Source: Paramicrobacterium chengjingii
GTDB lineage: Bacteria > Actinomycetota > Actinomycetes > Actinomycetales > Microbacteriaceae
Direction of reading: 5' to 3'
Length of the DNA stretch: 64,000 nt
NCBI RefSeq assembly: GCF_011751765.2
Contig: NZ_CP061169.1
Span: forward strand, 1,240,001-1,304,000
Shown here: piece by piece, positions 1 to 64,000 of the stretch
Layout: every line of letters begins with the position of its first letter
How positions within the stretch are numbered: the stretch's first letter is position 1
Program-made: the position numbers and the translations under genes
Notes under the pieces: generated by a model
Database searches by the model: none
The model's input: the letters and a program-made list of their open reading frames with translations, nothing else
Told to the model about the DNA's origin: nothing

Positions 1-184
1 ACTTGTCGCGAAGCTGAACGATGTCGACGCCATTGGCGTAGGCGGAATCGAGAAACTGCGCCAGATCGCCGCGATCTCGGCGTGCATCGGTGCACACATA
101 CAGGCGAGCGCTCTCGAGTGCGTTTCGTCTCGCGTCGCGGACGGTGGCGTCGGCGCATGTCACGGGTCGCAGATGTGAGGGCAT
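1..184 (-). CDS. thiE: Thiamine phosphate synthase ThiE, N-terminal part (cut by window edge)
   Basis: Only the first 61 codons are in the window; the gene runs off the left end. The visible protein contains [11 protein letters not shown] and ends in [10 protein letters not shown], the beta-strand and QLRDK motif that open the TIM-barrel of ThiE, which joins HMP-pyrophosphate to the thiazole phosphate. The ATG at 184 is preferred because a TACTCT -10 box lies exactly six bases upstream (191-196 on the plus strand as its complement), which fits a leaderless transcript. It is divergent from the thiO operon, so both thiamine branches start from one point. The family call rests on the short N-terminus plus context. 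Confidence 0.85.
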
Positions 185-189
185 GTGCC

Positions 190-196
190 TAGAGTA
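190..196. promoter_or_regulatory. Shared divergent -10 element of thiE and the thiO operon
   Basis: The bases TAGAGTA read as a -10 hexamer on both strands: TAGAGT on plus (190-195), pointing into the riboswitch, and TACTCT on minus (196-191), six bases before the thiE ATG. The minus assignment is strong because of its spacing. The plus one is plausible, but no good -35 is seen. Confidence 0.5.
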
Positions 197-202
197 GAGG
201 AA

Positions 203-284
203 GTTCGCGGGAGCCTTTGGAGGCTGAGAGGGCCATGTGCCGACCGCTATACCTGATGCGGATCATGCCGCCGGAGGGAGAAAC
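203..284 (+). promoter_or_regulatory. TPP riboswitch (THI element) upstream of thiO
   Basis: The region carries the conserved TPP-aptamer blocks: CTGAGAG at 224-230, ACCTGATGCGGATCATG at 251-267 and GCCGCCGGAGGGAG at 267-280. The purine-rich 3' end holds the Shine-Dalgarno sequence GGAGGGAG (273-280), eight bases before the thiO GTG at 289. Ligand binding closes the helix that contains this segment, so control is most simply by hiding the ribosome binding site. No separate terminator hairpin with a T-run is seen between aptamer and start. An ATG at 217 inside the aptamer is in frame with thiO but cannot be the start if this is a riboswitch. Confidence 0.93.
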
Positions 285-288
285 ACAC

Positions 289-1409
289 GTGCATGCTGTC
301 GTTGTCGGAGCCGGAATAATCGGACTTGCCACCGCCTGGCGCCTGAAAACGAGTGGCTGGTCGGTGACGATCGTCGACCCGGATCCCGCTGGCGGGGCAA
401 GCCGCGCGGCGGCAGGGATGCTTGCGCCCGCATCGGAGGTGGTCTGGGGCCAGACACCGCTGTATCCGCTGCTCATCGCGTCGGCGCGGCTCTATCCGAC
501 CTTCGTGGAGCAGCTTGCGACAGCATCCGGTCATGATCTCGGCTATGCACGGTCAGAGACGCTCGTGTGCGCCAGTGATGCTGCTGACCTCCAGAGCCTG
601 CGCGAACTCTGCGCATTGCAGACGGCGCTCGGCCTGACTGTCGAGGTCATCACCGGCACGGAGGCCCGCACGCTCGAACCTGCCCTCGCACCCGGCGTAG
701 CAGCCGCGGTGAGGCTTGAGGGTGACCACTCAATCGACCCGCGGCGGGTGATGTCCGCGCTCATGGTGCTGCTGGCGGGGAGCATCGTGCGGCACCGCGT
801 TGCAACACTGATATCTGACGGCGGGCGCACGGGAGGCGTCTCGCTTGCGAACGGGCAGAACATGGTGGCTGACCAGGTTGTCGTGTGTGCGGGAGCCGAA
901 ACGGCACTGATCGAGGGGATGCCGGAGCTGCCTGTGCGCCGCGTCTGGGGTGATGTCGTGCGACTCGCGGTTCCTGAGCGCCTCCGGCCGATTGTCTCCA
1001 GAACCATTCGGGGTTTTGTACGCGGGCGTCCCGTGTACCTCGTGCCGCGCCCCGATGGGAGCCTCGTTCTGGGCGCGAGCGTTCGCGAAGACGGAGTTGA
1101 CGGCATCAGCGCCGGGGGAGTGCACCAGCTTCTGCGCGACATCGAACGTGTGGTGCCCGGCGTGCTCGAGTGCGAGATCTCGGAGGTCATGGCACGCGCA
1201 CGCCCCGGATCGCCCGACGACGTGCCCCTGATCGTGCGCGTTGACGACGGGTGCGTCGTCTCGACGGGGTACTTCCGTCACGGCATCCTGCTCGCTCCAC
1301 TCGGCGCCCAGTTGACCGCAGACCTCACGACCGGGGAGCCAGGCGATGCCGACATGCTGCGCGCCGTGGCACCTTCACGATTTGCCCACGTCACACCAAC
1401 AGGAGACTC

Positions 1410-1413
<4 letters not shown>
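289..1413 (+). CDS. thiO: Glycine oxidase ThiO (FAD-dependent)
   Basis: 374 residues. The N-terminus AVVVGAGIIGLATAWRL (about residues 3-19) is a Rossmann FAD-binding motif, followed by the DAO-family GGASRAAAGMLAP segment typical of ThiO. ThiO oxidises glycine to dehydroglycine (iminoacetate), a building block of the thiazole ring, with ThiG and ThiS. The GTG at 289 is chosen over the in-frame ATG at 217 because 217 lies inside the TPP riboswitch and 289 has GGAGGGAG eight bases upstream. The stop overlaps the thiS start (ATGA), so thiO-thiS-thiG-thiF are translationally coupled. Having ThiO rather than ThiH indicates the oxygen-dependent route. Confidence 0.93.
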
Positions 1414-3662
<2,249 letters not shown>

Positions 3663-3832
3663 CAGCAGCCGTGTGATGGTGGTGTACTGCGGCCCAGCCC
3701 TCGACACTGTGCATTCCTCGACACTCTCGGCCGCGTGCCCTAGCGTGAAGGTGATGCGACGGCAACCCTGGTCCGCAAGTTGCAGTATCGGGCGATCGAG
3801 CTGACCCGTGACAACGTGAATTGGATGTGACT
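3663..3832. other. Intergenic region after the thi operon
   Basis: 170 bases with no convincing gene. A short reading frame near 3738-3830 has no start with support and is not called. No strong terminator stem is visible after thiF. The promoter of the following hydrolase gene must lie here, but I cannot place it with confidence. Confidence 0.4.
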
Positions 3833-4414
3833 ATGACTGAAATCGTGATGTTTCACCATGTGCTGGGCCGCACGGCCGCCCTCGAGCAGATCGCAGAGCG
3901 ACTGCGCGACGCCGGGCATCTGGTGCACGTTCCCGATCTCTTCGATGGACGCACGTTTGACAGCATCGACGAGGGAATCGCCTTTGCCGAATCCATCGAC
4001 AACGACGCGCTGCTGGGCACGGCGACGGCCGAAGTTCAGAGCCTGCCCAATGACATCGTGTATCTGGGGTTCTCTTTGGGATCCGCATTCGCGCAGTACC
4101 TCGTGCAGAACAGGGAGGGAGCACGCGGTGGCATCTTCATGTACGGGTGCGTCGCCCCCGATGTCTTCGGCGACTGGCCAGACGACGTCCCCGTCCACAT
4201 CCATGCGATGGAAGATGACCCCTTCTTCATCGAGGATGCAGACGCGGCCAAGGCTTTGGACGCTGCTCACGAGAAAGTGAGCTTGTTCCTCTACCCGGGC
4301 AGCGGCCATCTCTTTCTTGAGCGCGATCACGACGACTACGATCCGGATGCCGCTGAGCTCGCTCTAAGCCGCATCGATTCGTTTTTGACTTCTCTGGAGA
4401 TCGAGGCGTACTAG
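3833..4414 (+). CDS. Dienelactone hydrolase family protein (alpha/beta hydrolase)
   Basis: 193 residues. The nucleophile elbow reads GFSLGSA with Ser81, where classical dienelactone hydrolases carry Cys. An acidic residue in HAMEDDPFF and the histidine in GSGHLF complete a plausible triad. No signal peptide, so it is cytoplasmic. The ATG at 3833 gives the start MTEIVMFHHVLG; an upstream TTG at 3821 is in frame, but the added residues look unlike the family. The substrate is unknown. It stands alone between the thi operon and small genes read in the same direction. Confidence 0.8.
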   Translation: MTEIVMFHHVLGRTAALEQIAERLRDAGHLVHVPDLFDGRTFDSIDEGIAFAESIDNDALLGTATAEVQSLPNDIVYLGFSLGSAFAQYLVQNREGARGGIFMYGCVAPDVFGDWPDDVPVHIHAMEDDPFFIEDADAAKALDAAHEKVSLFLYPGSGHLFLERDHDDYDPDAAELALSRIDSFLTSLEIEAY

Positions 4415-4433
4415 CGCCGATACTCTGGAGCAC

Positions 4434-4970
4434 ATGAGCGAATCGGATGCTGACGGCGCCGTTGCCGCGTTGCGTACCCAGCTGGCCGGCATCGTTCAGC
4501 AGCTCACTGAGTCCGACATCGCAACGGAGCCGCTTGCCGAATTCGTTCCGGCACGGCGGGTCGCGCTCGTGTTCCGCCGCGATTCGCGACTCGTTGAGAT
4601 CGCGCGCGTGTGGCGTCTCGGTGTTCTGCTTGTCGACACAGAGGCGCACCTCTTCACCTCGGGGGAGACGACGCGCGCCGTCGACCCCGGCTGGCCGCAG
4701 CACCAGGCACAGTCGATGGAAGTGCGCCGTGAGTATCGAGCGGCTGCAGTGCGGAGCAGGTTTCCTGAGGGGGCGACGATCAATATCAATGCGACACCGA
4801 TCGACGTTTCTGTCGATGGGCTGACGGATGCCGTCGGTGTTGTGTTTCTTCATGACGGCCACGTGCGCGTGCGGTGGTCGGCGCACGTCGCTGACGAGAA
4901 CGCGATGCCCATCGGCGGGTATCTCTCCGAGCATGCTGAACTGCGGCTGCACCCCGTTGAAGGAGCGTGA
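4434..4970 (+). CDS. Conserved hypothetical protein
   Basis: 178 residues, a family I do not recognise. It is soluble, with no signal or membrane segment. The N-terminal half contains PARRVALVFRRDSRLVEIARVWRLGVLLVDTEAHLFTSGETTRAV and the C-terminal half a predicted beta-rich part around GATININATPIDVSVDG. A TACTCT -10 box at 4421-4426 lies seven bases before the ATG, so the mRNA may be leaderless, although GGAG at 4427-4430 could also serve as a weak binding site. The next gene begins 12 bases after its stop. Confidence 0.75.
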   Translation: MSESDADGAVAALRTQLAGIVQQLTESDIATEPLAEFVPARRVALVFRRDSRLVEIARVWRLGVLLVDTEAHLFTSGETTRAVDPGWPQHQAQSMEVRREYRAAAVRSRFPEGATININATPIDVSVDGLTDAVGVVFLHDGHVRVRWSAHVADENAMPIGGYLSEHAELRLHPVEGA

Positions 4971-4982
4971 AAAGATGGACGC

Positions 4983-5534
4983 ATGTTAGCTGCATCCGAT
5001 GTGACAATCCGTTCTCTTTCTGTGGGCGACGAACGCGAGGCGCTCGCTGCCCACCACGCGCTTGTGGCTGATCACTTCGACTTTCTGCTCGAGCGCGTTG
5101 AGGGGGAAAGCTGGGCAGATTTCGTGCAGCGACTGACGCGGATTGAGCGTGGGGAACAACTGGCGCCGGGGCGCGTCCCCGCAGCGTTTCTCATCGCTGA
5201 AGTCGACAACCGCATCGCTGGCCGCGTTTCTGTGCGGTTTGAGCTGAATGACTACCTCGCCGATGTCGGTGGCCACATCGGGTACGGTGTGGTCCCGAGA
5301 TTCCGTCGGCGCGGAGTTGCTTCAGCGCTTTTGCGCAGCGGTCTCGACGCGCTGGCCGCCCGCGGCGTCGCATCTGCGCTCGTGACGTGCGACGAAGGCA
5401 ACGTCGCATCGCGAGGTGTCATCGAGCGGTTGGGCGGGCGACCGGATGTTGAACGACCGCGCGCGGTGCGCGGCGCCGAAACGAAGCTGCGTTTTTTCGT
5501 CCCGACGGCTCGCGCGGGGTTCGAACGGCAGTGA
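4983..5534 (+). CDS. GNAT family N-acetyltransferase
   Basis: 183 residues. The acetyl-CoA motif A is GYGVVPRFRRRGVASALLRSGLDALAARG (about 102-130), including the R-x-x-G-x-A pyrophosphate loop, followed by motif B-like NVASRGVIERLGG. It opens with IRSLSVGDEREALAAHHAL, typical of GNAT strand 1. The substrate cannot be told. It probably shares a transcript with the preceding gene, since only 12 bases separate them. No clear ribosome binding site is seen before the ATG. Confidence 0.85.
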   Translation: MLAASDVTIRSLSVGDEREALAAHHALVADHFDFLLERVEGESWADFVQRLTRIERGEQLAPGRVPAAFLIAEVDNRIAGRVSVRFELNDYLADVGGHIGYGVVPRFRRRGVASALLRSGLDALAARGVASALVTCDEGNVASRGVIERLGGRPDVERPRAVRGAETKLRFFVPTARAGFERQ

Positions 5535-5647
5535 CACGGCGCGAGGCGGCGTGAAATCTCAGTGAGCTCATCGAGTAGTCTTCGGCGTCTGCGATTTCCA
5601 CGGGCTTCAGCTTGACGGAACGGCTCTCGGCGGCAAGCATAGATCGC

Positions 5648-6028
5648 ATGTCCCACAGCGTCGTCCAGGTCAATCTCATCGTGTCCGACCTTGCGCGTAC
5701 GCGGGAGTTCTACAAACACCTCGGTTGGGACCTGCTGGCGATGGGGGACCGCGCCGCACGCTTTTCTGGTGATGATCTTGTCGTCGCCTTCCACCTCCCT
5801 GAGTTCGCGCAGGCATGGGACAGCGGCTATTCCGGAGCCCGCGGGGGCAGCACCGTAATCGATGTTGATTGCGATGATCCTGGGGCTGTCGATGCAACGT
5901 TCTCCTCACTCGTGGAGAACGGGGCGACATCGCGACAGCCTCCGAATGACACATTCTTCGGCTGTCGGTATGCCGTCATCGCAGACCCAGACGGCAATCT
6001 CATTGGGCTGAAATCGCCGCTCGCGTAG
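5648..6028 (+). CDS. VOC family protein (glyoxalase/bleomycin resistance fold)
   Basis: 126 residues, the size of a single VOC unit built from two beta-alpha-beta-beta-beta modules. It opens with VQVNLIVSDLARTREFYKHLGWDLL and ends with the typical FGCRYAVIADPDGNLIGLKSPL. The metal-binding pattern is incomplete: the usual first His is replaced by Asn in QVNLIV, so it may bind a ligand rather than catalyse. The ATG at 5648 is chosen because a TTG upstream adds unrelated residues. It lies alone between a plus-strand pair and the minus-strand trpEG group. Confidence 0.82.
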   Translation: MSHSVVQVNLIVSDLARTREFYKHLGWDLLAMGDRAARFSGDDLVVAFHLPEFAQAWDSGYSGARGGSTVIDVDCDDPGAVDATFSSLVENGATSRQPPNDTFFGCRYAVIADPDGNLIGLKSPLA

Positions 6029-6083
6029 CATTCGCCATTACTCAGGGGCGTCGGCCCAATCATCTGTGGATGAGTAACGCGGG

Positions 6084-6689
6084 TCAGTTCGTCTCTTTCG
6101 CCTTCGCCGCTCGTTTCTGCTCACGCGCGAGGGAAGCGAGGTCGACGTCGATGAGGCGCTTCATGCGACTCGTGCGCATGCGGTCGTAGACGTCGTCTTG
6201 ATCAGGGACGAATCCGGGCGGGCCCACACGCTTGCGCACTTCACGGCCGATGTCTTCCCACGCATCCGTACGCGCCTGTTCGATGATGCCGGCCATCTCG
6301 GCGTCATCGTCTGCTCGTTCGCGCAGCTGCTCGGCCAGCATCCTGTGCACCTGAGGCCGCCTGCGGTGAGCCTCGTCATCGTCGGGACCCGGCTTGCGAA
6401 AACCTCGAGCCCTTTCCAAACGCGACGCCGTCTGATCGTTCTCAGCGGCAAGAGCGAGAACGTGCCGCCGAGCAGAATCGGTGAGCTTCTCGACATCGAA
6501 ACTCTCGTCATTGCGAATCGCGTTGACGATCAGTGTGTTCTTCACGCCCATGCGCACAGACGACAGCGCAATCATCACGCCCTCATCGACGACTCGCTCG
6601 ATGGGCGCAAGCACCGTCGACGTCGGCGGAACATACCGCCCCACATCGCGGGTGCGCTTGCGGCGCCGAAGACGAGAGAACAATGACAC
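6084..6689 (-). CDS. Hypothetical charged protein downstream of trpEG
   Basis: 201 residues, not recognised. It is strongly charged and helical: an Arg-rich start (MSLFSRLRRRKRTRDVGRYVPP), a central acidic/arginine stretch (ENDQTASRLERARGFRKPGPDDDEAHRRRP) and a lysine-rich tail. No membrane segment. The GTG at 6689 lies six bases downstream of a CACAAT hexamer (complement of 6696-6701), so it may have its own leaderless promoter at the trpEG stop as well as read-through from trpEG, which ends only four bases away. There is no evidence for a link to tryptophan metabolism. Confidence 0.7.
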   Translation of the reverse strand: MSLFSRLRRRKRTRDVGRYVPPTSTVLAPIERVVDEGVMIALSSVRMGVKNTLIVNAIRNDESFDVEKLTDSARRHVLALAAENDQTASRLERARGFRKPGPDDDEAHRRRPQVHRMLAEQLRERADDDAEMAGIIEQARTDAWEDIGREVRKRVGPPGFVPDQDDVYDRMRTSRMKRLIDVDLASLAREQKRAAKAKETN

Positions 6690-6693
6690 ACCT

Positions 6694-8544
6694 CTATTGT
6701 GTCTGGATTGAGGCGGCTTGGGGAACCATCACGTCTGAAACAAGCCGATCAAGCACGTCCAGGCCGTCGGGTGACAGCACCGATTCAAGATGACCCTGCA
6801 CAGTCGCTATGCGTGATCCGCGAAGAGCCTGCACCGTTCCTGTTTCGGCGTCGCGCGCGATCTCGAGGGACAGGCGTGGCGTGTGGCTCCGATCTCCGGC
6901 CACGGCCGCAAAGGTGTTGTAGAAGCCGATTCGCGCTCGGGAACCAAAGATATCGACAGTGCGTTGTTGGCCCTGACGAGGAGCTTGCAGCGGTTCGATC
7001 GTGAGACCGACCATGAGCGACAGAATCTGATGGCTGAGGCACACGGCGATCATCGGAAGCCCCGATGCGACACGATCGCTCATCAGACGGCGCAGACGGC
7101 CGACGCGCGGTTCCGTGGATCGCGGGTCCCCTGGCCCGGGGCCAAAGACGACCAGGTCATCGTCTGACGTCGGGTTGGCTCGTTCCCAGTCGACGACGCG
7201 TGCGGCGAATCCGAGATGTGTGAGCTGGTGCACCAGCATCCGGGTAAAGTCGTCACCTGCGTCAACGACCAGCGCCGAGAGCCCGCGGACGGCACGCGGC
7301 TGCTGCGGCTGACGCCAGAACGCGGCGATGTCGTGATTGCGCGCGGCCAGCAACTCGTCGAAGCGAGGGTCGTCGTGGAGCGGCTGCGCTTCGGTACGTC
7401 GGGGAAGCACGCCGAGGGCGCTGAGCACGCCCGACGCCTTCACACGCGTCTCGGCGACTTCGTTCTCAGGCGTCGAGTGACGAACGAGCGTCGCCCCAGC
7501 GGAAACCGTGACCGTGCCGTCATCATCGAGATGCGCGGCCCTGATGAGTATCGGAGCGTCAAGATCGTAGCCGTCTGATTTCGGCATGAACCGCGCGAGC
7601 ACGCCAGAGTAGTAGCGTCGCCCGCTTGACTCGTGGCGGGCTATGACGCGGCAGGCGTTCTGCATGGGGGAGCCGGTCACCGTCGGAGCGAACATGGTCA
7701 GGCGCAGAACGTCGCGCACATCACGCGGCGTCGTCCCCTCCAACAGGTATTCGGTGTGGGTCAGGCGAGACATGCGTTTCAGGAACGGTCCCGTCATGCG
7801 ACCGCCGTCCGGGCAGACGGCGCTCATCATCTTGAGCTCCTCGTCTACCACCATGACAAGTTCTTCGCTCTCTTTCACATCAGCGAGAAACTCCAGCATC
7901 CCTTCTGTTGTGGGGCCAGTCGCCGGGTGACGGTACGTTCCGCTGATCGGGTTCATGCCGACGACACCATCTGTCACACTCACGTGCCGTTCGGGCGTCG
8001 CTCCGACGAGCGAGATGCCCGGCGTGCGTACAGCGAAGGTCCAGTAGGCACCGTGTTCACTGACGAGCAACTCGCGAAGCCAGCTCAGAAGCGCTGTCAC
8101 CGGTTCGTCCGAGAAGTGAGCGGTGATGTCACGCCGAATCACGAAGTTGGCGCCTTCGCCGCGGCCGATCTCGTCATCGATGACGGTGCGCACCGTTTCG
8201 GCATACGCATCATCGTCGACGTCGACAGTCACATTTGACACATCGGCAGGATGCTGGGGCAGGGCCCCGAGTGCGTCCTCCACAGTGAGCGTCTCACGGT
8301 CCGTGACGACAAGGCACCGCAGCGGGGAGCCATCATCGTGTGCGGCGTACCCGCGCTCTGCCACCTGTCTGAATGGAACGAGTGTGAGTACTTCGTCGCC
8401 GGTCAGCGGGATGTCCGAGAGCGAATCGACGTCGATCACAGTACCGACGAGAATGTCGATTGTCGGCTCGTCTTCGCGGCGGATGAGGGCGAATGGCTGA
8501 TCATCGGTGAGAATTTGAGAGAGAAGTCGCGAGGGCGGGTGCAT
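6694..8544 (-). CDS. trpEG: Fused anthranilate synthase (TrpEG, PhzE-like): chorismate-binding domain plus glutamine amidotransferase
   Basis: 616 residues. The chorismate-binding (TrpE-type) domain spans about 90-390 with ISGTYRHPATG, SEELVMVVDEELKMMSAVC, SRLTHTEYLLEGTTPRDVRDVLR and FAPTVTGSPMQNA, all close to the PhzE/ADIC synthase style. The class I glutamine amidotransferase spans about 425-612 with Cys502 (AVCLSHQIL) and the His585/Glu587 pair (GHLES). It takes chorismate and glutamine to anthranilate, or to ADIC if it were a true PhzE. Because the gene follows a Trp-codon leader and attenuator, anthranilate for tryptophan is the better reading. No other phenazine gene is nearby. The ATG at 8544 has only a weak ribosome binding site. 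Confidence 0.88.
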   Translation of the reverse strand: MHPPSRLLSQILTDDQPFALIRREDEPTIDILVGTVIDVDSLSDIPLTGDEVLTLVPFRQVAERGYAAHDDGSPLRCLVVTDRETLTVEDALGALPQHPADVSNVTVDVDDDAYAETVRTVIDDEIGRGEGANFVIRRDITAHFSDEPVTALLSWLRELLVSEHGAYWTFAVRTPGISLVGATPERHVSVTDGVVGMNPISGTYRHPATGPTTEGMLEFLADVKESEELVMVVDEELKMMSAVCPDGGRMTGPFLKRMSRLTHTEYLLEGTTPRDVRDVLRLTMFAPTVTGSPMQNACRVIARHESSGRRYYSGVLARFMPKSDGYDLDAPILIRAAHLDDDGTVTVSAGATLVRHSTPENEVAETRVKASGVLSALGVLPRRTEAQPLHDDPRFDELLAARNHDIAAFWRQPQQPRAVRGLSALVVDAGDDFTRMLVHQLTHLGFAARVVDWERANPTSDDDLVVFGPGPGDPRSTEPRVGRLRRLMSDRVASGLPMIAVCLSHQILSLMVGLTIEPLQAPRQGQQRTVDIFGSRARIGFYNTFAAVAGDRSHTPRLSLEIARDAETGTVQALRGSRIATVQGHLESVLSPDGLDVLDRLVSDVMVPQAASIQTQ

Positions 8545-8593
8545 GATTCACTTTCTGGTCTGGCCCCACACTGGCCGCCATCCGCACACGCGA

Positions 8594-8658
8594 AACGACC
8601 GCCTCGAGGGGCGGTCGTTGATGCGTCGAAACGTCGAGAGAACCGCCTCTCAGGCGGT
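8594..8658 (-). promoter_or_regulatory. Transcription attenuator of trpEG
   Basis: On the minus-strand RNA the leader holds two hairpins. Hairpin 1:2 pairs ACCGCCT with AGGCGGT (plus coordinates 8642-8658) directly at the Trp codons and stop. Hairpin 3:4 is a 10-bp stem (arms 8594-8603 and 8610-8619) with a six-base loop, followed by a short T-run. The second arm of 1:2 (GGCGGT) can instead pair with ACCGCC in the first arm of 3:4, giving an antiterminator. A ribosome stalled at the Trp-Trp codons would favour the antiterminator. The fold is read by eye, not computed. Confidence 0.82.
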
Positions 8659-8688
8659 CCACCACTGCATGTTCGATTCGATGCGCAT
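8650..8688 (-). CDS. trpL: Tryptophan leader peptide (12 residues, tandem Trp)
   Basis: The peptide reads MRIESNMQWWTA and then stops, with two adjacent Trp codons two residues before the end. Its stop lies inside the first attenuator hairpin. A TACCAT hexamer lies exactly six bases before the ATG (complement of 8695-8700), so the leader is probably translated from a leaderless transcript. An in-frame ATG at 8706, overlapping the monooxygenase stop, would give 18 residues and is the alternative. A Trp attenuator before a fused anthranilate synthase gene has been described in Streptomyces venezuelae, which supports this reading. Confidence 0.85.
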   Translation of the reverse strand: MRIESNMQWWTA

Positions 8689-8705
8689 GCCTCGATGGTA
8701 GCGCA

Positions 8706-9929
8706 TCAGTCGACGGCTTCCGTCACCTCCGGAATGCGCGCAGGTTTCTGCAGAAGCTTCTTGATGGGGCCGAGAGCGGCTTCGATCGTCATCATGCGCA
8801 TGGCGAGGTTCCGCGCGTGCGCAAGCAGCGTGCTGCGGCGGAACATGAGCCCGGCGAGCTGACGAGAGTTTGCCTGAGCCGACTCGACACGGGGCCGTTG
8901 TTCGGCCTCGTAAGCCGACAGCGCGACTCGAACGCTCGCGCTCGTCGCATCGGCGATGGTGCCGCACAGCACCCAGGCGGACTCGATGGCCATTCCCGCT
9001 CCGATTCCTGCCGTCGGCAGAAATCCGGCTGCTGCGTCGCCGAGCAGAACTGTGCGGCCGGATGCCCATTGCTGCGTTCGCACGTCGTCAAGCACCCAGT
9101 AGAACGGCTCATCGGCCGCGCTGACGGAATCGAGTACGTGGTCGAGTCGTGATGTGCGCGACGTGAGGTGCGCCCGGATGCTGTCAACGAACGCCTGCGG
9201 TCCCACAGCCGTATCTCCTCCTGGGCCGCCGATGAATGCCCCGATGGCGCCGGCTACCGGGTAGCTTCCGACGAAGAAACCATCTCCCCACATCTCCTCG
9301 CCGAGATCGATATCGTCGTCAGCGTCTGCCCAGACGACCCAGCCGCCCCAGCCCGTGATCGTCTCGTTGAGCCCGGTCCCACCTGGAGTGAAGCGTCGGG
9401 TGTGTGAATGGATGCCGTCGGCGATGATGACAGCATCGAAAGTCGCTTCGGCAGCACCGTCTGGGGTGTCGAAGCGTACGTGTGCGGAGGCGTCACCATC
9501 GTTCAGTGAGCGCACAGTCGTTCCGACGGTCACGGGCGCTCCTGCCTCGGTAAGCACGTCGAGAAGTGCTCCACGGCTGATGCCCCGATAGTCACCGTAG
9601 TCACGCAGCAGCTCGCCCAGCGAGTCTTCGCGAATCTGCGCTCCGTGATGGTTGAGCACGCGGTAGCGATCCACGGGCGTGCTGGCTTCCACATACGCAT
9701 CGCGTACCCCGAGAGCATCGATTGCTGCATCGACCATGGGCATGAGTGCCAACATGTAGCCGGCGTCGTCGAAAGAACTGACGCGATCGATGAGCACAGG
9801 GTGGAGCCCACGGGTGCGAAGAAGCTGTGCTGCTGTCGTGCCGCCAATGCCAGCTCCGACAATGAGGATGCGCAGCGGATCGCCCGCGTTTGCCTGCAGC
9901 TGGTCGGGAAGTGTTGCTTCTGTGAACAT
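8706..9929 (-). CDS. FAD-dependent monooxygenase (UbiH/PHBH-like)
   Basis: About 407 residues. It has the FAD Rossmann motif ILIVGAGIGGTTAAQLL near the start, a DG-type motif in VIIADGIHSHTRR and the second FAD motif GDAAAGFLPTAGIGAGMAIESAW, the three signatures of class A flavoprotein hydroxylases. AAGGAG precedes two consecutive ATGs; the second (9929) has the better spacing, while the first (9932) adds one Met. It is divergent from a tetR gene, and the two palindromic operators between them suggest it is the regulated target, perhaps for an aromatic compound or drug. The substrate is unknown. Its last codons overlap the trpL promoter region. Confidence 0.85.
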   Translation of the reverse strand: MFTEATLPDQLQANAGDPLRILIVGAGIGGTTAAQLLRTRGLHPVLIDRVSSFDDAGYMLALMPMVDAAIDALGVRDAYVEASTPVDRYRVLNHHGAQIREDSLGELLRDYGDYRGISRGALLDVLTEAGAPVTVGTTVRSLNDGDASAHVRFDTPDGAAEATFDAVIIADGIHSHTRRFTPGGTGLNETITGWGGWVVWADADDDIDLGEEMWGDGFFVGSYPVAGAIGAFIGGPGGDTAVGPQAFVDSIRAHLTSRTSRLDHVLDSVSAADEPFYWVLDDVRTQQWASGRTVLLGDAAAGFLPTAGIGAGMAIESAWVLCGTIADATSASVRVALSAYEAEQRPRVESAQANSRQLAGLMFRRSTLLAHARNLAMRMMTIEAALGPIKKLLQKPARIPEVTEAVD

Positions 9930-9941
9930 CATCGCTCCTTG

Positions 9942-9987
9942 TTGGACTGCTCAGTCCAATCCTACGCCACCTGGACCGTTCGGTCCA
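9942..9987. promoter_or_regulatory. Two palindromic TetR operators between the monooxygenase and tetR
   Basis: Two near-identical palindromes sit in the divergent region: TTGGACTGCTCAGTCCAA (9942-9959) and TGGACCGTTCGGTCCA (9972-9987). Both are TGGAC-N6-GTCCA, and their centres are 29 bp apart, about three helical turns, so two dimers would bind on one face. The second overlaps the -35 (TGGACC, 9972-9977) of the tetR promoter whose -10 is TATGAT (9995-10000). The first is next to the ribosome binding site of the monooxygenase. This fits repression of both genes. Confidence 0.85.
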
Positions 9988-10006
9988 TAGCGCGTATGAT
10001 CACTGT

Positions 10007-10609
10007 GTGGTGATGACCGGTGAACGACGAACAGCCCTGGTGCGCACGGCGGCACGTGAATTTGCCGGAGCCGGGTACCAGCGGGCATCGCTGAACGCGA
10101 TCATTCGAGAGTGCGGCCTCAGCAAGAGCTCGTTCTACAACATCCTCGATTCAAAGCTCGCGCTCTACGACCTCGTCGTGACAGACGTGGCGCAGCAACT
10201 CACTGATGAGCTTGCGCTGCCCGCACCCGCGTCGTTCGCGGGCGACGCCTACTGGCAGCGGATTGTCGACGTGATCGTGCGCCTCACGCAGGTGCTCACG
10301 AGCGACGACGTCTACGCCGACTTGGCGCAGATGCTTTACGACACGCAGGCTCCAGACGAGCCGAACGAGGCAGTGCGCATTCTCGACGCGGCAAGCGAGT
10401 GGATTCGCGAGGTTGTGCACGTGGGCCGGGCGTGCGGAGCGGTGCGCGACGATCTTCCGATCTCTCTGCAGGGCGAACTTGCCTTCACGATGCTGCGCAC
10501 ATTCGACGAGTGGAGCGTGAACAATCTCGACACGATTCCCCCTGACCAGCTGACAGCGCTCGTAGACGCTCAGCTGGCCGCGCTGCGGCGGCTCTTCGCC
10601 CCCTCATGA
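10007..10609 (+). CDS. TetR/AcrR family transcriptional regulator
   Basis: 200 residues. The N-terminal helix-turn-helix is in RTALVRTAAREFAGAGYQRASLNAIIRECGLSKSSFYNILDSKLALYDLV (about residues 8-57), followed by an all-helical ligand domain. TATGAT at 9995-10000 lies six bases before the GTG at 10007 and 17 bases after TGGACC, so the transcript is probably leaderless. The ATG at 10013 is an alternative start two codons later. It should repress the divergent monooxygenase and itself through the two TGGAC-N6-GTCCA sites. The inducer is unknown. Confidence 0.9.
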   Translation: MVMTGERRTALVRTAAREFAGAGYQRASLNAIIRECGLSKSSFYNILDSKLALYDLVVTDVAQQLTDELALPAPASFAGDAYWQRIVDVIVRLTQVLTSDDVYADLAQMLYDTQAPDEPNEAVRILDAASEWIREVVHVGRACGAVRDDLPISLQGELAFTMLRTFDEWSVNNLDTIPPDQLTALVDAQLAALRRLFAPS

Positions 10610-10612
10610 ACG

Positions 10613-10849
10613 TCAGAAAAGCGAGCCGTGTGAATCGATTCCGCACGGGTGCACGACGTGCGGCCGATCGCTCGGCGGATGCTCTTTGAGCTCTTTCATC
10701 GTCTTATACGGCTGACCCTCGGTTGGCGTTGCCACCGGGAGCCATGACCGAAACGAGGCCAACTCCGAACCCGAGACCTGCGGTTGTTGCAGGTCTGTGC
10801 TCTGCTCCGCTGATTCTTGCCGGCGAACCGGCTCTTCTGCCGTGCTCAT
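10613..10849 (-). CDS. Small hypothetical protein
   Basis: 78 residues, unrecognised. It is hydrophilic, opening MSTAEEPVRRQESAEQSTDLQQPQ, with a more conserved-looking middle (SFRSWLPVATPTEGQPYKTMKELKEHPPSDRP) and the tail HVVHPCGIDSHGSLF. The ATG at 10849 lacks a strong ribosome binding site; a GTG three codons upstream has CGGGAG four bases before it and is an alternative. It lies between the end of the NAD operon and the convergent tetR gene and may simply be the last gene of that operon, 73 bases after the desulfurase. Confidence 0.55.
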   Translation of the reverse strand: MSTAEEPVRRQESAEQSTDLQQPQVSGSELASFRSWLPVATPTEGQPYKTMKELKEHPPSDRPHVVHPCGIDSHGSLF

Positions 10850-10922
10850 ATTTCTCACGGTACTCCCGCTGATGAGAAGCAACAACGGCTTCACAGCGAG
10901 TCGCAGCGAACGAGGAGCGCGT

Positions 10923-12056
10923 TCAGGAGAAGGACTGCGAAAGCGAATGAACGGACGCCGTGACTGCCGTCGCTGCAGCCTCGGCGTGCTGCAGCGACGC
11001 GTCCGCCGGAAACGTAAAGCGAACGCTGGTCTGCGCGGTGGCAGCGTCGATTCCGATCGCCGTAAGAACGTGCGACGCCTCATCGCTTCCTGCCGCACAT
11101 GCGGAACCGGATGATGCCGTGACTCCACGACGCTCCAGCTCAAGCAGCACGGCCTCGCCGCTGGTTGTGCTGAAGCAGAACGATGCATGGTTCGGCAGTC
11201 TCGACGCCCTGCTTCCCGTGAGAAACGCGCCAGGAGCATCTGCGAGAACGCGGGTGATAAAGTCGTCTCTCACTGAGCGGGCGCGTGCCGCAGCTTCTGC
11301 CCGCTCGGCCTCGGCAAGCTCGAGCGCCGTGGCAAGGGCAACGGCGAACGCGACATTCTCGGTGCCCGAACGGCGGCCGCGCTCCTGGCCTCCACCGTGG
11401 AGGAGCGGCTCGACGGGAACACGGCCTCTGATGGCGGCAACGCCGATGCCTTTGGGGGCGCCGACCTTGTGACCGGCGATCGTGATGGCGTCGGCGCCGA
11501 GCTCGGCAAGTGGCAGCCAACCGGCTGCCTGCACGGCATCGGTGTGAAACGGCACACCGTGTTCGCGGGACACGGCAGTGAGGGCCGGGATGTCTGCGAT
11601 CGTCCCGATCTCGTTGTTCGCGTACGAGAGGCTGACGAGGGCTGTGTCGTCACGCAGAGCGGTCCGCAGGGAGTCTGGTGTCACCGTTCCATCGGATGAG
11701 ACGTCGCAATATGTCACGTCGAATCCGTGCCGGCGCCCGAGAAAATCGGCGGATTCCAGAACGGCCTCGTGCTCGATGGCGGAAGTGACGAGATGCCGCC
11801 CCCGAGACGACGCGAGACCGATGCCGATCACGGCCAAGTTGTCTGCTTCGGTTCCGCCGCTGGTAAACGAGACGTCACCGGCGCGCATGCCGAGCACGTG
11901 CGCGACACGCGAGCGAGCATCTTCAAGGGCATCGGCTGCCCGTTCGCCGATCTGATGATGGCTTGACGGGTTGCCGAACTCTCCGGTGAGAAACGGCCAG
12001 GCGGCTTCCAGTGCTTCTCGGCGCACCGGGGTGGTTGCTGCGGCGTCGAGATACAC
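10923..12056 (-). CDS. Cysteine desulfurase (NifS/IscS family) of the NAD operon
   Basis: 377 residues. A class V aminotransferase fold: it opens VYLDAAATTPVRREAL, has the PLP lysine in ITIAGHKVGAPKG, and the catalytic cysteine loop reads ASSGSACAAGSDEASHVL. It releases sulfur from cysteine as an enzyme persulfide. The GTG at 12056 is one base after the nadC stop, with GGAG six bases before it; the longer in-frame extension inside nadC is discarded. Being last in nrtR-nadA-nadB-nadC, it most likely supplies the [4Fe-4S] cluster of NadA, as known for nad-linked NifS proteins elsewhere. Confidence 0.9.
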   Translation of the reverse strand: MYLDAAATTPVRREALEAAWPFLTGEFGNPSSHHQIGERAADALEDARSRVAHVLGMRAGDVSFTSGGTEADNLAVIGIGLASSRGRHLVTSAIEHEAVLESADFLGRRHGFDVTYCDVSSDGTVTPDSLRTALRDDTALVSLSYANNEIGTIADIPALTAVSREHGVPFHTDAVQAAGWLPLAELGADAITIAGHKVGAPKGIGVAAIRGRVPVEPLLHGGGQERGRRSGTENVAFAVALATALELAEAERAEAAARARSVRDDFITRVLADAPGAFLTGSRASRLPNHASFCFSTTSGEAVLLELERRGVTASSGSACAAGSDEASHVLTAIGIDAATAQTSVRFTFPADASLQHAEAAATAVTASVHSLSQSFS

Positions 12057-12057
12057 G

Positions 12058-12915
12058 TCAGGCTCCGTGAAGCGCCATGTCGAGACCGAGATCGAGCGAG
12101 CGGACGCTGTGCGTGAGTGCGCCGGAGGAGATGACGTCGACGCCGGTCTCTGCAATGGCGCGCACGGTGGCGAGAGTGACATTGCCGCTCGCCTCGACGA
12201 CGGCGCGCCTCGCGACGAGTTCGACACCGGCACGGAGGTCATCCAGTGTGAAGTTGTCGAGCATGATGATGTCGACGCCGCCGGCGATCACCGGCTCGAT
12301 CTGGTCGAGGCGATCGACCTCCACCTCGATTGACGTCGTGTGTCCGAGCCGGGAGCGGGCCGTGTTGATCGCTTCTGTGATCGACATTCCGCGGGCCGTG
12401 AGCACAGCAAGATGATTGTCTTTCGCCATCACGGCATCCGAGAGGCTGAAGCGATGATTGCGGCCGCCACCGCATTGCACAGCGTGCCGTTCGAACGCGC
12501 GGAGTCCTGGTGTTGTCTTTCGCGTGTCAGCGATGTGAACCCCCGTGCCGTGCACGGCGTCGACGAAGGCACGCGTTGCCGTAGCAACTCCCGAGAGCCG
12601 TTGGCAGAAGTTGAGACCGATGCGTTCTGCGCGCAGCAGTGCGCGGGCGGGGCCGGAAACCGTGGCGAGCGTGGCACCGGAAGTGAAGTGATCGCCGTCA
12701 GCCATGTGCAGATCGACGGAGGTTGCGGCATCCGTCAGCCGAAATGCGGCGGCAAACACCTCTGCTCCTGCGAGAATGCCTGGTTCCCGGGCGTTCAGCA
12801 CAGCTGTCGCCTGAGTCTCGGCGGGAATGAACGTCTCGCTCGTGATGTCGCCCCAGGGCGCATCTTCATCGAGAGCGAGCTGCACAACCCGGTCGATGTG
12901 GGAGTCGGTCAGCAT
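12058..12915 (-). CDS. nadC: Nicotinate-nucleotide pyrophosphorylase (quinolinate phosphoribosyltransferase)
   Basis: 285 residues, normal for the family. It converts quinolinate and PRPP to nicotinate mononucleotide, the third step of de novo NAD synthesis. Visible motifs are EDAPWGDITSE, LNFCQRLSGVATATRAFVDAV, the quinolinate-binding TRKTTPGLRAFERHAVQCGGGRNHR and the barrel end IEVEVDRLDQIEPVIAGGVDIIMLDN. The ATG at 12915 overlaps the end of nadB by seven bases, which implies coupled translation. Confidence 0.96.
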   Translation of the reverse strand: MLTDSHIDRVVQLALDEDAPWGDITSETFIPAETQATAVLNAREPGILAGAEVFAAAFRLTDAATSVDLHMADGDHFTSGATLATVSGPARALLRAERIGLNFCQRLSGVATATRAFVDAVHGTGVHIADTRKTTPGLRAFERHAVQCGGGRNHRFSLSDAVMAKDNHLAVLTARGMSITEAINTARSRLGHTTSIEVEVDRLDQIEPVIAGGVDIIMLDNFTLDDLRAGVELVARRAVVEASGNVTLATVRAIAETGVDVISSGALTHSVRSLDLGLDMALHGA

Positions 12916-14417
12916 GCGAGTGCCTCCTGAACCGGAGCGGCGACAACAGAACGCGCCTGTGTCGGATCGGCTTTCGGGTAGTCGAGTCGGGCATGGGCGC
13001 CGCGGGACTCACGGCGCGCGAGAGCCTGGCGGGCAACGATGCGCGCAATCAGCAGCAAATTGCGGTTCTCAAGGGCGGCGCGGCTCAGCGGAATCGGAGT
13101 CGCTGCGGAGTCCCACTCATCAATGCGCGCGAGAGCGGATGTCAAGTGCCGTTCGTTGCGTTCCAGTCCGAGTGCGCTCCATGCCAGCCGTTGAAGCTCG
13201 CCGCGGTCGAGGGCAGGCGCCGTCACATGGTCGTCGATGGGGGAGAGAGACGGATGCATGTGCGCGGCGCCACGCGGAAGAGCAGCTGCGGCCCGCTCGG
13301 CGAACACGGCTCCCTCGAGCAGCGAATTCGACGCAAGGCGGTTGCCGCCGTGCACCCCGGTACATGCAGCCTCGCCGATTGCAACGAGTCCGTCGATTTT
13401 GGTGCGTCCGACCTGGTCCGTTGCGATTCCGCCCATCCAGTAGTGGGCCGCAGGCGTGACGGGGACCGGGTCGCGTGTCCAGTCGATCCCCGTGTGCATC
13501 ACCGCTGCCGTGATCGTCGGGAACCGCTCGGTGAGTCTCGGAACCCGCGTGGCATCAAGGAGAACAGGGCGATCGTTCTGCGCGGCCATGGTGCGGGCGA
13601 GGGCGAGGGCAACGACGTTGCGTGGTGCAAGCTCGGCCCTGGGGTCGATGTCGAGCATGAATCGGTGGCCAGTCTCGTCGAGAAGCACGGCACCGGCGCC
13701 ACGAACGGCTTCGGAGACGAGAAATCCGCTGTCTGCGAGTGTCGTCGGATGAAACTGGTAGAACTCGGCATCGGCGACTTGCGCCCCGGCTCGAAGAGCG
13801 GCAGCAACGCCATCGCCGGTTGCTCCTGCGGGATTCGTCGTGCGCGCGTACAGTTGTCCGCACCCTCCTGTGGCGATCATCGTCGTCTGTGCGAGCATCC
13901 TGATCGGTCGGTGGGGCGTGAGCACATCGACGCCGATCACTGTGTCGTTCTCAGTCACGAGATCGATGAGAAGCGAGTTCTCGAGAACCGGGATGCGGCG
14001 TTCTCTCACGCGCTGGGCGAGCGTCCGCGCTATCGCTCTGCCCGTGGCATCTCCTCCGGCGTGCACGACGCGAGGATAGGAATGAGCAGCTTCACGTCCC
14101 TTCGCGTAGCTGCCTGCTTCGGTGTCGAAATCAACACCAGCCGCCGCGAGATCCCGAATGCGTTGCGGCCCCTCAGAGCAGAGAATACGCACCGCGTCTT
14201 CGTCGCAGAGGCCGGCGCCAGCGGCGAGAGTGTCGGCAACGTGCGCCTCGATCGAGTCGTCGCCGAAGAGCACGCCGGCGATACCGCCTTGAGCCTGCGC
14301 CGTGTTGCCGTCGCCGAGAGCATCTTTTGTGATGATCGTGACGTCATGTTCGTTGGCCGCACGTAGGGCGGCCGTGAGCCCGGCGATGCCAGAGCCCACA
14401 ATGATCACGTGAGACAC
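12909..14417 (-). CDS. nadB: L-aspartate oxidase
   Basis: 502 residues. The flavoprotein oxidises aspartate to iminoaspartate for NadA. FAD motif VIIVGSGIAGLTAALRA at the N-terminus, the succinate-dehydrogenase-like GNTAQAQGGIAG loop, the active-site region YPRVVHAGGDATG and TGGCGQLYARTTNP. The C-terminal helical domain is short but present. It lies two bases after nadA and overlaps nadC. A long plus-strand open frame over this gene is only its shadow. Confidence 0.96.
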   Translation of the reverse strand: MSHVIIVGSGIAGLTAALRAANEHDVTIITKDALGDGNTAQAQGGIAGVLFGDDSIEAHVADTLAAGAGLCDEDAVRILCSEGPQRIRDLAAAGVDFDTEAGSYAKGREAAHSYPRVVHAGGDATGRAIARTLAQRVRERRIPVLENSLLIDLVTENDTVIGVDVLTPHRPIRMLAQTTMIATGGCGQLYARTTNPAGATGDGVAAALRAGAQVADAEFYQFHPTTLADSGFLVSEAVRGAGAVLLDETGHRFMLDIDPRAELAPRNVVALALARTMAAQNDRPVLLDATRVPRLTERFPTITAAVMHTGIDWTRDPVPVTPAAHYWMGGIATDQVGRTKIDGLVAIGEAACTGVHGGNRLASNSLLEGAVFAERAAAALPRGAAHMHPSLSPIDDHVTAPALDRGELQRLAWSALGLERNERHLTSALARIDEWDSAATPIPLSRAALENRNLLLIARIVARQALARRESRGAHARLDYPKADPTQARSVVAAPVQEALAC

Positions 14418-14419
14418 TG

Positions 14420-15700
14420 TCAGCCCTTCGGCTTCGCGGCAAGCATTCGCTCAAGTGCGACGCGTGCCGGTTCGGCCACACCGGGCGACACCTCGATGCG
14501 GTTTTCAACCACCCCGGCGATGAGACGCTCTAACACCCAGGCCAGGTAGCCGGGATGGATGCGGTACATCGTCGAGCAGGGGCAGACGATCGGGTCGAGG
14601 CAGTAGATGGTGTGCTGAGGGTGCTGCGCTGCCAGACGCTGCACGAGATTGATCTCGGTGCCAATGGCAAACGTGGTGGGCGATGTCGCGCCGGCGATCG
14701 CCTTGGTGATGTAGTCAGTTGAACCGTACTCGTCAGCCGCGTCGACGACGTCCATCGGGCACTCGGGGTGCACGATGACGCGTACGTTCGCATCGTCCTG
14801 TCGTGCCTTCTTGATCTGCGTCGTGGTGAATCGCTTGTGCACGGAGCAGAAGCCCTGCCAGAGAATGACCCGAGCGTTCTGCAGCTCAGCCTCGCCATTG
14901 CCGCCGAGGGGCCGTGCCGGATTCCACAGCGGCATCTGCTCAAGGGAGACACCCATGTGCTTTGCCGTATTGCGGCCGAGGTGCTGGTCGGGGAAGAACA
15001 GCACGCGCTGTCCTCGTTCGAACGCCCACTCGAGCACGCTCTCTGCGTTCGAGGAAGTGCAGACGATGCCGCCATTGCGGCCGCAGAAACCCTTGATCGC
15101 AGCGGATGAGTTCATATATGTGACAGGAATGACGGGCACACGCCCGTCGGCGTCTGGTTCAGTGCCGTACACTTCGGCAAGCTGTTCCCAGCACTCCTCA
15201 ACCTGGTCGATGTTCGCCATGTCGGCCATCGAGCATCCGGCCGCGAGGTTCGGTAAAATTACGCGCTGGTCGGCGCCCGAGAGCAGATCGGCGGTCTCGG
15301 CCATGAAATGTACGCCGCAGAACACGATGGCCTCGGCATCTGTTCTCGCCTTCGCAGCGTTCGCCAGCTGAAATGAGTCGCCAACGTAGTCTGCGTACTG
15401 CACAACCTCGTCGCGTTGGTAAAAGTGCCCAAGCACGACGACGCGGTCACCCAGTGTCTTCTTCGCCGCCCGGATTCTGTGATCAAGCTCCTCGTTTGAC
15501 GCCTCGCGATACTCGGCCGGCAGTTCACCTTGGCGCGGCGTCGCGGCGGGAATCGCGTCGTCCATCGATGCGCCAGGCCCGTAGCCGGGGGAGACGTCGA
15601 CGTCCCACGGCGCAGTCAGCAGATCGGTTGTGCAGACACCATCAGCTGAGGTCGCCGTGATGTCGCGAATTGTCAGGTCGACGGAAGCCGTCGTTGTCAT
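14420..15700 (-). CDS. nadA: Quinolinate synthase A
   Basis: 426 residues, the long type of NadA. It condenses iminoaspartate with dihydroxyacetone phosphate to quinolinate using a [4Fe-4S] cluster. Likely cluster cysteines lie in CGVHFMAE/FCGRNGGIVCTSSNAE and VCPCSTMYRIHPGYLAW. The substrate-binding motifs VVLGHFYQRDEVVQYADYVGDSFQLA and HPECPMDVVDAADEYGST are clear. The first 60 or so residues are a variable extension seen in actinobacterial NadA. The ATG at 15700 is 30 bases after the nrtR stop with AAGGA upstream. Confidence 0.96.
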   Translation of the reverse strand: MTTTASVDLTIRDITATSADGVCTTDLLTAPWDVDVSPGYGPGASMDDAIPAATPRQGELPAEYREASNEELDHRIRAAKKTLGDRVVVLGHFYQRDEVVQYADYVGDSFQLANAAKARTDAEAIVFCGVHFMAETADLLSGADQRVILPNLAAGCSMADMANIDQVEECWEQLAEVYGTEPDADGRVPVIPVTYMNSSAAIKGFCGRNGGIVCTSSNAESVLEWAFERGQRVLFFPDQHLGRNTAKHMGVSLEQMPLWNPARPLGGNGEAELQNARVILWQGFCSVHKRFTTTQIKKARQDDANVRVIVHPECPMDVVDAADEYGSTDYITKAIAGATSPTTFAIGTEINLVQRLAAQHPQHTIYCLDPIVCPCSTMYRIHPGYLAWVLERLIAGVVENRIEVSPGVAEPARVALERMLAAKPKG

Positions 15701-15730
15701 GGCAATGTCCTTCAGTGTAAAAGGGGCTGG

Positions 15731-16426
15731 TCAGCGCCCGGTGAGAGGCCCGTTGTCAGCGAGCTCGATCGAATGGTTATGCCGATAGAGGCGGGCCGGT
15801 CTATGGCGACCGCCCATGCGGAACTCGTCCGTGGCGATGACATCGCCCGATGTTTCGATCTGGCGTCGAAAGTTCGCCGGATCCAGAGTGCGCTCGAGCA
15901 CGACCTCGTGAACCTCTCGCAGCTCGGAGAGCGTGAACGTCTCGCCGAGAAACGCAGTGGCGATGCGGCTGTATTCCATCTTGTTGCGCAGGCGCCATAG
16001 CGCGTACTCGATGATCTGGTTGTGATCGAACGCGAGAGTCGGCACATCTTCGGCGAGAAACCAGTGAACGTTGTCGCTCTCGACGCCCGCGCTCGCGACA
16101 TCGGCATGCACGAGAGCCCAGTACACGATTGACACCGTGCGGTTCTCTGGAGCAACACGGTTGTCCGAGCGATCCGGGCGACCGAATGCGAAGAGCTGTT
16201 CAAGGTAACGAGGGGTGAGCGCGGTGGTGTCGCGGAGGTTTCTCGCGGCGGATGCTGCAAGATCTTCGTCAGCGCGAAGGGGGCCTCCTGGCAGGGCCCA
16301 TTGCCCCTTGTGGGGGGAGCGAATGCGTCGCACGAGAGGCAGCCAGAGCGCCAGGTGTCCGGTGTCGGGGTGCGGGCGCAGGGCGAAGATGACTGTCGAC
16401 ACCGCAAGGGTGATGGATGCCGCCAT
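15731..16426 (-). CDS. nrtR: NrtR-type NAD biosynthesis regulator (Nudix domain plus winged helix)
   Basis: 231 residues. An N-terminal Nudix-like domain (about 1-150) is followed by a C-terminal winged-helix DNA-binding domain (about 150-230: TFTLSELREVHEVVLERTLDPANFRRQIE). The Nudix box is degenerate: GGPLRADEDLAASAARNLRDTTAL lacks the REUxEE glutamates, so it should bind rather than hydrolyse an ADP-ribose-like ligand, as known for NrtR repressors. As first gene of the nadA-nadB-nadC-desulfurase operon it probably controls the operon and itself. The ATG at 16426 is chosen because AGGAGG ends five bases before it; the GTG at 16432 lies on the binding site itself. Confidence 0.9.
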   Translation of the reverse strand: MAASITLAVSTVIFALRPHPDTGHLALWLPLVRRIRSPHKGQWALPGGPLRADEDLAASAARNLRDTTALTPRYLEQLFAFGRPDRSDNRVAPENRTVSIVYWALVHADVASAGVESDNVHWFLAEDVPTLAFDHNQIIEYALWRLRNKMEYSRIATAFLGETFTLSELREVHEVVLERTLDPANFRRQIETSGDVIATDEFRMGGRHRPARLYRHNHSIELADNGPLTGR

Positions 16427-16443
16427 TGTCACCTCCTGTTAAA

Positions 16444-16488
16444 GTCAATGTGACCTTTACTGTTCTTCTATCTTAGTGTCACTGTGAC
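16444..16488. promoter_or_regulatory. Probable NrtR operator region (two GTCA-N3-TGAC repeats)
   Basis: Upstream of nrtR are two 11-bp near-palindromes, GTCAATGTGAC (16444-16454) and GTCACTGTGAC (16478-16488), with centres 34 bp apart. The segment between them is AT-rich and probably holds the promoter. The inner arms GTCA/TGAC resemble the arms reported for NrtR sites in other bacteria. The assignment is by position and symmetry only. Confidence 0.6.
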
Positions 16489-16607
16489 CAGAACCGGAAA
16501 TGTCGACAAGCGAAATCTCGTAACAATTGATCGAGCGCATCATCGAGTTTTCTCGCGCGGCAAGATAAGCTGTGCGTGCAACTGAATATCAGGCCGCACG
16601 CACGACG

Positions 16608-16773
16608 CGGGAGAGCTCGTTGAATCGGGCACCGAAGGAGCAAGCCTCCCCGCCAATCTCTCAGGTTTCATACCGCATCGTTCTGGCCACTCTGAAAAGC
16701 GGAGCGACTGCTCCCGCCCACGGTGAAAGTCGCTTCCCAGCGGCGAAGCTCTCAGGCTCATGACAGAGGGGGA
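16608..16773 (+). promoter_or_regulatory. Tandem glycine riboswitch upstream of gcvT
   Basis: Two glycine aptamers in a row. The first (16608-16675) has GGGAGAGC, CACCGAAGGAGCAAGCC and AATCTCTCAGG. The second (16684-16773) has CACTCTGAAAAGC, a GGTGAAAG loop, GCGAAGCTCTCAGG and the conserved end TGACAGAGGGGGAG. Between the second aptamer and the gcvT GTG (16821) I see no clear terminator with a T-run, so the on-switch may act on translation through GGAG at 16812-16815. A perfect 8-bp inverted repeat (16572-16579 with 16596-16603) precedes the first aptamer. Confidence 0.95.
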
Positions 16774-16820
16774 GTTCCCACACCATCGCACGCTGTGCGC
16801 ACGGCGACATTGGAGAACTC

Positions 16821-17954
16821 GTGCCTGATCAAGACCAGACAACTACCCACGCGGATGCCGCGCGCCACAGTCCTTTGCATGCTGTGCACGAGTCGCTCGG
16901 TGCGTCATTCACCGACTTCGCCGGCTGGCAGATGCCGGTGCGGTACACGAGCGACCTCGCCGAGCACAAGGCTGTGCGCGAAGCCGCTGGCATCTTCGAC
17001 ATCTCCCACATGGCCGAATTCACCGTCACGGGAGCGTCGGCAGGGGAGTTTCTCGATTTTGCGCTGGCGGGTCGACTCTCGGCCGTGGCTGTCGGGCGCG
17101 CGAAATACTCCCTTCTTCTGACGGAGTCCGGCGGCGTCATCGACGACGTCATCGTCTACCGGCTGAAGAACTCCGAGTACCTCATCATCTCGAACGCAGG
17201 GAATCGGGATGCCGTCAGCGCAGCGCTGTCGGCGCGCACATCGCGCTTCGACGTCAGCGTCTCTGACGTCAGCGACGACTACGCTCTCATCGCTGTGCAG
17301 GGACCGCAGGCCGAGGCGATCCTCGCCGGAACCCGTGAGATCCGCGAGCTCTCGGTGCCCTGGGACGAGCAGAAGTACTTTGCGTGGGCCGCAGCGCGGT
17401 TCGGCAGTTCTGCACTGCTCCTCGCTCGCACCGGCTACACCGGAGAAGACGGCTTCGAACTTCTGGTGAAGACGAACGAAGCCGCAGCACTCTGGAGCGC
17501 GGTCTCTGCCACCGGAGAATCGCTCGGACTTGTGCCCGCGGGGCTCGCCGCCCGTGACTCGCTGCGACTCGAAGCCGGCATGCCGCTTTACGGCCACGAA
17601 CTGTCGCGCGAGCTGAAGCCGGCACAAGCGGGCCTTGGTCGCGTGGTCGTTGCGGCCAAAGAAGCATTCGTCGGCAAGGATGCCGTCGAACCAGACGAGG
17701 GCGCGCACGTGCTCGTCGGCCTCGTCTCGGATGGGCGTCGTGCAGGCCGCACCGGATACCCCGTTCTGTCCGGTGATTCTGAGGTCGGAGCCGTGACGAG
17801 CGGCATCCTCTCACCAACCCTCGGCCACCCCATAGCGCTGGCTCTCGTCGCCCCCGACGTCGCCGAGACCGGCACCGAACTCGACATCGAGGTGCGCGGC
17901 AAGCGCATCGCTGCAACAGTGACCACCCTGCCCTTCTACTCACGGAAGAAGTAA
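16821..17954 (+). CDS. gcvT: Glycine cleavage system T protein (aminomethyltransferase)
   Basis: 377 residues. It transfers the methylene group from the aminomethyl-lipoyl arm of GcvH to tetrahydrofolate and releases ammonia. Motifs: [26 protein letters not shown], the [14 protein letters not shown] loop and [20 protein letters not shown]. The GTG at 16821 has GGAG five bases upstream at the end of the riboswitch leader. It is followed five bases after its stop by gcvH. Confidence 0.96.
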
Positions 17955-17959
17955 ACGCC

Positions 17960-18334
17960 ATGACCGAGACCAGCGCACTGTCTTATACCGAAGAGCACGA
18001 GTGGCTCAATATCGACGGCTCATCTGTCACCGTCGGTATCACCGACTACGCCGCAGAGAAGCTCGGCGACGTCGTCTTTGTCGAACTACCCGATGTGGGC
18101 GACGAGGTCGAAGCCGGAACGGTCGTCGGCGAAATCGAGTCGACGAAGTCCGTCGGCGAGCTCTTCGCGCCGGTCACCGGTACGATCACCGCGATCAACG
18201 ATGCCGTCGTCGATGACCCGTCGCTCGTCAACTCGAGCCCGTACGGCGACGGATGGATGCTGACCATCGAGGTGCCCGAGCTTCCCGCAGGCCTGCTCGA
18301 TGCCGACGCTTATGCGAAGCTGGTGAGCGAGTGA
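17960..18334 (+). CDS. gcvH: Glycine cleavage system H protein
   Basis: 124 residues. The lipoyl carrier shuttles the aminomethyl group between GcvP and GcvT. The lipoylated lysine is K63 in [16 protein letters not shown]. It opens with [38 protein letters not shown], the typical H-protein start. Its stop overlaps the gcvP GTG (GTGA), so H and P are coupled. No lipoate ligase or L-protein gene is nearby; L protein must come from elsewhere in the genome. Confidence 0.97.
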
Positions 18335-21249
18335 CGCCGCACCTCGGCGACGTATTCGCCGACCGCCACATTGGCATCGACGACGCGGCACGCCAGCAGA
18401 TGCTGTCGACGCTCGGGTTTCAGAGCATCGACGATCTCGTCAGCTCGGCGATCCCGACGGGCATCCGTGTTGACGAGAGCCTCGATAGCCTGATTCCGGA
18501 TGCCGCGAGCGAACGTGAGGCCCTCGCAGAGCTTCGCGCGCTCGCCGATCGCAACACTGTGCGCACGAGCCTCATCGGCCAGGGGTACTACGACACGATT
18601 ACGCCGGCGGTCATCACACGCAACGTTCTTGAGAATCCCTCGTGGTACACCGCTTATACGCCGTACCAGCCGGAGATCTCGCAGGGTCGCCTTGAAGCGC
18701 TCATCAACTTTCAGACAATGATCACCGACCTCACGGGGCTCGACACGGCGAACGCATCGATGCTCGACGAGGGTACGGCCGTCGTCGAGGGGATGCTGCT
18801 CGCTCGTCGCGCGTCCAAATCGAAGTCGAACGTGTTCGTGGCCGATGCCGACGCATTTCCGCAGACGCTCGCGCTTCTCGAGACGCGCGCCGAGGCTGTC
18901 GGCATTGACCTCGTCATCGCAGACGTGCGCGGGGGCACCGACGTGCCGGAGCATTTCGGCGTGTTCGTACAGTACCCCGCGGCATCGGGCGAGCTGTGGA
19001 ACCCGGCATCCGTCATCGCGGCGAGCCATGAGCAGAAGGGAATCGCTGTCGTTGCGGCGGACCTGCTTGCGCTCGCCCTCGTGACGTCGCCTGGCGAGCT
19101 TGGCGCTGATGTCGCCATTGGCACAACACAGCGCTTCGGTGTACCCATGGGATTCGGGGGCCCGCACGCTGGCTACATGGCCGTGCGAAAGGGCCTCGAG
19201 CGTCAGCTGCCTGGCCGCCTCGTCGGAGTGAGCAAGGATGCCGCGGGGCAGCCGGCGTACCGGCTGAGTCTTCAGACTCGTGAGCAGCACATTCGTCGAG
19301 AGAAGGCGACGTCGAACATTTGCACGGCTCAGGTGCTGCTTGCCGTGATGGCAGCGATGTATGCGGTGTATCACGGGCCGCAGGGCATACGCTCGATCGC
19401 CCAGGCGGTGCACGCGAAGGCTGTTCTGGCGCAGCGTGCGTTGCTCGAGCATGGCGTCCGAGTGACGACAGAGCACTACTTCGACACGCTCACAGTCAGC
19501 GTGCGCGACGCGGACGCTGTTGTCGCACGCGCTTCGGGTCACGGGCTGCTTCTGCACAAGGTCGACGCCGAAACCGTGCGCGTGAGCTTCGACGAGGTGA
19601 CCGCGCAGGACGATCAGCTTGTCGGGGTCATCGCGGAGGTATTCTCATCTGACCATAGCGACCCGCTGCCGGTTCCCGAGCAATCGGGGATCTGGCAGAT
19701 CGCCGAGACAGCCCGTGCCATCGCGCCCACCGCACTCGCGCAGTTTCCCGACGAGCTTGCACGCCAGAGCGAGTATCTGACGCATCCGGTGTTCAACACG
19801 CATCATTCCGAGACCGCGATGATGCGCTACCTTAAGCGTCTCGCTGACCGCGACTACGCGCTCGACCGCGGCATGATTCCACTCGGCAGCTGCACAATGA
19901 AGCTCAACGCAGCCACCGAGATGGAGGCCGTCACCTGGCCCGAGTTCGCCGGACTTCACCCGTTTGCGCCCGCAGCCGACGTCGCGGGTTCACTCGAGCT
20001 CATCGCGCAGCTCGAGACGTGGCTCGCCGACGTCACTGGGTACGACACCGTGTCGCTGCAGCCCAACGCGGGCAGTCAGGGTGAACTCGCCGGCCTTCTC
20101 GCGATCCGCGGCTACCACCGCGCGAACGGTGACGAACAGCGCACCGTGTGTCTGATCCCCTCGAGCGCACATGGCACGAACGCGGCATCCGCCGTTCTGG
20201 CAGGCATGAAGGTCGTCGTCATCGCCTGTGACGAGAATGGCAATGTCGAGCTCGCTGATCTGCGAGCCAAGATCTCTGCGCACGCCGACGAGCTCGCCGC
20301 GCTCATGATCACGTATCCGTCGACGCACGGCGTGTACGAGCATGACGTGGTACACATCACCGAGGCAGTGCACGAGGCGGGTGGCCAGGTGTACATTGAC
20401 GGAGCCAACCTCAACGCACTGCTCGGCTACGCGCGGTTCGGCGACTTCGGGGGAGACGTCTCGCACCTCAACCTGCACAAGACGTTCTGCATTCCACATG
20501 GCGGAGGCGGGCCAGGCGTGGGTCCTGTGGCAGCAAAGTCGCATCTGGCACCGTACCTTCCGGGCCATCCGATGGCGCAGTCAAACGACCATGCGGGCCT
20601 GACGCACGACGGAGGGCCTGTCTCCGCGGCGCCGTACGGCAGCCCCAGCATCCTGCCGATCACGTGGGCATACATGCGCATGATGGGCACCACGGGTCTT
20701 GCGCGGGCAACGCGTGCAGCCGTGCTGAGCGCGAACTACATCGCTGCTCGACTGCGAGATCACTTCCCCGTGCTGTACACGGGAGACAACGGACTCGTCG
20801 CTCATGAGTGCATTCTCGACCTGCGACCGCTCACGAAGCAGACGGGCATTACCGTCGATGATGTGGCCAAGCGTCTCATCGACTACGGATTCCACGCGCC
20901 GACCATGTCGTTCCCGGTATCGGGCACTCTCATGGTCGAACCGACCGAGAGCGAAGACATTGCGGAGCTCGATCGATTCATCGACGCGATGATCGGCATC
21001 AAGGCTGAGGCGGATGCCGTTGCGGCCGGCGAGTCTCCGGCAGACGACAATGTGCTCGTCGGCGCCCCGCACACGGCCGAGGCCATTGCGACGGCCGACT
21101 GGACGCATCCGTATTCACGAGAGCAGGCCGTGTACCCTGTGCGCTCGCTTGTGCGCTCGAAGTACTGGCCTCCCGTGCGGCGCATCGACCAGGCATACGG
21201 TGATCGCAATCTCATGTGCGAGTGCCCGCCCATTGAGGCGTTCGCCTAG
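18331..21249 (+). CDS. gcvP: Glycine dehydrogenase (decarboxylating), P protein
   Basis: 972 residues, a single-chain P protein holding both halves that are GcvPA and GcvPB in other bacteria. It decarboxylates glycine with PLP; the PLP lysine lies in [21 protein letters not shown] in the second half. The N-terminal half has [21 protein letters not shown] and [11 protein letters not shown]. The GTG at 18331 (start [15 protein letters not shown]) overlaps the gcvH stop; the 26-residue in-frame extension inside gcvH is rejected. The long minus-strand open frames over it are shadows. Confidence 0.97.
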
Positions 21250-21337
21250 CTCACAGTGGCGGGCATTGTTGCTGTCGCCACTGCGCGATTGGCTCTGATT
21301 CTCTCCACGCACGATCTGCCTCACTGAGCACACGCCC

Positions 21338-21375
21338 AAAGTGGCGACCTTTCCGCGCGGAAAGGTCGCCACTTT
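21338..21375. terminator. Bidirectional terminator between gcvP and the symporter gene
   Basis: A perfect 38-bp palindrome with 17-bp arms (21338-21354 and 21359-21375) around GCGC. The stem is GC-rich with an AAA/TTT base on each side, so it has an A-run before and T-run after the stem on either strand. It lies between the convergent gcvP and symporter genes, about 90 and 75 bases from their ends. Confidence 0.9.
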
Positions 21376-21450
21376 TGGCTACTGCTCGTGACGCGGGGCA
21401 CGCAACGCGTGCACGTGTGGCCGAAATCGGGCCGACATGCGGTAATTGCG

Positions 21451-23064
21451 TCAGTGCTCGACAGCCTTCTCTGAGCCATGTCCAGTCAGAGAGCGCACCT
21501 CCATCTCTGCGGCGATACGGGGGTCTTCCGGCTTCTTCGACGTGATCGTACCGAGCCAGCCGAGGGCGAAGCCCAGCGGAATCGAGATGATTCCCGGGTT
21601 CTGCAGCGGAAAGATTGCGAAGTCCGCGTCGGCGAACACCGATGTTTCCGTCCCCGAGAACACGGGCGAGAGCACAATGAGCAGAAGCGCTGAACCGAGG
21701 CCTCCGTACATGCTCCAGAGCGCGCCCCTCGTCGTGAAGCGCTTCCAGAACAGCGAGTAGAGAATGGTCGGCAGGTTGGCACTCGCGGCGATCGCGAACG
21801 CGAGTGCCACCAGAAAGGCGATGTTCTGCCCCTGCACGCCGATGCCACCGACGATCGCCAACAAGCCGATCACAACGACGGTGATGCGGGCTACCTTGAC
21901 CTCTTTTCCCTGTGACGTCTGGCCGCGTTTGATCACGTTCGTGTAGATATCGTGCGCAAACGACGTCGCTGCCGTGATCGTCAGACCAGCCACAACGGCG
22001 AGAATCGTTGCGAACGCTATCGCCGCGATGATTCCGAGCAACCAGGCGCCGCCCAGTTCAAACGCGAGCATCGGCGCTGCTGAGTTCACGCCGCCAGGAG
22101 CGGCAAGGATGCGGTCGGCGCCCACGAGCGTCACGGCACCGTATCCCAGCACGAGCGTGAACAGGTAGAACAGACCGATGAGCCAGATCGCCCAGACGAC
22201 GCTGCGACGCGCCTCCTTCGCCGTCGGGACGGTGTAGAAGCGCATGAGCACGTGGGGGAGGCCCGCAGTGCCCAGCACAAGCGCAAGCGCAAGCGAGATG
22301 AAGTCGAGCTTCGACGCATCTGTCGCACCGTATTTCATTCCGGGCTCGAGAATCTCTGGTCCGGCGGCGGCAGCCGCATTTCCGAGCAGTTCCGAGAGGT
22401 TGAACCCATTGAGGGAGAGCACCCACACGGTCATGACGGCAGCCCCCGCGATGAGCAGCGCACCCTTGATGATCTGCACCCACGTTGTGCCCTTCATGCC
22501 TCCAATGAGCACATACAGAATCATGAGCATTCCAACGACCGCGATCACGATCGACTGGCCGATCTCTTCATGGATGCCGAGCAGAAGAGAAACGAGACCA
22601 CCGGCGCCCGCCATCTGCGCGAGCAAGTAGAACAGGCAGACGGCAAGGGTCGATAGCGCGGCCGCCATGCGCACAGGGCGCTGCTTGAGCCGGAAGCTCA
22701 GAACATCGGCCATTGTGAACTTCCCCGTGTTGCGCAGCAGCTCGGCGACCAGCAGCAGAGCAACGAGCCAGGCGACGAGAAACCCGATGGAGTAGAGAAA
22801 TCCGTCGTAGCCGTTCACCGCGATGGCGCCGCAAATGCCGAGAAACGACGCAGCCGACAGATAGTCGCCGGCGATTGCCGTTCCGTTCTGGCCGCCGGAG
22901 AACGACCGGCCGCCTGCATAGTAGTCCGCAGCCGTCTTATTATTGCGGCTTGCGCGCAGCACGACAACAAGCGTGATGATGACAAACGCGGCAAAGATTC
23001 CGATGTTGAGAAGTGGCTCGCCAATTGACTCGTGCTCGGCGGCCGAGATGATGAGCTGGTTCAT
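21451..23064 (-). CDS. actP: Cation/acetate symporter (SSS family, ActP-like)
   Basis: 537 residues with about 13 membrane helices. The sodium:solute symporter signature is visible in DYYAGGRSFSGGQNGTAIAGDYLSAASFLGICG near the start and in AFATILAVVAGLTITAATSFAHDIYTNV. ActP-type carriers import acetate, propionate or related short-chain acids. The gene overlaps by four bases (ATGA) the preceding DUF485 gene, a pairing typical of actP-yjcH. Pyruvate or another monocarboxylate is a possible alternative substrate. Confidence 0.9.
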   Translation of the reverse strand: MNQLIISAAEHESIGEPLLNIGIFAAFVIITLVVVLRASRNNKTAADYYAGGRSFSGGQNGTAIAGDYLSAASFLGICGAIAVNGYDGFLYSIGFLVAWLVALLLVAELLRNTGKFTMADVLSFRLKQRPVRMAAALSTLAVCLFYLLAQMAGAGGLVSLLLGIHEEIGQSIVIAVVGMLMILYVLIGGMKGTTWVQIIKGALLIAGAAVMTVWVLSLNGFNLSELLGNAAAAAGPEILEPGMKYGATDASKLDFISLALALVLGTAGLPHVLMRFYTVPTAKEARRSVVWAIWLIGLFYLFTLVLGYGAVTLVGADRILAAPGGVNSAAPMLAFELGGAWLLGIIAAIAFATILAVVAGLTITAATSFAHDIYTNVIKRGQTSQGKEVKVARITVVVIGLLAIVGGIGVQGQNIAFLVALAFAIAASANLPTILYSLFWKRFTTRGALWSMYGGLGSALLLIVLSPVFSGTETSVFADADFAIFPLQNPGIISIPLGFALGWLGTITSKKPEDPRIAAEMEVRSLTGHGSEKAVEH

Positions 23065-23432
23065 GAGTCAACCTCCGCCTGAGCTGCAGGCTCGCGTTCT
23101 TCAAGATCTTCTCTGATGGACGTTGCGAGCGGGTCGAGCTTGCGATTGGCATAGCTCACGTACCACATGGTGATTCCGAAGGTGGTGACGAACTGGGCGA
23201 GCCCGAGCACGACTCCCAGGTTGATATTGCCGATGACGGGTGTGGACATGAAATCATGCGCATAATCCGCGAGTAGCACGTATGCGAAGTACCAGACGAG
23301 AAATGCGACGGCGAGTGGAAATGTAAAGCTGCGATGCCTCGTGCGCAGCTCACGGAATTGTTCGGAGTTCTGGACGGCTGGGTAATCGATCGGAGCCTGC
23401 GCATCGCGAGGCGGGTCGGTTGCTGAAACCAT
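23061..23432 (-). CDS. DUF485 membrane protein (YjcH-like partner of ActP)
   Basis: 123 residues with two membrane helices (FPLAVAFLVWYFAYVLLADY and INLGVVLGLAQFVTTFGITMWYVSYANRKLDP), flanked by hydrophilic ends. The helix pair and the closing YANRKLDP motif are the DUF485 hallmarks. DUF485 proteins are nearly always encoded right before an acetate symporter, as here. The function is not established; it probably stabilises or modulates the symporter. The ATG at 23432 follows AAGGAGG. Confidence 0.9.
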   Translation of the reverse strand: MVSATDPPRDAQAPIDYPAVQNSEQFRELRTRHRSFTFPLAVAFLVWYFAYVLLADYAHDFMSTPVIGNINLGVVLGLAQFVTTFGITMWYVSYANRKLDPLATSIREDLEEREPAAQAEVDS

Positions 23433-23528
23433 GATCCTCCTTGATCATGTGCGCCCTTTGTCGGACGACACAACATTGTGTCGCAGACTATCGAACCCCC
23501 TGTTCGAGGGGAAGAGCCGATTTCGAAA

Positions 23529-24314
23529 CTACGCCGTGCCGAAGATTCCAGGCATGAGTAGGACGGCGAGCGGGTAACCGAGAAATGACGCAAGGTCGAG
23601 CAGAAAATGCGCCACGACGAGTGGGGCGACTCGCCCGAAGCGGGTGTACATCCAGCCGAAGAGAACGCCCATGGCGACGTTCCCGAGAAATGGACCGAAC
23701 CCTTGATAGAGGTGGTAGCTTCCACGCAGCACGGCGGCTGCAACGATGATCACCCACCGATTCCAGCCCAGATCCCGCAATCGTGTGAACAGGTAGCCGA
23801 CGACGATGATCTCCTCAAGCAGAGCCGCGCGCAGCGCCGAGAGAATCAGAACGGGGATGCTCCACCAGTAGTCTCCGAGACCGGACGTGCTCACGTCGAC
23901 GGTGATGCCGAGCATGCGACCGATGACGTAGAAGGCGATACCAGGCACACCGATCGCTGCGAACAGCAGCATCCCTCGACCCAGGTCCTGACATGGCTTC
24001 GTACGGTCAAGTCCGATGCGGGTGAATGCTGACTCGTGTGGACGCCAGAGCAGATAGAGCACGAGTGCGACGGGAGCCAGCGCAAATGCGATTCCGAGCA
24101 GCTGATACGTCAGATCGATCCACTCTTGCGGACTTTGCGTCGGGTTGAGTCCAGCGGATTGATCCGCGAGAGCCGTTTCGGCGAGCACTCTGCGAATGAT
24201 CGTGAGCACGGAATAAACGGCGGATGCTCCGAGCGAGAGAGCGAGGACGATGCCGATTTCCCACCACAGCTGGGTGCGAGTCTGCCGGGGGAGTGCGGGC
24301 ACGGGGGCGGTCAT
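23529..24314 (-). CDS. CPBP family intramembrane metalloprotease
   Basis: 261 residues with about eight membrane segments. The Abi/CPBP motifs are present: EE in ALLEEIIVVGYLFTRLRDLGW, the H in GSYHLYQGFGPFLGNVAMGVLFGWMYTRFG, and the H in APLVVAHFLLDLASFLGYP. These acid and His residues build the metal site of the CAAX-protease-like family. The ATG at 24314 is preferred to an upstream in-frame ATG at 24392 that would overlap the divergent lipoprotein gene. No Shine-Dalgarno sequence is seen. Its substrate is unknown; no bacteriocin gene is adjacent. Confidence 0.82.
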   Translation of the reverse strand: MTAPVPALPRQTRTQLWWEIGIVLALSLGASAVYSVLTIIRRVLAETALADQSAGLNPTQSPQEWIDLTYQLLGIAFALAPVALVLYLLWRPHESAFTRIGLDRTKPCQDLGRGMLLFAAIGVPGIAFYVIGRMLGITVDVSTSGLGDYWWSIPVLILSALRAALLEEIIVVGYLFTRLRDLGWNRWVIIVAAAVLRGSYHLYQGFGPFLGNVAMGVLFGWMYTRFGRVAPLVVAHFLLDLASFLGYPLAVLLMPGIFGTA

Positions 24315-24379
24315 TGAGGTAAGGGTCCATCCAGGGTCGAGGGCTGGCGCCAGTGTAGCGTTTTCGACGGGGAGGAAGA

Positions 24380-26167
24380 ATGAGATCAACACGAATGATC
24401 ATCGCCGTTGCGGCGCTCGGCGCCAGCATTCTCAGCTTAGCGGGCTGCGCAGACACCGGGCCCGATGCTGAGTCGTCCGTCGCTATCGGAACCAGCGATC
24501 GGTTCTCCTCATACAACACGACAACGCCCTCTGGATCCGCATCCGGCAACGCCGACATCACGACCCTGACGTTGTCGAACTTCACCTCGTATGACGAGAG
24601 TCTCGAGGTCGCGCCAGACACCTCGTTCGGCACCGTGGAGAAAATCTCGGACGATCCGCTTGTTGTGCGCTATACAGTGAGCGACTCGGCAACATGGTCT
24701 GACGGCACGCCCGTTGGCGCGGCCGATCTGCTGCTCGACTGGGCTGCCCATTCTGGAGCGCTGAACACCGCGGACTTCGACCCGACCGACTACCGTGCGG
24801 CTGTGTCGGACAACGGCGCGGCCGACCTGCCAGAGGACATTGTGTTCTTTGATTCGGGGGCTCGGCCCGACTCCGGGCTCGGACTCGCCTCAGAACTGCC
24901 GCAGCTGAGCGATGACGGCCGCTCGATGACGATCACGTACTCGCACGCGATCACGGACTGGCGAATCGCTCTCCCGCCTCCGCTGCCCGCCCACGTTGTT
25001 GCTCAGAACGCCTTGGAAGTCGAATCGCACGAGGACGCCGCGCAGGCAATCATCGACGCTGTTTCGCACGAAGACTTCACAGCTCTGTCGAAGATCTCGT
25101 CGTGGTGGAACACCGGGTTCGCGCTCGAGAACGTCGACTCACCCGAGGAAACCTACCTGTCGAGCGGACCGTATGTCATCGACGACATCGACTCGGAAAA
25201 AGGAATCACATTGTCTGCCAATCCCGAGTACTCGGGGGCGCACAGACCGTCGATTGCGACAGTCAACGTGCGGTACCTCGACGATCCGGCAGCACAGGTC
25301 GCCGCGGTGGAGAACGGTGATGTCGACGTGATCTCGCCGCAGGCGACTCCCGCAGTCGCTGAGCAGCTGGCCGCACTCGACGATCTGACAACACTCACTG
25401 GTCTCGTCGCCAGCTTTGAACACATCGATCTGCAATTCGGAGCGTCAGCCAACGGCACGTTCGATGATCCTCTCGTGCGCGAGGCATTTCTGAAGACAAT
25501 TCCACGGAAGGCCATCGTCGAAAAACTCATCGAGCCGATCGTGGGATCGAAAGCGCAGACGCGCGACTCCTTCGTGTTCACTCCAGGGACGTCGGGGTAC
25601 GACGAATCGGCAGCCGGGGCAGCGTTCCCAGCCGTTGACATTGCTGGTGCGAAAGCTCTGCTTGACGAAGCGGGAACGCCCAAGCCAGAGGTGTGCATCC
25701 TGTATGCCGCGAACAATCCGAGACGCGCTGCCGAATTCGACATGATCGCAAAATCCGCTTCCCAAGCAGGATTCTCGGTAACTGATTGCGGCACAGATCA
25801 CTGGCGGCAGCTCCTCGGCGTGCCCGGCAAATACGATGCGGCGATCTTTGCATGGCAGTCCTCGAGTCTCGGTGCGGTCGATTCCGAAAGCAGATACGCG
25901 ACGAAGGCACGCAATAATCTCAATGGGTACTCCAGTAAGACCGTTGACGCGCTGTTCCGCGACATGAGTGAGACGGAGGATGCTGGCGAGCAGTCTGAGC
26001 TGCTTGCCGACGTCGACTCTGAGCTTCGCGCTGACTTCTATGGCGCGCCGCTTTATCAGTTTCCGTCGATCACGGCATTCGACCCCGATCGCATCGCGGG
26101 CATCAGCCCTCGAGTGATCGCACCATCGCTCACGTGGAACCTCTGGGAATGGCGGTCGTTCGAGTAA
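24380..26167 (+). CDS. Orphan peptide ABC transporter substrate-binding lipoprotein
   Basis: 595 residues of the SBP_bac_5 (DppA/OppA) family. The lipoprotein signal ends in LSLAGC with lipidated C23, so it is anchored outside the membrane. SBP features include TWSDGTPVGAADLLLDWAAHSG and a C-terminal lobe with SRYATKARNNLNGYSSKTVDALFRDM. GGAGGAAG precedes the ATG. No permease or ATPase follows it; the next gene starts a separate importer with its own binding protein. It may feed that importer, or act as a receptor such as LpqW-type proteins found near typA in other actinobacteria. Confidence 0.85.
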   Translation: MRSTRMIIAVAALGASILSLAGCADTGPDAESSVAIGTSDRFSSYNTTTPSGSASGNADITTLTLSNFTSYDESLEVAPDTSFGTVEKISDDPLVVRYTVSDSATWSDGTPVGAADLLLDWAAHSGALNTADFDPTDYRAAVSDNGAADLPEDIVFFDSGARPDSGLGLASELPQLSDDGRSMTITYSHAITDWRIALPPPLPAHVVAQNALEVESHEDAAQAIIDAVSHEDFTALSKISSWWNTGFALENVDSPEETYLSSGPYVIDDIDSEKGITLSANPEYSGAHRPSIATVNVRYLDDPAAQVAAVENGDVDVISPQATPAVAEQLAALDDLTTLTGLVASFEHIDLQFGASANGTFDDPLVREAFLKTIPRKAIVEKLIEPIVGSKAQTRDSFVFTPGTSGYDESAAGAAFPAVDIAGAKALLDEAGTPKPEVCILYAANNPRRAAEFDMIAKSASQAGFSVTDCGTDHWRQLLGVPGKYDAAIFAWQSSSLGAVDSESRYATKARNNLNGYSSKTVDALFRDMSETEDAGEQSELLADVDSELRADFYGAPLYQFPSITAFDPDRIAGISPRVIAPSLTWNLWEWRSFE

Positions 26168-26297
26168 TTGTCGTGACGTCACGAATCATCTTCAGAGAAG
26201 CGTGTGACGTCCGCAGTAATCGTGCATAGCCCACAAGATTCTGTCAATTTTATTAAGTGGGGGTAACATTCCCGACGGTGCGCGTTGTGCGCGCCTG

Positions 26298-26325
26298 TTG
26301 ACAGCGCTTAGTGTCGTGCTAGTAC
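26298..26325 (+). promoter_or_regulatory. Sigma-70-type promoter of the first peptide importer
   Basis: A consensus -35 TTGACA (26298-26303) is followed after 16 bases by TAGTAC (26320-26325), about 58 bases before the GTG of the binding protein. The spacing is slightly short; the -35 is perfect. The rest of the 215-base gap (26168-26382) contains no gene. Confidence 0.55.
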
Positions 26326-26382
26326 TTTGCGGCAGTGTGGCCAAAATAGCGCTGCGGCAATTCACCTTGCACAGGAGGAAAC

Positions 26383-28011
26383 GTGAGAAAAACGACGTCG
26401 CGGATGCGTCGCCTGCTCACCGCTACAGCGGTGGCAAGTGTTGCAGCGCTCGCGCTCGCCGGCTGCTCAAACGGCGGCAGCGAAGGTGGTGGATCCAGCG
26501 ATGACGCTGCGATCATCACAGTGAACAGCACCGAGCCCCAGAAACCGCTCATTCCCACCAACACCAACGAAGTTGGTGGAGGAAAGATTCTCGACTCCAT
26601 CTTCGCCGGGCTGATTTACTACGACGTCGACGGTGCCGTGCACAATGAGGTTGCCAAGTCGATCAAGAGTGATGACAGTGTTGTGTGGGACATCCAGCTC
26701 AATGAGGGTTGGAAGTTCACAAACGGCGAAGAGGTCACAGCAAAATCGTTCGTGGACGCGTGGAACTACGGTGCCCTGCTCAGCAACGAGCAGCTGTCGT
26801 CGTACTTCTTCGAAGACATCGAGGGCTTCAGCTGGGACGAAGACAGTGAACTCACCGGCCTCGAGATTGTCGATGATTACCACTTCACCGTGACCCTGAG
26901 CCACCCGGCATCCGACTTCGGTCAGCGGCTCGGCTACTCGGCGTTCTACCCGCTTCCGTCCGTGGCCTTCGAAGACATGAAGGCGTTCGGCGAGAACCCG
27001 GTCGGCAACGGCGTCTACAAGCTCGCCGGCGACGACGCGTGGGAGCACGACGTCAAGATCGACCTTGTGAAGAATGAGGACTACAAAGGTGACCGCGAGG
27101 CGCAAAACGGCGGAGTCACCATGAAGTTCTATGCGAACATGGACGCGGCCTACGCTGACCTGCTGTCGGATCAGCTGGATGTGCTCGACGAGATTCCGGC
27201 CTCATCATTTGGCACCTACGAGAGTGACCTCGGGGAGCGCACCGTGAACCAGCCGTCCGCACTCTTCGAGTCGTTCACGATCGGGCAGTTCCTCGACCAC
27301 TTCAAGGGTGACGAGGGCAAGCTCCGTCGACAGGCACTGTCGATGTCGATCAATCGCGACGAGATCACCGACGTGATCTTCGAGGGGACGCGCACGCCGG
27401 CCAGTGACTTCACATCACCGATCATCGACGGTTGGAGCGATGAGCTGGATGGCGCAGAGGTGCTCGAATTCAACGAGGAGAAGGCGAAGGACCTCTGGGC
27501 TCAGGCTGACGAAATCAGCCCGTGGGAGGGAACATTCAAGATCGCCTACAACTCCGACGACAATCACCAGGCATGGGTAGACGCCGTGTGCAACAGCATC
27601 GCGAACGTGCTGGACATCAAGGCGGAGGGCGACCCCTACCCGACGTTTGCTGAGATGCGTACGAAGATCACCAACCGCGAGATCACCACGGCGCACAGAA
27701 GTGGATGGCAGGCCGACTACCCTGGCCTGTACAACTTCCTCGGCCCGCTCTACGGCACGGGTGCCGGGTCCAACGACGGTGACTACTCGAGCGAAGAGTT
27801 CGACTCGCTGATCAAGGAAGGCATCAGCTCCACTGATGCGAAGGTCGCAAACGAGAAGTTCCAGGAAGCTCAGGAAGTGCTTCTGCAGGATCTTCCGGCG
27901 ATCCCGCTCTGGTACGAGAACGTCGTCGCCGGCTACTCGACTCTCGTCGATAACGTCGAGTTCGGCTGGAACTCCGTTCCGCTCTATTACCAAATCACCA
28001 AGACGGCGTAA
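26383..28011 (+). CDS. Oligopeptide ABC transporter, substrate-binding lipoprotein (system 1)
   Basis: 542 residues, SBP_bac_5 family. Signal peptide with lipobox LALAGC, lipidated C28, then a Gly/Ser linker (SNGGSEGGGSSDD). Mature protein has WKFTNGEEVTAKSFVDAWNYGA and the late segment ITTAHRSGWQADYPGLYNFLGPLYGTGAGSNDGDY, which resembles the DppA/OppA ligand-contact region. The GTG at 26383 follows AGGAGGAAAC. It is the first gene of SBP-permease-permease-ATPase. A hairpin after its stop probably sets its level above the downstream membrane genes. Confidence 0.93.
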   Translation: MRKTTSRMRRLLTATAVASVAALALAGCSNGGSEGGGSSDDAAIITVNSTEPQKPLIPTNTNEVGGGKILDSIFAGLIYYDVDGAVHNEVAKSIKSDDSVVWDIQLNEGWKFTNGEEVTAKSFVDAWNYGALLSNEQLSSYFFEDIEGFSWDEDSELTGLEIVDDYHFTVTLSHPASDFGQRLGYSAFYPLPSVAFEDMKAFGENPVGNGVYKLAGDDAWEHDVKIDLVKNEDYKGDREAQNGGVTMKFYANMDAAYADLLSDQLDVLDEIPASSFGTYESDLGERTVNQPSALFESFTIGQFLDHFKGDEGKLRRQALSMSINRDEITDVIFEGTRTPASDFTSPIIDGWSDELDGAEVLEFNEEKAKDLWAQADEISPWEGTFKIAYNSDDNHQAWVDAVCNSIANVLDIKAEGDPYPTFAEMRTKITNREITTAHRSGWQADYPGLYNFLGPLYGTGAGSNDGDYSSEEFDSLIKEGISSTDAKVANEKFQEAQEVLLQDLPAIPLWYENVVAGYSTLVDNVEFGWNSVPLYYQITKTA

Positions 28012-28023
28012 CATCGCCTGACA

Positions 28024-28065
28024 ACGTGTGGGGTGGCACAGCACAGGCTGCGCCACCCCACACGT
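28024..28065 (+). terminator. Intra-operon hairpin after the system 1 binding-protein gene
   Basis: A perfect 14-bp inverted repeat (28024-28037 and 28052-28065) with a 14-base loop lies 12 bases after the stop. There is no T-run, so it more likely stabilises the 3' end of the binding-protein message or gives partial termination, allowing more binding protein than permease. Confidence 0.7.
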
Positions 28066-28139
28066 GAGCCGACAACGACACTCTCTTCGAAACGGCAGTA
28101 CACCAATGACCCCACAGCGATCGGCAGAGTGAGCGCCGC

Positions 28140-29066
28140 ATGCTCAGATACATCCTGCTGCGAATCCTTCAAGCTGTCCCCGTGTTTTTCGGAACGACGT
28201 TCCTCATCTATTTCATGGTCTTCGCAATGCCAGGCGATCCCATCCTGGCGATGTTCGGAGACAAGACCCCGAACCCTGCAGTACTTGAGGCCCTGAGAGC
28301 CCAGTACAACCTTGATAAGCCGTTCATTCTGCAGTATCTGCTGTATATCGGTGACATCTTCCAGGGTGACTTTGGCATCAGTTACTCCGGGCGCGAAGTC
28401 TCGGCGATCCTCGTCAAGACGTTCCCCGTCACTCTGAAACTTGCGGTGATGGCCGTGGTTCTCGAGCTGATCCTCTCGATCACGATCGGTCTGTTCAGCG
28501 GCATCCGCAAAGGCAAGTTCTTTGACAACGCGATGCTCATCATCAGCCTCGTCCTCATGTCGCTTCCCATCTTCGTCATTGCGTTTCTCGCACAGTTCTT
28601 CGTTGCAATTCAATGGGGCTTGGCGAGCCCGACTGTCGGCGGAAACACCGCGTGGTGGAATATGCTGCTGCCCGCGATCGTATTGGCCCTGAGCCTGTAC
28701 GCCACAAGCATGCGTCTCATGCGTGGATCGACGGTGGAAACGCTCGGCAACGACTTCGTGCGCACCGCATACTCAAAGGGTCTCAGCCGAAGACGCGTTA
28801 TTCCCGTGCATGTTCTGCGCAACTCCCTGATTCCAGTGGTCACCAACTCGGCGACCAACTTCGGAATTCTGATCGTCGGAGCCACCGTCACCGAGGGAAT
28901 CTTCAATGTTCCCGGTGTCGGGAACACTCTCTTTCAAGCAATCGTCCGTGGAGAACGCCCGACCGTCGTGTCATTCGTCACCGTTCTGGTGCTCGTCTAC
29001 GTGCTCCTCAACATCCTCGTAGATCTTCTCTACGCCGTGCTCGACCCCAGGATTCGCTATGTCTAA
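28140..29066 (+). CDS. Oligopeptide ABC transporter permease, DppB type (system 1)
   Basis: 308 residues with six membrane helices. It opens MLRYILLRILQAVPVFFGTTFLIYFMVFAMPGDP, the standard DppB/OppB first helix and periplasmic loop. The EAA-type loop that contacts the ATPase lies in FVRTAYSKGLSRRRVIPVHVLRNSLIPVVT, and the end is DLLYAVLDPRIRYV. It overlaps the next permease gene by eight bases. Confidence 0.95.
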   Translation: MLRYILLRILQAVPVFFGTTFLIYFMVFAMPGDPILAMFGDKTPNPAVLEALRAQYNLDKPFILQYLLYIGDIFQGDFGISYSGREVSAILVKTFPVTLKLAVMAVVLELILSITIGLFSGIRKGKFFDNAMLIISLVLMSLPIFVIAFLAQFFVAIQWGLASPTVGGNTAWWNMLLPAIVLALSLYATSMRLMRGSTVETLGNDFVRTAYSKGLSRRRVIPVHVLRNSLIPVVTNSATNFGILIVGATVTEGIFNVPGVGNTLFQAIVRGERPTVVSFVTVLVLVYVLLNILVDLLYAVLDPRIRYV

Positions 29067-29997
29067 GCAAATACCCCATTTCGTCGCACCCGTCGACAGA
29101 ACTCCCGTCGCAGAGGTGGATTCCGTCAGGCTCGGCGAAAAGCCGGGAAGCATGTGGCGAGACGCCTGGCGCTCAATGCGTCGCCGACCGCTGTTCTACA
29201 TCTCGGCGATTATCGCTCTCGTTTTCATCGTGATGGCGCTCTTTCCCACTCTGTTCACGCAGGTATCGCCCACACAGGGCTGCACACTTGCCCAAAGCAA
29301 CGCAGGTCCGCAGGGCGATCATATTCTCGGCTTTACCCGCCAGGGGTGCGACATTTGGGCACGCATCGTGTGGGGGGCGCAGACCTCACTCGTCGTCGGT
29401 ATCGCCTCCACAACGCTGGGCAGCCTCCTCGGGGTGCTGTTCGGCATCTTCGCCGGCTTCTATGGCGGGTGGACCGACTCGGTGCTGTCTCGCGTCGGGG
29501 ACATCTTCTTCTCGATTCCTTACATCCTCGCCGCGGTCGTGGTGATGTCGGTATTCTCCGACTACCGCAACGTGTGGACAATCTCGCTTGCCATCGGAGG
29601 ATTCGCGTGGGCGTCTGTCGCGCGCATCCTGCGTTCCGAAGTGCTCCGGGTGAAGAACCAGGACTACGTCATGGCGGCGATCGCACTGGGCAGGTCGCGG
29701 TTCACAACCATGATGTCTCACGTGCTGCCCAACTCGCTCATGCCGGTGATCGTCGTCACGACACTCAACCTCGGCCTCGCGATGGTCGGCGAGGCAACGC
29801 TGTCGTTCCTCGGGGTCGGAATGGACTCCTCGGTGATGTCGTGGGGTAACGACATCAGTGATGCTCAGACAACCCTCCGCACAGCCCCTGTCGCGCTGAT
29901 CTACCCATCCATCGCCTTGACTGTCGCCGTTCTCGCATTCATCATGCTTGGCGAAGTTCTGCGCGACGCCCTTGACCCGAAAGCGAGGGCACGATGA
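29059..29997 (+). CDS. Oligopeptide ABC transporter permease, DppC type (system 1)
   Basis: 312 residues. Hydrophilic N-terminus, then DAWRSMRRRPLFYISAIIALVFIVMALFPTLF (first helix, DppC/OppC N-terminal domain). The coupling loop is NQDYVMAAIALGRSRFTTMMSHVLPNSLMPVIVV, followed by LSFLGVGMDSSVMSWGNDISDAQ and the end DALDPKARAR, all typical of DppC. Its stop overlaps the ATPase start (ATGA). Confidence 0.95.
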   Translation: MSKQIPHFVAPVDRTPVAEVDSVRLGEKPGSMWRDAWRSMRRRPLFYISAIIALVFIVMALFPTLFTQVSPTQGCTLAQSNAGPQGDHILGFTRQGCDIWARIVWGAQTSLVVGIASTTLGSLLGVLFGIFAGFYGGWTDSVLSRVGDIFFSIPYILAAVVVMSVFSDYRNVWTISLAIGGFAWASVARILRSEVLRVKNQDYVMAAIALGRSRFTTMMSHVLPNSLMPVIVVTTLNLGLAMVGEATLSFLGVGMDSSVMSWGNDISDAQTTLRTAPVALIYPSIALTVAVLAFIMLGEVLRDALDPKARAR

Positions 29998-31709
29998 GCG
30001 CCTCTGAACCCCTGCTCAGCATCCGCGATCTGACTATCGGGTTTTCGACGCAGAATGGCTTCACCGAAGCACTGCACGGAATCTCCTTCGATGTGATGCC
30101 AGGCGAGACCGTTGCGATCGTGGGTGAGTCCGGTTCGGGCAAGTCCACGACAGCACACGGTGTCATCAACCTTCTGCCCGACAACGGCAAGATCACCGGC
30201 GGCGAAGTGATGTTCGACGGGCGTGATCTCGCGAAACTCTCGTCGCGCCAGATCGAAAACGTTCGTGGCCGCGAGATCGGTTTCATTCCGCAAGATCCGA
30301 TGTCGAACTTGAACCCCGTATGGTCCATCGGATTCCAGGTGAAGGAGACCATTCGCGCCAACGGCATAGCCTCGTCGAAGCGAGACATCGAGAGGCACGC
30401 GATCGAGGTGCTGAAACAGGCGGGACTCGATGACGCCGAGAGACGTCTGGGGCAGTTTCCGCACCAGTTCTCAGGCGGGATGCGCCAGCGCGTGCTCATT
30501 GGCATGGGGGTCTCTGCTACGCCGAAGCTGCTCATCGCCGACGAGCCAACCTCGGCGCTCGATGTGACGGTGCAGCGAGTGATTCTCGATAACCTCGCTG
30601 AGCTGACAATGCTGAATAACACGGCAGTGTTGTTCATTACGCACGACCTCGGTCTCGCGGCCGAGCGGGCAGAGAAGCTCATTGTCATGTACAAGGGCAA
30701 CATCGTGGAGGCAGGTTCCAGCAGAGAGATTCTGCAAAACCCGCAGCATCCGTATACCAAGCGTCTTGTCGCTGCAGCCCCGAGCCTTGCGTCGCACCGC
30801 ATTCAGGCAGCCGTCGAGCACAAGGCCACTCCCGAGCCCGGCGGTGAGTTCGATCTTGCCCAAACCGCAGAAGAACGTGTTGAGAGCGTTGAGGCGGCAA
30901 CGGAAGGGGAGACATCGCCGGTTATCGAGATGTCGAATCTCACGAAGATGTTCAAGATCCGACGCGGAAACTTCCGTTCAGAGAACTTCATCGCGGTGAA
31001 CGACGTGAGCCTTTCTGTTGCAAAGGGCACGACGACAGCGCTCGTGGGTGAATCCGGCTCGGGTAAGTCGACAATCGCAAAGATGGCGCTCGGGCTTGAG
31101 AGCATCACGAGCGGTAGCATAGCGATCGAAGGCGCCGATCTGGCCACCATGAAACGTTCGGGGCTCATGGCGCTCCGGCGTCGCATGCAGCCCGTTTTTC
31201 AGGACCCCTATGGGTCGCTTGATCCGATGCGCAACATCGGCCACATCATCGGGGAGCCCCTACGTATCCACAAGGTCGGCTCGCCTGACGAGCGCCGTGA
31301 GCGTGTACGGGAGCTGCTTGAGCAGGTGGCCCTGCCGCAACAGCTGATCAACCGGTACCCGAATGAGCTCTCTGGCGGCCAGCGACAGCGCATCGCCATT
31401 GCACGTGCACTCGCACTGAAGCCAGACATCGTCGTTCTCGACGAAGCAGTGTCAGCACTCGACGTTCTCGTGCAGGCGCAGATTCTGCAACTGCTTGCCG
31501 AACTGCAGTCGGAGCTCGGGCTGACCTATCTCTTCATCACCCACGACCTTGCCGTGGTGCGTGTGATCGCCGACAACGTGGTTGTCATGCAGAAGGGCGA
31601 GATCGTCGAGACAGGAACGACAGACGAGGTCTTCGGCAATCCTCGCGAGCAATACACGAAGAACCTTCTCGATGCGATTCCCGGAGCGAATATTCCGCTC
31701 GGAGTTTGA
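29994..31709 (+). CDS. Oligopeptide ABC transporter ATPase, fused DppD-DppF (system 1)
   Basis: 571 residues with two complete ATP-binding cassettes in one chain. Cassette 1 has Walker [10 protein letters not shown], signature FSGGMRQR and Walker B LLIADEPTSALD. Cassette 2 starts near residue 305 with GESGSGKST, signature LSGGQRQR and IVVLDEAVSALD, where Ala replaces the usual Pro. A charged linker (about 265-305, EERVESVEAATEGETS) joins them. The C-terminal cysteine motif after each cassette seen in many Opp ATPases is missing here, unlike the ATPase of system 2. Confidence 0.95.
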   Translation: MSASEPLLSIRDLTIGFSTQNGFTEALHGISFDVMPGETVAIVGESGSGKSTTAHGVINLLPDNGKITGGEVMFDGRDLAKLSSRQIENVRGREIGFIPQDPMSNLNPVWSIGFQVKETIRANGIASSKRDIERHAIEVLKQAGLDDAERRLGQFPHQFSGGMRQRVLIGMGVSATPKLLIADEPTSALDVTVQRVILDNLAELTMLNNTAVLFITHDLGLAAERAEKLIVMYKGNIVEAGSSREILQNPQHPYTKRLVAAAPSLASHRIQAAVEHKATPEPGGEFDLAQTAEERVESVEAATEGETSPVIEMSNLTKMFKIRRGNFRSENFIAVNDVSLSVAKGTTTALVGESGSGKSTIAKMALGLESITSGSIAIEGADLATMKRSGLMALRRRMQPVFQDPYGSLDPMRNIGHIIGEPLRIHKVGSPDERRERVRELLEQVALPQQLINRYPNELSGGQRQRIAIARALALKPDIVVLDEAVSALDVLVQAQILQLLAELQSELGLTYLFITHDLAVVRVIADNVVVMQKGEIVETGTTDEVFGNPREQYTKNLLDAIPGANIPLGV

Positions 31710-31710
31710 G

Positions 31711-32229
31711 CTAGAGCACGATCGACGCGATGATCGCGGCGATGACAGCTGCCCCGACGACGATGAGCCCGCGACGATGAATGGAGCGGGTGGCCATTGC
31801 GTCGGGGTCGCTGTGGCCTTCCCAGTCCCGACGAATCGCCTCAATCTCATCACCGAGATCCGTTGACTGCGCCGAACGCATACCCATGGGTCGGCTGGGC
31901 ACAGAGAACAGCGTGATGACCTTTCCCTCCGTTGTCTCCACAAGCAGCAGTCGCCGTGTGCGGATCGTGTCCACCTTGCTCCAGGGGATCGCCCAGGTGC
32001 TGACCGGGCCGACGCACGTGAGGCCCGCTTGGTCGGCTGTGAGGCGCGGGAGGGCGAGAAAGAGCGCGAGGGGAGCGATGATGGCGAGCGACCAGAGTGC
32101 AGTGATCACCGCTATGCCCCAGAAGCCACGAACCGCAGCATCCACCGTCAGAAAAACGGCGAGGACGGCGACGACGATAACGAGGCCGATGCTGAACGAT
32201 GAACGGTAGGTGACTGAGCGCTGCGGCAT
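31711..32229 (-). CDS. PH domain-like membrane protein
   Basis: 172 residues. Two N-terminal membrane helices (FSIGLVIVVAVLAVFLTVDAAVRGFWGIAVITALWSLAIIAPLALFLALP), then a bacterial PH-like segment (LTCVGPVSTWAIPWSKVDTIRTRRLLLVETTEGKVITLFSVPSRP) and a last helix (GLIVVGAAVIAAIIASIVL). TACGCT lies exactly six bases before the ATG at 32229, suggesting a leaderless mRNA. It lies between the two facing peptide importers, its end one base from the end of system 1. Function unknown. Confidence 0.78.
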   Translation of the reverse strand: MPQRSVTYRSSFSIGLVIVVAVLAVFLTVDAAVRGFWGIAVITALWSLAIIAPLALFLALPRLTADQAGLTCVGPVSTWAIPWSKVDTIRTRRLLLVETTEGKVITLFSVPSRPMGMRSAQSTDLGDEIEAIRRDWEGHSDPDAMATRSIHRRGLIVVGAAVIAAIIASIVL

Positions 32230-32273
32230 CCATCCAGCGTAGCGTGCGAGTTCTCGGGTCGGCTGACAGCGAA

Positions 32274-32306
32274 AGCGGGGCCGGTGGATAAACCACCGGC
32301 CCCGCT
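32274..32306 (-). terminator. Terminator of peptide importer system 2
   Basis: A perfect 14-bp GC-rich inverted repeat (32274-32287 and 32293-32306) with loop ATAAA, about 19 bases after the stop of the system 2 binding protein. On the minus strand it is followed by TTTC. It probably ends the system 2 transcript before the PH-like gene. Confidence 0.88.
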
Positions 32307-32324
32307 GTGTCGTGCGAGAAGTGC

Positions 32325-34040
32325 TTACTTCTCCCAACCCACGTTCTCAACGGGCGTGACACCGAAGAGGTCGAGGCCCACATAGGGCTCAGGGGTCAGG
32401 TTGGCAAGGCCCTCGGTGACAGCAGTGATCGTGGGACCGTTGTAGAGCGGGAAGATTCCCCAGGTCTCCTTCATGATCTCTGATTCCATCTCCATGGCCT
32501 TCACCGTGTTCTTCTCGGAATCGGTGATCGATTCGAGATCCTCGTGGATCTTCTTGTCGATGGCCTCGGTTCCCGTAGCAGACAGGTTCAGACCGCTGTC
32601 CGAGCAGTACATCTGGCAGAACCAGGCAGCACCGAACGGGTCAGACGACGTGAAGCGCAGCGACATGATGTCCCAGTTCTTCGACGTGTAGTCCGTTGAG
32701 AAGTCCTGAGGGGACCGGACGTCAATGTTTACCTTGAAGCCGATCTCCTTCATCATCTGCTGCAGGGACTGTGCACCTGCCTTGAGGGTCGGGTCGTCGC
32801 CGAAGATCGGGTACGTGACCTCGAGTGTGACGCCGTCCTTCTCGCGAACGCCATCGTCGTTAAGCGCCCAGCCAGCCTCGTCGAGGATCTTGTTCGCCTC
32901 GTCGGGGTTGTACTCCCAACCGGCATCCACAACGGAGTTGGTGAAGTGCGGCTGGAACGAGTAAAGGATGAACGAGCCACCCGGATCCTCGGTGTAGTCG
33001 AGGCCGTTCCACGCGATCTTCATCTGCTGCTCGACGTTCAGTCCCATGTAGAACGCCTTGCGAACCTCGAGGTCCTTGAACTGTGGCTTCTCGGAGTCGA
33101 CCTCGAGAAGGGTGTTTGCCGTCTGCTGCGCACGGTGGATGGTGATGCCATCCATGTCTTGCACCTGCTCGAGGCGGTCCTTCGTGGCCACGCCGACTGT
33201 GTCGATCTCGCCGTTCTTGAATGCGTTGATTGACGCAGAGTCGTCAAGGCCGCGGAACGTCACCTTGTCAAGCATCGGCTCGTTGCCCCACCACTTGTCG
33301 TTCGGAACGAACGAGACGACCTGACCTTTGGAATCGAACTTCTCGATCTTGTACGGTCCGGCACCCCACTCAGCGTGAGGCTCCTCGATGAACCCCTCGT
33401 TGAAGATCTCGGGAGTGTTCACGTTGGGGTTCAGGATTCCCGTAAGAAATACCATCTGCGGCCAGGCGAACTCGCCATCGAACGTCACGACGACGTCCTT
33501 CTCGCTGTCGCCCTGCTCAACCGACTTGATCTCCTTGTAGCCGTCCGTTGCGTTGGGGGCGTATCCCTCGTCGGACGAGCGGTTGGCAACCCACGTGGTC
33601 TCGAACGCTGTCCAGTCGATCGGCGAACCGTCATTCCACACGGCGTCTTTATTAATTGTGCCGTTGATGACGGTGTTTCCGCCTTCTTCGCCGATCTCCC
33701 ACGAATCAAGATACGCAGGGTTCGGATGCGGCGTGCCGTCTGGATCCATCAGGAAGACCTGCGGCGTGTACCACGACGCGAGTCTCGTGGTGTCTGCGCT
33801 TGCGTCTCCGTGGAAGGCGTTCATCTGGGGCGTGATCTCGTTGATCGCGAATGTGACGTCCCCACCCTTCTTCAGGTTCTCACGCGGCTGCGGGTTGTAA
33901 TCCGCCTGCGAAACCTCGGTCTTCTTATCTTTGTCACCGGAGTTATCTCCACCGGTGTCGCCCGACGCACAACCGCTCATGACGAGTGCGAGGGCGCCGC
34001 TGACAGCAACAATGCTCATCAGCTTCTGGTGCCTTTTCAT
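32325..34040 (-). CDS. Oligopeptide ABC transporter, substrate-binding lipoprotein (system 2)
   Basis: 571 residues, SBP_bac_5 family. Signal peptide with lipobox LVMSGC and lipidated C24, then a Gly/Lys/Asp linker. It has AVWNDGSPIDWTAFETTWVANRSSDEGY and IMSLRFTSSDPFGAAWFCQMYCSDSGLN in the ligand lobe. AAGGAG precedes the ATG. Unlike system 1 the binding protein is last, after permease-permease-ATPase. The sequence differs clearly from the system 1 protein, so ligands probably differ. Confidence 0.92.
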   Translation of the reverse strand: MKRHQKLMSIVAVSGALALVMSGCASGDTGGDNSGDKDKKTEVSQADYNPQPRENLKKGGDVTFAINEITPQMNAFHGDASADTTRLASWYTPQVFLMDPDGTPHPNPAYLDSWEIGEEGGNTVINGTINKDAVWNDGSPIDWTAFETTWVANRSSDEGYAPNATDGYKEIKSVEQGDSEKDVVVTFDGEFAWPQMVFLTGILNPNVNTPEIFNEGFIEEPHAEWGAGPYKIEKFDSKGQVVSFVPNDKWWGNEPMLDKVTFRGLDDSASINAFKNGEIDTVGVATKDRLEQVQDMDGITIHRAQQTANTLLEVDSEKPQFKDLEVRKAFYMGLNVEQQMKIAWNGLDYTEDPGGSFILYSFQPHFTNSVVDAGWEYNPDEANKILDEAGWALNDDGVREKDGVTLEVTYPIFGDDPTLKAGAQSLQQMMKEIGFKVNIDVRSPQDFSTDYTSKNWDIMSLRFTSSDPFGAAWFCQMYCSDSGLNLSATGTEAIDKKIHEDLESITDSEKNTVKAMEMESEIMKETWGIFPLYNGPTITAVTEGLANLTPEPYVGLDLFGVTPVENVGWEK

Positions 34041-34149
34041 GGTGCTCCTTTGTTGCCTTTCGGCTCTTTCAGGGTTGATTGCAGACTATATCCAGTTAGG
34101 GGTCATAAACTGCGGTCCCTGCCGGATTCAGCAAACTGTTTCGTAACCG

Positions 34150-36210
34150 TTATCGCCAGTGGCACGCGTTGACGTGCACGCCCTCGTTTCCAGTGAGTTT
34201 CGGCTCTTCGGTTTCGCAGCGCTTTTGGCCCTCGGGCGTCAGCGTTTTATACAACGGGCAGCGCGACACAAATGAACACCCAGTGCGCCACTCTGTGGGG
34301 CTGGGCAGATCGCCCTCGAGAACGATGCGCTCGCGCGTGCGCTCGATATCGGGGTCGGGCACCGGAATCGCCGACAATAGCGCCTGAGTGTAGGGATGCT
34401 GAGGGTCATCGAAAACGCTGTCGACGTCGCCGTGCTCAACAAACGAGCCGAGGTACATGACGGCAACGCGGTCGGCAATGTGGCGCACGACGGAAAGGTC
34501 GTGGGCGACGAAGAGATACGAAAGCCCCAGCTTGACCTTGAGCTCGTCGAGCAGATTGATGACGCCAGCTTGAATCGAGACATCGAGCGCCGAAACCGGC
34601 TCATCAAGCACGACGACCTGCGGGTTTGTCGCGAGAGCTCGGGCAATGCCGATGCGCTGGCGCTGACCACCCGAGAACGCAGAAGGGAAGCGTGTGCTGT
34701 GCGTCGGGTCGAGGCCGACAAGATCCATAAGCTCATCGACGCGGGCGTCTGACTCGTCACGGGAGCGACCGATCGCACGCAGCGGCTCAGCAATGACGTC
34801 GGCGACTGTCATGCGGGGATCGAGAGCGCCCATCGGGTCCTGGAACACGATCTGAATGTTCCGTCGAAGCTCGCGCTCCTGGCGGCCGCCACGCAGCTCA
34901 GAGACCTTTTTGCCGCCGATAGTGATCTCGCCATTCGACTGCTTCACGAGATCCATGATCTGCAGAAGCGTCGTCGTCTTACCGCATCCGGACTCGCCGA
35001 CGATTGCCAACGTTTCGCCCTTGCGAATGTCGAAAGAGATGCCGCGGACCGCGTGAACGTCGCCGACGCGACGCTTCAGGAAGGCCCCCTTGAGCAGCGG
35101 GAACGTCTTCGACAGGTTGTCGACCTCGAGCGTGATGTCGCGCTGTTCGCGGGGAACACGCTCCAGAGCGCTCTCGGGAATCGCCGGCGCCGGGTAGACA
35201 AGCTCGCCGTCGATCATGCCGTCATCGTCGATCTCGTCTGCGCGAATGCAGGCTACCTTGTGGCGATCCTCTGCGTCGGTGTTTGCTGGGCGCAGCGGAG
35301 GCTCTCCCTGAACACAAGCGTCAACAGCGATGGGGCAACGCGGTGCGAATGGGCACGCGTCGGGAAGGTTCACCAACAGCGGCGGATTGCCCTTGATGGG
35401 GATGAGCGGCTGCTTCTCTTTCTTGTCGACGCGGGGAATCGCGCCGAGAAGGCCGATGGAATAGGGCATCCGGGTGCGATGGAACAGCTCGCCAACGGGC
35501 GCCTGCTCGACCGGTTTGCCCGCGTACATGACAAGAACGTCATCTGCCGTCTTGGCGACAACGCCCATGTCGTGCGTGATCATAACCACGGCAGCCCCGG
35601 TCTCGCGCTGAGCCGTGTTGATGAGGTCGAGAATCTGTGCCTGGATAGTGACATCGAGTGCCGTCGTTGGCTCGTCCGCAATGATGAGCTTGGGATTATT
35701 GGCAATGGCCATCGCAATCACGACGCGCTGACGCATTCCACCGGAGAACTCGTGAGGGAACGACTTCATGCGGCGATCGGGCGTGGGGATGCCCACGAGC
35801 TTGAGCAACTCGATGCCGCGCTCCCACGCGTCGCGCTGCGACATCTTCTGGTGAGTGACGAGGGCCTCGACGATCTGGTCGCCGATGGTAAACACAGGCG
35901 TGAGCGCCGCCAAGGGGTCTTGGAAAATCATGGCAATGTCATTGCCGCGAATCCCCGACAGGTGCTTATCGGATTTGCCGAGGAGTTCTTGGCCGTCGAA
36001 CTCGATTGAGCCCGTCACCTTCGCGTTCTCGTCGAGAAGTCCCATGATCGCCATCGAGGTGACAGATTTTCCTGACCCGGACTCTCCGACGATGCCGAGC
36101 GTGCGGCCGGGTTCCAGATCGAATGTGACGCCTCGCACGGCATTGACGGTGCCTGCCTCTGACGCGAAGCTGACGTTGAGATCACGAACTGAGAGAAGCG
36201 GGGCGGTCAT
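34150..36210 (-). CDS. Oligopeptide ABC transporter ATPase, fused DppD-DppF (system 2)
   Basis: 686 residues with two cassettes. Cassette 1: [30 protein letters not shown]; cassette 2: [30 protein letters not shown]. Each is followed by a cysteine-rich oligopeptide-transporter tail: [14 protein letters not shown]...HKVAC after the first and [11 protein letters not shown]...RCETEEP...VNACHW at the end. Such tails can bind a metal cluster in Opp/Dpp ATPases. The ATG at 36210 ([15 protein letters not shown]) overlaps the permease stop; the 38-residue in-frame extension upstream is rejected. Confidence 0.95.
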
Positions 36211-37127
36211 GCTTGTCCTCCTGCTGCAGAGGTGGGATCGAGGGCATCGCGAAGTCCGTCTGCCACAAGTGCCATTGAGACGGTCAGGAGTGTGAGCGCT
36301 GCGGCGGGGAAATAGAAGAGCCACGGTGCGCTCGAAATGGTGTTTGCGCCGTATCCGATAAGCGAGCCAAGCGAGACATCGGGAATCTTGACGCCGAAGC
36401 CGAGAAACGAGAGCCCGGTCTCGGCCATGACGGCAGTCACCACGCCAAGCGCGAAATTGATCACCAGCAATGAGCCAATGTTCGGAATCAGGTGCCTCAT
36501 GACGATCTTCATGCCCGGAACGCCCATGTAGCGAGCCGCGTTCACATATTCGCTTTCGCGAAGAGGCAGCGCCATCGTCCAGATCACGCGGGCTGGGAAG
36601 AACCAGCCCGTCAAGATCAGGATGAGCGAGATGACCCGCCAGTCACCTCCCGCGTCGTTTGAGACGAGGGCGAGGATGAGGAAGGTCGGGATCACCATGA
36701 GAAAGTGGATGATCAGCAGAATGCCGCGTTCGATGAATCCGCCGAAGTAGGCAGCTGCGGTTCCCACGATTGCGGAGAGCACTGTGGTGCCCACCGAAAC
36801 CGAGACCGCGATCATCAGGGAGCGTTGAAGGCCGATCGCGACCTGCGCGAATGTGTCGTTTCCCGCACTCGTCGTTCCGAACCAATGCTCAGCCGTCGGC
36901 CCCGTGCTGAGGTTGAGGAAGTCGAGCTCGATGTGGTCGTACTTCGCGATGAACGGGGCGATAACGGCAAACAACACGAGCAGAAAGAAGATGAAGATTC
37001 CGGCAACGGCCGGCCTGTTGCGCACGAATCGGCGGGTGTAGAGGCTCCACAGCGACATGCGCTTGCGTGGGATGCGCGCTGCCGTTGTATCAGGGCCGAC
37101 GGGCGGTTGAATCTGATCGATGGACAT
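36207..37127 (-). CDS. Oligopeptide ABC transporter permease, DppC type (system 2)
   Basis: 306 residues. N-terminal hydrophilic part, then [37 protein letters not shown]. The ATPase-coupling loop is [32 protein letters not shown], followed by [28 protein letters not shown] and the end [16 protein letters not shown]. One base separates its start from the upstream permease and its stop overlaps the ATPase start, so translation is coupled. Confidence 0.94.
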
Positions 37128-37128
37128 C

Positions 37129-38112
37129 TCAGCTCACCCTCACTCTCGGATCGAGTACAACGATGGCAATGTCAGACAGGATCGCCCCGATCGCCGTGAG
37201 CAGCGCGCCGAACGCTGCGACAGCGACGACTCCGTGAATGTCGTTCTTGCCGATCGTGTCGAGAAAGTACCGCCCCATGCCGTTCCAGCCGAAGATCCTC
37301 TCAGTGAGGATCGCGCCGGTGAAGATCGCCGGAATGGTGAACGCGACCTGAGTCGCCACCGGAATGAGAGATGTGCGCAGCGCGTGCTTGCGGATCGCCT
37401 TCTGCTTTGTCAGGCCCTTCGCCCGCGCCGTGCGCACGTAGTCCGCGTTGATGTTGTCGAGCAGGAGGGTGCGCTGTAGGAGATGGTACTGGGCGTATCC
37501 GACGAGTACGAGAGCAAGGGTCGGAAGCGTCAGATGCTGCAGCACGTCGAGGAGGACGGGGAAGAAGCCCGAGATGTCTTGGCTATGGGAGCCGGTGACG
37601 AAGAACACGCGTGCGCCGACGAGGTCATTGAAGCCGATCGCGAGCAGCACGATTCCCAACGCGGCAACAACGATGTTGATGTTCATCGTGACGACCGATG
37701 TCGCCTGCCCAATGCGGTCTGCCAGCTTGTACTGGCGCGACGCCGTGTACACGCCGAGAGCAATGCCGAGGATCGTCGTGAGGATTGTCGCGCCGAGCAC
37801 CAGTTCAGCACTGATCCACATGCGGTACGCGACCTGGCTGTTCACCGACTCGCCGACGGCGCTCACGCCCCAGTCCCAGCGGAAGAGAATATCGCTGAAC
37901 CAGCCCCACCAGCGCTGGACGAGAGGAACGCTGTCGCTCAAGTTGCGAGGCTCAAGGAGCTGCGTGACTTCATCGTATGAGAGCGGAGGGCGGCGGCCGA
38001 CGTAATTGCTTCGCGGATCGAGGAACCCCCACGCAAGAAAATACGTGACATTCGTCGCTACCACGATCATCAGCATCCAGCCCACGAATCGGCGGAGCAG
38101 GTACTTGATCAA
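37129..38112 (-). CDS. Oligopeptide ABC transporter permease, DppB type (system 2)
   Basis: About 327 residues if it starts at the TTG at 38112 (MIKYLLRRFVGWMLMIVVATNVTYFLAWGFLDP). The open frame continues upstream to 38253, but that stretch has no homologous look. The coupling loop is ADYVRTARAKGLTKQKAIRKHALRTSLIPVATQVAF, the last helix IGAILSDIAIVVLDPRVRVS. The loop between helices 1 and 2 is longer than in system 1 (about 60 residues, WWGWFSDILFRWDWGVS). The exact start is uncertain because no strong ribosome binding site is visible. Confidence 0.88.
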   Translation of the reverse strand: MIKYLLRRFVGWMLMIVVATNVTYFLAWGFLDPRSNYVGRRPPLSYDEVTQLLEPRNLSDSVPLVQRWWGWFSDILFRWDWGVSAVGESVNSQVAYRMWISAELVLGATILTTILGIALGVYTASRQYKLADRIGQATSVVTMNINIVVAALGIVLLAIGFNDLVGARVFFVTGSHSQDISGFFPVLLDVLQHLTLPTLALVLVGYAQYHLLQRTLLLDNINADYVRTARAKGLTKQKAIRKHALRTSLIPVATQVAFTIPAIFTGAILTERIFGWNGMGRYFLDTIGKNDIHGVVAVAAFGALLTAIGAILSDIAIVVLDPRVRVS

Positions 38113-38474
38113 GTTGGTGTTCTTTCTCTCTAACAGACGCCTGATTCGGCGACCGACACAACACTGGGTCGAACTGTTATTCACTCTCCCGGACTGCGCA
38201 CGAATGAGCAACCCGAGTTCCCTGTCGTGTATGGCGAGGCGCACTACGCACATGAGTCGATGTTCGTAGGGAGCCGCTTCGACCTCGACACATTATCACC
38301 GAATCGGCTGCTGATTCGTATCGCCGCCCGTCGAGTCGATGCGGACTATGAGACCAATGTGCACAAGCTTCGAGGTGCACGAGTGTCTCGTGGGAGAAAC
38401 TCCGCGTCCGTCGAGTTTTGACCGCGGCGGCTGGCAAGCGACAGCTGTGTTCAGTCTCTGCGAAGCTGAGGGAG
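38113..38474. other. Divergent intergenic region between peptide importer 2 and typA
   Basis: About 360 bases without a supported gene. Short open frames on both strands (for example 38227-38421 plus) lack ribosome binding sites and show no family resemblance. It must carry the promoter of the system 2 operon on the minus strand; a candidate TAACAG lies near 38176-38181 (complement). I see no riboswitch motif or strong inverted repeat. Confidence 0.4.
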
Positions 38475-38480
38475 TAGAAT
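38475..38480 (+). promoter_or_regulatory. -10 box of typA
   Basis: TAGAAT, close to the sigma-70 consensus, lies three bases before an ATG at 38484 that is in frame with typA. Transcription should begin within that ATG, so the 135-base leader to the real typA start at 38619 is untranslated or holds a short in-frame extension. No clear -35 is visible. Confidence 0.5.
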
Positions 38481-38618
38481 GGTATGTCGGGTCGTCATTA
38501 CCCGCCGAATTTCCCACCAGCGCCATCCGGTGCAGGCACCCGCCCGCCGGATCACATGCCGACGCACACCGCGTCGCTGAGCGCACAAACCGCACACTCT
38601 GCAGGACAGGACACAGCT

Positions 38619-40526
38619 ATGGCACTCGCCACGCGTGAAACCCTCCGGAACGTCGCCATCGTCGCGCACGTCGACCACGGTAAGACGACACTCGTGGACG
38701 CCATGCTGCGCCAGACCGATTCGTTCTCGGCCCACGAACACGTCGAAGAACGGGCAATGGACTCGAACGAGCTCGAGCGCGAGAAGGGCATCACGATTCT
38801 CGCGAAGAACACGGCGATCTCCTATAACGGAGAACACGCCGTCCACGGCCCCGTGACGATCAACGTGATCGACACCCCGGGCCACGCTGACTTCGGTGGC
38901 GAGGTCGAGCGTGGAATTTCCATGGTCGACGGCGTCGTGCTGCTCGTTGACGCGAGCGAAGGGCCGCTGCCGCAGACGCGCTTCGTGCTGAGAAAGGCAC
39001 TCGAGGCGAAGCTTCCGGTCATCCTCCTGGTGAACAAGACAGACAGAGGCGATGCACGCATCGATGACGTTGTCGCCGAAAGCCAAGACCTCCTTCTGGG
39101 GCTCGCGAGCGACATTGCCGACGACGTCCCCGACTTGGACATCGATGCGATTCTCGACGTTCCCGTTGTCTATGCATCCGGTAAGGCTGGCCGCGCCTCG
39201 CTCACCAAGCCGGCGGACGGCACGTTGCCCGAAAGCGAGAACCTCGAGCCTCTCTTTGAGGCGATTCTCGAGCACATCCCTGCGCCGACATACGACGACG
39301 AGCACCCGCTGCAGGCGCACGTCACCAACCTCGACGCGTCACCGTTCCTGGGGCGACTCGCTCTGCTCCGCATTTTCCAGGGCACAATCACCAAGGGCCA
39401 GACCGTTGCCTGGGTCAAGAGTGATGGCACCGTATCGAACGTGCGCATCACCGAGCTGCTCATGACGAAGGCGCTTGACCGCTATCCGGCCGAGAACGCT
39501 GGCCCCGGAGACATCGTCGCCGTCGCCGGGTTCCCCGACATCATGATCGGCGAGAGCCTCTGTGATCCCGACGACGTACGGCCTCGCCCGACGATTCACA
39601 TCGACGACCCCGCAATCTCGATGACCATCGGCACAAACACCTCTCCCCTCATGGGCAAGATCAAGGGGCATAAGCTGACGGCCCGCATGGTCAAAGACCG
39701 TCTCGACCGCGAGCTGGTCGGCAACGTCTCGCTCAAGGTGCTCGACATCGGCCGCCCTGATGCGTGGGAGGTGCAGGGGCGCGGCGAACTCGCCCTCGCG
39801 ATCCTCGTCGAGCAAATGCGTCGCGAAGGCTATGAGCTTACGGTGGGCAAGCCACAGGTGGTCACCAAGACTGTCGACGGCAAGGTTCACGAGCCGTACG
39901 AAGAGCTCACAATCGATTCCCCGGAAGAATACCTCGGAGCGATCACCCAGCTGCTCGCCGCACGCAAGGGGCGCATGGAGAGCATGACGAACCACGGAAC
40001 GGGATGGATCCGCATGGAGTTCGTCGTTCCCAGCCGTGGCCTCATCGGCTTCCGCTCAGAGTTCATGACGACGACGCGCGGTACAGGGATCGCCAACACC
40101 CTCTCGCACGGGTACGCGGAGTGGGCCGGTTCGATCGCCACACGCAACAACGGCTCGATCGTCGCCGACCGCACCGGCGTCGTCACGCCATTCGCGATCA
40201 TCAACCTCCAGGAGCGCATGACATTCTTTGTCAGCCCGACAGAGGAAGTGTACGAGGGCATGGTGATCGGTGAGAACTCGCGCGCTGACGACATGGACGT
40301 CAACATCACGAAGGAAAAGAAGCTGACGAACATGCGGCAGTCCACCGCCGACAACTTCGAGTCGATGACTCCGTCACGTCGGCTCTCGCTTGAGGAGTGC
40401 CTCGAGTTCGCCCGCGAGGACGAGTGCGTTGAGGTCACCCCGCAAGCTGTGCGCATTCGCAAGGTGATCCTCGGTGCCAATGAGCGCGGGCGTGCCACTG
40501 CGCGGCTGAAGCGTCAGGACGCCTGA
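38619..40526 (+). CDS. typA: Translational GTPase TypA/BipA
   Basis: 635 residues. GTPase motifs: G1 AHVDHGKTT (about 13-21), G2 [12 protein letters not shown]3 [12 protein letters not shown] and G4 NKTD. EF-G-like domains II, III and V follow, and the BipA-specific C-terminal domain ends in [22 protein letters not shown]. It binds the ribosome and helps assembly and stress or cold adaptation. The ATG at 38619 ([21 protein letters not shown]) matches the family start and has AGGACAGG upstream; the ATG at 38484 would add a 45-residue Pro/His/Thr-rich extension. Confidence 0.96.
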
Positions 40527-40579
40527 GCGTCACCTGACGTTTCGGGTGTGACTCAGCATCCGGCGGTTACCCTGGGTAG

Positions 40580-41020
40580 GTGAGTTTTCGTCGTCGTGCG
40601 TGCGCTGCCCTAATCGCACTTGGTGTGCTGTTGATCCCGGTGCTCAGTGGCTGCAGTTTTGTCGAGCAGACAATGAACCAGACGGTTCAGGATGCTGTTC
40701 GCGAAGCGACCGGCGGCGATGTTGAACTGACGGAGGGCGTGCCCGACGGGTTTCCGACAGATGTTGTTCCGCTGATTGACGGTTCGATCCGAGGCGCGAC
40801 GCAGACCGAAGGCTCAGACATCCACTGGGTAGTGCTCGTCAGCGGAGATGTCTCTGCGGATGACGCAAAGAAGAAACTTCAAGAGGCAGGCTTCACCGTC
40901 GATGGCGAAGCCTCGACGGCCAAGCTGGGAAGCGTCATGACGATGTCGAGCGACGATTACGACGTCACAGTTGTCGGCGCCTCAGAGAGCGTGCTGTACA
41001 CGGTGACGTCGCGAGGCTGA
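40580..41020 (+). CDS. Small predicted lipoprotein, family not recognised
   Basis: 146 residues. Signal peptide RRRACAALIALGVLLIPVLSGC with lipobox VLSGC (lipidated C25). The mature part has GGDVELTEGVPDGFPTDVVPLIDGSIRGATQTEGSDIHWVVLVSG and a compact C-terminal fold. It shares a short feature (SADDAKKKLQEAGFTVDGEAS) that looks like a paired-strand domain binding a ligand or partner. TACCCT (40568-40573) lies exactly six bases before the GTG, suggesting a leaderless message. Function unknown. Confidence 0.78.
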   Translation: MSFRRRACAALIALGVLLIPVLSGCSFVEQTMNQTVQDAVREATGGDVELTEGVPDGFPTDVVPLIDGSIRGATQTEGSDIHWVVLVSGDVSADDAKKKLQEAGFTVDGEASTAKLGSVMTMSSDDYDVTVVGASESVLYTVTSRG

Positions 41021-41021
41021 T

Positions 41022-41726
41022 ATGTCGAGCGATCGGCGATCGGCGCAGCAGTCTGCGCTGAGGCAGGGGCTTGCAGTCGGCGCGGCTACCGCAGCGTACG
41101 GTGTATCGTTCGGTGCACTCGCCGTGGCTTCCGGCCTCGACATCTGGCAGGCCTGCGTTCTCAGTCTTCTGATGTTCACGGGCGGATCGCAGTTCGCCCT
41201 CGTTGGTGTGCTTGCGTCAGGGGGTGCGTCTGCGGGCGGCGCCGCGATCGCGAGTGCGGCTCTGCTTGGCGCTCGCAATACGGCGTACGGCATGCGCATG
41301 AAACCGGTTGTCGGCGGTGGCCTGCCCAAGAACGTTGCCGCCGCATGGCTGACAATTGACGAGTCGACAGCCGTCTCGCTTGCCCAGCCAGATGCGCACT
41401 CGCGTCGCACCGGCTTCTGGGTGACGGGCGTCGCCGTCTTTATCGGCTGGAACCTCACAACGCTCATCGGAGCGCTCATCGGCGACGTGCTCGGGGATAC
41501 GCGTGCGTACGGCCTCGACGCGGCGGCGGCCGCGGCTTTTCTCGCGCTGCTCTGGCCTCGGCTCACACGCCTCCAGCCGGTCGCTGTCGCCTGTGGCGCG
41601 GCAATTGTCGCCGCAACGCTGACACCTGTACTCGCGCCAGGGCTCCCGGTGATCCTTGCCGCCGTGGTCGCCGTGCTCGTCGGGGTATTCAATTGGTTCT
41701 CTCACGCGAGGGGATCCGAATCATGA
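41022..41726 (+). CDS. azlC: Branched-chain amino acid exporter subunit AzlC
   Basis: 234 residues with about seven membrane segments. AzlC-family motifs: GLAVGAATAAYGVSFGALAVASGLDIWQACVLSLLMFTGGSQFALVGVLASGG and the NTAYGMRMKP segment. With AzlD it forms an exporter for branched-chain amino acids and analogues. It starts one base after the lipoprotein stop, with GAGG upstream, and its stop overlaps azlD (ATGA). Confidence 0.9.
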   Translation: MSSDRRSAQQSALRQGLAVGAATAAYGVSFGALAVASGLDIWQACVLSLLMFTGGSQFALVGVLASGGASAGGAAIASAALLGARNTAYGMRMKPVVGGGLPKNVAAAWLTIDESTAVSLAQPDAHSRRTGFWVTGVAVFIGWNLTTLIGALIGDVLGDTRAYGLDAAAAAAFLALLWPRLTRLQPVAVACGAAIVAATLTPVLAPGLPVILAAVVAVLVGVFNWFSHARGSES

Positions 41727-42034
41727 CGCTCTGGCACATCGTGCTCGCCGCATCCATTATCTGTGCTGCGCTGAAACTCGCGGGCTACGCGATTCCGCCA
41801 CAGCTGCTCGAAAAGCCTGTGGTCTCCCGTGTGGTTGACCTCACGACAGTGGCCATGCTGTCCGCGCTCATCGTGGTGCAGGCGCTCGGCGATGCGCAGT
41901 CCATCGTCATCGATGCGCGCCTCCCCGCCCTCGGGGTCGCGGCGCTTCTGCTTGTTCTGCGGGCACCGTTTCTCGTTGTCGTCGTCGCGGCAGCTGTCGT
42001 CGCGGCGCTGCTGCGACTGGCCGGCATGCCCTGA
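41723..42034 (+). CDS. azlD: AzlD family transporter subunit
   Basis: 103 residues with three to four membrane helices (LWHIVLAASIICAALKLAGYAI, VDLTTVAMLSALIVVQALG, ARLPALGVAALLLVLRAPFLVVVVAAAVVAALLRL). It is the small partner of AzlC. The ATG at 41723 overlaps the azlC stop; a shorter upstream extension inside azlC is rejected. The spacing to the next gene is 47 bases with a separate promoter. Confidence 0.88.
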   Translation: MTLWHIVLAASIICAALKLAGYAIPPQLLEKPVVSRVVDLTTVAMLSALIVVQALGDAQSIVIDARLPALGVAALLLVLRAPFLVVVVAAAVVAALLRLAGMP

Positions 42035-42081
42035 GAGGGCATCGACCACGTGCACACAGCTTGTCCCGATACGATCTCGAT

Positions 42082-42540
42082 GTGAGCACAGCACCTGAAT
42101 TGCCCGACCTGGAGAGTACCGACAGAGAGGATGCCCTCGATGACGGTGAGCCAAGCGCGATATCTCGCATCGTCACCGCGGTGATCACGCTCGTGCTCGG
42201 AGCCGTCTACGGAACCGTTGGCACCGTTGCTCATACACTCTCTGTGAAGCCGTTGGGCATTCCGATTCCCTACGGACTCGTGCTCGGTTTGATCGGCACG
42301 CTCGCGCTGCTCATCGGACTCAGGCTCGTGATCACCGAGAGACTCCCTTCCGTCGCTGCTGGCGTCGGACTCGTCGGAACCGTTGCGTTGTTCTCGTTCT
42401 CGAGCCCCGGTGGCTCCATTTTGATCTCGCAGGGGCTCCCTGGGCTCATCTGGCTCTTTGGGGTTCCGCTGATCGCGGCCGTCGTGCTCGCGTGGCCTCG
42501 CGTTCCGCAACGGAGCATTCGCACGGGGTCTGCGGCGTAG
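42082..42540 (+). CDS. DUF6113-like membrane protein
   Basis: 152 residues. A hydrophilic acidic N-terminus (about 1-30), then four predicted helices from [29 protein letters not shown] to [20 protein letters not shown]. It resembles the actinobacterial DUF6113 family often found beside fdxA and dapC; the family name is from memory of context and size. TACGAT (42070-42075) lies six bases before the GTG. A TTG at 42061 would overlap the promoter. Function unknown. Confidence 0.72.
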
Positions 42541-42575
42541 ACTGGGGGAACCCAGCGAGAAGGAGTTCAAGCACA

Positions 42576-42899
42576 GTGACATATGTCATCGCTCTTCCGT
42601 GCGTCGATGTCAAAGATCGCGCGTGCATCGACGAATGCCCTGTCGATTGCATTTACGAGGGTGAACGCAGCCTCTATATCCACCCGGACGAATGCGTCGA
42701 CTGCGGCGCCTGCGAACCGGTTTGCCCTGTCGAGGCGATTTACTACGAAGACGACCTTCCCGATGAATGGGCTGACTATTACAAGGCGAACGTCGAGTTC
42801 TTCGACGAGATCGGTTCTCCGGGCGGAGCAGCGAAGGTCGGTGTGATTCACCACGATCATCCCGTGATCGCCGCGCTTCCTCCCCAGACCGCCGAGTGA
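42576..42899 (+). CDS. fdxA: Ferredoxin FdxA (7Fe, 3Fe-4S plus 4Fe-4S)
   Basis: 107 residues. Cysteine pattern [19 protein letters not shown] in the first half and [16 protein letters not shown] in the second is typical of FdxA ferredoxins with a [3Fe-4S] and a [4Fe-4S] cluster. It opens [23 protein letters not shown], and the C-terminal helix region ([12 protein letters not shown]) is that of actinobacterial FdxA. The GTG at 42576 has AAGGAG at 42560-42565. An earlier in-frame start inside the previous gene is rejected. dapC follows after seven bases, so they are co-transcribed. Confidence 0.95.
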
Positions 42900-42906
42900 G
42901 GCATCC

Positions 42907-44091
42907 GTGACTCGGACGCTGCCTGAATACCCCTGGGACACCCTTGTTCCGTTCCGCGAGAAAGCGGCCGAGCACCCGGGAGGAGTCGTCGATCTGTCGA
43001 TCGGGTCGCCGGTTGACCCGACGCCAGAGATCGTGCGCAGAGCGCTCACCGACGCGACGGATGCTCATGCCTACCCGACGACAGTGGGAACAGCGGAACT
43101 TCGGAATGCGATCATCGACTGGTACGCGCGACGTCGTCGCGTGCCGGATCTCGAACACCGCAATGTGCTGCCGACGATCGGCTCAAAGGAGCTCGTCGCG
43201 CTTCTTCCGTTTCTGCTCGGCCTCGGCACAGGCGACGTCGTGGTGCATCCCACTGCCGCGTACCCGAGCTATGCAATCGGTGCCGCGCTGTGCGATGCGA
43301 CGGCTGTCGCCTCTGACGATCCGGCCGACTGGCCAGACGAAACACGGCTGATCTGGCTCAACTCGCCGGGAAACCCAGACGGCCGCGTGCACGGTATCGA
43401 GCATCTGCGATCAGCGGTCGCGCGTGCCCGTGAGCTCAATGCGGTGATTGTGAACGACGAATGCTACGCGGAGCTCGGGTGGGAAGAACCCTGGACAGAT
43501 GAGCCAACGCCGTGCATTCTCGACCCTCGTGTGACAGACGGTAATCGTCGCGGCATCCTCTCGATCTATTCGCTGAGCAAACAGTCGAACATGGCGGGTT
43601 ACCGTGCTGCATTCGCGACTGGCTGCGGAAGCGTGATCGCGTCGTTGACCACGGTGCGCAAGCACGCCGGGCTGATGGTTCCCGCACCGCTGCAGCATGC
43701 GATGGCCGTCGCTCTGGGCGATGACGAGCATGTTGCCCTGCAGAAGTCGCTCTATCGTCGCAGACGCGACGTGCTCGCACCCGCTCTCGACGATGCGGGG
43801 TTTCGCATTGAGAGAAGTGAGGCCGGGCTATACCTGTGGGTCACCGAAGGGCGCGACGCATGGGACAGCATCGACAGGCTCGCCGGCATGGGCATCATCG
43901 GCGGGCCGGGGCACTTCTACGGTGACCACTACCCGAACTTCGTGCGCCTCTCGCTTACGGCATCGGATGAGCGGATCGACGAAGGTGCTGCGCGGCTGCG
44001 CGGCTGCGTGCCGCGGCATCCGGTGGAGAAACCCTCCAAGAGCGGCGGTGAACCATTGTCGGTTGTGACAGAAGCCGGTTTGCACGATTAG
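42907..44091 (+). CDS. dapC: Succinyldiaminopimelate aminotransferase DapC
   Basis: 394 residues. A class I/II aminotransferase with PLP lysine in SLSKQSNMAGYR (SxSK), the NSPGNPDG motif (NPxG variant) and VVVHPTAAYPSYAIG. It converts N-succinyl-L-2-amino-6-oxopimelate to succinyldiaminopimelate in the succinylase lysine branch. Gene context (fdxA before, dapD and dapE about 5 kb on) and similarity to actinobacterial DapC support this over a generic aminotransferase. The GTG at 42907 is seven bases after the fdxA stop. Confidence 0.9.
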   Translation: MTRTLPEYPWDTLVPFREKAAEHPGGVVDLSIGSPVDPTPEIVRRALTDATDAHAYPTTVGTAELRNAIIDWYARRRRVPDLEHRNVLPTIGSKELVALLPFLLGLGTGDVVVHPTAAYPSYAIGAALCDATAVASDDPADWPDETRLIWLNSPGNPDGRVHGIEHLRSAVARARELNAVIVNDECYAELGWEEPWTDEPTPCILDPRVTDGNRRGILSIYSLSKQSNMAGYRAAFATGCGSVIASLTTVRKHAGLMVPAPLQHAMAVALGDDEHVALQKSLYRRRRDVLAPALDDAGFRIERSEAGLYLWVTEGRDAWDSIDRLAGMGIIGGPGHFYGDHYPNFVRLSLTASDERIDEGAARLRGCVPRHPVEKPSKSGGEPLSVVTEAGLHD

Positions 44092-44173
44092 GCTGTAGGG
44101 GAGTGCTCGCGCCACCACCATGCGCGCCGCACACTCTCACTCACTTGTGACAAACATGCAAAAAGGAGGCGCC

Positions 44174-45481
44174 GTGGGCGACGTCGGACACCAGGCGGAT
44201 GACCAGGCACGCAAGGCGACACTGACGTTTTCGGGCGGTACAGCTGAGCTGCCGTTTGTCGGCGCGACAAGCGGCGCATCGAGCCTCGACCTTTCGACGC
44301 TGACCAAGCAGACGGGGCTGACAACACTCGACTACGGATTCGTGAATACGGCGGCAACAAAGTCACGCATTACCTACATCGACGGTGACCAGGGAATTCT
44401 GCGCTACCGCGGGTATCCGATCGACCAACTCGCGTCGAACTCGACGTATCTCGAAGTGGCATGGCTTCTGATTCACGGGGAACTTCCGACCGCAGACGAA
44501 CTGGCTGACTTCGACGATCGTGTTCGCCGCCACACGCTGCTTCACGAAGACCTCAAGCACTTTTTCTCGGCACTTCCGCACACGGCGCACCCGATGTCTG
44601 TGCTCTCGAGCGCACTGAGCGCCCTGTCGACCTATTACGAGAACGGGCTCGACCCGAAAGACCCGGAACACGTTGAAATGACGACGATTCGGCTACTCGC
44701 AAAGCTGCCTGTGATCGCCGCCTACGCGCACAAGAAATCACAGGGACAGGCGTTCCTCTATCCCGACAACAACCTGAGTTTCGTCGACAACTTCCTTCGG
44801 CTCAACTTCGGCAACATGGCCGAGGACTACGAGGTGAATCCCGTGCTGTCGCAGGCGTTAGAGCGGCTGTTGATTCTGCATGAAGATCACGAGCAGAACG
44901 CGTCGACGTCGACCGTGCGTCTCGTTGGGTCAACGGGCGCAAACCTCTACGCATCGATCTCGGCCGGGATCAACGCACTGTCTGGTCCGCTGCATGGCGG
45001 AGCGAATGAGGCGGTACTCGAAATGCTCGGCCAGATTCGCGACTCAGGCGATGGTGTGAAGCGGTTCGTCGAGCGCGTCAAGAACAAAGAAGACGGCGTG
45101 AAGCTCATGGGCTTCGGACACCGCGTCTACAAGAATTACGATCCACGCGCGCGCATCGTGAAAGAATCCGCGAACGCGGTGCTCGACTCGCTCGGCATCA
45201 GCGATCCGCTGCTCGACCTCGCACAGGAGCTCGAGCAGATCGCACTCGAAGATGACTACTTCAAAGAGCGTCGCCTCTACCCGAACGTCGACTTCTACAC
45301 CGGCGTCATCTACAAGGCAATGGGGTTCCCGACGCGCATGTTCACCGTGCTGTTCGCGATCGGTCGCCTGCCCGGCTGGATCGCCCACTGGCGTGAGATG
45401 AGTCTCGACCCGCAGACCAAGATCGGTCGGCCTCAGCAGCTCTACATCGGCGAAGGCGAGCGGCAGTACCCGCAGCGCTAA
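44174..45481 (+). CDS. gltA: Citrate synthase (type II)
   Basis: 435 residues. It joins oxaloacetate and acetyl-CoA in the TCA cycle. Citrate synthase motifs: DGDQGILRYRGYPIDQLA, the catalytic His in GPLHGGANEAVL and GFGHRVYKNYDPRA, and PNVDFYTGVIYKAMGFP with the catalytic Asp. An N-terminal extension (about 30 residues before ATLTFSGGTAELPF) is common in the type II hexameric enzyme. The GTG at 44174 is chosen because AAGGAGG lies four bases upstream; an upstream in-frame ATG at 44120 has no binding site. Confidence 0.95.
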   Translation: MGDVGHQADDQARKATLTFSGGTAELPFVGATSGASSLDLSTLTKQTGLTTLDYGFVNTAATKSRITYIDGDQGILRYRGYPIDQLASNSTYLEVAWLLIHGELPTADELADFDDRVRRHTLLHEDLKHFFSALPHTAHPMSVLSSALSALSTYYENGLDPKDPEHVEMTTIRLLAKLPVIAAYAHKKSQGQAFLYPDNNLSFVDNFLRLNFGNMAEDYEVNPVLSQALERLLILHEDHEQNASTSTVRLVGSTGANLYASISAGINALSGPLHGGANEAVLEMLGQIRDSGDGVKRFVERVKNKEDGVKLMGFGHRVYKNYDPRARIVKESANAVLDSLGISDPLLDLAQELEQIALEDDYFKERRLYPNVDFYTGVIYKAMGFPTRMFTVLFAIGRLPGWIAHWREMSLDPQTKIGRPQQLYIGEGERQYPQR

Positions 45482-45567
45482 GCGGTACGGCACCGGCACG
45501 CTCGCCGTCTCGGGCGGGTGGGCCGACTCGGCCCGGGGTGTCACATCGAGCAGCGGGCTCGTCGCGT

Positions 45568-45584
45568 CGCCCCGGGCCGGGGCG
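45568..45584 (-). terminator. Hairpin between gltA and penicillin acylase genes
   Basis: A short perfect stem (CGCCCCG with CGGGGCG, loop GGC) lies two bases past the acylase stop on the minus strand. It has no T-run, so termination is only likely, not certain. The convergent gltA ends 86 bases away. Confidence 0.5.
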
Positions 45585-45586
45585 CG

Positions 45587-48139
45587 TCAGCGTGCGGGCG
45601 TGAGCACAAGCGTGTGCTCCGCAGCATCCGCCCTGGCGTCTGCCGTGAACGCCCATCGGAGCGTCTTGTGCTCAGCCCAGAGTGTTGTCTGATCGACGTA
45701 ATTGGGGTGGAACGCATGCCCCGAAGCGCCCGTGAGGTTGATCCACGTCGACGAATCGAAGTCGGACAAATCGATTACCTGTCGCATCGACGGCACCCAG
45801 TTGACCTCATACCCCTGTGTCGCGTCCCAGCCGTTCGCGTTGACAATGCTTGATCCGCCGCCCACAGAGTACGGCCCACGGTTGAAGATTTTCTCGATCA
45901 CACCGATTCCCGACTCGCCGAGGCTCGCATTGCGCACCGTGAGCGTGTGCAAATCGCCCCACTCCCATGCGTGAGGGTCATCGCCCATGAGCTCGACTGC
46001 TTCGTCCCAGGCGGAGTCCATGGCCCGTGCGAGAGCCTCGTCACGCGTGGTGACGTCGTCATCACCCCACCAGGCGGATTGGCTGAGAGGAAGCAGATTC
46101 GAGACAACCTGGAACCAGCGTGCGCTTCCCTGCGGGGCCTGAGATTCTGGCAGCTTTGGCGCGAAGACCTCGGCAAGCAGGTTCTTCCACACAATATTGA
46201 AATAGGCGGATGCTGCGCTGTCGACGTCATCTGAATAGTCCCAGTCTTCGAGCAAGGCTCTCGCCTCCAGCGTATGCTCGCTCGGTGTTGCGTCGAGTAG
46301 ATACGGAACGAGAATCTCGGCGATTGCATTGTGGTTGTCGGCCTGAATGGCAGACATGTCTTCCGAGGTAATCAACGTGCCGTCGTCGATGAGATCCGTG
46401 AGACGCTCAGTGATGCGCTCTGCGCGGTATCCAGCATCCCAATCTGTCGTGATGAACGCCGGATATTCGGGACCGACTGCGGCATTGTTCGCGGTGACGA
46501 TGTAGCCGCTCGCCGGATTGTATTCGCTCGGCAACTGATCGAAGTCGAGGAAGCCGCTCCACCCGTTGTCACTCGTCCAGCCGGGCAGAGGCTTCGTGCC
46601 ATTCCCCGCTTTGCGCACGGGAACGAGGCCCGGCGCCTGATAGCCGATGTTGCCCTCGGTGTCGGCATAGATGAGGTTCTGACTGGGCACGTCGAAGAGC
46701 TTGGCCGCTCCGCGGAAGGAATCCCAGTCGGTCGCTGAGTTCATCGCGAAGATGGCTCGCGGAGTGTTTCCCGGTGTGAGCGCCGTCCACTGCAGCGAAA
46801 CGGCGAGACTCTCGCCCTCGGCAGGATCGACGTGGTCTGCAGCATCGTTGGCGATTGTCGTGTAGTCGCCTGTGAGACCGCTCACGATCGGGCCGCGTTT
46901 CGTTGAGCGGATGGTGACCTCAACATCGTCCCCACCCGCAACAGAGATCGTCTCCGTGCGGACATCGAGCGGTAGATCTTTGCCATCGAGGCGATAGGTT
47001 GCTTCTTGCGTATCGACCTTTTCGATGTAGAGATCGGCAACATCGGGGCCGAGGTTGGTGAACCCCCAGGCGATCTGCTGGTTGTGCCCGATGACGACGC
47101 CGGGAAGCCCGGAGAATGTGAAGCCGGCCACGTCGAAGGGGCACTCCTCAGATACCGTCGAGCAGTGCAGACCCATCTGGTACCAGACAGACGGCATAGC
47201 GGGTCCCAGGTGCGGGTCGTTGGCGAGGAGCGGTTCACCTGTTGCTGTGTGCTTGCCAGAGACCACCCACGAGTTTGAGCCGATGTCGCTTCCGGCTTCG
47301 CCGAGAAGCGTTGGCATGCCGTGCAGCAGCTCGGAGAGCTGTTCGAGTTGCGGTGCAACGGAGTCGAGTGCCGCGGGGTCCGCTGCGGCATCCGGATTCT
47401 GCTTGGTGTGCGGCGCGACGCTTTGCACGCTCGGCTCCGTGACGATCGTCGGATTTGTGTCGTACGGGTACGTCGGGAAGAGTTTGGAGATCTGATTCGA
47501 GCTCAGCGTCGTGCTGAGGATCGACCTATCGATTTCTTGCTCGAGGTTCGAGCGAAGATCCCACGCCATCGCCTTCAGCCAGGCGATGCTGTCCGCTGGC
47601 GTCCATGGTTCTGGCGAGTAGTCAGAGTTCTGAAACCCCAGAACAGCGTACTCAAGCGAGGCGTCGGCTCCCGAGTGCGAATCGAGATAGGCGTTTACTC
47701 CGTCAGCGTATGCCTCGTAATACGCCCGAGACGTGTCGTCAAGCGCCTCCACCTCCTGCTCGGCTACCGCGCGCCATCCAAGAGTTCGAATGAACGTATC
47801 GGTTCCCACTTGGCTCTCGCCGAACATCTCGCTCAGCCTGCCCGAAGTCACGTGGCGACGGAAGTCCATCTCCCAGAAGCGATCTTGAGCCTGCACGTAC
47901 CCCTGCGCGAGAAAGAGATCATGCGGAGTCGCTGCCGTGATCTGCGGAATGCCCTGTGCATCGCGTGTGACCGTGACCTCGTTTTCGACGCCCGGGACTT
48001 CGATTGTTCCCTCTGTCGTCGGGAAAGAACGCTGAACGGTCCAGAACGCCAGCCCGGCACCGATCAGTCCGATGACGAGCAGAGCAACAAGAATCCACAG
48101 GAGCACCCGGCCGATGCTGCGGGACAGAGAATGAGCCAC
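45587..48139 (-). CDS. Penicillin acylase family protein (Ntn hydrolase)
   Basis: 850 residues. A single N-terminal membrane anchor (VLLWILVALLVIGLIGAGLAFWTV) places it outside or on the cell surface. The Ntn nucleophile is the first Ser of GSNSWVVSGKHTATGEPLLANDPHLG, where self-cleavage would produce alpha and beta chains; GxSNxWVV-type cores are typical. It opens with GTIEVPGVENEVTVTRDAQGIPQITA. Members hydrolyse amides such as beta-lactam side chains or acyl-homoserine lactones; the substrate here is unknown. GTG at 48139 follows AAGGAG with four bases between. It runs after dapD in the same direction, 57 bases apart. Confidence 0.9.
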   Translation of the reverse strand: MAHSLSRSIGRVLLWILVALLVIGLIGAGLAFWTVQRSFPTTEGTIEVPGVENEVTVTRDAQGIPQITAATPHDLFLAQGYVQAQDRFWEMDFRRHVTSGRLSEMFGESQVGTDTFIRTLGWRAVAEQEVEALDDTSRAYYEAYADGVNAYLDSHSGADASLEYAVLGFQNSDYSPEPWTPADSIAWLKAMAWDLRSNLEQEIDRSILSTTLSSNQISKLFPTYPYDTNPTIVTEPSVQSVAPHTKQNPDAAADPAALDSVAPQLEQLSELLHGMPTLLGEAGSDIGSNSWVVSGKHTATGEPLLANDPHLGPAMPSVWYQMGLHCSTVSEECPFDVAGFTFSGLPGVVIGHNQQIAWGFTNLGPDVADLYIEKVDTQEATYRLDGKDLPLDVRTETISVAGGDDVEVTIRSTKRGPIVSGLTGDYTTIANDAADHVDPAEGESLAVSLQWTALTPGNTPRAIFAMNSATDWDSFRGAAKLFDVPSQNLIYADTEGNIGYQAPGLVPVRKAGNGTKPLPGWTSDNGWSGFLDFDQLPSEYNPASGYIVTANNAAVGPEYPAFITTDWDAGYRAERITERLTDLIDDGTLITSEDMSAIQADNHNAIAEILVPYLLDATPSEHTLEARALLEDWDYSDDVDSAASAYFNIVWKNLLAEVFAPKLPESQAPQGSARWFQVVSNLLPLSQSAWWGDDDVTTRDEALARAMDSAWDEAVELMGDDPHAWEWGDLHTLTVRNASLGESGIGVIEKIFNRGPYSVGGGSSIVNANGWDATQGYEVNWVPSMRQVIDLSDFDSSTWINLTGASGHAFHPNYVDQTTLWAEHKTLRWAFTADARADAAEHTLVLTPAR

Positions 48140-48196
48140 GGTGCTCCTTGAGATGGTGGATCGACGATATTCGCGCGAGAAGGGCGAGTCAGGGGA

Positions 48197-49159
48197 TCAG
48201 ACGTGCAGTGCTTCGTTGAGAGTGACGCCCGAGCCCGAGCGGGGCAGAACCTCGACGGCCCCGGATACGGAATTGCGGCGGAACAGCAGGCCAGCTACTC
48301 CGCTCAACTCCACGGCCTTGACGGAGCGTGTCTCGCTCGACACCGGGTCGATGACCACGACTTTGGTACCGGCGGTGACGTAGAGTCCCGCCTCGACAAC
48401 TGTGTCGTCGCCAATGGAGATTCCAATGCCGGAGTTGGCACCGAGAAGCGCGCGCTCGCCGATCGTGATGCGCTGAGAGCCGCCGCCTGACAACGTGCCC
48501 ATCACCGACGCGCCGCCTCCGATGTCGCTGCCATCGCCGACGACGACGCCTTGCGAGATGCGACCCTCGACCATGGAGGATCCGAGCGTTCCGGCGTTGT
48601 AATTGACGAACCCTTCGTGCATCACCGTGGTTCCCGGTGCGAGGTGGGCACCGAGTCGCACGCGTGAGGCGTCGCCGATGCGCACGCGCTCGGGCACGAC
48701 GTAATCGGTCAGACGCGGGAACTTGTCGAGGCTCACTGCGTGGATTCCCTGCCTCAGCAATGCGGGTCGAATTCGCTCGAAGTCGCTCGGCAGCACCGGC
48801 CCGGCGTTGGTCCACACCACAATGGGCAGGTGCCCGAAGATGCCGTCGAGGGAGATCGTGTTGGGCTGCACCAGCAGGTGCGAAAGAAGGTGAAGCCGCA
48901 GATACGCATCAGGTGTGCTCTGCACCGGCTGGGCCAGGTCAACGTCGACCGTCACGATGTCAACGGTGACGGCACGGCGCGGGTCGGGTACCGCGAGCTG
49001 CTCGATCTCAGCCGGTGCAATCCACTTCTCACGATCCGTGGGGATCGAGCCCAGCTGAGGGGAGGGAAACCAGGTGTCGAGGACCGTCCCATCTGCGGCG
49101 ACGGTAGCGAGGCCGTAGCCCCACGCGGTGGTAACAGTTTCGTGAGAAGCGCTGGTCAT
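48197..49159 (-). CDS. dapD: Tetrahydrodipicolinate N-succinyltransferase DapD
   Basis: About 320 residues. Left-handed beta-helix repeats are clear in RIGDASRVRLGAHLAPGTTVMHEGFVNYNAGTLGSSMVEGRISQGVVVGDGSDIGGGASVMGTLSGGGSQRITIGERALLGANSGIGISIGDDTVVEAGLYVTAGT. It succinylates tetrahydrodipicolinate with succinyl-CoA. It is the long actinobacterial type with a 100-residue N-terminal domain. The ATG at 49159 has TAACCT seven bases upstream (complement of 49167-49172), so the message is probably leaderless; the GTG at 49165 lies too close to that box. It is divergent from dapE. Confidence 0.95.
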   Translation of the reverse strand: MTSASHETVTTAWGYGLATVAADGTVLDTWFPSPQLGSIPTDREKWIAPAEIEQLAVPDPRRAVTVDIVTVDVDLAQPVQSTPDAYLRLHLLSHLLVQPNTISLDGIFGHLPIVVWTNAGPVLPSDFERIRPALLRQGIHAVSLDKFPRLTDYVVPERVRIGDASRVRLGAHLAPGTTVMHEGFVNYNAGTLGSSMVEGRISQGVVVGDGSDIGGGASVMGTLSGGGSQRITIGERALLGANSGIGISIGDDTVVEAGLYVTAGTKVVVIDPVSSETRSVKAVELSGVAGLLFRRNSVSGAVEVLPRSGSGVTLNEALHV

Positions 49160-49235
49160 AATCACAAGGTTACCGAAGACCGCGTGATGCTCGGCATTCC
49201 TCTGGGCAGTGAGCCTGCGCCTCTAGACTGAGAGC

Positions 49236-50318
49236 ATGCCCCAACCGGTTCTTGATCTCTCTGCGACGTCCATCGACATCACGCGAGCACTCTGCGATAT
49301 TCCCTCGGAGTCGGGCGATGAGAAGCAGATAGCGGATGCTGTCGAAGCCGCAGTTCGCCAGGTGAAACACCTTGACGTGATTCGCGATGGCGACACAATC
49401 ATCGCCCGCACGAATCTTGGGCGTGCGCAGCGCGTTGTGATCGCTGGGCACCTTGACACGGTTCCGATTAAGGGCAACGTGCCATCGTGCTTCGAGACGA
49501 TTGACGGTCGAGAGTACCTGTGGGGTCGTGGCACCGTCGATATGAAGGCGGGCGTCGCGGTGCAGCTGAAACTCGCCGCGGAGCTGTCGAACCCCATCGT
49601 CGATCTGACCTGGATCTGGTACGACCACGAAGAGGTGGCCGCAGACCTGAACAGTCTCGGCAGAATTGCGACGACGCGCCCTGAGCTTCTCGACGGTGAC
49701 TTTGCGATTCTGGGTGAGCCGACGGCCGCTCAGGTCGAGGGCGGATGCAACGGGAGTCTCCGTGTCGAGCTGCGGGCATTCGGGACGCGCGCGCATTCCG
49801 GTCGTTCGTGGGTGGGAGAGAACGCCATTCACAAACTTGCTCCGGCGCTCGCGGCACTTGCCGACTATCGTGCCGCGACCGTCGATGTCGACGGCCTTGC
49901 CTACAGGGAGGGCCTCAACGCGGTCGGCATCACCGGAGGCATTGCTGGAAATGTGATTCCTGATGAAGGCATGATCCACGTCAATTACCGATTCGCACCG
50001 GACAAGACGGTTGACCAGGCGCTCGAGCACCTGCGCACGATATTTCCTGACTACGAGATCACCGTGGTTGACCGTGCCGAATCGGCGCGCCCCGGCCTAG
50101 ATGCGCCGCTCGCGCAGCAGTTTCTTGCGGCTGTCGGAGCGGAAGCGAAGCCGAAGTATGGGTGGACCGACGTCGCCCGGTTCTCCGCTCTCGGCGTTCC
50201 GGCCGTCAACTATGGACCCGGAGATGCGCTGAAGGCGCACGCGGATGACGAACGATGTGCGACAGCAGAGATCACGCAGTGCGAGCGCGGCTTGAGACGC
50301 TGGCTCCTCGGTCAGTGA
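49236..50318 (+). CDS. dapE: Succinyl-diaminopimelate desuccinylase DapE
   Basis: 360 residues, M20 family zinc peptidase fold. Zinc ligands and active site appear in VIAGHLDTVPIKGN (His, Asp), GRGTVDMKAGVAV, WIWYDHEEVA (Glu-Glu) and GDGAVAILGEPT-like DFAILGEPTAAQVEGGC; the dimer lid has AHSGRSWVGENAIHKL. It frees diaminopimelate and succinate. TAGACT (49224-49229) is six bases before the ATG at 49236. Together with dapC and dapD it shows the succinylase route. Confidence 0.95.
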   Translation: MPQPVLDLSATSIDITRALCDIPSESGDEKQIADAVEAAVRQVKHLDVIRDGDTIIARTNLGRAQRVVIAGHLDTVPIKGNVPSCFETIDGREYLWGRGTVDMKAGVAVQLKLAAELSNPIVDLTWIWYDHEEVAADLNSLGRIATTRPELLDGDFAILGEPTAAQVEGGCNGSLRVELRAFGTRAHSGRSWVGENAIHKLAPALAALADYRAATVDVDGLAYREGLNAVGITGGIAGNVIPDEGMIHVNYRFAPDKTVDQALEHLRTIFPDYEITVVDRAESARPGLDAPLAQQFLAAVGAEAKPKYGWTDVARFSALGVPAVNYGPGDALKAHADDERCATAEITQCERGLRRWLLGQ

Positions 50319-50325
50319 CCGGACG

Positions 50326-51528
50326 GTGACTGTGTCGCCTTTCATCGCCTGGTGGGCGCGAACCCCCGAGTGGGGACGTGTACTGCTCATCTATGCAGCC
50401 GCACGAGGTGTCACAACGGCGATGATGCTGTGGTTCGCGGCGCACCAAGGAGCGAATCCGTGGACTGGACCGTCACCGGATTACCCCTCCTTTGCCTCGA
50501 TTTGGGACGGTCGCTGGTACCAGATCGTTGCATTAACGGGGTATCCGAGCGAGCTCCCGATCACAGATGATGGGCACGTCGGCGAGAACGCCTGGGCGTT
50601 CATGCCCGTGTACCCCGGGATCGTGCGGATCGTGATGGGGCTGACGCAGCTTCCGTGGGAGATAGCCGCGCTCGTTGTCTCTGTGCCGTGCGGTTTCGGA
50701 GCCGCTCTCGTGTTCTACCGTCTGATGCGCGAGGTGCTTGACCGTCGAACGGCTCTCTTCTCGGTTGTTCTATTCTCCGTTGCACCGGTCTCACCGATTC
50801 TGCAGGTGGCATACGCCGAATCGCTGTACCTGCTGCTTCTGGGCATCGCCCTCCTGCTCGTGGTGAAGCAGCGCTATCTGACGGCGATACCGATTATCTG
50901 CGTGATGGCGCTGACACGTCCAAGTGGGCTCGCCTTTGCCCTGTTTCTGCTGCTGCACCTCGTGCATCGCATTGCGGCGCGATCGCGGCATCCATTCAGC
51001 CTCTCCGCGTTCGTCCGCCTGTGCATCGCCGGAATCGTCAGCGCCATTATGGGGTTCGCGTGGCTGCTCATCGCATGGGGCGTGACCGGTTCCCTGACGG
51101 CATACACCGATACCGAGCTCGCGTGGAGATCGTCATACGTTGGTTACGGGCCTCTCGTGCCGTTCGAACCGTGGATCGATGGTGCGAATTGGTGGTCTGA
51201 ACGCTGGTTTGGCGTTGGCATCGGTGCCATTGCGCTCGTGCCGCTGCTTGCGCTCGTGGTCATCGGCCTGCTCAGCCGATCAGCGCGTCGCCTCGGCATC
51301 ACGCTGCGGCTCTGGATCGTCTCGTATCTTGTCTACCTGCTTGCGGTGTTCTTTCCGCAGTCAAGCACCTTCCGGCTGTTCGCTCCTCTCTTTCCGATCG
51401 CCGGGGCGTTTGCAGTCCCGCGATCCCGCGTGTATCGCACAGCGGCTGTCGTCGTGAGTCTGGTTCTGCAGTGGGCCTGGCTGTGGGCGTGCTGGCAGGT
51501 GAGCGGATATGACTGGACGCCGCCGTAA
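50326..51528 (+). CDS. PIG-V-like polytopic membrane glycosyltransferase
   Basis: 400 residues with about ten membrane helices. It opens with FIAWWARTPEWGRVLLIYAAARGVTTAMMLWFAAHQG and the catalytic-loop-like WDGRWYQIVALTGYP, an acidic-aromatic pattern of GT-C mannosyltransferases, with FMPVYPGIVRIV and TRPSGLAFALFLL matching the PIG-V/DUF2029 style. This is inferred from pattern, not from a clear motif match. GTG at 50326 lies eight bases after the dapE stop, so it is probably co-transcribed with dapE. A mannosylation or lipoglycan role is possible. Confidence 0.7.
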   Translation: MTVSPFIAWWARTPEWGRVLLIYAAARGVTTAMMLWFAAHQGANPWTGPSPDYPSFASIWDGRWYQIVALTGYPSELPITDDGHVGENAWAFMPVYPGIVRIVMGLTQLPWEIAALVVSVPCGFGAALVFYRLMREVLDRRTALFSVVLFSVAPVSPILQVAYAESLYLLLLGIALLLVVKQRYLTAIPIICVMALTRPSGLAFALFLLLHLVHRIAARSRHPFSLSAFVRLCIAGIVSAIMGFAWLLIAWGVTGSLTAYTDTELAWRSSYVGYGPLVPFEPWIDGANWWSERWFGVGIGAIALVPLLALVVIGLLSRSARRLGITLRLWIVSYLVYLLAVFFPQSSTFRLFAPLFPIAGAFAVPRSRVYRTAAVVVSLVLQWAWLWACWQVSGYDWTPP

Positions 51529-51610
51529 TCTGCGCGTTCATGACAAAGGGATTGGCACCAAGCCGGAATTCACGGGATAATAGGGTGACACTGCACGAAA
51601 GGGGAGCCGA

Positions 51611-51781
51611 ATGGCAGCAATGAAGCCGAGGACCGGAGATGGGCCTATGGAGGCCGTAAAGGAAGGTCGGCTGATCATTGTCCGTGTGCCGTTGGAAGGG
51701 GGCGGACGACTCGTCGTTTCAGTGAACGACGATGAAGCCAAAGAGCTCCACGACGCGCTTGCTGGCGTCGTCGCCGGCTAG
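51611..51781 (+). CDS. DUF3117 small protein
   Basis: 56 residues: MAAMKPRTGDGPMEAVKEGR then a strand-rich part and DDEAKELHDALAGVVAG. The MKPRTGDGP start and VPLEGGGRLVV segment identify the actinobacterial DUF3117 family, which is highly conserved and of unknown function. It is too short for length-filtered ORF searches. GGGGAGC lies four bases before the ATG; a likely promoter is TTGGCA with GATAAT 18 bases on (around 51553-51582). A 20-bp terminator follows. Confidence 0.93.
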   Translation: MAAMKPRTGDGPMEAVKEGRLIIVRVPLEGGGRLVVSVNDDEAKELHDALAGVVAG

Positions 51782-51793
51782 AGCCGGAAAGGC

Positions 51794-51839
51794 AACGCTG
51801 TGGGCGCGCGATCGAAAGGGATCGCGCGCCCACAGCGTT
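51794..51839. terminator. Bidirectional terminator between DUF3117 and O-methyltransferase genes
   Basis: A perfect 20-bp inverted repeat (51794-51813 and 51820-51839) with loop GAAAGG; on the plus strand it is followed by TTT. It lies between convergent genes, 12 and 18 bases from their ends. Confidence 0.92.
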
Positions 51840-51857
51840 TTAACGATGCTGCTGTGC

Positions 51858-52487
51858 TCAGCCCAGCTTCGTTACCTGGAGCAGACCGTCGCCGACAGGG
51901 CTGATGGCACTGACGACGGCGTCGGATGTCGCGATTTCCTCGATGATCGAGCGAAAGGCCGCGGTCACGTCATCGCGTTGAGCTGGATCGGACACCTTTC
52001 CTTTGTGCAGTGCACGTGGAACCATAACGGTTCCGCCCAGCCTGACGAGTCGCAGAGCATGCTCGACATTCTCGATGACGTCGGCGGGGTCGGCGTCAAC
52101 GAGCACGAGGTCATAGGAATCTTCGTTCATTCGGGGGAGCACATCACGGGTTTTGCCCGTAATGAGTCTCGTACGTGCAGAGCCGATGCCAGCGTCGATG
52201 AACGCGGTCCGTGCAGCGCCGAGATGCTCGGATTCGGAGTCGATCGTTGTGAGCACGCTGCGCGGCTGCGCCGACAGCATCCAAAGTCCCGAAACTCCAC
52301 AGCCCGTGCCGATCTCCATGATGTTGCGTGCCGAACTCGCTGCCGCGATCAGCGCGAGTTGAGCTCCGGTTCCTGGCGAAACGGGGGCAACGCCCAGCTC
52401 AAGTGATTGCGCACGCGCCGAGCGAATGGCTTCCGATTCGTCGACGATGTCGTCGGTGTACTTCCAATTCGACTCTTGTGTAGACAC
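51858..52487 (-). CDS. O-methyltransferase (class I SAM, Rv1220c-like)
   Basis: 209 residues. SAM-binding motif I is IMEIGTGCGVSGLWML, with an acidic residue in TTIDSESEH and YDLVLVDADPADV. It resembles O-methyltransferase family 3 (caffeoyl-CoA type). GTG at 52487 has CAGGAG five bases upstream; the longer in-frame extension is rejected. In mycobacteria a homologue sits next to sigE, as part of the region that ends in tatB; here tatB follows directly on the opposite strand. Confidence 0.88.
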   Translation of the reverse strand: MSTQESNWKYTDDIVDESEAIRSARAQSLELGVAPVSPGTGAQLALIAAASSARNIMEIGTGCGVSGLWMLSAQPRSVLTTIDSESEHLGAARTAFIDAGIGSARTRLITGKTRDVLPRMNEDSYDLVLVDADPADVIENVEHALRLVRLGGTVMVPRALHKGKVSDPAQRDDVTAAFRSIIEEIATSDAVVSAISPVGDGLLQVTKLG

Positions 52488-52570
52488 GGCGGCTCCTGAA
52501 TCTGTTCGATTGCCAGTGTATGTTGCACTTTGGTGGCATACCTTGAGGCGCGACACGGTAGTCTGAATTC

Positions 52571-52945
52571 GTGTTCGGTTTGACGGCAGACAAGATCATC
52601 ATCATCGCTGTCATTGCCGTGTTCCTGCTCGGACCTGAGCGCGTGCCGATGTATGCGGCGAAACTCGCCCAACTCGTGAAGAACGTGCGCAATATGGCAA
52701 AAGACGCGAAGTCGCGCATGCGCGATGAAATGGGCGAAGACTTTGACGACGTCGACTGGCAGAAACTCGATCCACGCCAGTACGACCCCCGTCGCATCAT
52801 CCGTGAGGCGCTCCTCGATGATGAAGAGCCTCAGAAATCGGTTATCGCACCGGCTGCGAAAGAACCGAAGCCGGAGTCTCGCCAGCAGCAGCTCGAGTCC
52901 GGCAGAGAGGTGATGGCGCCACCCTTTGACGCGGAGGCGACCTGA
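52571..52945 (+). CDS. tatB: Sec-independent protein translocase TatB
   Basis: 124 residues. One N-terminal membrane helix (LTADKIIIIAVIAVFLLGPERVPMYAAKLAQLV), with the short GPERVP hinge and an amphipathic helix (KNVRNMAKDAKSRMRDEMG). The C-terminal tail is acidic and low complexity. Together with TatA/TatC elsewhere it exports folded proteins. TAGTCT (52559-52564) is six bases before the GTG, with no binding site, so it is probably leaderless. A TatA/TatE family member is the alternative, but the tail length and context favour TatB. Confidence 0.85.
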   Translation: MFGLTADKIIIIAVIAVFLLGPERVPMYAAKLAQLVKNVRNMAKDAKSRMRDEMGEDFDDVDWQKLDPRQYDPRRIIREALLDDEEPQKSVIAPAAKEPKPESRQQQLESGREVMAPPFDAEAT

Positions 52946-52979
52946 TCTGCGGGCACCCTGTGCCGAGTGATCGGCAGCG

Positions 52980-54185
52980 ATGACGGAACCGAATAGCTGG
53001 GACGGGCACCGGCGGGGGACGCCTGGGTACCGGCGACTGCTCCTCGGGCTGTTTCTCGCCGGCATCGCGACATTTGCCCAACTCTATGCGCCCCAGGCTG
53101 TGCTGCCACTCATCGCACAGGATCTCGATATCACTGAGGCGACATCGGCTCTCATCGTCTCGGCGGCAACCCTTGGCCTTGCACTCGGCGTGCTTCCGTG
53201 GTCCCTTGTCGCCGACCGTGTGGGACGGGTCCGGGCGATGATCGTTGCCCTTTGTGGTGCCACAGCCGTCGGCTTCGCGGTTCCTTTCGCGCCGTCACTT
53301 GAGCTGATGCTCGCTGGACGGTTTGTCGAGGGCCTGCTGATCGGTGGAGTCCCTGCCGTATCCCTTGCGTACCTGACAGAGGAGATCACGAGGCAGCACG
53401 CAGCCCGAGCTGCAGGCACGTACATTGCGGGAACCACGATCGGCGGGCTGAGCGGACGAATTATCGCGGGGCCCGTCGCCGATCAGACGACGTGGCAGAT
53501 GGCTGTGATCGTCGTTGCCGCGCTGTGCGCACTCTGTGCTCTGGGCTTTGCCGTGCTCGCCCCCGCACCACGTGGTTTTGTTCCCCTGCGAATGCGTCAG
53601 CAGAGCGGACCACCGGTGATCGAGCGGATTCGTTCGGCCGCGGCATCTCCGAAGCTTCTTGCGCTCTACGCACAGGCGTTTCTGCTCATGGGTGGCTTCG
53701 TTGCCGTCTACAACTTTCTTGCCTTTCGGCTCATGGGCGAGCCGTTCTTCCTCGCACCAGCGATCGTGAGCTTCATATTTCTTGCCTATCTTGCCGGCAC
53801 ATGGTCATCATCCAGGGCAGGAGCGCTCGCTGTGCGGTTCGGGCGGCTGCCCGTACTCGTGTGCGGCACGTTCGTCATGATCATCGGCGTAATCGCCACG
53901 CTCAGTGATGTGCTTGCCATTGTGCTCATCGGCCTCGTGGTCATGACGGCAGGGTTCTTCTCGGCACACGCAATTGCCTCCGGATGGACAGGAGCGGTTG
54001 CGACGGTGGGGCGAGCTCAGGCATCGTCGCTGTATAACCTTGCGTATTACGGTGGGTCGAGCGTGTTCGGCTGGCTCGGAGGAGTCTTTCTTGCCGGCGG
54101 GGGATGGGCCGGTACCGCGCTTATGGTCGTCGCTCTTGCGCTGTGCGCCGCAGCGATCGCCGTGACAGTGCTGCGCACGCGCTAG
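52980..54185 (+). CDS. MFS transporter (YnfM-like)
   Basis: 401 residues with 12 membrane helices. The loop between helices 2 and 3 reads LVADRVGRVRAM, the GxLaDrxGrkxx A-motif of the MFS. Helix 5 carries GTYIAGTTIGGLSGRI, like the antiporter motif C region. It resembles drug:proton antiporters such as YnfM; the substrate is unknown. The ATG at 52980 lies 34 bases after tatB with only a weak binding site. Confidence 0.85.
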   Translation: MTEPNSWDGHRRGTPGYRRLLLGLFLAGIATFAQLYAPQAVLPLIAQDLDITEATSALIVSAATLGLALGVLPWSLVADRVGRVRAMIVALCGATAVGFAVPFAPSLELMLAGRFVEGLLIGGVPAVSLAYLTEEITRQHAARAAGTYIAGTTIGGLSGRIIAGPVADQTTWQMAVIVVAALCALCALGFAVLAPAPRGFVPLRMRQQSGPPVIERIRSAAASPKLLALYAQAFLLMGGFVAVYNFLAFRLMGEPFFLAPAIVSFIFLAYLAGTWSSSRAGALAVRFGRLPVLVCGTFVMIIGVIATLSDVLAIVLIGLVVMTAGFFSAHAIASGWTGAVATVGRAQASSLYNLAYYGGSSVFGWLGGVFLAGGGWAGTALMVVALALCAAAIAVTVLRTR

Positions 54186-54218
54186 CCGCGACCTCCTCAG
54201 ATTCGATACTCTCTCGCC

Positions 54219-54805
54219 ATGGCAGGGACCAACACTCCTCTCGTGCGCTGGCAGGAGCTCGACGCTATTCGATGTGGAGCCATCGCTACAGCATCCGGCA
54301 TAGTTCTCGAGGTTGGTGCGGGAACGGGCGACAATCTCGAGTACTTCGCGGAAGGGATTACCTGGATTGGACTGGAACCGCACGCGGCGTCGCGTGCCGC
54401 CTTGCAGCGAGCTGCCCGGGCGCGCGGCCACCGCACAGCAGTGCTCGACGCGCGCAGCGAACGCATTCCACTCGCAGACGCCTGTGTCGACTGCGTCGTC
54501 GCGACATTCGTGATGTGCTCGGTCGACGACATCGCCGTTTCGCTCGCGGAATTCCATCGGGTGCTCCAGGTGGACGGCTCGTGCTCGTCGACCATCTGGC
54601 GGCGGAAAAAGGATCGGGCACGCGTGCTCTGCAGAACCTCATCTCGCCGATCACGAGAATCGTCGATAAGGGATGCCGCTATAACCGCGAGATCACCGCC
54701 GCGATCTCAGAGGCGGGGTTCTCAAGCGTCGTGGGTGACTGGTATCGAATGGCTGTGTTTCCCGGCGTAGCGATGCCGTGCGCGGTTCACACAGCTGTTG
54801 CCTGA
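54219..54805 (+). pseudogene. Class I SAM-dependent methyltransferase, frameshifted
   Basis: The first frame (54219 to about 54575) gives a SAM-binding motif (VLEVGAGTGDNLEYFAEG) and ends EFHRVLQVDG. From there the coherent continuation lies in another frame: GGRLVLVDHLAAEKGSGTRALQNLISPITRIVDKGCRYNREITAAISEAGFSSVVGDWYRMAVFPGVAMPCAVHTAVA, stopping at 54805. The joint EFHRVL-GGRLVLVDH is the classic methyltransferase motif, so one base is missing near 54570-54576 (TCCAGGTGGACGG). Either the gene is broken or the sequence has an error. It has a leaderless-type start (TACTCT 54207-54212). Confidence 0.85.
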
Positions 54806-54809
54806 AGGC

Positions 54810-55976
54810 TCACCGGGGAGAGAGATCGAGCTTGCGGCCAGCAAGATCCCTGCCCTTGCGCAGGAGAGCGTCGGCGGCCTGCTCGATGGCCTCACGCGCG
54901 GGATCATCCGATTCCTCGATGACGATGGGGCGCCCGTGATCGCCGCCATCGCGTAGCTCGACACTCAGAGGGACTGATGCCAGTACGGGTACCGACGCGC
55001 CGTCCTGGGAGAGACGGCGAGCGACCTCGTCGCCGCCCCCGGAGCCGAAGAGGTCGAGCACGCTGCCGTCAGGCTGTGCGAGTCCAGCCATGTTCTCGAT
55101 GACGCCGACAACGGTCTGGCCGGTCTGCCTGGCGACGCGGCCCGAGCGCTCGGCCACGTCGGCGGCCGCGGGCTGCGGAGTTGTGACGACGACAACCTCT
55201 GCGTGAGGGAGCAGTTGTCCGACCGAGATCGCGATGTCGCCCGTTCCCGGAGGGAGGTCGAGCAGCAACACGTCGAGGTCACCGAAGTAGACGTCTGTGA
55301 GGAACTGGTTGAGCGTGCGGTGCAGCATCGGGCCGCGCCAGGCGACGGCGGTCTGCGTGTCGTCGACGAACATGCCGATCGAAATGACCTTCACGCCGTG
55401 CGCAATGGGAGGGAGAATCATGTCGCCTACGCGTGTCGGCGTTACGATCAGCGGCTCTCCGTCGTCATCGACGGCACCGGGTACGAGGCCGAGAAGACCG
55501 GGAATGGAGAATCCGTGAACGTCGGCGTCGACAAGGCCGACAGACAAACCGCGATTCGCCAGCGAAACAGCGAGGTTCGCGGTAATTGTCGATTTTCCGA
55601 CCCCGCCTTTGCCGCTGGTGATTGTGATGACGCGCGTCATCGATTGCGATGTGAACGGCATTTCGCGCCGTGCACCGCGCAGTCTCTCGATGAGCGCAGT
55701 GCGCTCGGCCGGTGTCATCACGCCGACCTTGATGGTGACGCTCTCGACACCCGGAACTTCTTCGGCGGCTCGTCGCACGTCGTTCTCGATTGCGGTGGCG
55801 GCCGGGCAGCCCACGATGGTGAGCGCAATGGCGATCGCGACAGTGCCAGGCTCCTCGACCTCGACGGATCGCACCATGTCGAGTTCGGTGATGGGCTTGC
55901 GGATCTCCGGATCGATGACGCCCTCGAGGGCACGCCGAACGGCGCCTGCGAGATCGTCAGGAGTCGAGTGTGTCAT
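54810..55976 (-). CDS. mrp: Mrp/NBP35-family Fe-S cluster carrier ATPase
   Basis: 388 residues. An N-terminal MIP18 (DUF59) domain (about 1-95, GVIDPEIRKPITELDMVRSV and IVGCPAATAIENDVR) is followed by a P-loop: ITSGKGGVGKSTITANLAVSLA near residue 120, and the switch DVDVLLLDLPPGTGDI. ApbC/Mrp proteins bind and deliver Fe-S clusters. The CxxC pair common in the family is not visible in the C-terminal half. The ATG at 55976 overlaps the end of the DUF1003 gene by 20 bases. Mrp follows the MgtE-like and DUF1003 genes in the same direction. Confidence 0.92.
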   Translation of the reverse strand: MTHSTPDDLAGAVRRALEGVIDPEIRKPITELDMVRSVEVEEPGTVAIAIALTIVGCPAATAIENDVRRAAEEVPGVESVTIKVGVMTPAERTALIERLRGARREMPFTSQSMTRVITITSGKGGVGKSTITANLAVSLANRGLSVGLVDADVHGFSIPGLLGLVPGAVDDDGEPLIVTPTRVGDMILPPIAHGVKVISIGMFVDDTQTAVAWRGPMLHRTLNQFLTDVYFGDLDVLLLDLPPGTGDIAISVGQLLPHAEVVVVTTPQPAAADVAERSGRVARQTGQTVVGVIENMAGLAQPDGSVLDLFGSGGGDEVARRLSQDGASVPVLASVPLSVELRDGGDHGRPIVIEESDDPAREAIEQAADALLRKGRDLAGRKLDLSPR

Positions 55977-56484
55977 CGGTATCCGGTGCCTCCATTTTCT
56001 CGTCCAGCTCGTCAAGCAACGCTCGAAGTTCCTGTCTGATGAAGTCCTTCGACGCCATGTCGCGCATGGCGAGCCTCAGGGCGACAACTTCGCGCGCGAG
56101 ATACTCGGTATCTGCGAGGTTGCGCTCCGAACGCTGACGGTCTTGCTCGATCTGCACGCGGTCGCGATCGTCTTGGCGGTTTTGCGCCAGAAGAATGAGC
56201 GGCGCGGCATAGGATGCCTGAAGCGACAACACCAGCGTCAGCGCTGTGAACCCCAGTGCTACCGAGTCAAACCGGCCGCGCTCAGGTCCCCACGTATTCC
56301 AGGCCATCCATGCGAGGCAGAAGACGGTGAGTGCGAGCAGGAATGTCGGAGTCCCCATCGCCCGCGCCACCCATTCGGTGAAGCGCCCGAAGCGGTCACG
56401 GTCTTCGCCCTTGCGAGCAAACAGGGGTGTTCGCACGCCGCGCGGAGCATCGAGTCGTTTGTCGTCCTTGGGAGATCTAGCCAT
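55957..56484 (-). CDS. DUF1003 membrane protein
   Basis: 175 residues. Two helices (PTFLLALTVFCLAWMAWNTW and FTALTLVLSLQASYAAPLILLA), then an amphipathic coiled region with many Arg/Asp (QNRQDDRDRVQIEQDRQRSERNLADTEYLAREVVALR). The Trp-x2-Asn (WMAWNTWGP) and LSLQASYAAPLILLAQNRQ patterns are DUF1003 hallmarks. Function unknown. It overlaps the MgtE-like gene by eight bases and mrp by 20, indicating one operon of three. Confidence 0.9.
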   Translation of the reverse strand: MARSPKDDKRLDAPRGVRTPLFARKGEDRDRFGRFTEWVARAMGTPTFLLALTVFCLAWMAWNTWGPERGRFDSVALGFTALTLVLSLQASYAAPLILLAQNRQDDRDRVQIEQDRQRSERNLADTEYLAREVVALRLAMRDMASKDFIRQELRALLDELDEKMEAPDTDDTLDS

Positions 56485-57754
56485 TCGATGACCTCCTCAC
56501 GCTCTCGGGCCTCACGGGTTCGTCTTCGTCTTGGCTGCGCCAATCATCGGGCAGAAGATAGTCGAGGATGTCGTCAACGGTCACCACCCCGACGAGTCTG
56601 TCTGCATCGTCGACGACGGGAACAGACACGAGATCGTAACTGGCAAGAATGCGCGTTACTTCAGCGGCCGATGCCTGTGCGCTCAGCGGCTCGAGGCTTT
56701 GGTCGAGAATAGCGCCAAGCCGTTCGTGCGGTGGATGTCGCAGCATCCGCTGATAGTGCACCATGCCGAGGAGCTTCCCCGTCGGTGGTTCGTATGGGGG
56801 CAACGTGATGCACACGGCAGCGCCGAGCGCGGGGGGCAGGTCGGCTTTGCGAATGAGCGCAAGCCCCTCGGCAACCGTCGAATCGGCGGAGAGAATTACG
56901 GGCTCCGTCGTCATGAGCCCGCCTGCCGTGTCTGGCTCGTACTCGAGCAGCATGCGCACGTCTTCGGCCTCTTCGGGTTCCATCAGTCCGAGCAACTGCT
57001 CCTGGCGATCGTCTGGCAGCTGTGCCACGAGGTCAGCAGCGTCGTCGGGTTGCATCTGATCCAGTACGGATGCCGCTCGCTCGTCGTCGATCTGGGCAAG
57101 CAGCGACACCTGGTCGTCGACAGGCATCTCCTCGAGGGCGTCCGCGAGACGACCGTCTGGCAGTTCCGATGCCACCTCGAGTATGCGCTCTGGCGGCAGC
57201 TCGAGGATGGTGTTCGCCAGGTCGGCTGGTTTCAGATCGCTGAGGCTCGCAACGAGGTGCTCTGCTGATTGCGCCTCTGTGGAAATCTTTTCTCGCACTT
57301 CACGCCAGGTAGCAAAGGCCGTGGGGCCCTTGGCGAAGAGAGAACCGGATGTCTTCGGACGACGTACGAAGTACTGGCTCACGCTCCATGCGCCCTGCCG
57401 CTTTTCGTCGATGGCGACGTCTTCGATCGTCGCCTCGCCCGAGCCGTCGGTGAAGTCCACCTTGCGGCCGAGAATCTCGGCGATCACTCGCACCTCGCCT
57501 CCGCGCTGCTCAAATCGGCGAAGGTTGATGAGACCCGTCGTGATCACTTGGCCCGGACCGATCGAGGTAACCCTGCCGATCGGCACGAAGACACGGCGTT
57601 TTCCCGGAATCTCGACGATCAGCCCCACGACGCGTGGCGGGTCATTCGTGCGATTGACAACGAGCACATCGCGAACCTTGCCGACCCGGTCACCCGCCGG
57701 GTCGAACACAGTGCAGCCCGCGAGGCGGGCGACGAAGACTCTCGTGGTACTCAC
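56477..57754 (-). CDS. MgtE N-terminal/CBS protein with PRC-barrel, no membrane domain
   Basis: 425 residues. A PRC-barrel-like N-terminus (about 1-120, VFVARLAGCTVFDPAGDRVGKVRDVLVV), an MgtE N-terminal helical domain (about 165-275, DQVSLLAQIDDERAASVLDQMQPDDAADLVAQLPDDRQEQLLGLMEPEEAEDVRMLL), and two CBS repeats (about 285-410). The membrane domain of MgtE magnesium channels is absent, so this is a cytosolic sensor or adaptor. TAAGTT (complement of 57761-57766) is six bases before the GTG at 57754. It heads an operon with DUF1003 and mrp. Confidence 0.88.
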   Translation of the reverse strand: MSTTRVFVARLAGCTVFDPAGDRVGKVRDVLVVNRTNDPPRVVGLIVEIPGKRRVFVPIGRVTSIGPGQVITTGLINLRRFEQRGGEVRVIAEILGRKVDFTDGSGEATIEDVAIDEKRQGAWSVSQYFVRRPKTSGSLFAKGPTAFATWREVREKISTEAQSAEHLVASLSDLKPADLANTILELPPERILEVASELPDGRLADALEEMPVDDQVSLLAQIDDERAASVLDQMQPDDAADLVAQLPDDRQEQLLGLMEPEEAEDVRMLLEYEPDTAGGLMTTEPVILSADSTVAEGLALIRKADLPPALGAAVCITLPPYEPPTGKLLGMVHYQRMLRHPPHERLGAILDQSLEPLSAQASAAEVTRILASYDLVSVPVVDDADRLVGVVTVDDILDYLLPDDWRSQDEDEPVRPESVRRSSNG

Positions 57755-57830
57755 ACCACTAACTTAGACCGCTTGCGCTCGCTCTGCTCGTATCGCGCGA
57801 CTGCACAGAGAGGCGTGGGACAATGATTTT

Positions 57831-58325
57831 GTGAGCTATCAACAGTCGTCGGGACGAGGCCGAATGTCACTCCAGGGCATTCCGCGCGGAGACACCATTG
57901 CCTCGTTCGAGTCATACCCCGAGGCGCAGCGTGCCGTCGACAAACTCGCTGCAGCCGAGTTCCCTGTGAAGAAGGTGTCGATCATCGGCAATGGGCTGAC
58001 CAGCGTCGAGCGCATCACCGGAAAGCTCAGTTACGGCCGAGCTGCAGCGAACGGCGCAATGAGCGGCGCGTGGCTCGGGCTGTTCTTCGGGCTGCTGCTT
58101 ATTTTGATCAACCCGCAGTCCGACCTCGTCTTTGTGGGAGCGGCCGTCTTGATCGGCGCCGGTTTCGGCATGTGCTTCACCATGTTCAATTACGGAATCA
58201 ACCGCAAGCGACGCGACTTCAGCTCCGTCGCACAGATCGTGGCCAGCTCCTACTCGGTGATTGTCGAGCCAGAACTGGCGAACAAGGCGCGTCACGAACT
58301 CGGCGTCGAGCAGCCTCCGCTCTAG
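57831..58325 (+). CDS. General stress protein (GSP17M/YflT-like)
   Basis: 164 residues. N-terminal strand-helix domain (DTIASFESYPEAQRAVDKLAAAEFPVKKVSIIGNGLTSVERITG) and two helices in a glycine-rich membrane pair (GAMSGAWLGLFFGLLLILI and VFVGAAVLIGAGFGMCFTMF). It matches the general stress protein 17M-like family. GACAAT (57819-57824) lies six bases before the GTG, so its message is probably leaderless. It is divergent from the MgtE-like operon, the two starts 76 bases apart. Confidence 0.82.
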   Translation: MSYQQSSGRGRMSLQGIPRGDTIASFESYPEAQRAVDKLAAAEFPVKKVSIIGNGLTSVERITGKLSYGRAAANGAMSGAWLGLFFGLLLILINPQSDLVFVGAAVLIGAGFGMCFTMFNYGINRKRRDFSSVAQIVASSYSVIVEPELANKARHELGVEQPPL

Positions 58326-58361
58326 CGACGCCACACACGTGCAGGCCGCCGCTTAACACGG

Positions 58362-58396
58362 GTGGATGCTGCCGGGCGCCGCCCGGCAGCATCCAC
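58362..58396. terminator. Bidirectional terminator between stress protein and aminopeptidase genes
   Basis: A perfect 16-bp GC-rich inverted repeat (58362-58377 and 58381-58396) with loop GCC. It lies between convergent genes, 36 and 13 bases from their ends. Confidence 0.88.
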
Positions 58397-58409
58397 TTGT
58401 GTGCCCTGC

Positions 58410-59828
58410 CTACTGCGCGTTCTGACGCGCGATCCAGGCCTCAACCTCATCTGCCGTGCGCGGGATGCGAGACGACAGATTGACCGCGCCGTCTGCCGTA
58501 ACCAGAATGTCGTCTTCGATGCGCACGCCGATTCCGCGAAGTTCCTCAGGAACGGTGAGGTCGTCGGGCTGGAAGTAGAGTCCCGGCTCGATCGTGAACA
58601 CCATTCCCTCGACGACCTCGCCGTCGTGGTACATCTCACGGCGCGCCTGCGCGCAGTCGTGCACGTCGAGGCCGAGATGGTGGCTGGTTCCGTGCACCAT
58701 GTAGCGACGGTGAAACTGGTTCTCTGCGCGAAGCGACTCCTCGGCCGTGCCGGGGAGCAGCCCCCATTCGGCGGTTTTCTCCGCGATCACGCGCATCGCT
58801 TCGGCATGAACGTCGCGGAAGATTATTCCGGGTCGAACAATAGCAAATGCGGCATCCGCGGCCTCGCGCACTGCCTCGTAGACGCGACGCTGCACGTCGG
58901 TGAAGGTTCCGCTGACGGGGAGGGTGCGTGTGATATCTGCCGTGTAAAGGCTGTCGAGTTCGACGCCGGCATCCATCAGCATCAGGTCGCCCGGAACGAC
59001 GGGGCCGTCGTTGCGTGTCCAGTGCAGCACGCAGGCGTGAGGGCCGGCCGCGGCAATCGTGTCGTAACCGACGGCGTTGCCGTCAAGGCGTGCACGCGTA
59101 TAGAACGTGCCCTCGACCGCTCGTTCGCCCCGCGGTTCGCGCACAATCCGGGGAAAGTCGGCGATGACGTCGTCAAAGCCGCGCTGAGTGGCATCGACGG
59201 CAGCCTGCAACTGTGCGACCTCGTAATTGTCTTTGACGAGGCGCAGCTCTGAGAGAAACGATGCAAGTTCGCCATCGTCGAGAGTGACGTCGTCGCCTGA
59301 CGTCGACAGCGTATCGATGTGGGCCGTGACAATGTCGAGATCCGCGGCGACCTGGGCCAGCGACGGGCGCGCGCCCGTCCAGAACTCGCCGATCGCCGGG
59401 TTCGCGTAGAACTCGCTCGAGCTGCGGTCGGCACGCTCGCGAAAGTACAGCGTGACGTCATGGCCAGCTGCCGCTGGTTCGAACACGAGCACCGAGTCCG
59501 GCTCTGCGTCGGAGCCCCAGCCCGTCAGATGCGAGAAAGCGGAATGTGCGCGGAAAGGGAAGTCGCAGTCGTTCGAGCGGACGGCCAGCGAGCCGGCCCG
59601 CACGACGAGGCGACGTCCGGCGAATCGTTCAGATACGCGGTCGCGGCGATGACGTGCAAACAAGGCAGACTCTCGGGCGGGCGGCAGCTGTTCTGCTCGT
59701 TCGGCCCAGTGCGACCCGATGTAGTCCTGAAATGCGGTGCTCGACGGCGTCGTCGACCGGTTTGACGTGCCCGTGACTTCCTCGCGTGTGGCGGTTGTCT
59801 GGGGGGAGTGTGACGTGGAGGTATCCAT
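58410..59828 (-). CDS. pepP: Aminopeptidase P family (Xaa-Pro aminopeptidase)
   Basis: 472 residues, M24 fold. The five metal ligands appear in MLMDAGVELDSLYTADITRT (two Asp), MVHGTSHHLGLDVHD (His), VFTIEPGLY (Glu) and GVRIEDDILV (Glu). It removes N-terminal residues ahead of proline. GACAAT (complement of 59835-59840) lies six bases before the ATG at 59828, a leaderless pattern. It lies next to the EEP-family gene in the same direction, 40 bases away. Confidence 0.92.
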   Translation of the reverse strand: MDTSTSHSPQTTATREEVTGTSNRSTTPSSTAFQDYIGSHWAERAEQLPPARESALFARHRRDRVSERFAGRRLVVRAGSLAVRSNDCDFPFRAHSAFSHLTGWGSDAEPDSVLVFEPAAAGHDVTLYFRERADRSSSEFYANPAIGEFWTGARPSLAQVAADLDIVTAHIDTLSTSGDDVTLDDGELASFLSELRLVKDNYEVAQLQAAVDATQRGFDDVIADFPRIVREPRGERAVEGTFYTRARLDGNAVGYDTIAAAGPHACVLHWTRNDGPVVPGDLMLMDAGVELDSLYTADITRTLPVSGTFTDVQRRVYEAVREAADAAFAIVRPGIIFRDVHAEAMRVIAEKTAEWGLLPGTAEESLRAENQFHRRYMVHGTSHHLGLDVHDCAQARREMYHDGEVVEGMVFTIEPGLYFQPDDLTVPEELRGIGVRIEDDILVTADGAVNLSSRIPRTADEVEAWIARQNAQ

Positions 59829-59868
59829 GCCACCATTGTCTCACCGGTTGGCTGAACCTGGGCTTTGG

Positions 59869-60903
59869 TCAGGACGCCGGTGAGGGACGAAGCTGGGCGA
59901 TCACCGGTCGATGATCGCTCCCCGTCTCATCGAGTTGCGTGACGACACGGAAACCGGTGACTTCCCAATTGCTCGTTGCCATGACGTGGTCGATTGGGGT
60001 GCCGAGCAGAGCGGGCCAATCACTTCGCCAGGTGCCGACAGCTCCTGCGCCCGCAGACGTAGCAGCATCGGAGCAGCGTCCGAGGGTTCCGTCGTCGTGC
60101 CCGAGCGAGGCCATGTGATCAATTGTCGCGTTGAAATCGCCCGCCATAATGACGTTGTCACCCGTGCACTGGCTGGCGAGCCAGGTGAGGTCGTTTCGCC
60201 AGTTATCCATCTGCGTTTCTAGAGGAGAGACGGCGTGCACGGCGACGATGCGCGGGCCATCCCCGCTCACGGGTTCGAGAACGACGGAGGGGAGCACAGC
60301 CGTGTTGTCTGCACGGTCTTCGCTCGTTGATACTTGGCGGTATTCGCCGAGGCGGGGGCTGATGAGCACCGTCGTCGATCGGGCCTTCGACACGGTGTCG
60401 TACGCGACAGTGTGCACCCACATCGGGTTCCCTGCGTCCCGCATCGCCACGGCAACGTCGATTCCTGCCTGCTGTGTCGTCTCAGGAAGCGTCACGATGT
60501 CGGCCTCTGAGTCGATGGCGAGCTGTGCTATCGTTTCGGCCCCCGGTGCGTCTCCCAGGGTATTCCAGGTGAGCACCGTCACATCGCTCTCCTGCGCATG
60601 TCCCGCGGTCTCGAATCCAAGGCCCCGAACAGCGGCGATACTGCCGACAGCGACGCTGAAGACCAGGAGCAGCACGGCGACCGCGCCGGCAAATCGGCGA
60701 ATCGGACGCGCAAAGCAGAGCACAAGAAACACGATCGCGAGAGCGACTGCACCGAGAGCCGTGACTGTTCTCAGCGCCACCGCGTGCGCGATGATCCACG
60801 TTGTCTGCAGCCCGAAAAGCTGGGGCCAGGTGAGAACGATCAGCGCCACGAGAATAGCGAGCGTCAGCAGTGCGCCAAGAAACTTCCACATCGCCGAATA
60901 CAC
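59869..60903 (-). CDS. Endonuclease/exonuclease/phosphatase family protein, membrane-anchored
   Basis: 344 residues. Three membrane helices near the N-terminus (FLGALLTLAILVALIVLTWPQLFG, ALRTVTALGAVALAIVFLVLC, FAGAVAVLLLVFSVAVGSIAA) with an outer EEP domain (about 110-344): VLTWNTLG, IVTLPETT, AVHAVSPLE, VIMAGDFNATIDH and SDHRPVIAQL. This is the EEP pattern with N, E, D-x-N and H. Substrate could be a phosphodiester or lipid; unknown. The start is uncertain: GTG at 60903 or ATG at 60891. Confidence 0.85.
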   Translation of the reverse strand: MYSAMWKFLGALLTLAILVALIVLTWPQLFGLQTTWIIAHAVALRTVTALGAVALAIVFLVLCFARPIRRFAGAVAVLLLVFSVAVGSIAAVRGLGFETAGHAQESDVTVLTWNTLGDAPGAETIAQLAIDSEADIVTLPETTQQAGIDVAVAMRDAGNPMWVHTVAYDTVSKARSTTVLISPRLGEYRQVSTSEDRADNTAVLPSVVLEPVSGDGPRIVAVHAVSPLETQMDNWRNDLTWLASQCTGDNVIMAGDFNATIDHMASLGHDDGTLGRCSDAATSAGAGAVGTWRSDWPALLGTPIDHVMATSNWEVTGFRVVTQLDETGSDHRPVIAQLRPSPAS

Positions 60904-60953
60904 TATCGAGCGTCTACTGAGAGAACGCCTCGTAATGTCCGTAGGATTCCCCT

Positions 60954-61817
60954 ATGACACGTGAGCTTCCCAGTCCGGCAGACTTGCACACGCATTCGAC
61001 GATCTCCGACGGCACGCAAAGCCCCCGAGAGCTCGTCATCGCCGCCGCAGAGGCCGGAATCGGAACGCTGGCACTCACCGACCACGATTCGACGGCGGGG
61101 TGGGAAGAAGCAAGCGAGGCCGCGCTCGACGTGGGTATCGCCCTCATCCCGGGAATGGAACTCAGCACACGTCACGGGCACAGAAGCGTGCATCTTCTCG
61201 CGTATCTCGTCGACCCTGAGAATCGCGCGCTCGTGGACGAAACCGCTCGCATCAGAGAGTCACGCCTCACCCGCGCAGAGACCATCGTCGAGAGTCTTTC
61301 GGCGGACTTTGCCATTACCTGGGAGGATGTGCGCGCCCAGGCACGCCCCGGATCGACGCTCGGCAGGCCGCACATCGCCGATGCGCTCGTGGCGAAAGGC
61401 ATTGCCGCCGATCGAACAGAGGCGTTCAATGACATGCTTCATCCGGCGCGCGGCTACGTCTTCCCCCACTACGCGCCCGACCCGGCCACTGCGGTCGCGC
61501 TCGTGCGAGCCGCTGGGGGAGTGGCCGTGCTCGCGCACCCCGCAACGACGGGCAGAAGCGGGATGCTGTCGGAAAGCTCGATCTGCGAGCTTGTTGACGC
61601 CGGGCTGTTCGGCTTGGAGATCGATCATCGAGAGAACACGACGGAGGGTAAGGTTCTGCTTCGCTCATACGCGCGGCGGTACGGACTCGCGGCGACGGGC
61701 TCGAGCGACTTTCACGGCGCGGGAAAGCCGAACCTTCTCGGCGAAAATACAACTCCGTCGCCGGTGGTTCAGCGCATCATCGCGGCCGCGGACGGGTGGA
61801 CTCCCGTCTCTCCGTAG
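60954..61817 (+). CDS. PHP domain phosphoesterase (RNase AM/YciV-like)
   Basis: 287 residues. PHP metal motifs: DLHTHSTISDGTQSP, LALTDHDSTAGW, GMELSTRHGHRSVHLLAYLVD, VLAHPAT and SDFHGAGKPN. YciV-type members hydrolyse nucleoside 3',5'-bisphosphate or act as 5'-3' exonucleases on RNA. TAGGAT (60942-60947) is six bases before the ATG at 60954, a leaderless start. It is divergent from the EEP gene 50 bases away. Confidence 0.9.
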   Translation: MTRELPSPADLHTHSTISDGTQSPRELVIAAAEAGIGTLALTDHDSTAGWEEASEAALDVGIALIPGMELSTRHGHRSVHLLAYLVDPENRALVDETARIRESRLTRAETIVESLSADFAITWEDVRAQARPGSTLGRPHIADALVAKGIAADRTEAFNDMLHPARGYVFPHYAPDPATAVALVRAAGGVAVLAHPATTGRSGMLSESSICELVDAGLFGLEIDHRENTTEGKVLLRSYARRYGLAATGSSDFHGAGKPNLLGENTTPSPVVQRIIAAADGWTPVSP

Positions 61818-61832
61818 CCGGTCAGAACGTTG

Positions 61833-63254
61833 TTACTCCGTCGGTGTCGATGCCGAGCGGCGTCGACGCCGACGACGCGGGGCGCTGTTGCCGTCCCTGT
61901 GCTCAGGGCCGTGCCCGTCGTGCACACCGGCCGCCTCGGCTGGCGCCGATTCGGAGCGCGCTGAGGGCTGATCCGTTGCGTGGCCCGTGTTGCCGGAGCG
62001 CCGTCTGCTGCGGTTGCGCTTTCGTGGTTCGCTGTGCGTTGTGCGCTCGCTCGGGGCGATTTCGGGGCGTTTGGAGACAATTCGTCCCTTGGTGCCCTCT
62101 GCGATGTCGAGTTCAGAATAGAGGTGTGGGCTCGAGGAGTACGTTTCGGTGGGCTCGGGCTGGTTGAGCTCGAGTGCCCGGTTGATGAGCGTCCATTTGT
62201 GCATGTCTGCCCAGTCGACGAACGTGACGGCGATTCCCGTCTTCCCCGCTCGTCCGGTGCGCCCGACACGGTGAAGGTATGCCTCGTGGTCGTCGGGGAT
62301 TGTGTGGTTGATCACGTGCGTGACATCGTTGACGTCGATTCCGCGGGCGGCGACGTCTGTGGCGATCATGATGTCTTTCTTGTCAGCCTTGAAAGCCGCC
62401 ATCGCACGCTCACGCTGCTCTTGATTGAGGTCCCCGTGTACGGCGACGGCGGGGAACCCTCGGTCGCGCAATTCCTCGAGGAGCTTCGCCGCGGCGCGCT
62501 TCGTCCGCATAAAGATGATGGTCTTGCCCCGGCCGTTTGCCTGCAGAATGCGGGCGATCGTCTCGTCTTTGTCGAGAGCATGAGCACGGTAGATCAGGTG
62601 CTTGATATTTGCTTGGGTGATGCCCTCATCGGGGGCAGCAGCGCGAATGTGGATGGGTCGCGTCATGAACCGTCGCGCAAGGGCGACGATCGGTGCCGGC
62701 ATTGTCGCCGAGAACAACATGGTGTGTCGTGTCGTGGGGGCGACGGAGAACAATCTCTCGATGTCGGAGAGGAAGCCGAGATCGAGCATCTTGTCTGCCT
62801 CGTCGAGGACCATCTCGCGAACGCCTGTGAGAGACAGAACGCGCTTATTGATCAAATCGATGAGCCGACCTGGCGTACCGACGACGACCTGCGCGCCGTT
62901 CTGCAGCTGCTCGATCTGGCCCTCATAGGCCTTTCCGCCGTAAATCATCGCAACCTCGACGTCGCGGTCTGCCGCGGCAACCTCGAGGTCTTGAGCGACC
63001 TGCGTCGCGAGCTCGCGAGTGGGAACGACAATGAGCGCCTTCACCCCTGGCCCCGGCTGCGCGCCGATACGCTGCAGGAGTGGCAGGCCGAAGCCGAGGG
63101 TTTTGCCCGTTCCGGTCTTTGCCTGCCCGATGATGTCCTGACCCGTCAGAGCGAGAGGAATTGTCTGCTCTTGAATGGGGAAGGGTTCAAGAATATTTTT
63201 GCGTGCGAGAGCGTCGGCCATGTCGTTGTCGACGCCGAGTTCAGAAAATGTCAC
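61833..63254 (-). CDS. DEAD/DEAH-box RNA helicase
   Basis: 473 residues. Motifs: Q (IQEQTIPLALTG), I AKTGTGKT, Ia PTRELA, Ib TPGRLI, II DEAD, III SAT, and VI HRVGRTGRAG. The C-terminal tail (about 380-473) is basic, with RKRNRSRRRSGN and RRRRRRRSASTPTE, likely RNA-binding. It is the actinobacterial DEAD-box protein common beside a ferritin-like gene, as here. The GTG at 63254 is the start; no strong binding site is seen. Confidence 0.94.
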   Translation of the reverse strand: MTFSELGVDNDMADALARKNILEPFPIQEQTIPLALTGQDIIGQAKTGTGKTLGFGLPLLQRIGAQPGPGVKALIVVPTRELATQVAQDLEVAAADRDVEVAMIYGGKAYEGQIEQLQNGAQVVVGTPGRLIDLINKRVLSLTGVREMVLDEADKMLDLGFLSDIERLFSVAPTTRHTMLFSATMPAPIVALARRFMTRPIHIRAAAPDEGITQANIKHLIYRAHALDKDETIARILQANGRGKTIIFMRTKRAAAKLLEELRDRGFPAVAVHGDLNQEQRERAMAAFKADKKDIMIATDVAARGIDVNDVTHVINHTIPDDHEAYLHRVGRTGRAGKTGIAVTFVDWADMHKWTLINRALELNQPEPTETYSSSPHLYSELDIAEGTKGRIVSKRPEIAPSERTTHSEPRKRNRSRRRSGNTGHATDQPSARSESAPAEAAGVHDGHGPEHRDGNSAPRRRRRRRSASTPTE

Positions 63255-63384
63255 GAGGTAATTGCTGCCTTGTCCGTGCCGAAAATGGTCTACGCCTGTT
63301 TTCGTTCACGTGAGGCGTAGTCGCCCGATCCGATGCCGGGTTCAGGTCGAGCTTAGCTCAGTGAGCATCACGTAAGCTGGGCGG

Positions 63385-64000
63385 GTGCGATTCGGGTTCA
63401 AGAGACGACGCTCGTCAGCAGAGCTGCCACGCCTGCGCGGGCGCGGCGAGACGTCGGCTGTTCGCGTGGAGTTCACGGACCTTCATCCGGACACGAGCAC
63501 GTACCTCGGGCAGGCCGCGTACCTGCAGCTGAGCGTCTTTGAGATGCTGTCGACGCTCAGCGCGGCAATGGACGATCTGTCGTTTTCGCCCGGCGTCGCC
63601 GAGGCTGCCGCAATCGCCCTGCGCAAGCACACATCGCTTACGGACGAGATTCGCCGACGGGAGGAAGATCCCGCCACGTCGATGGCTCAGCCAAAGGAGT
63701 CGGTGAGACGACTCAGGGAGGAGACGGACGGAGGGTCGCTTGAACAGCGGGTTCTGTCAGTTTATGTGACAGCTGGGCTTCTTGACGATTTGTTTCTCGG
63801 GCTGGCGTCAAGCCTTCCCAGTGACATCTCGAAGCGAGTCACCGCGATTCTCGCGGAAGACAATCGGCGTGATGTGCTGCGTCAGTATCTGCAGTCTCGT
63901 ATTCAACTGGCCCCCGAGATCTCGTCGATGCTCGCCCTGTGGGGCCGCCGTCTCGTTGGTGACACGCTTCTTCTTGCACACACCATCGTTCCGAACGAGA
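63385..64000 (+). CDS. Ferritin-like fold-containing protein (partial, cut by right edge)
   Basis: 205 codons are visible, and the frame is still open at the window end. The start VRFGFKRRRSSAELPRLRGRGE is basic, then helices such as YLGQAAYLQLSVFEMLSTLSAAMDDLSFSPGVAEAAAIALRKHTSLTDEI. It resembles the ferritin-like (RNR/ferritin fold) proteins found next to the DEAD-box helicase in actinobacteria. TAAGCT (63373-63378) is six bases before the GTG, a leaderless start. Metal-binding residues cannot be assigned from the visible part. Confidence 0.78.
   Translation, partial: MRFGFKRRRSSAELPRLRGRGETSAVRVEFTDLHPDTSTYLGQAAYLQLSVFEMLSTLSAAMDDLSFSPGVAEAAAIALRKHTSLTDEIRRREEDPATSMAQPKESVRRLREETDGGSLEQRVLSVYVTAGLLDDLFLGLASSLPSDISKRVTAILAEDNRRDVLRQYLQSRIQLAPEISSMLALWGRRLVGDTLLLAHTIVPNE

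Follow-up and report, generated by a model that had tools for sequence, protein, structure and literature searches.

Two questions are raised by a short reading frame with tandem Trp codons that lies, together with two hairpins, in front of the gene of a fused chorismate-binding and glutamine amidotransferase enzyme in the 64,000-nucleotide stretch of DNA analysed here (the window): whether these elements form a tryptophan-sensing switch, and whether the enzyme supplies anthranilate for tryptophan or is a phenazine enzyme of the PhzE type. The mechanism is an ordinary one, namely a Trp attenuator of a type already known from actinobacteria, and it is well supported; what the comparison of relatives adds is a divide between leader-bearing and PhzD-linked enzymes, an apparent replacement of trpE, and a set of candidate residues.

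Architecture of the Leader

A sequence-only reading of this DNA had described a 12-residue Trp-Trp peptide, a hairpin at its stop codon, and a second strong hairpin; all three were found at the place claimed, on the minus strand. The elements are the following.

8706-9932, minus strand: FAD-binding monooxygenase-like gene, with 17 nt between its end and the leader ATG; kept in five same-genus loci
8695-8700, minus strand: -10 box TACCAT, 6 nt upstream of the leader ATG (from sequence; a leaderless transcript is predicted)
8650-8688, minus strand: leader peptide ORF MRIESNMQWWTA including the stop codon, ATG at 8688 and stop at 8652-8650 (from sequence)
8659-8664, minus strand: tandem Trp codons UGG UGG, the proposed sensor (from sequence and alignment)
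8652-8660, minus strand: segment 1, 5' arm of hairpin 1:2 (fold, 9 bp, -13.6 kcal/mol)
8640-8648, minus strand: segment 2, 3' arm of 1:2 and also 5' arm of the proposed antiterminator 2:3 (fold)
8610-8619, minus strand: segment 3, 5' arm of the terminator-like 3:4 and also 3' arm of 2:3 (compensatory changes in 3:4)
8594-8603, minus strand: segment 4, 3' arm of the terminator-like 3:4, then a short U run (fold, 10 bp, -17.6 kcal/mol)
6694-8544, minus strand: fused chorismate-binding and glutamine amidotransferase enzyme (TrpEG type), 616 aa (PF00425 and PF00117)

Hairpin 1:2 (9 bp, 8660-8652 with 8648-8640) spans the leader stop codon, while hairpin 3:4 is a GC-rich 10-bp stem (8619-8610 with 8603-8594), followed by a short U run (UUUCG) and ending 49 nt before the gene start, with the start codon outside the hairpin. 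The alternative 2:3 pairing, proposed earlier as six base pairs, consists of 6 Watson-Crick pairs plus one G.U and is mutually exclusive with both 1:2 and 3:4. Folding of the 95-base leader, suggested as a check, gave -43.3 kcal/mol (z -3.0; none of 200 shuffles equally low); since the palindromic leader folds on both strands (z -3.8 for the complement), the strand is assigned from the ORF and the gene and not from the fold. Because the monooxygenase-like gene ends so close to the leader ATG, the leader promoter should lie in or beside this tiny gap. In the 64-kb window, Rfam at gathering score gave no match to a Trp-leader family, the enterobacterial Trp leader included, its hits being limited to two glycine aptamers and one TPP riboswitch.

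Conservation of the Leader and Its Predicted Leaderless Start

The comparison is based on a first set, made of genome-derived loci and the best 80 of 584 confirmed matches from a scan of GTDB contigs (L004 and L085 both represent the window, and L083 looks spurious), to which 72 loci chosen to spread over families were added; of the resulting 162 loci, three (L018, L062, and L093) were left out because upstream sequence is lacking, and among the remaining 159, L050 and L152 are one gene. With the leader ORF limited to 26 codons, 115 of the 159 fused-gene loci have a short Trp-Trp ORF whose start follows a TAnnnT box at a distance of 6-8 nt; conservation of the Trp codons in relatives, which had been named as a check, thus extends from the four same-genus loci L086-L089 widely beyond the genus. 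All 49 aligned leaders, a set selected for these codons, have UGG UGG. At the margins of the classification, L094 falls among the loci with neither mark solely through an imperfect box; L166, counted as lacking a leader, has a boxed Trp-Trp ORF longer than the 26-codon limit; and L195 has a single-Trp ORF.

The leaderless start of the peptide had been regarded as an oddity; this did not hold, the leaderless start being the rule. Indeed, in the first set a TAnnnT box is found 5-8 nt upstream in 79 of the 81 loci with a Trp-Trp type short ORF; a control on other ATG or GTG codons in the same regions yields the box at this distance in 4 of 1476 cases, and a Shine-Dalgarno-like site (GGAG, GAGG, or AGGA, 5-15 nt before the start) is present in none of the 115 leaders. 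Transcription is, therefore, predicted to start at the leader ATG itself; TrpL1 of S. lividans is reported to be leaderless on the basis of RNA-seq (PMC8079986).

Pairing Evidence and the Proposed Switch

In an alignment of 49 chosen leaders, standard pairing is seen in 83.8% of cells for the positions assigned to 1:2 and 3:4, and 9 pairs are changed on both sides, a number reached by none of 500 shuffles (mean 4.8), slid versions of the two helices having at most 7. Taken separately, 3:4 is paired in 88% of cells and 1:2 in 77%; the latter figure refers to the stop-codon stem, which is used throughout, RNAalifold having favoured a shifted 1:2 stem that involves the UGG codons. For 2:3, pairing is preserved in 82.4% of cells, but its covariation alone is weak (2 double-sided changes, matched in 285 of 500 shuffles). 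A greedy hairpin finder, which mis-assigned some loci, found no 3:4 in 2 of 79 (L016 and L090).

The switch was modelled with an assumed ribosome footprint. When segment 4 is absent and the ribosome is placed on either of the two Trp codons, 2:3 is part of the minimum free energy structure in 45 of 49 leaders in each case; with the ribosome at the stop codon it is part of none of the 49, and 3:4 then forms in all 49. At equilibrium, even with a stalled ribosome, 3:4 still wins in 47 of 49 leaders (in the window leader, -24.3 kcal/mol for 3:4 versus -17.7 for 2:3), so that readthrough must rely on the order of folding. This preference for 3:4 and the shortness of the U run behind it are the weak points of the attenuation model. 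In the model, the alternatives 1:2, 2:3, and 3:4 are thus placed for the position of the ribosome to decide.

The conserved box and Trp codons, the covariation of 1:2 and 3:4, and the exclusive pairings bear out the Trp attenuation proposed at the outset, and it is highly likely that the leader is a ribosome-mediated Trp transcription attenuator, in a compact leaderless form, placed before a fused anthranilate synthase; the switch would very probably turn on the fused enzyme when tryptophan runs short. A short leader ORF with tandem Trp codons is found ahead of the gene, whose role in tryptophan synthesis is deduced from comparison; we infer the start site, the termination, the response to tryptophan, the product, and the feedback behaviour. 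RNA polymerase would start at the A of the leader ATG; with charged tRNA-Trp plentiful, the ribosome would reach the stop codon and cover segment 2, 3:4 would form, and transcription would stop about 50 nt upstream of the gene. When tryptophan is short, the ribosome would halt on UGG UGG, covering segment 1 and leaving segment 2 free to pair with segment 3 before segment 4 is made, and the polymerase would read into the fused gene. The fused enzyme would thereby represent a second, Trp-controlled source of anthranilate, beside a canonical TrpE that has no such leader and carries the LLES motif.

It is rather improbable that the leader acts via translation, mRNA stability, or Rho instead of by intrinsic termination at 3:4. 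Such a reading would account for the short U run, and finds parallels in several S. lividans leader peptides reported to be without a typical U-rich terminator (PMC8079986) and in the ribosome reinitiation proposed at leader peptides (PMC4833913); however, 3:4 leaves the gene start uncovered downstream, it is the better conserved of the two helices, and longer U runs follow it in many relatives. That a short ORF and hairpins came together between two genes by chance can practically be dismissed: dinucleotide shuffling of the 115 leader regions does yield a Trp-Trp short ORF without the box in 21 of 2300 cases, but ORF and box together in none of the 2300, and the conservation, the box, the missing Shine-Dalgarno site, and the paired changes all contradict it.

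A covariance model of the leader RNA found one strong site in the window's own genome, which is that of the window (68.5 bits), the next site (23.9 bits) being the same place on the opposite strand. Class-wide, the model matches 85 of 246 genomes at E<=0.01; 30 of the matching loci were retained, of which 25 have the window-type enzyme, one (L145) has only a weak enzyme match (36%), and four (L137, L142, L144, and L146) have no window-type enzyme match. According to Pfam, the RNA match precedes a W/Y-type tRNA synthetase gene at L137 and a TrpD-like gene at L142, in keeping with a Trp leader, and the genes at L224, L225, and L228 look like trpS by eye. In genomes of family f35 (L227, L229, L230, and L231), the leader RNA match is near a different type of TrpE, 31-41% identical to the TrpE of the window's genome over the best stretch.

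The Fused Enzyme: Anthranilate or ADIC

The presence of a PhzE-like fusion downstream of the leader is confirmed, since the chorismate-binding domain (PF00425) is joined to a class-I amidotransferase domain (PF00117) with Cys 502 in AVCLSHQ, which we take to be the catalytic Cys, and the nearest solved structure by sequence is 3r74 (E 1.2e-148, covering residues 7-603), presumably a PhzE. The closest named protein, 91% identical, is from Paramicrobacterium fandaimingii. The concern that annotation as PhzE would mislead is a real one, because relatives are recorded variously as "anthranilate synthase family protein", "chorismate-binding protein", and "phenazine biosynthesis protein phzE", the last name being given to several close relatives.

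As the phenazine-type mark we took a PhzD match scoring over 200 bits in the flanking sequence retrieved (no more than 1.5 to 5 kb per side, depending on the source); 23 of the 159 loci have one. The two marks exclude each other: 115 loci have the leader only, 23 PhzD only, 21 neither, and none both, the Trp leader being present at 0 of the 23 PhzD-linked loci (Fisher p 6e-16, a figure that kinship among the loci makes a guide only). The 21 loci with neither mark include 13 of the 19 loci of family f45, as well as L091 and L092, from the same order and family as the window. A neighbouring PhzC-like (DAHP synthase) gene occurs at 33 loci, 15 of them with the leader and 16 linked to PhzD, and was for that reason rejected as a phenazine mark.

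In a tree of 107 proteins, built by a quick method with SH-aLRT support and without bootstrap, the 22 PhzD-linked enzymes, which include Pseudomonas PhzE, occupy one side of a branch by themselves (SH-aLRT 95), and in the smallest well-supported sets that contain the window enzyme (2, 9, and 11 proteins) every member is leader-bearing. Comparison of the 85 leader-bearing with the 22 PhzD-linked proteins singles out five positions: 196 (V in 78/85; A in 21/22), 217 (L in 76/85, M in the window enzyme; V in 19/22), 269 (L in 85/85; I in 22/22), 332 (P in 84/85; A or S in 21/22), and 374 (V in 72/85; L in 22/22). Unlike the PhzD-linked enzymes, which mostly have I, A or S, and L at 269, 332, and 374, the window enzyme has L269, P332, and V374. 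These five residues, and in particular that at 269, may mark the making of anthranilate as opposed to the release of ADIC; the signature comes from one branch and may reflect mere shared descent, because L157 (PhzD-type residues, yet outside the PhzD-linked branch and without ADIC context) and L182/L183 (mixed residues at these positions) give no independent support. According to PMC5958127, protein sequences give no indication of the difference between the two activities; the residues would be candidates for explaining why PhzE retains the pyruvate.

H264 of the window enzyme aligns with the histidine of MHLVS in the TrpE of the same genome, and we assume it to be equivalent to H398 of Salmonella TrpE. 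Of the 162 fused proteins, 5 contain LLES, placed at residue 199 or beyond and not at the N-terminal position, where the canonical TrpE of the genome has FLLESAEGG, presumably the feedback site. A search for a viral copy of the fused enzyme gave 3 pattern matches, none of which was confirmed.

The view that the enzyme makes anthranilate and not phenazine precursors is upheld by the exclusion of leader and PhzD, by its separate branch, and by the TrpE-less relatives described below; comparison thus supports an anthranilate synthase that brings its own glutaminase and supplies the tryptophan pathway. It is very unlikely that it is instead an ADIC synthase (PhzE) of a secondary-metabolite pathway that the leader merely links to tryptophan levels. 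The strong similarity to 3r74, the records that call close relatives PhzE, and the monooxygenase-like gene directly upstream might suggest so; against this, PhzB, PhzC, PhzD, PhzF, and PhzG of Pseudomonas PA7 are unmatched at the window's locus L085 (flanks of about 1.5 kb), no phz family is found among the seven neighbouring window proteins scanned, the PhzD-linked enzymes are on the other branch and lack the leader, the window enzyme has the other residues at 269, 332, and 374, and relatives appear to replace TrpE genus-wide. With no phz neighbour found and the wrong branch, a PhzE or phenazine function was dropped. The anthranilate reading offers a sequence rule for separating enzymes that often receive the same annotation: the leaderless Trp-Trp leader would point to tryptophan, and a PhzD neighbour to a phenazine-type function.

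The fused enzymes of family f45 (L204-L222), in which 13 of 19 loci have no Trp leader, show the leader-type residue pattern; at least three f45 genomes have no canonical TrpE match, and two f45 genomes have a leader-like RNA ahead of a gene that by eye is trpS-like.

TrpE in the Window's Genome and Its Apparent Loss in Relatives

The window's genome (a single contig of 3.62 Mb) has four chorismate-binding genes. Besides the fused gene, it encodes a canonical TrpE, above NCBIfam cut-offs and directly behind hisI, a point absent from the sequence-only reading; a PabB-like protein (best model pabB, 295 bits, under the cut-off of 328); and, as the fourth, an isochorismate synthase. It also has a trpG/pabA gene, trpD, and trpB. 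Since the genome holds a canonical TrpE, the fused enzyme would here be a second anthranilate synthase. A Trp leader before the canonical trpE was considered and rejected: the genome has no second RNA-model match above 23.9 bits, and the 500 nt before the gene contain neither TGG-TGG nor TGG-NNN-TGG.

The situation is different in a Microbacterium-like genus (g55), taken to be Microbacterium because six of its loci are 79-92% DNA-identical to loci named Microbacterium; for two further genomes, G149 and G172, the nearest loci carry the name Agromyces. In all seven g55 genomes sampled, no TIGR00564 match exceeds 284 bits (the TrpE of the window's genome reaches 533), and the best match is nearer to the PabB-like protein (37-48%) than to the TrpE (31-37%) of the window's genome. 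All seven keep trpD and trpB, and in all seven the operon reads hisG-hisF-hisI-195-aa protein-trpC-trpB-trpA, with no trpE match between hisI and trpC; G203 has several kilobases more before trpC. In G149, trpE is present between hisI and the trpC position. In a wider sample of the genus, 148 of 149 genomes have no TIGR00564 match at E<=1e-100, the one exception (G429) scoring 488.8 bits, below the cut-off. The leader RNA is found at E<=0.001 in 147 of the 149 (a count of the RNA itself), and the two genomes without it are assemblies of 650 and 480 contigs.

It would appear that the window's genus and the Agromyces-like genomes still hold both enzymes and that Microbacterium lost trpE from its his-trp operon. 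The fused enzyme falls outside the PhzD-linked branch and, on genetic grounds, should be able to stand in for TrpE. A contribution of a PabB-like enzyme could in principle be envisaged. The comparison inclines us, if only somewhat, to the broader view that the attenuated PhzE-like enzyme took over the committed step of tryptophan synthesis across Microbacteriaceae, with the residue signature possibly marking the anthranilate/ADIC difference. If so, control of the committed step would have moved from TrpE feedback to an RNA switch, and Microbacterium would be a natural trpE deletion with the PhzE-like enzyme as the best candidate for its anthranilate synthase. Among the titles listed by a literature search that named Microbacterium, none concerns trpE loss there.

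Relation to Known Systems

A close parallel is TrpL1 before the monocistronic trpE of S. lividans, which is reported (PMC8079986) to have a leaderless Trp-codon peptide (MFAHSTRNWWWTAHPAAH) and two hairpins, and in which trpE, like the window gene, is a stand-alone anthranilate synthase gene; it differs in its three Trp codons, in its longer peptide, and in a start taken from RNA-seq, predicted in the window. Leaders near-identical to TrpL1 precede fused genes in L179 and L180, so that SLIV_27120 would also be of the fused type. In S. venezuelae, a fused TrpEG resembling PhzE is described as being under a Trp attenuator (Lin 1998, Ashenafi 2008/2015; as cited in PMC1262725, PMC3111181, and PMC5958127), and the title of the 2008 Ashenafi paper, cited through the same sources, presents the enzyme as an anthranilate synthase, not an ADIC synthase; this enzyme, likened to that of the window by description, belongs to another order of actinobacteria. 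The trp attenuators of Corynebacterium and Streptomyces, as described in PMC1262725, share with the window leader a double or triple UGG, a GC-rich terminator, and a complementary triple, but they have poly-U and gGCC-rGCy-GGCC triples, whereas the window has a short U run and ACCGCC-GGCGGU-ACCGCC. PhzE of Pseudomonas PA7 (L082) has the same domain fusion as the window enzyme and is 47% identical to it, differing in its phz neighbours, in having no Trp leader, and in its separate branch.

Neighbouring Genes and Other Observations

6084-6689, minus strand: 201-aa protein with no family match, starting 4 nt after the enzyme stop codon
197-296, plus strand: TPP riboswitch (Rfam)
16598-16773, plus strand: two tandem glycine riboswitch aptamers (Rfam)

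The 201-aa protein has no Pfam, NCBIfam, or PADLOC match; its gene, perhaps co-transcribed with that of the enzyme, is found in the five same-genus loci L085-L089 and at no other locus of that search. At L182/L183 (G167:C1, about 7.97-7.98 Mb), some 13 kb separate a pair of diverged fused genes of the TrpEG/PhzE-like type, whose neighbours are HpaB-like, DAHP-synthase-like, and UvrA-like; by comparison with PMC5958127, the region could represent a pyrrolobenzodiazepine-type cluster in which the two genes are a TomD/TomP-like pair.
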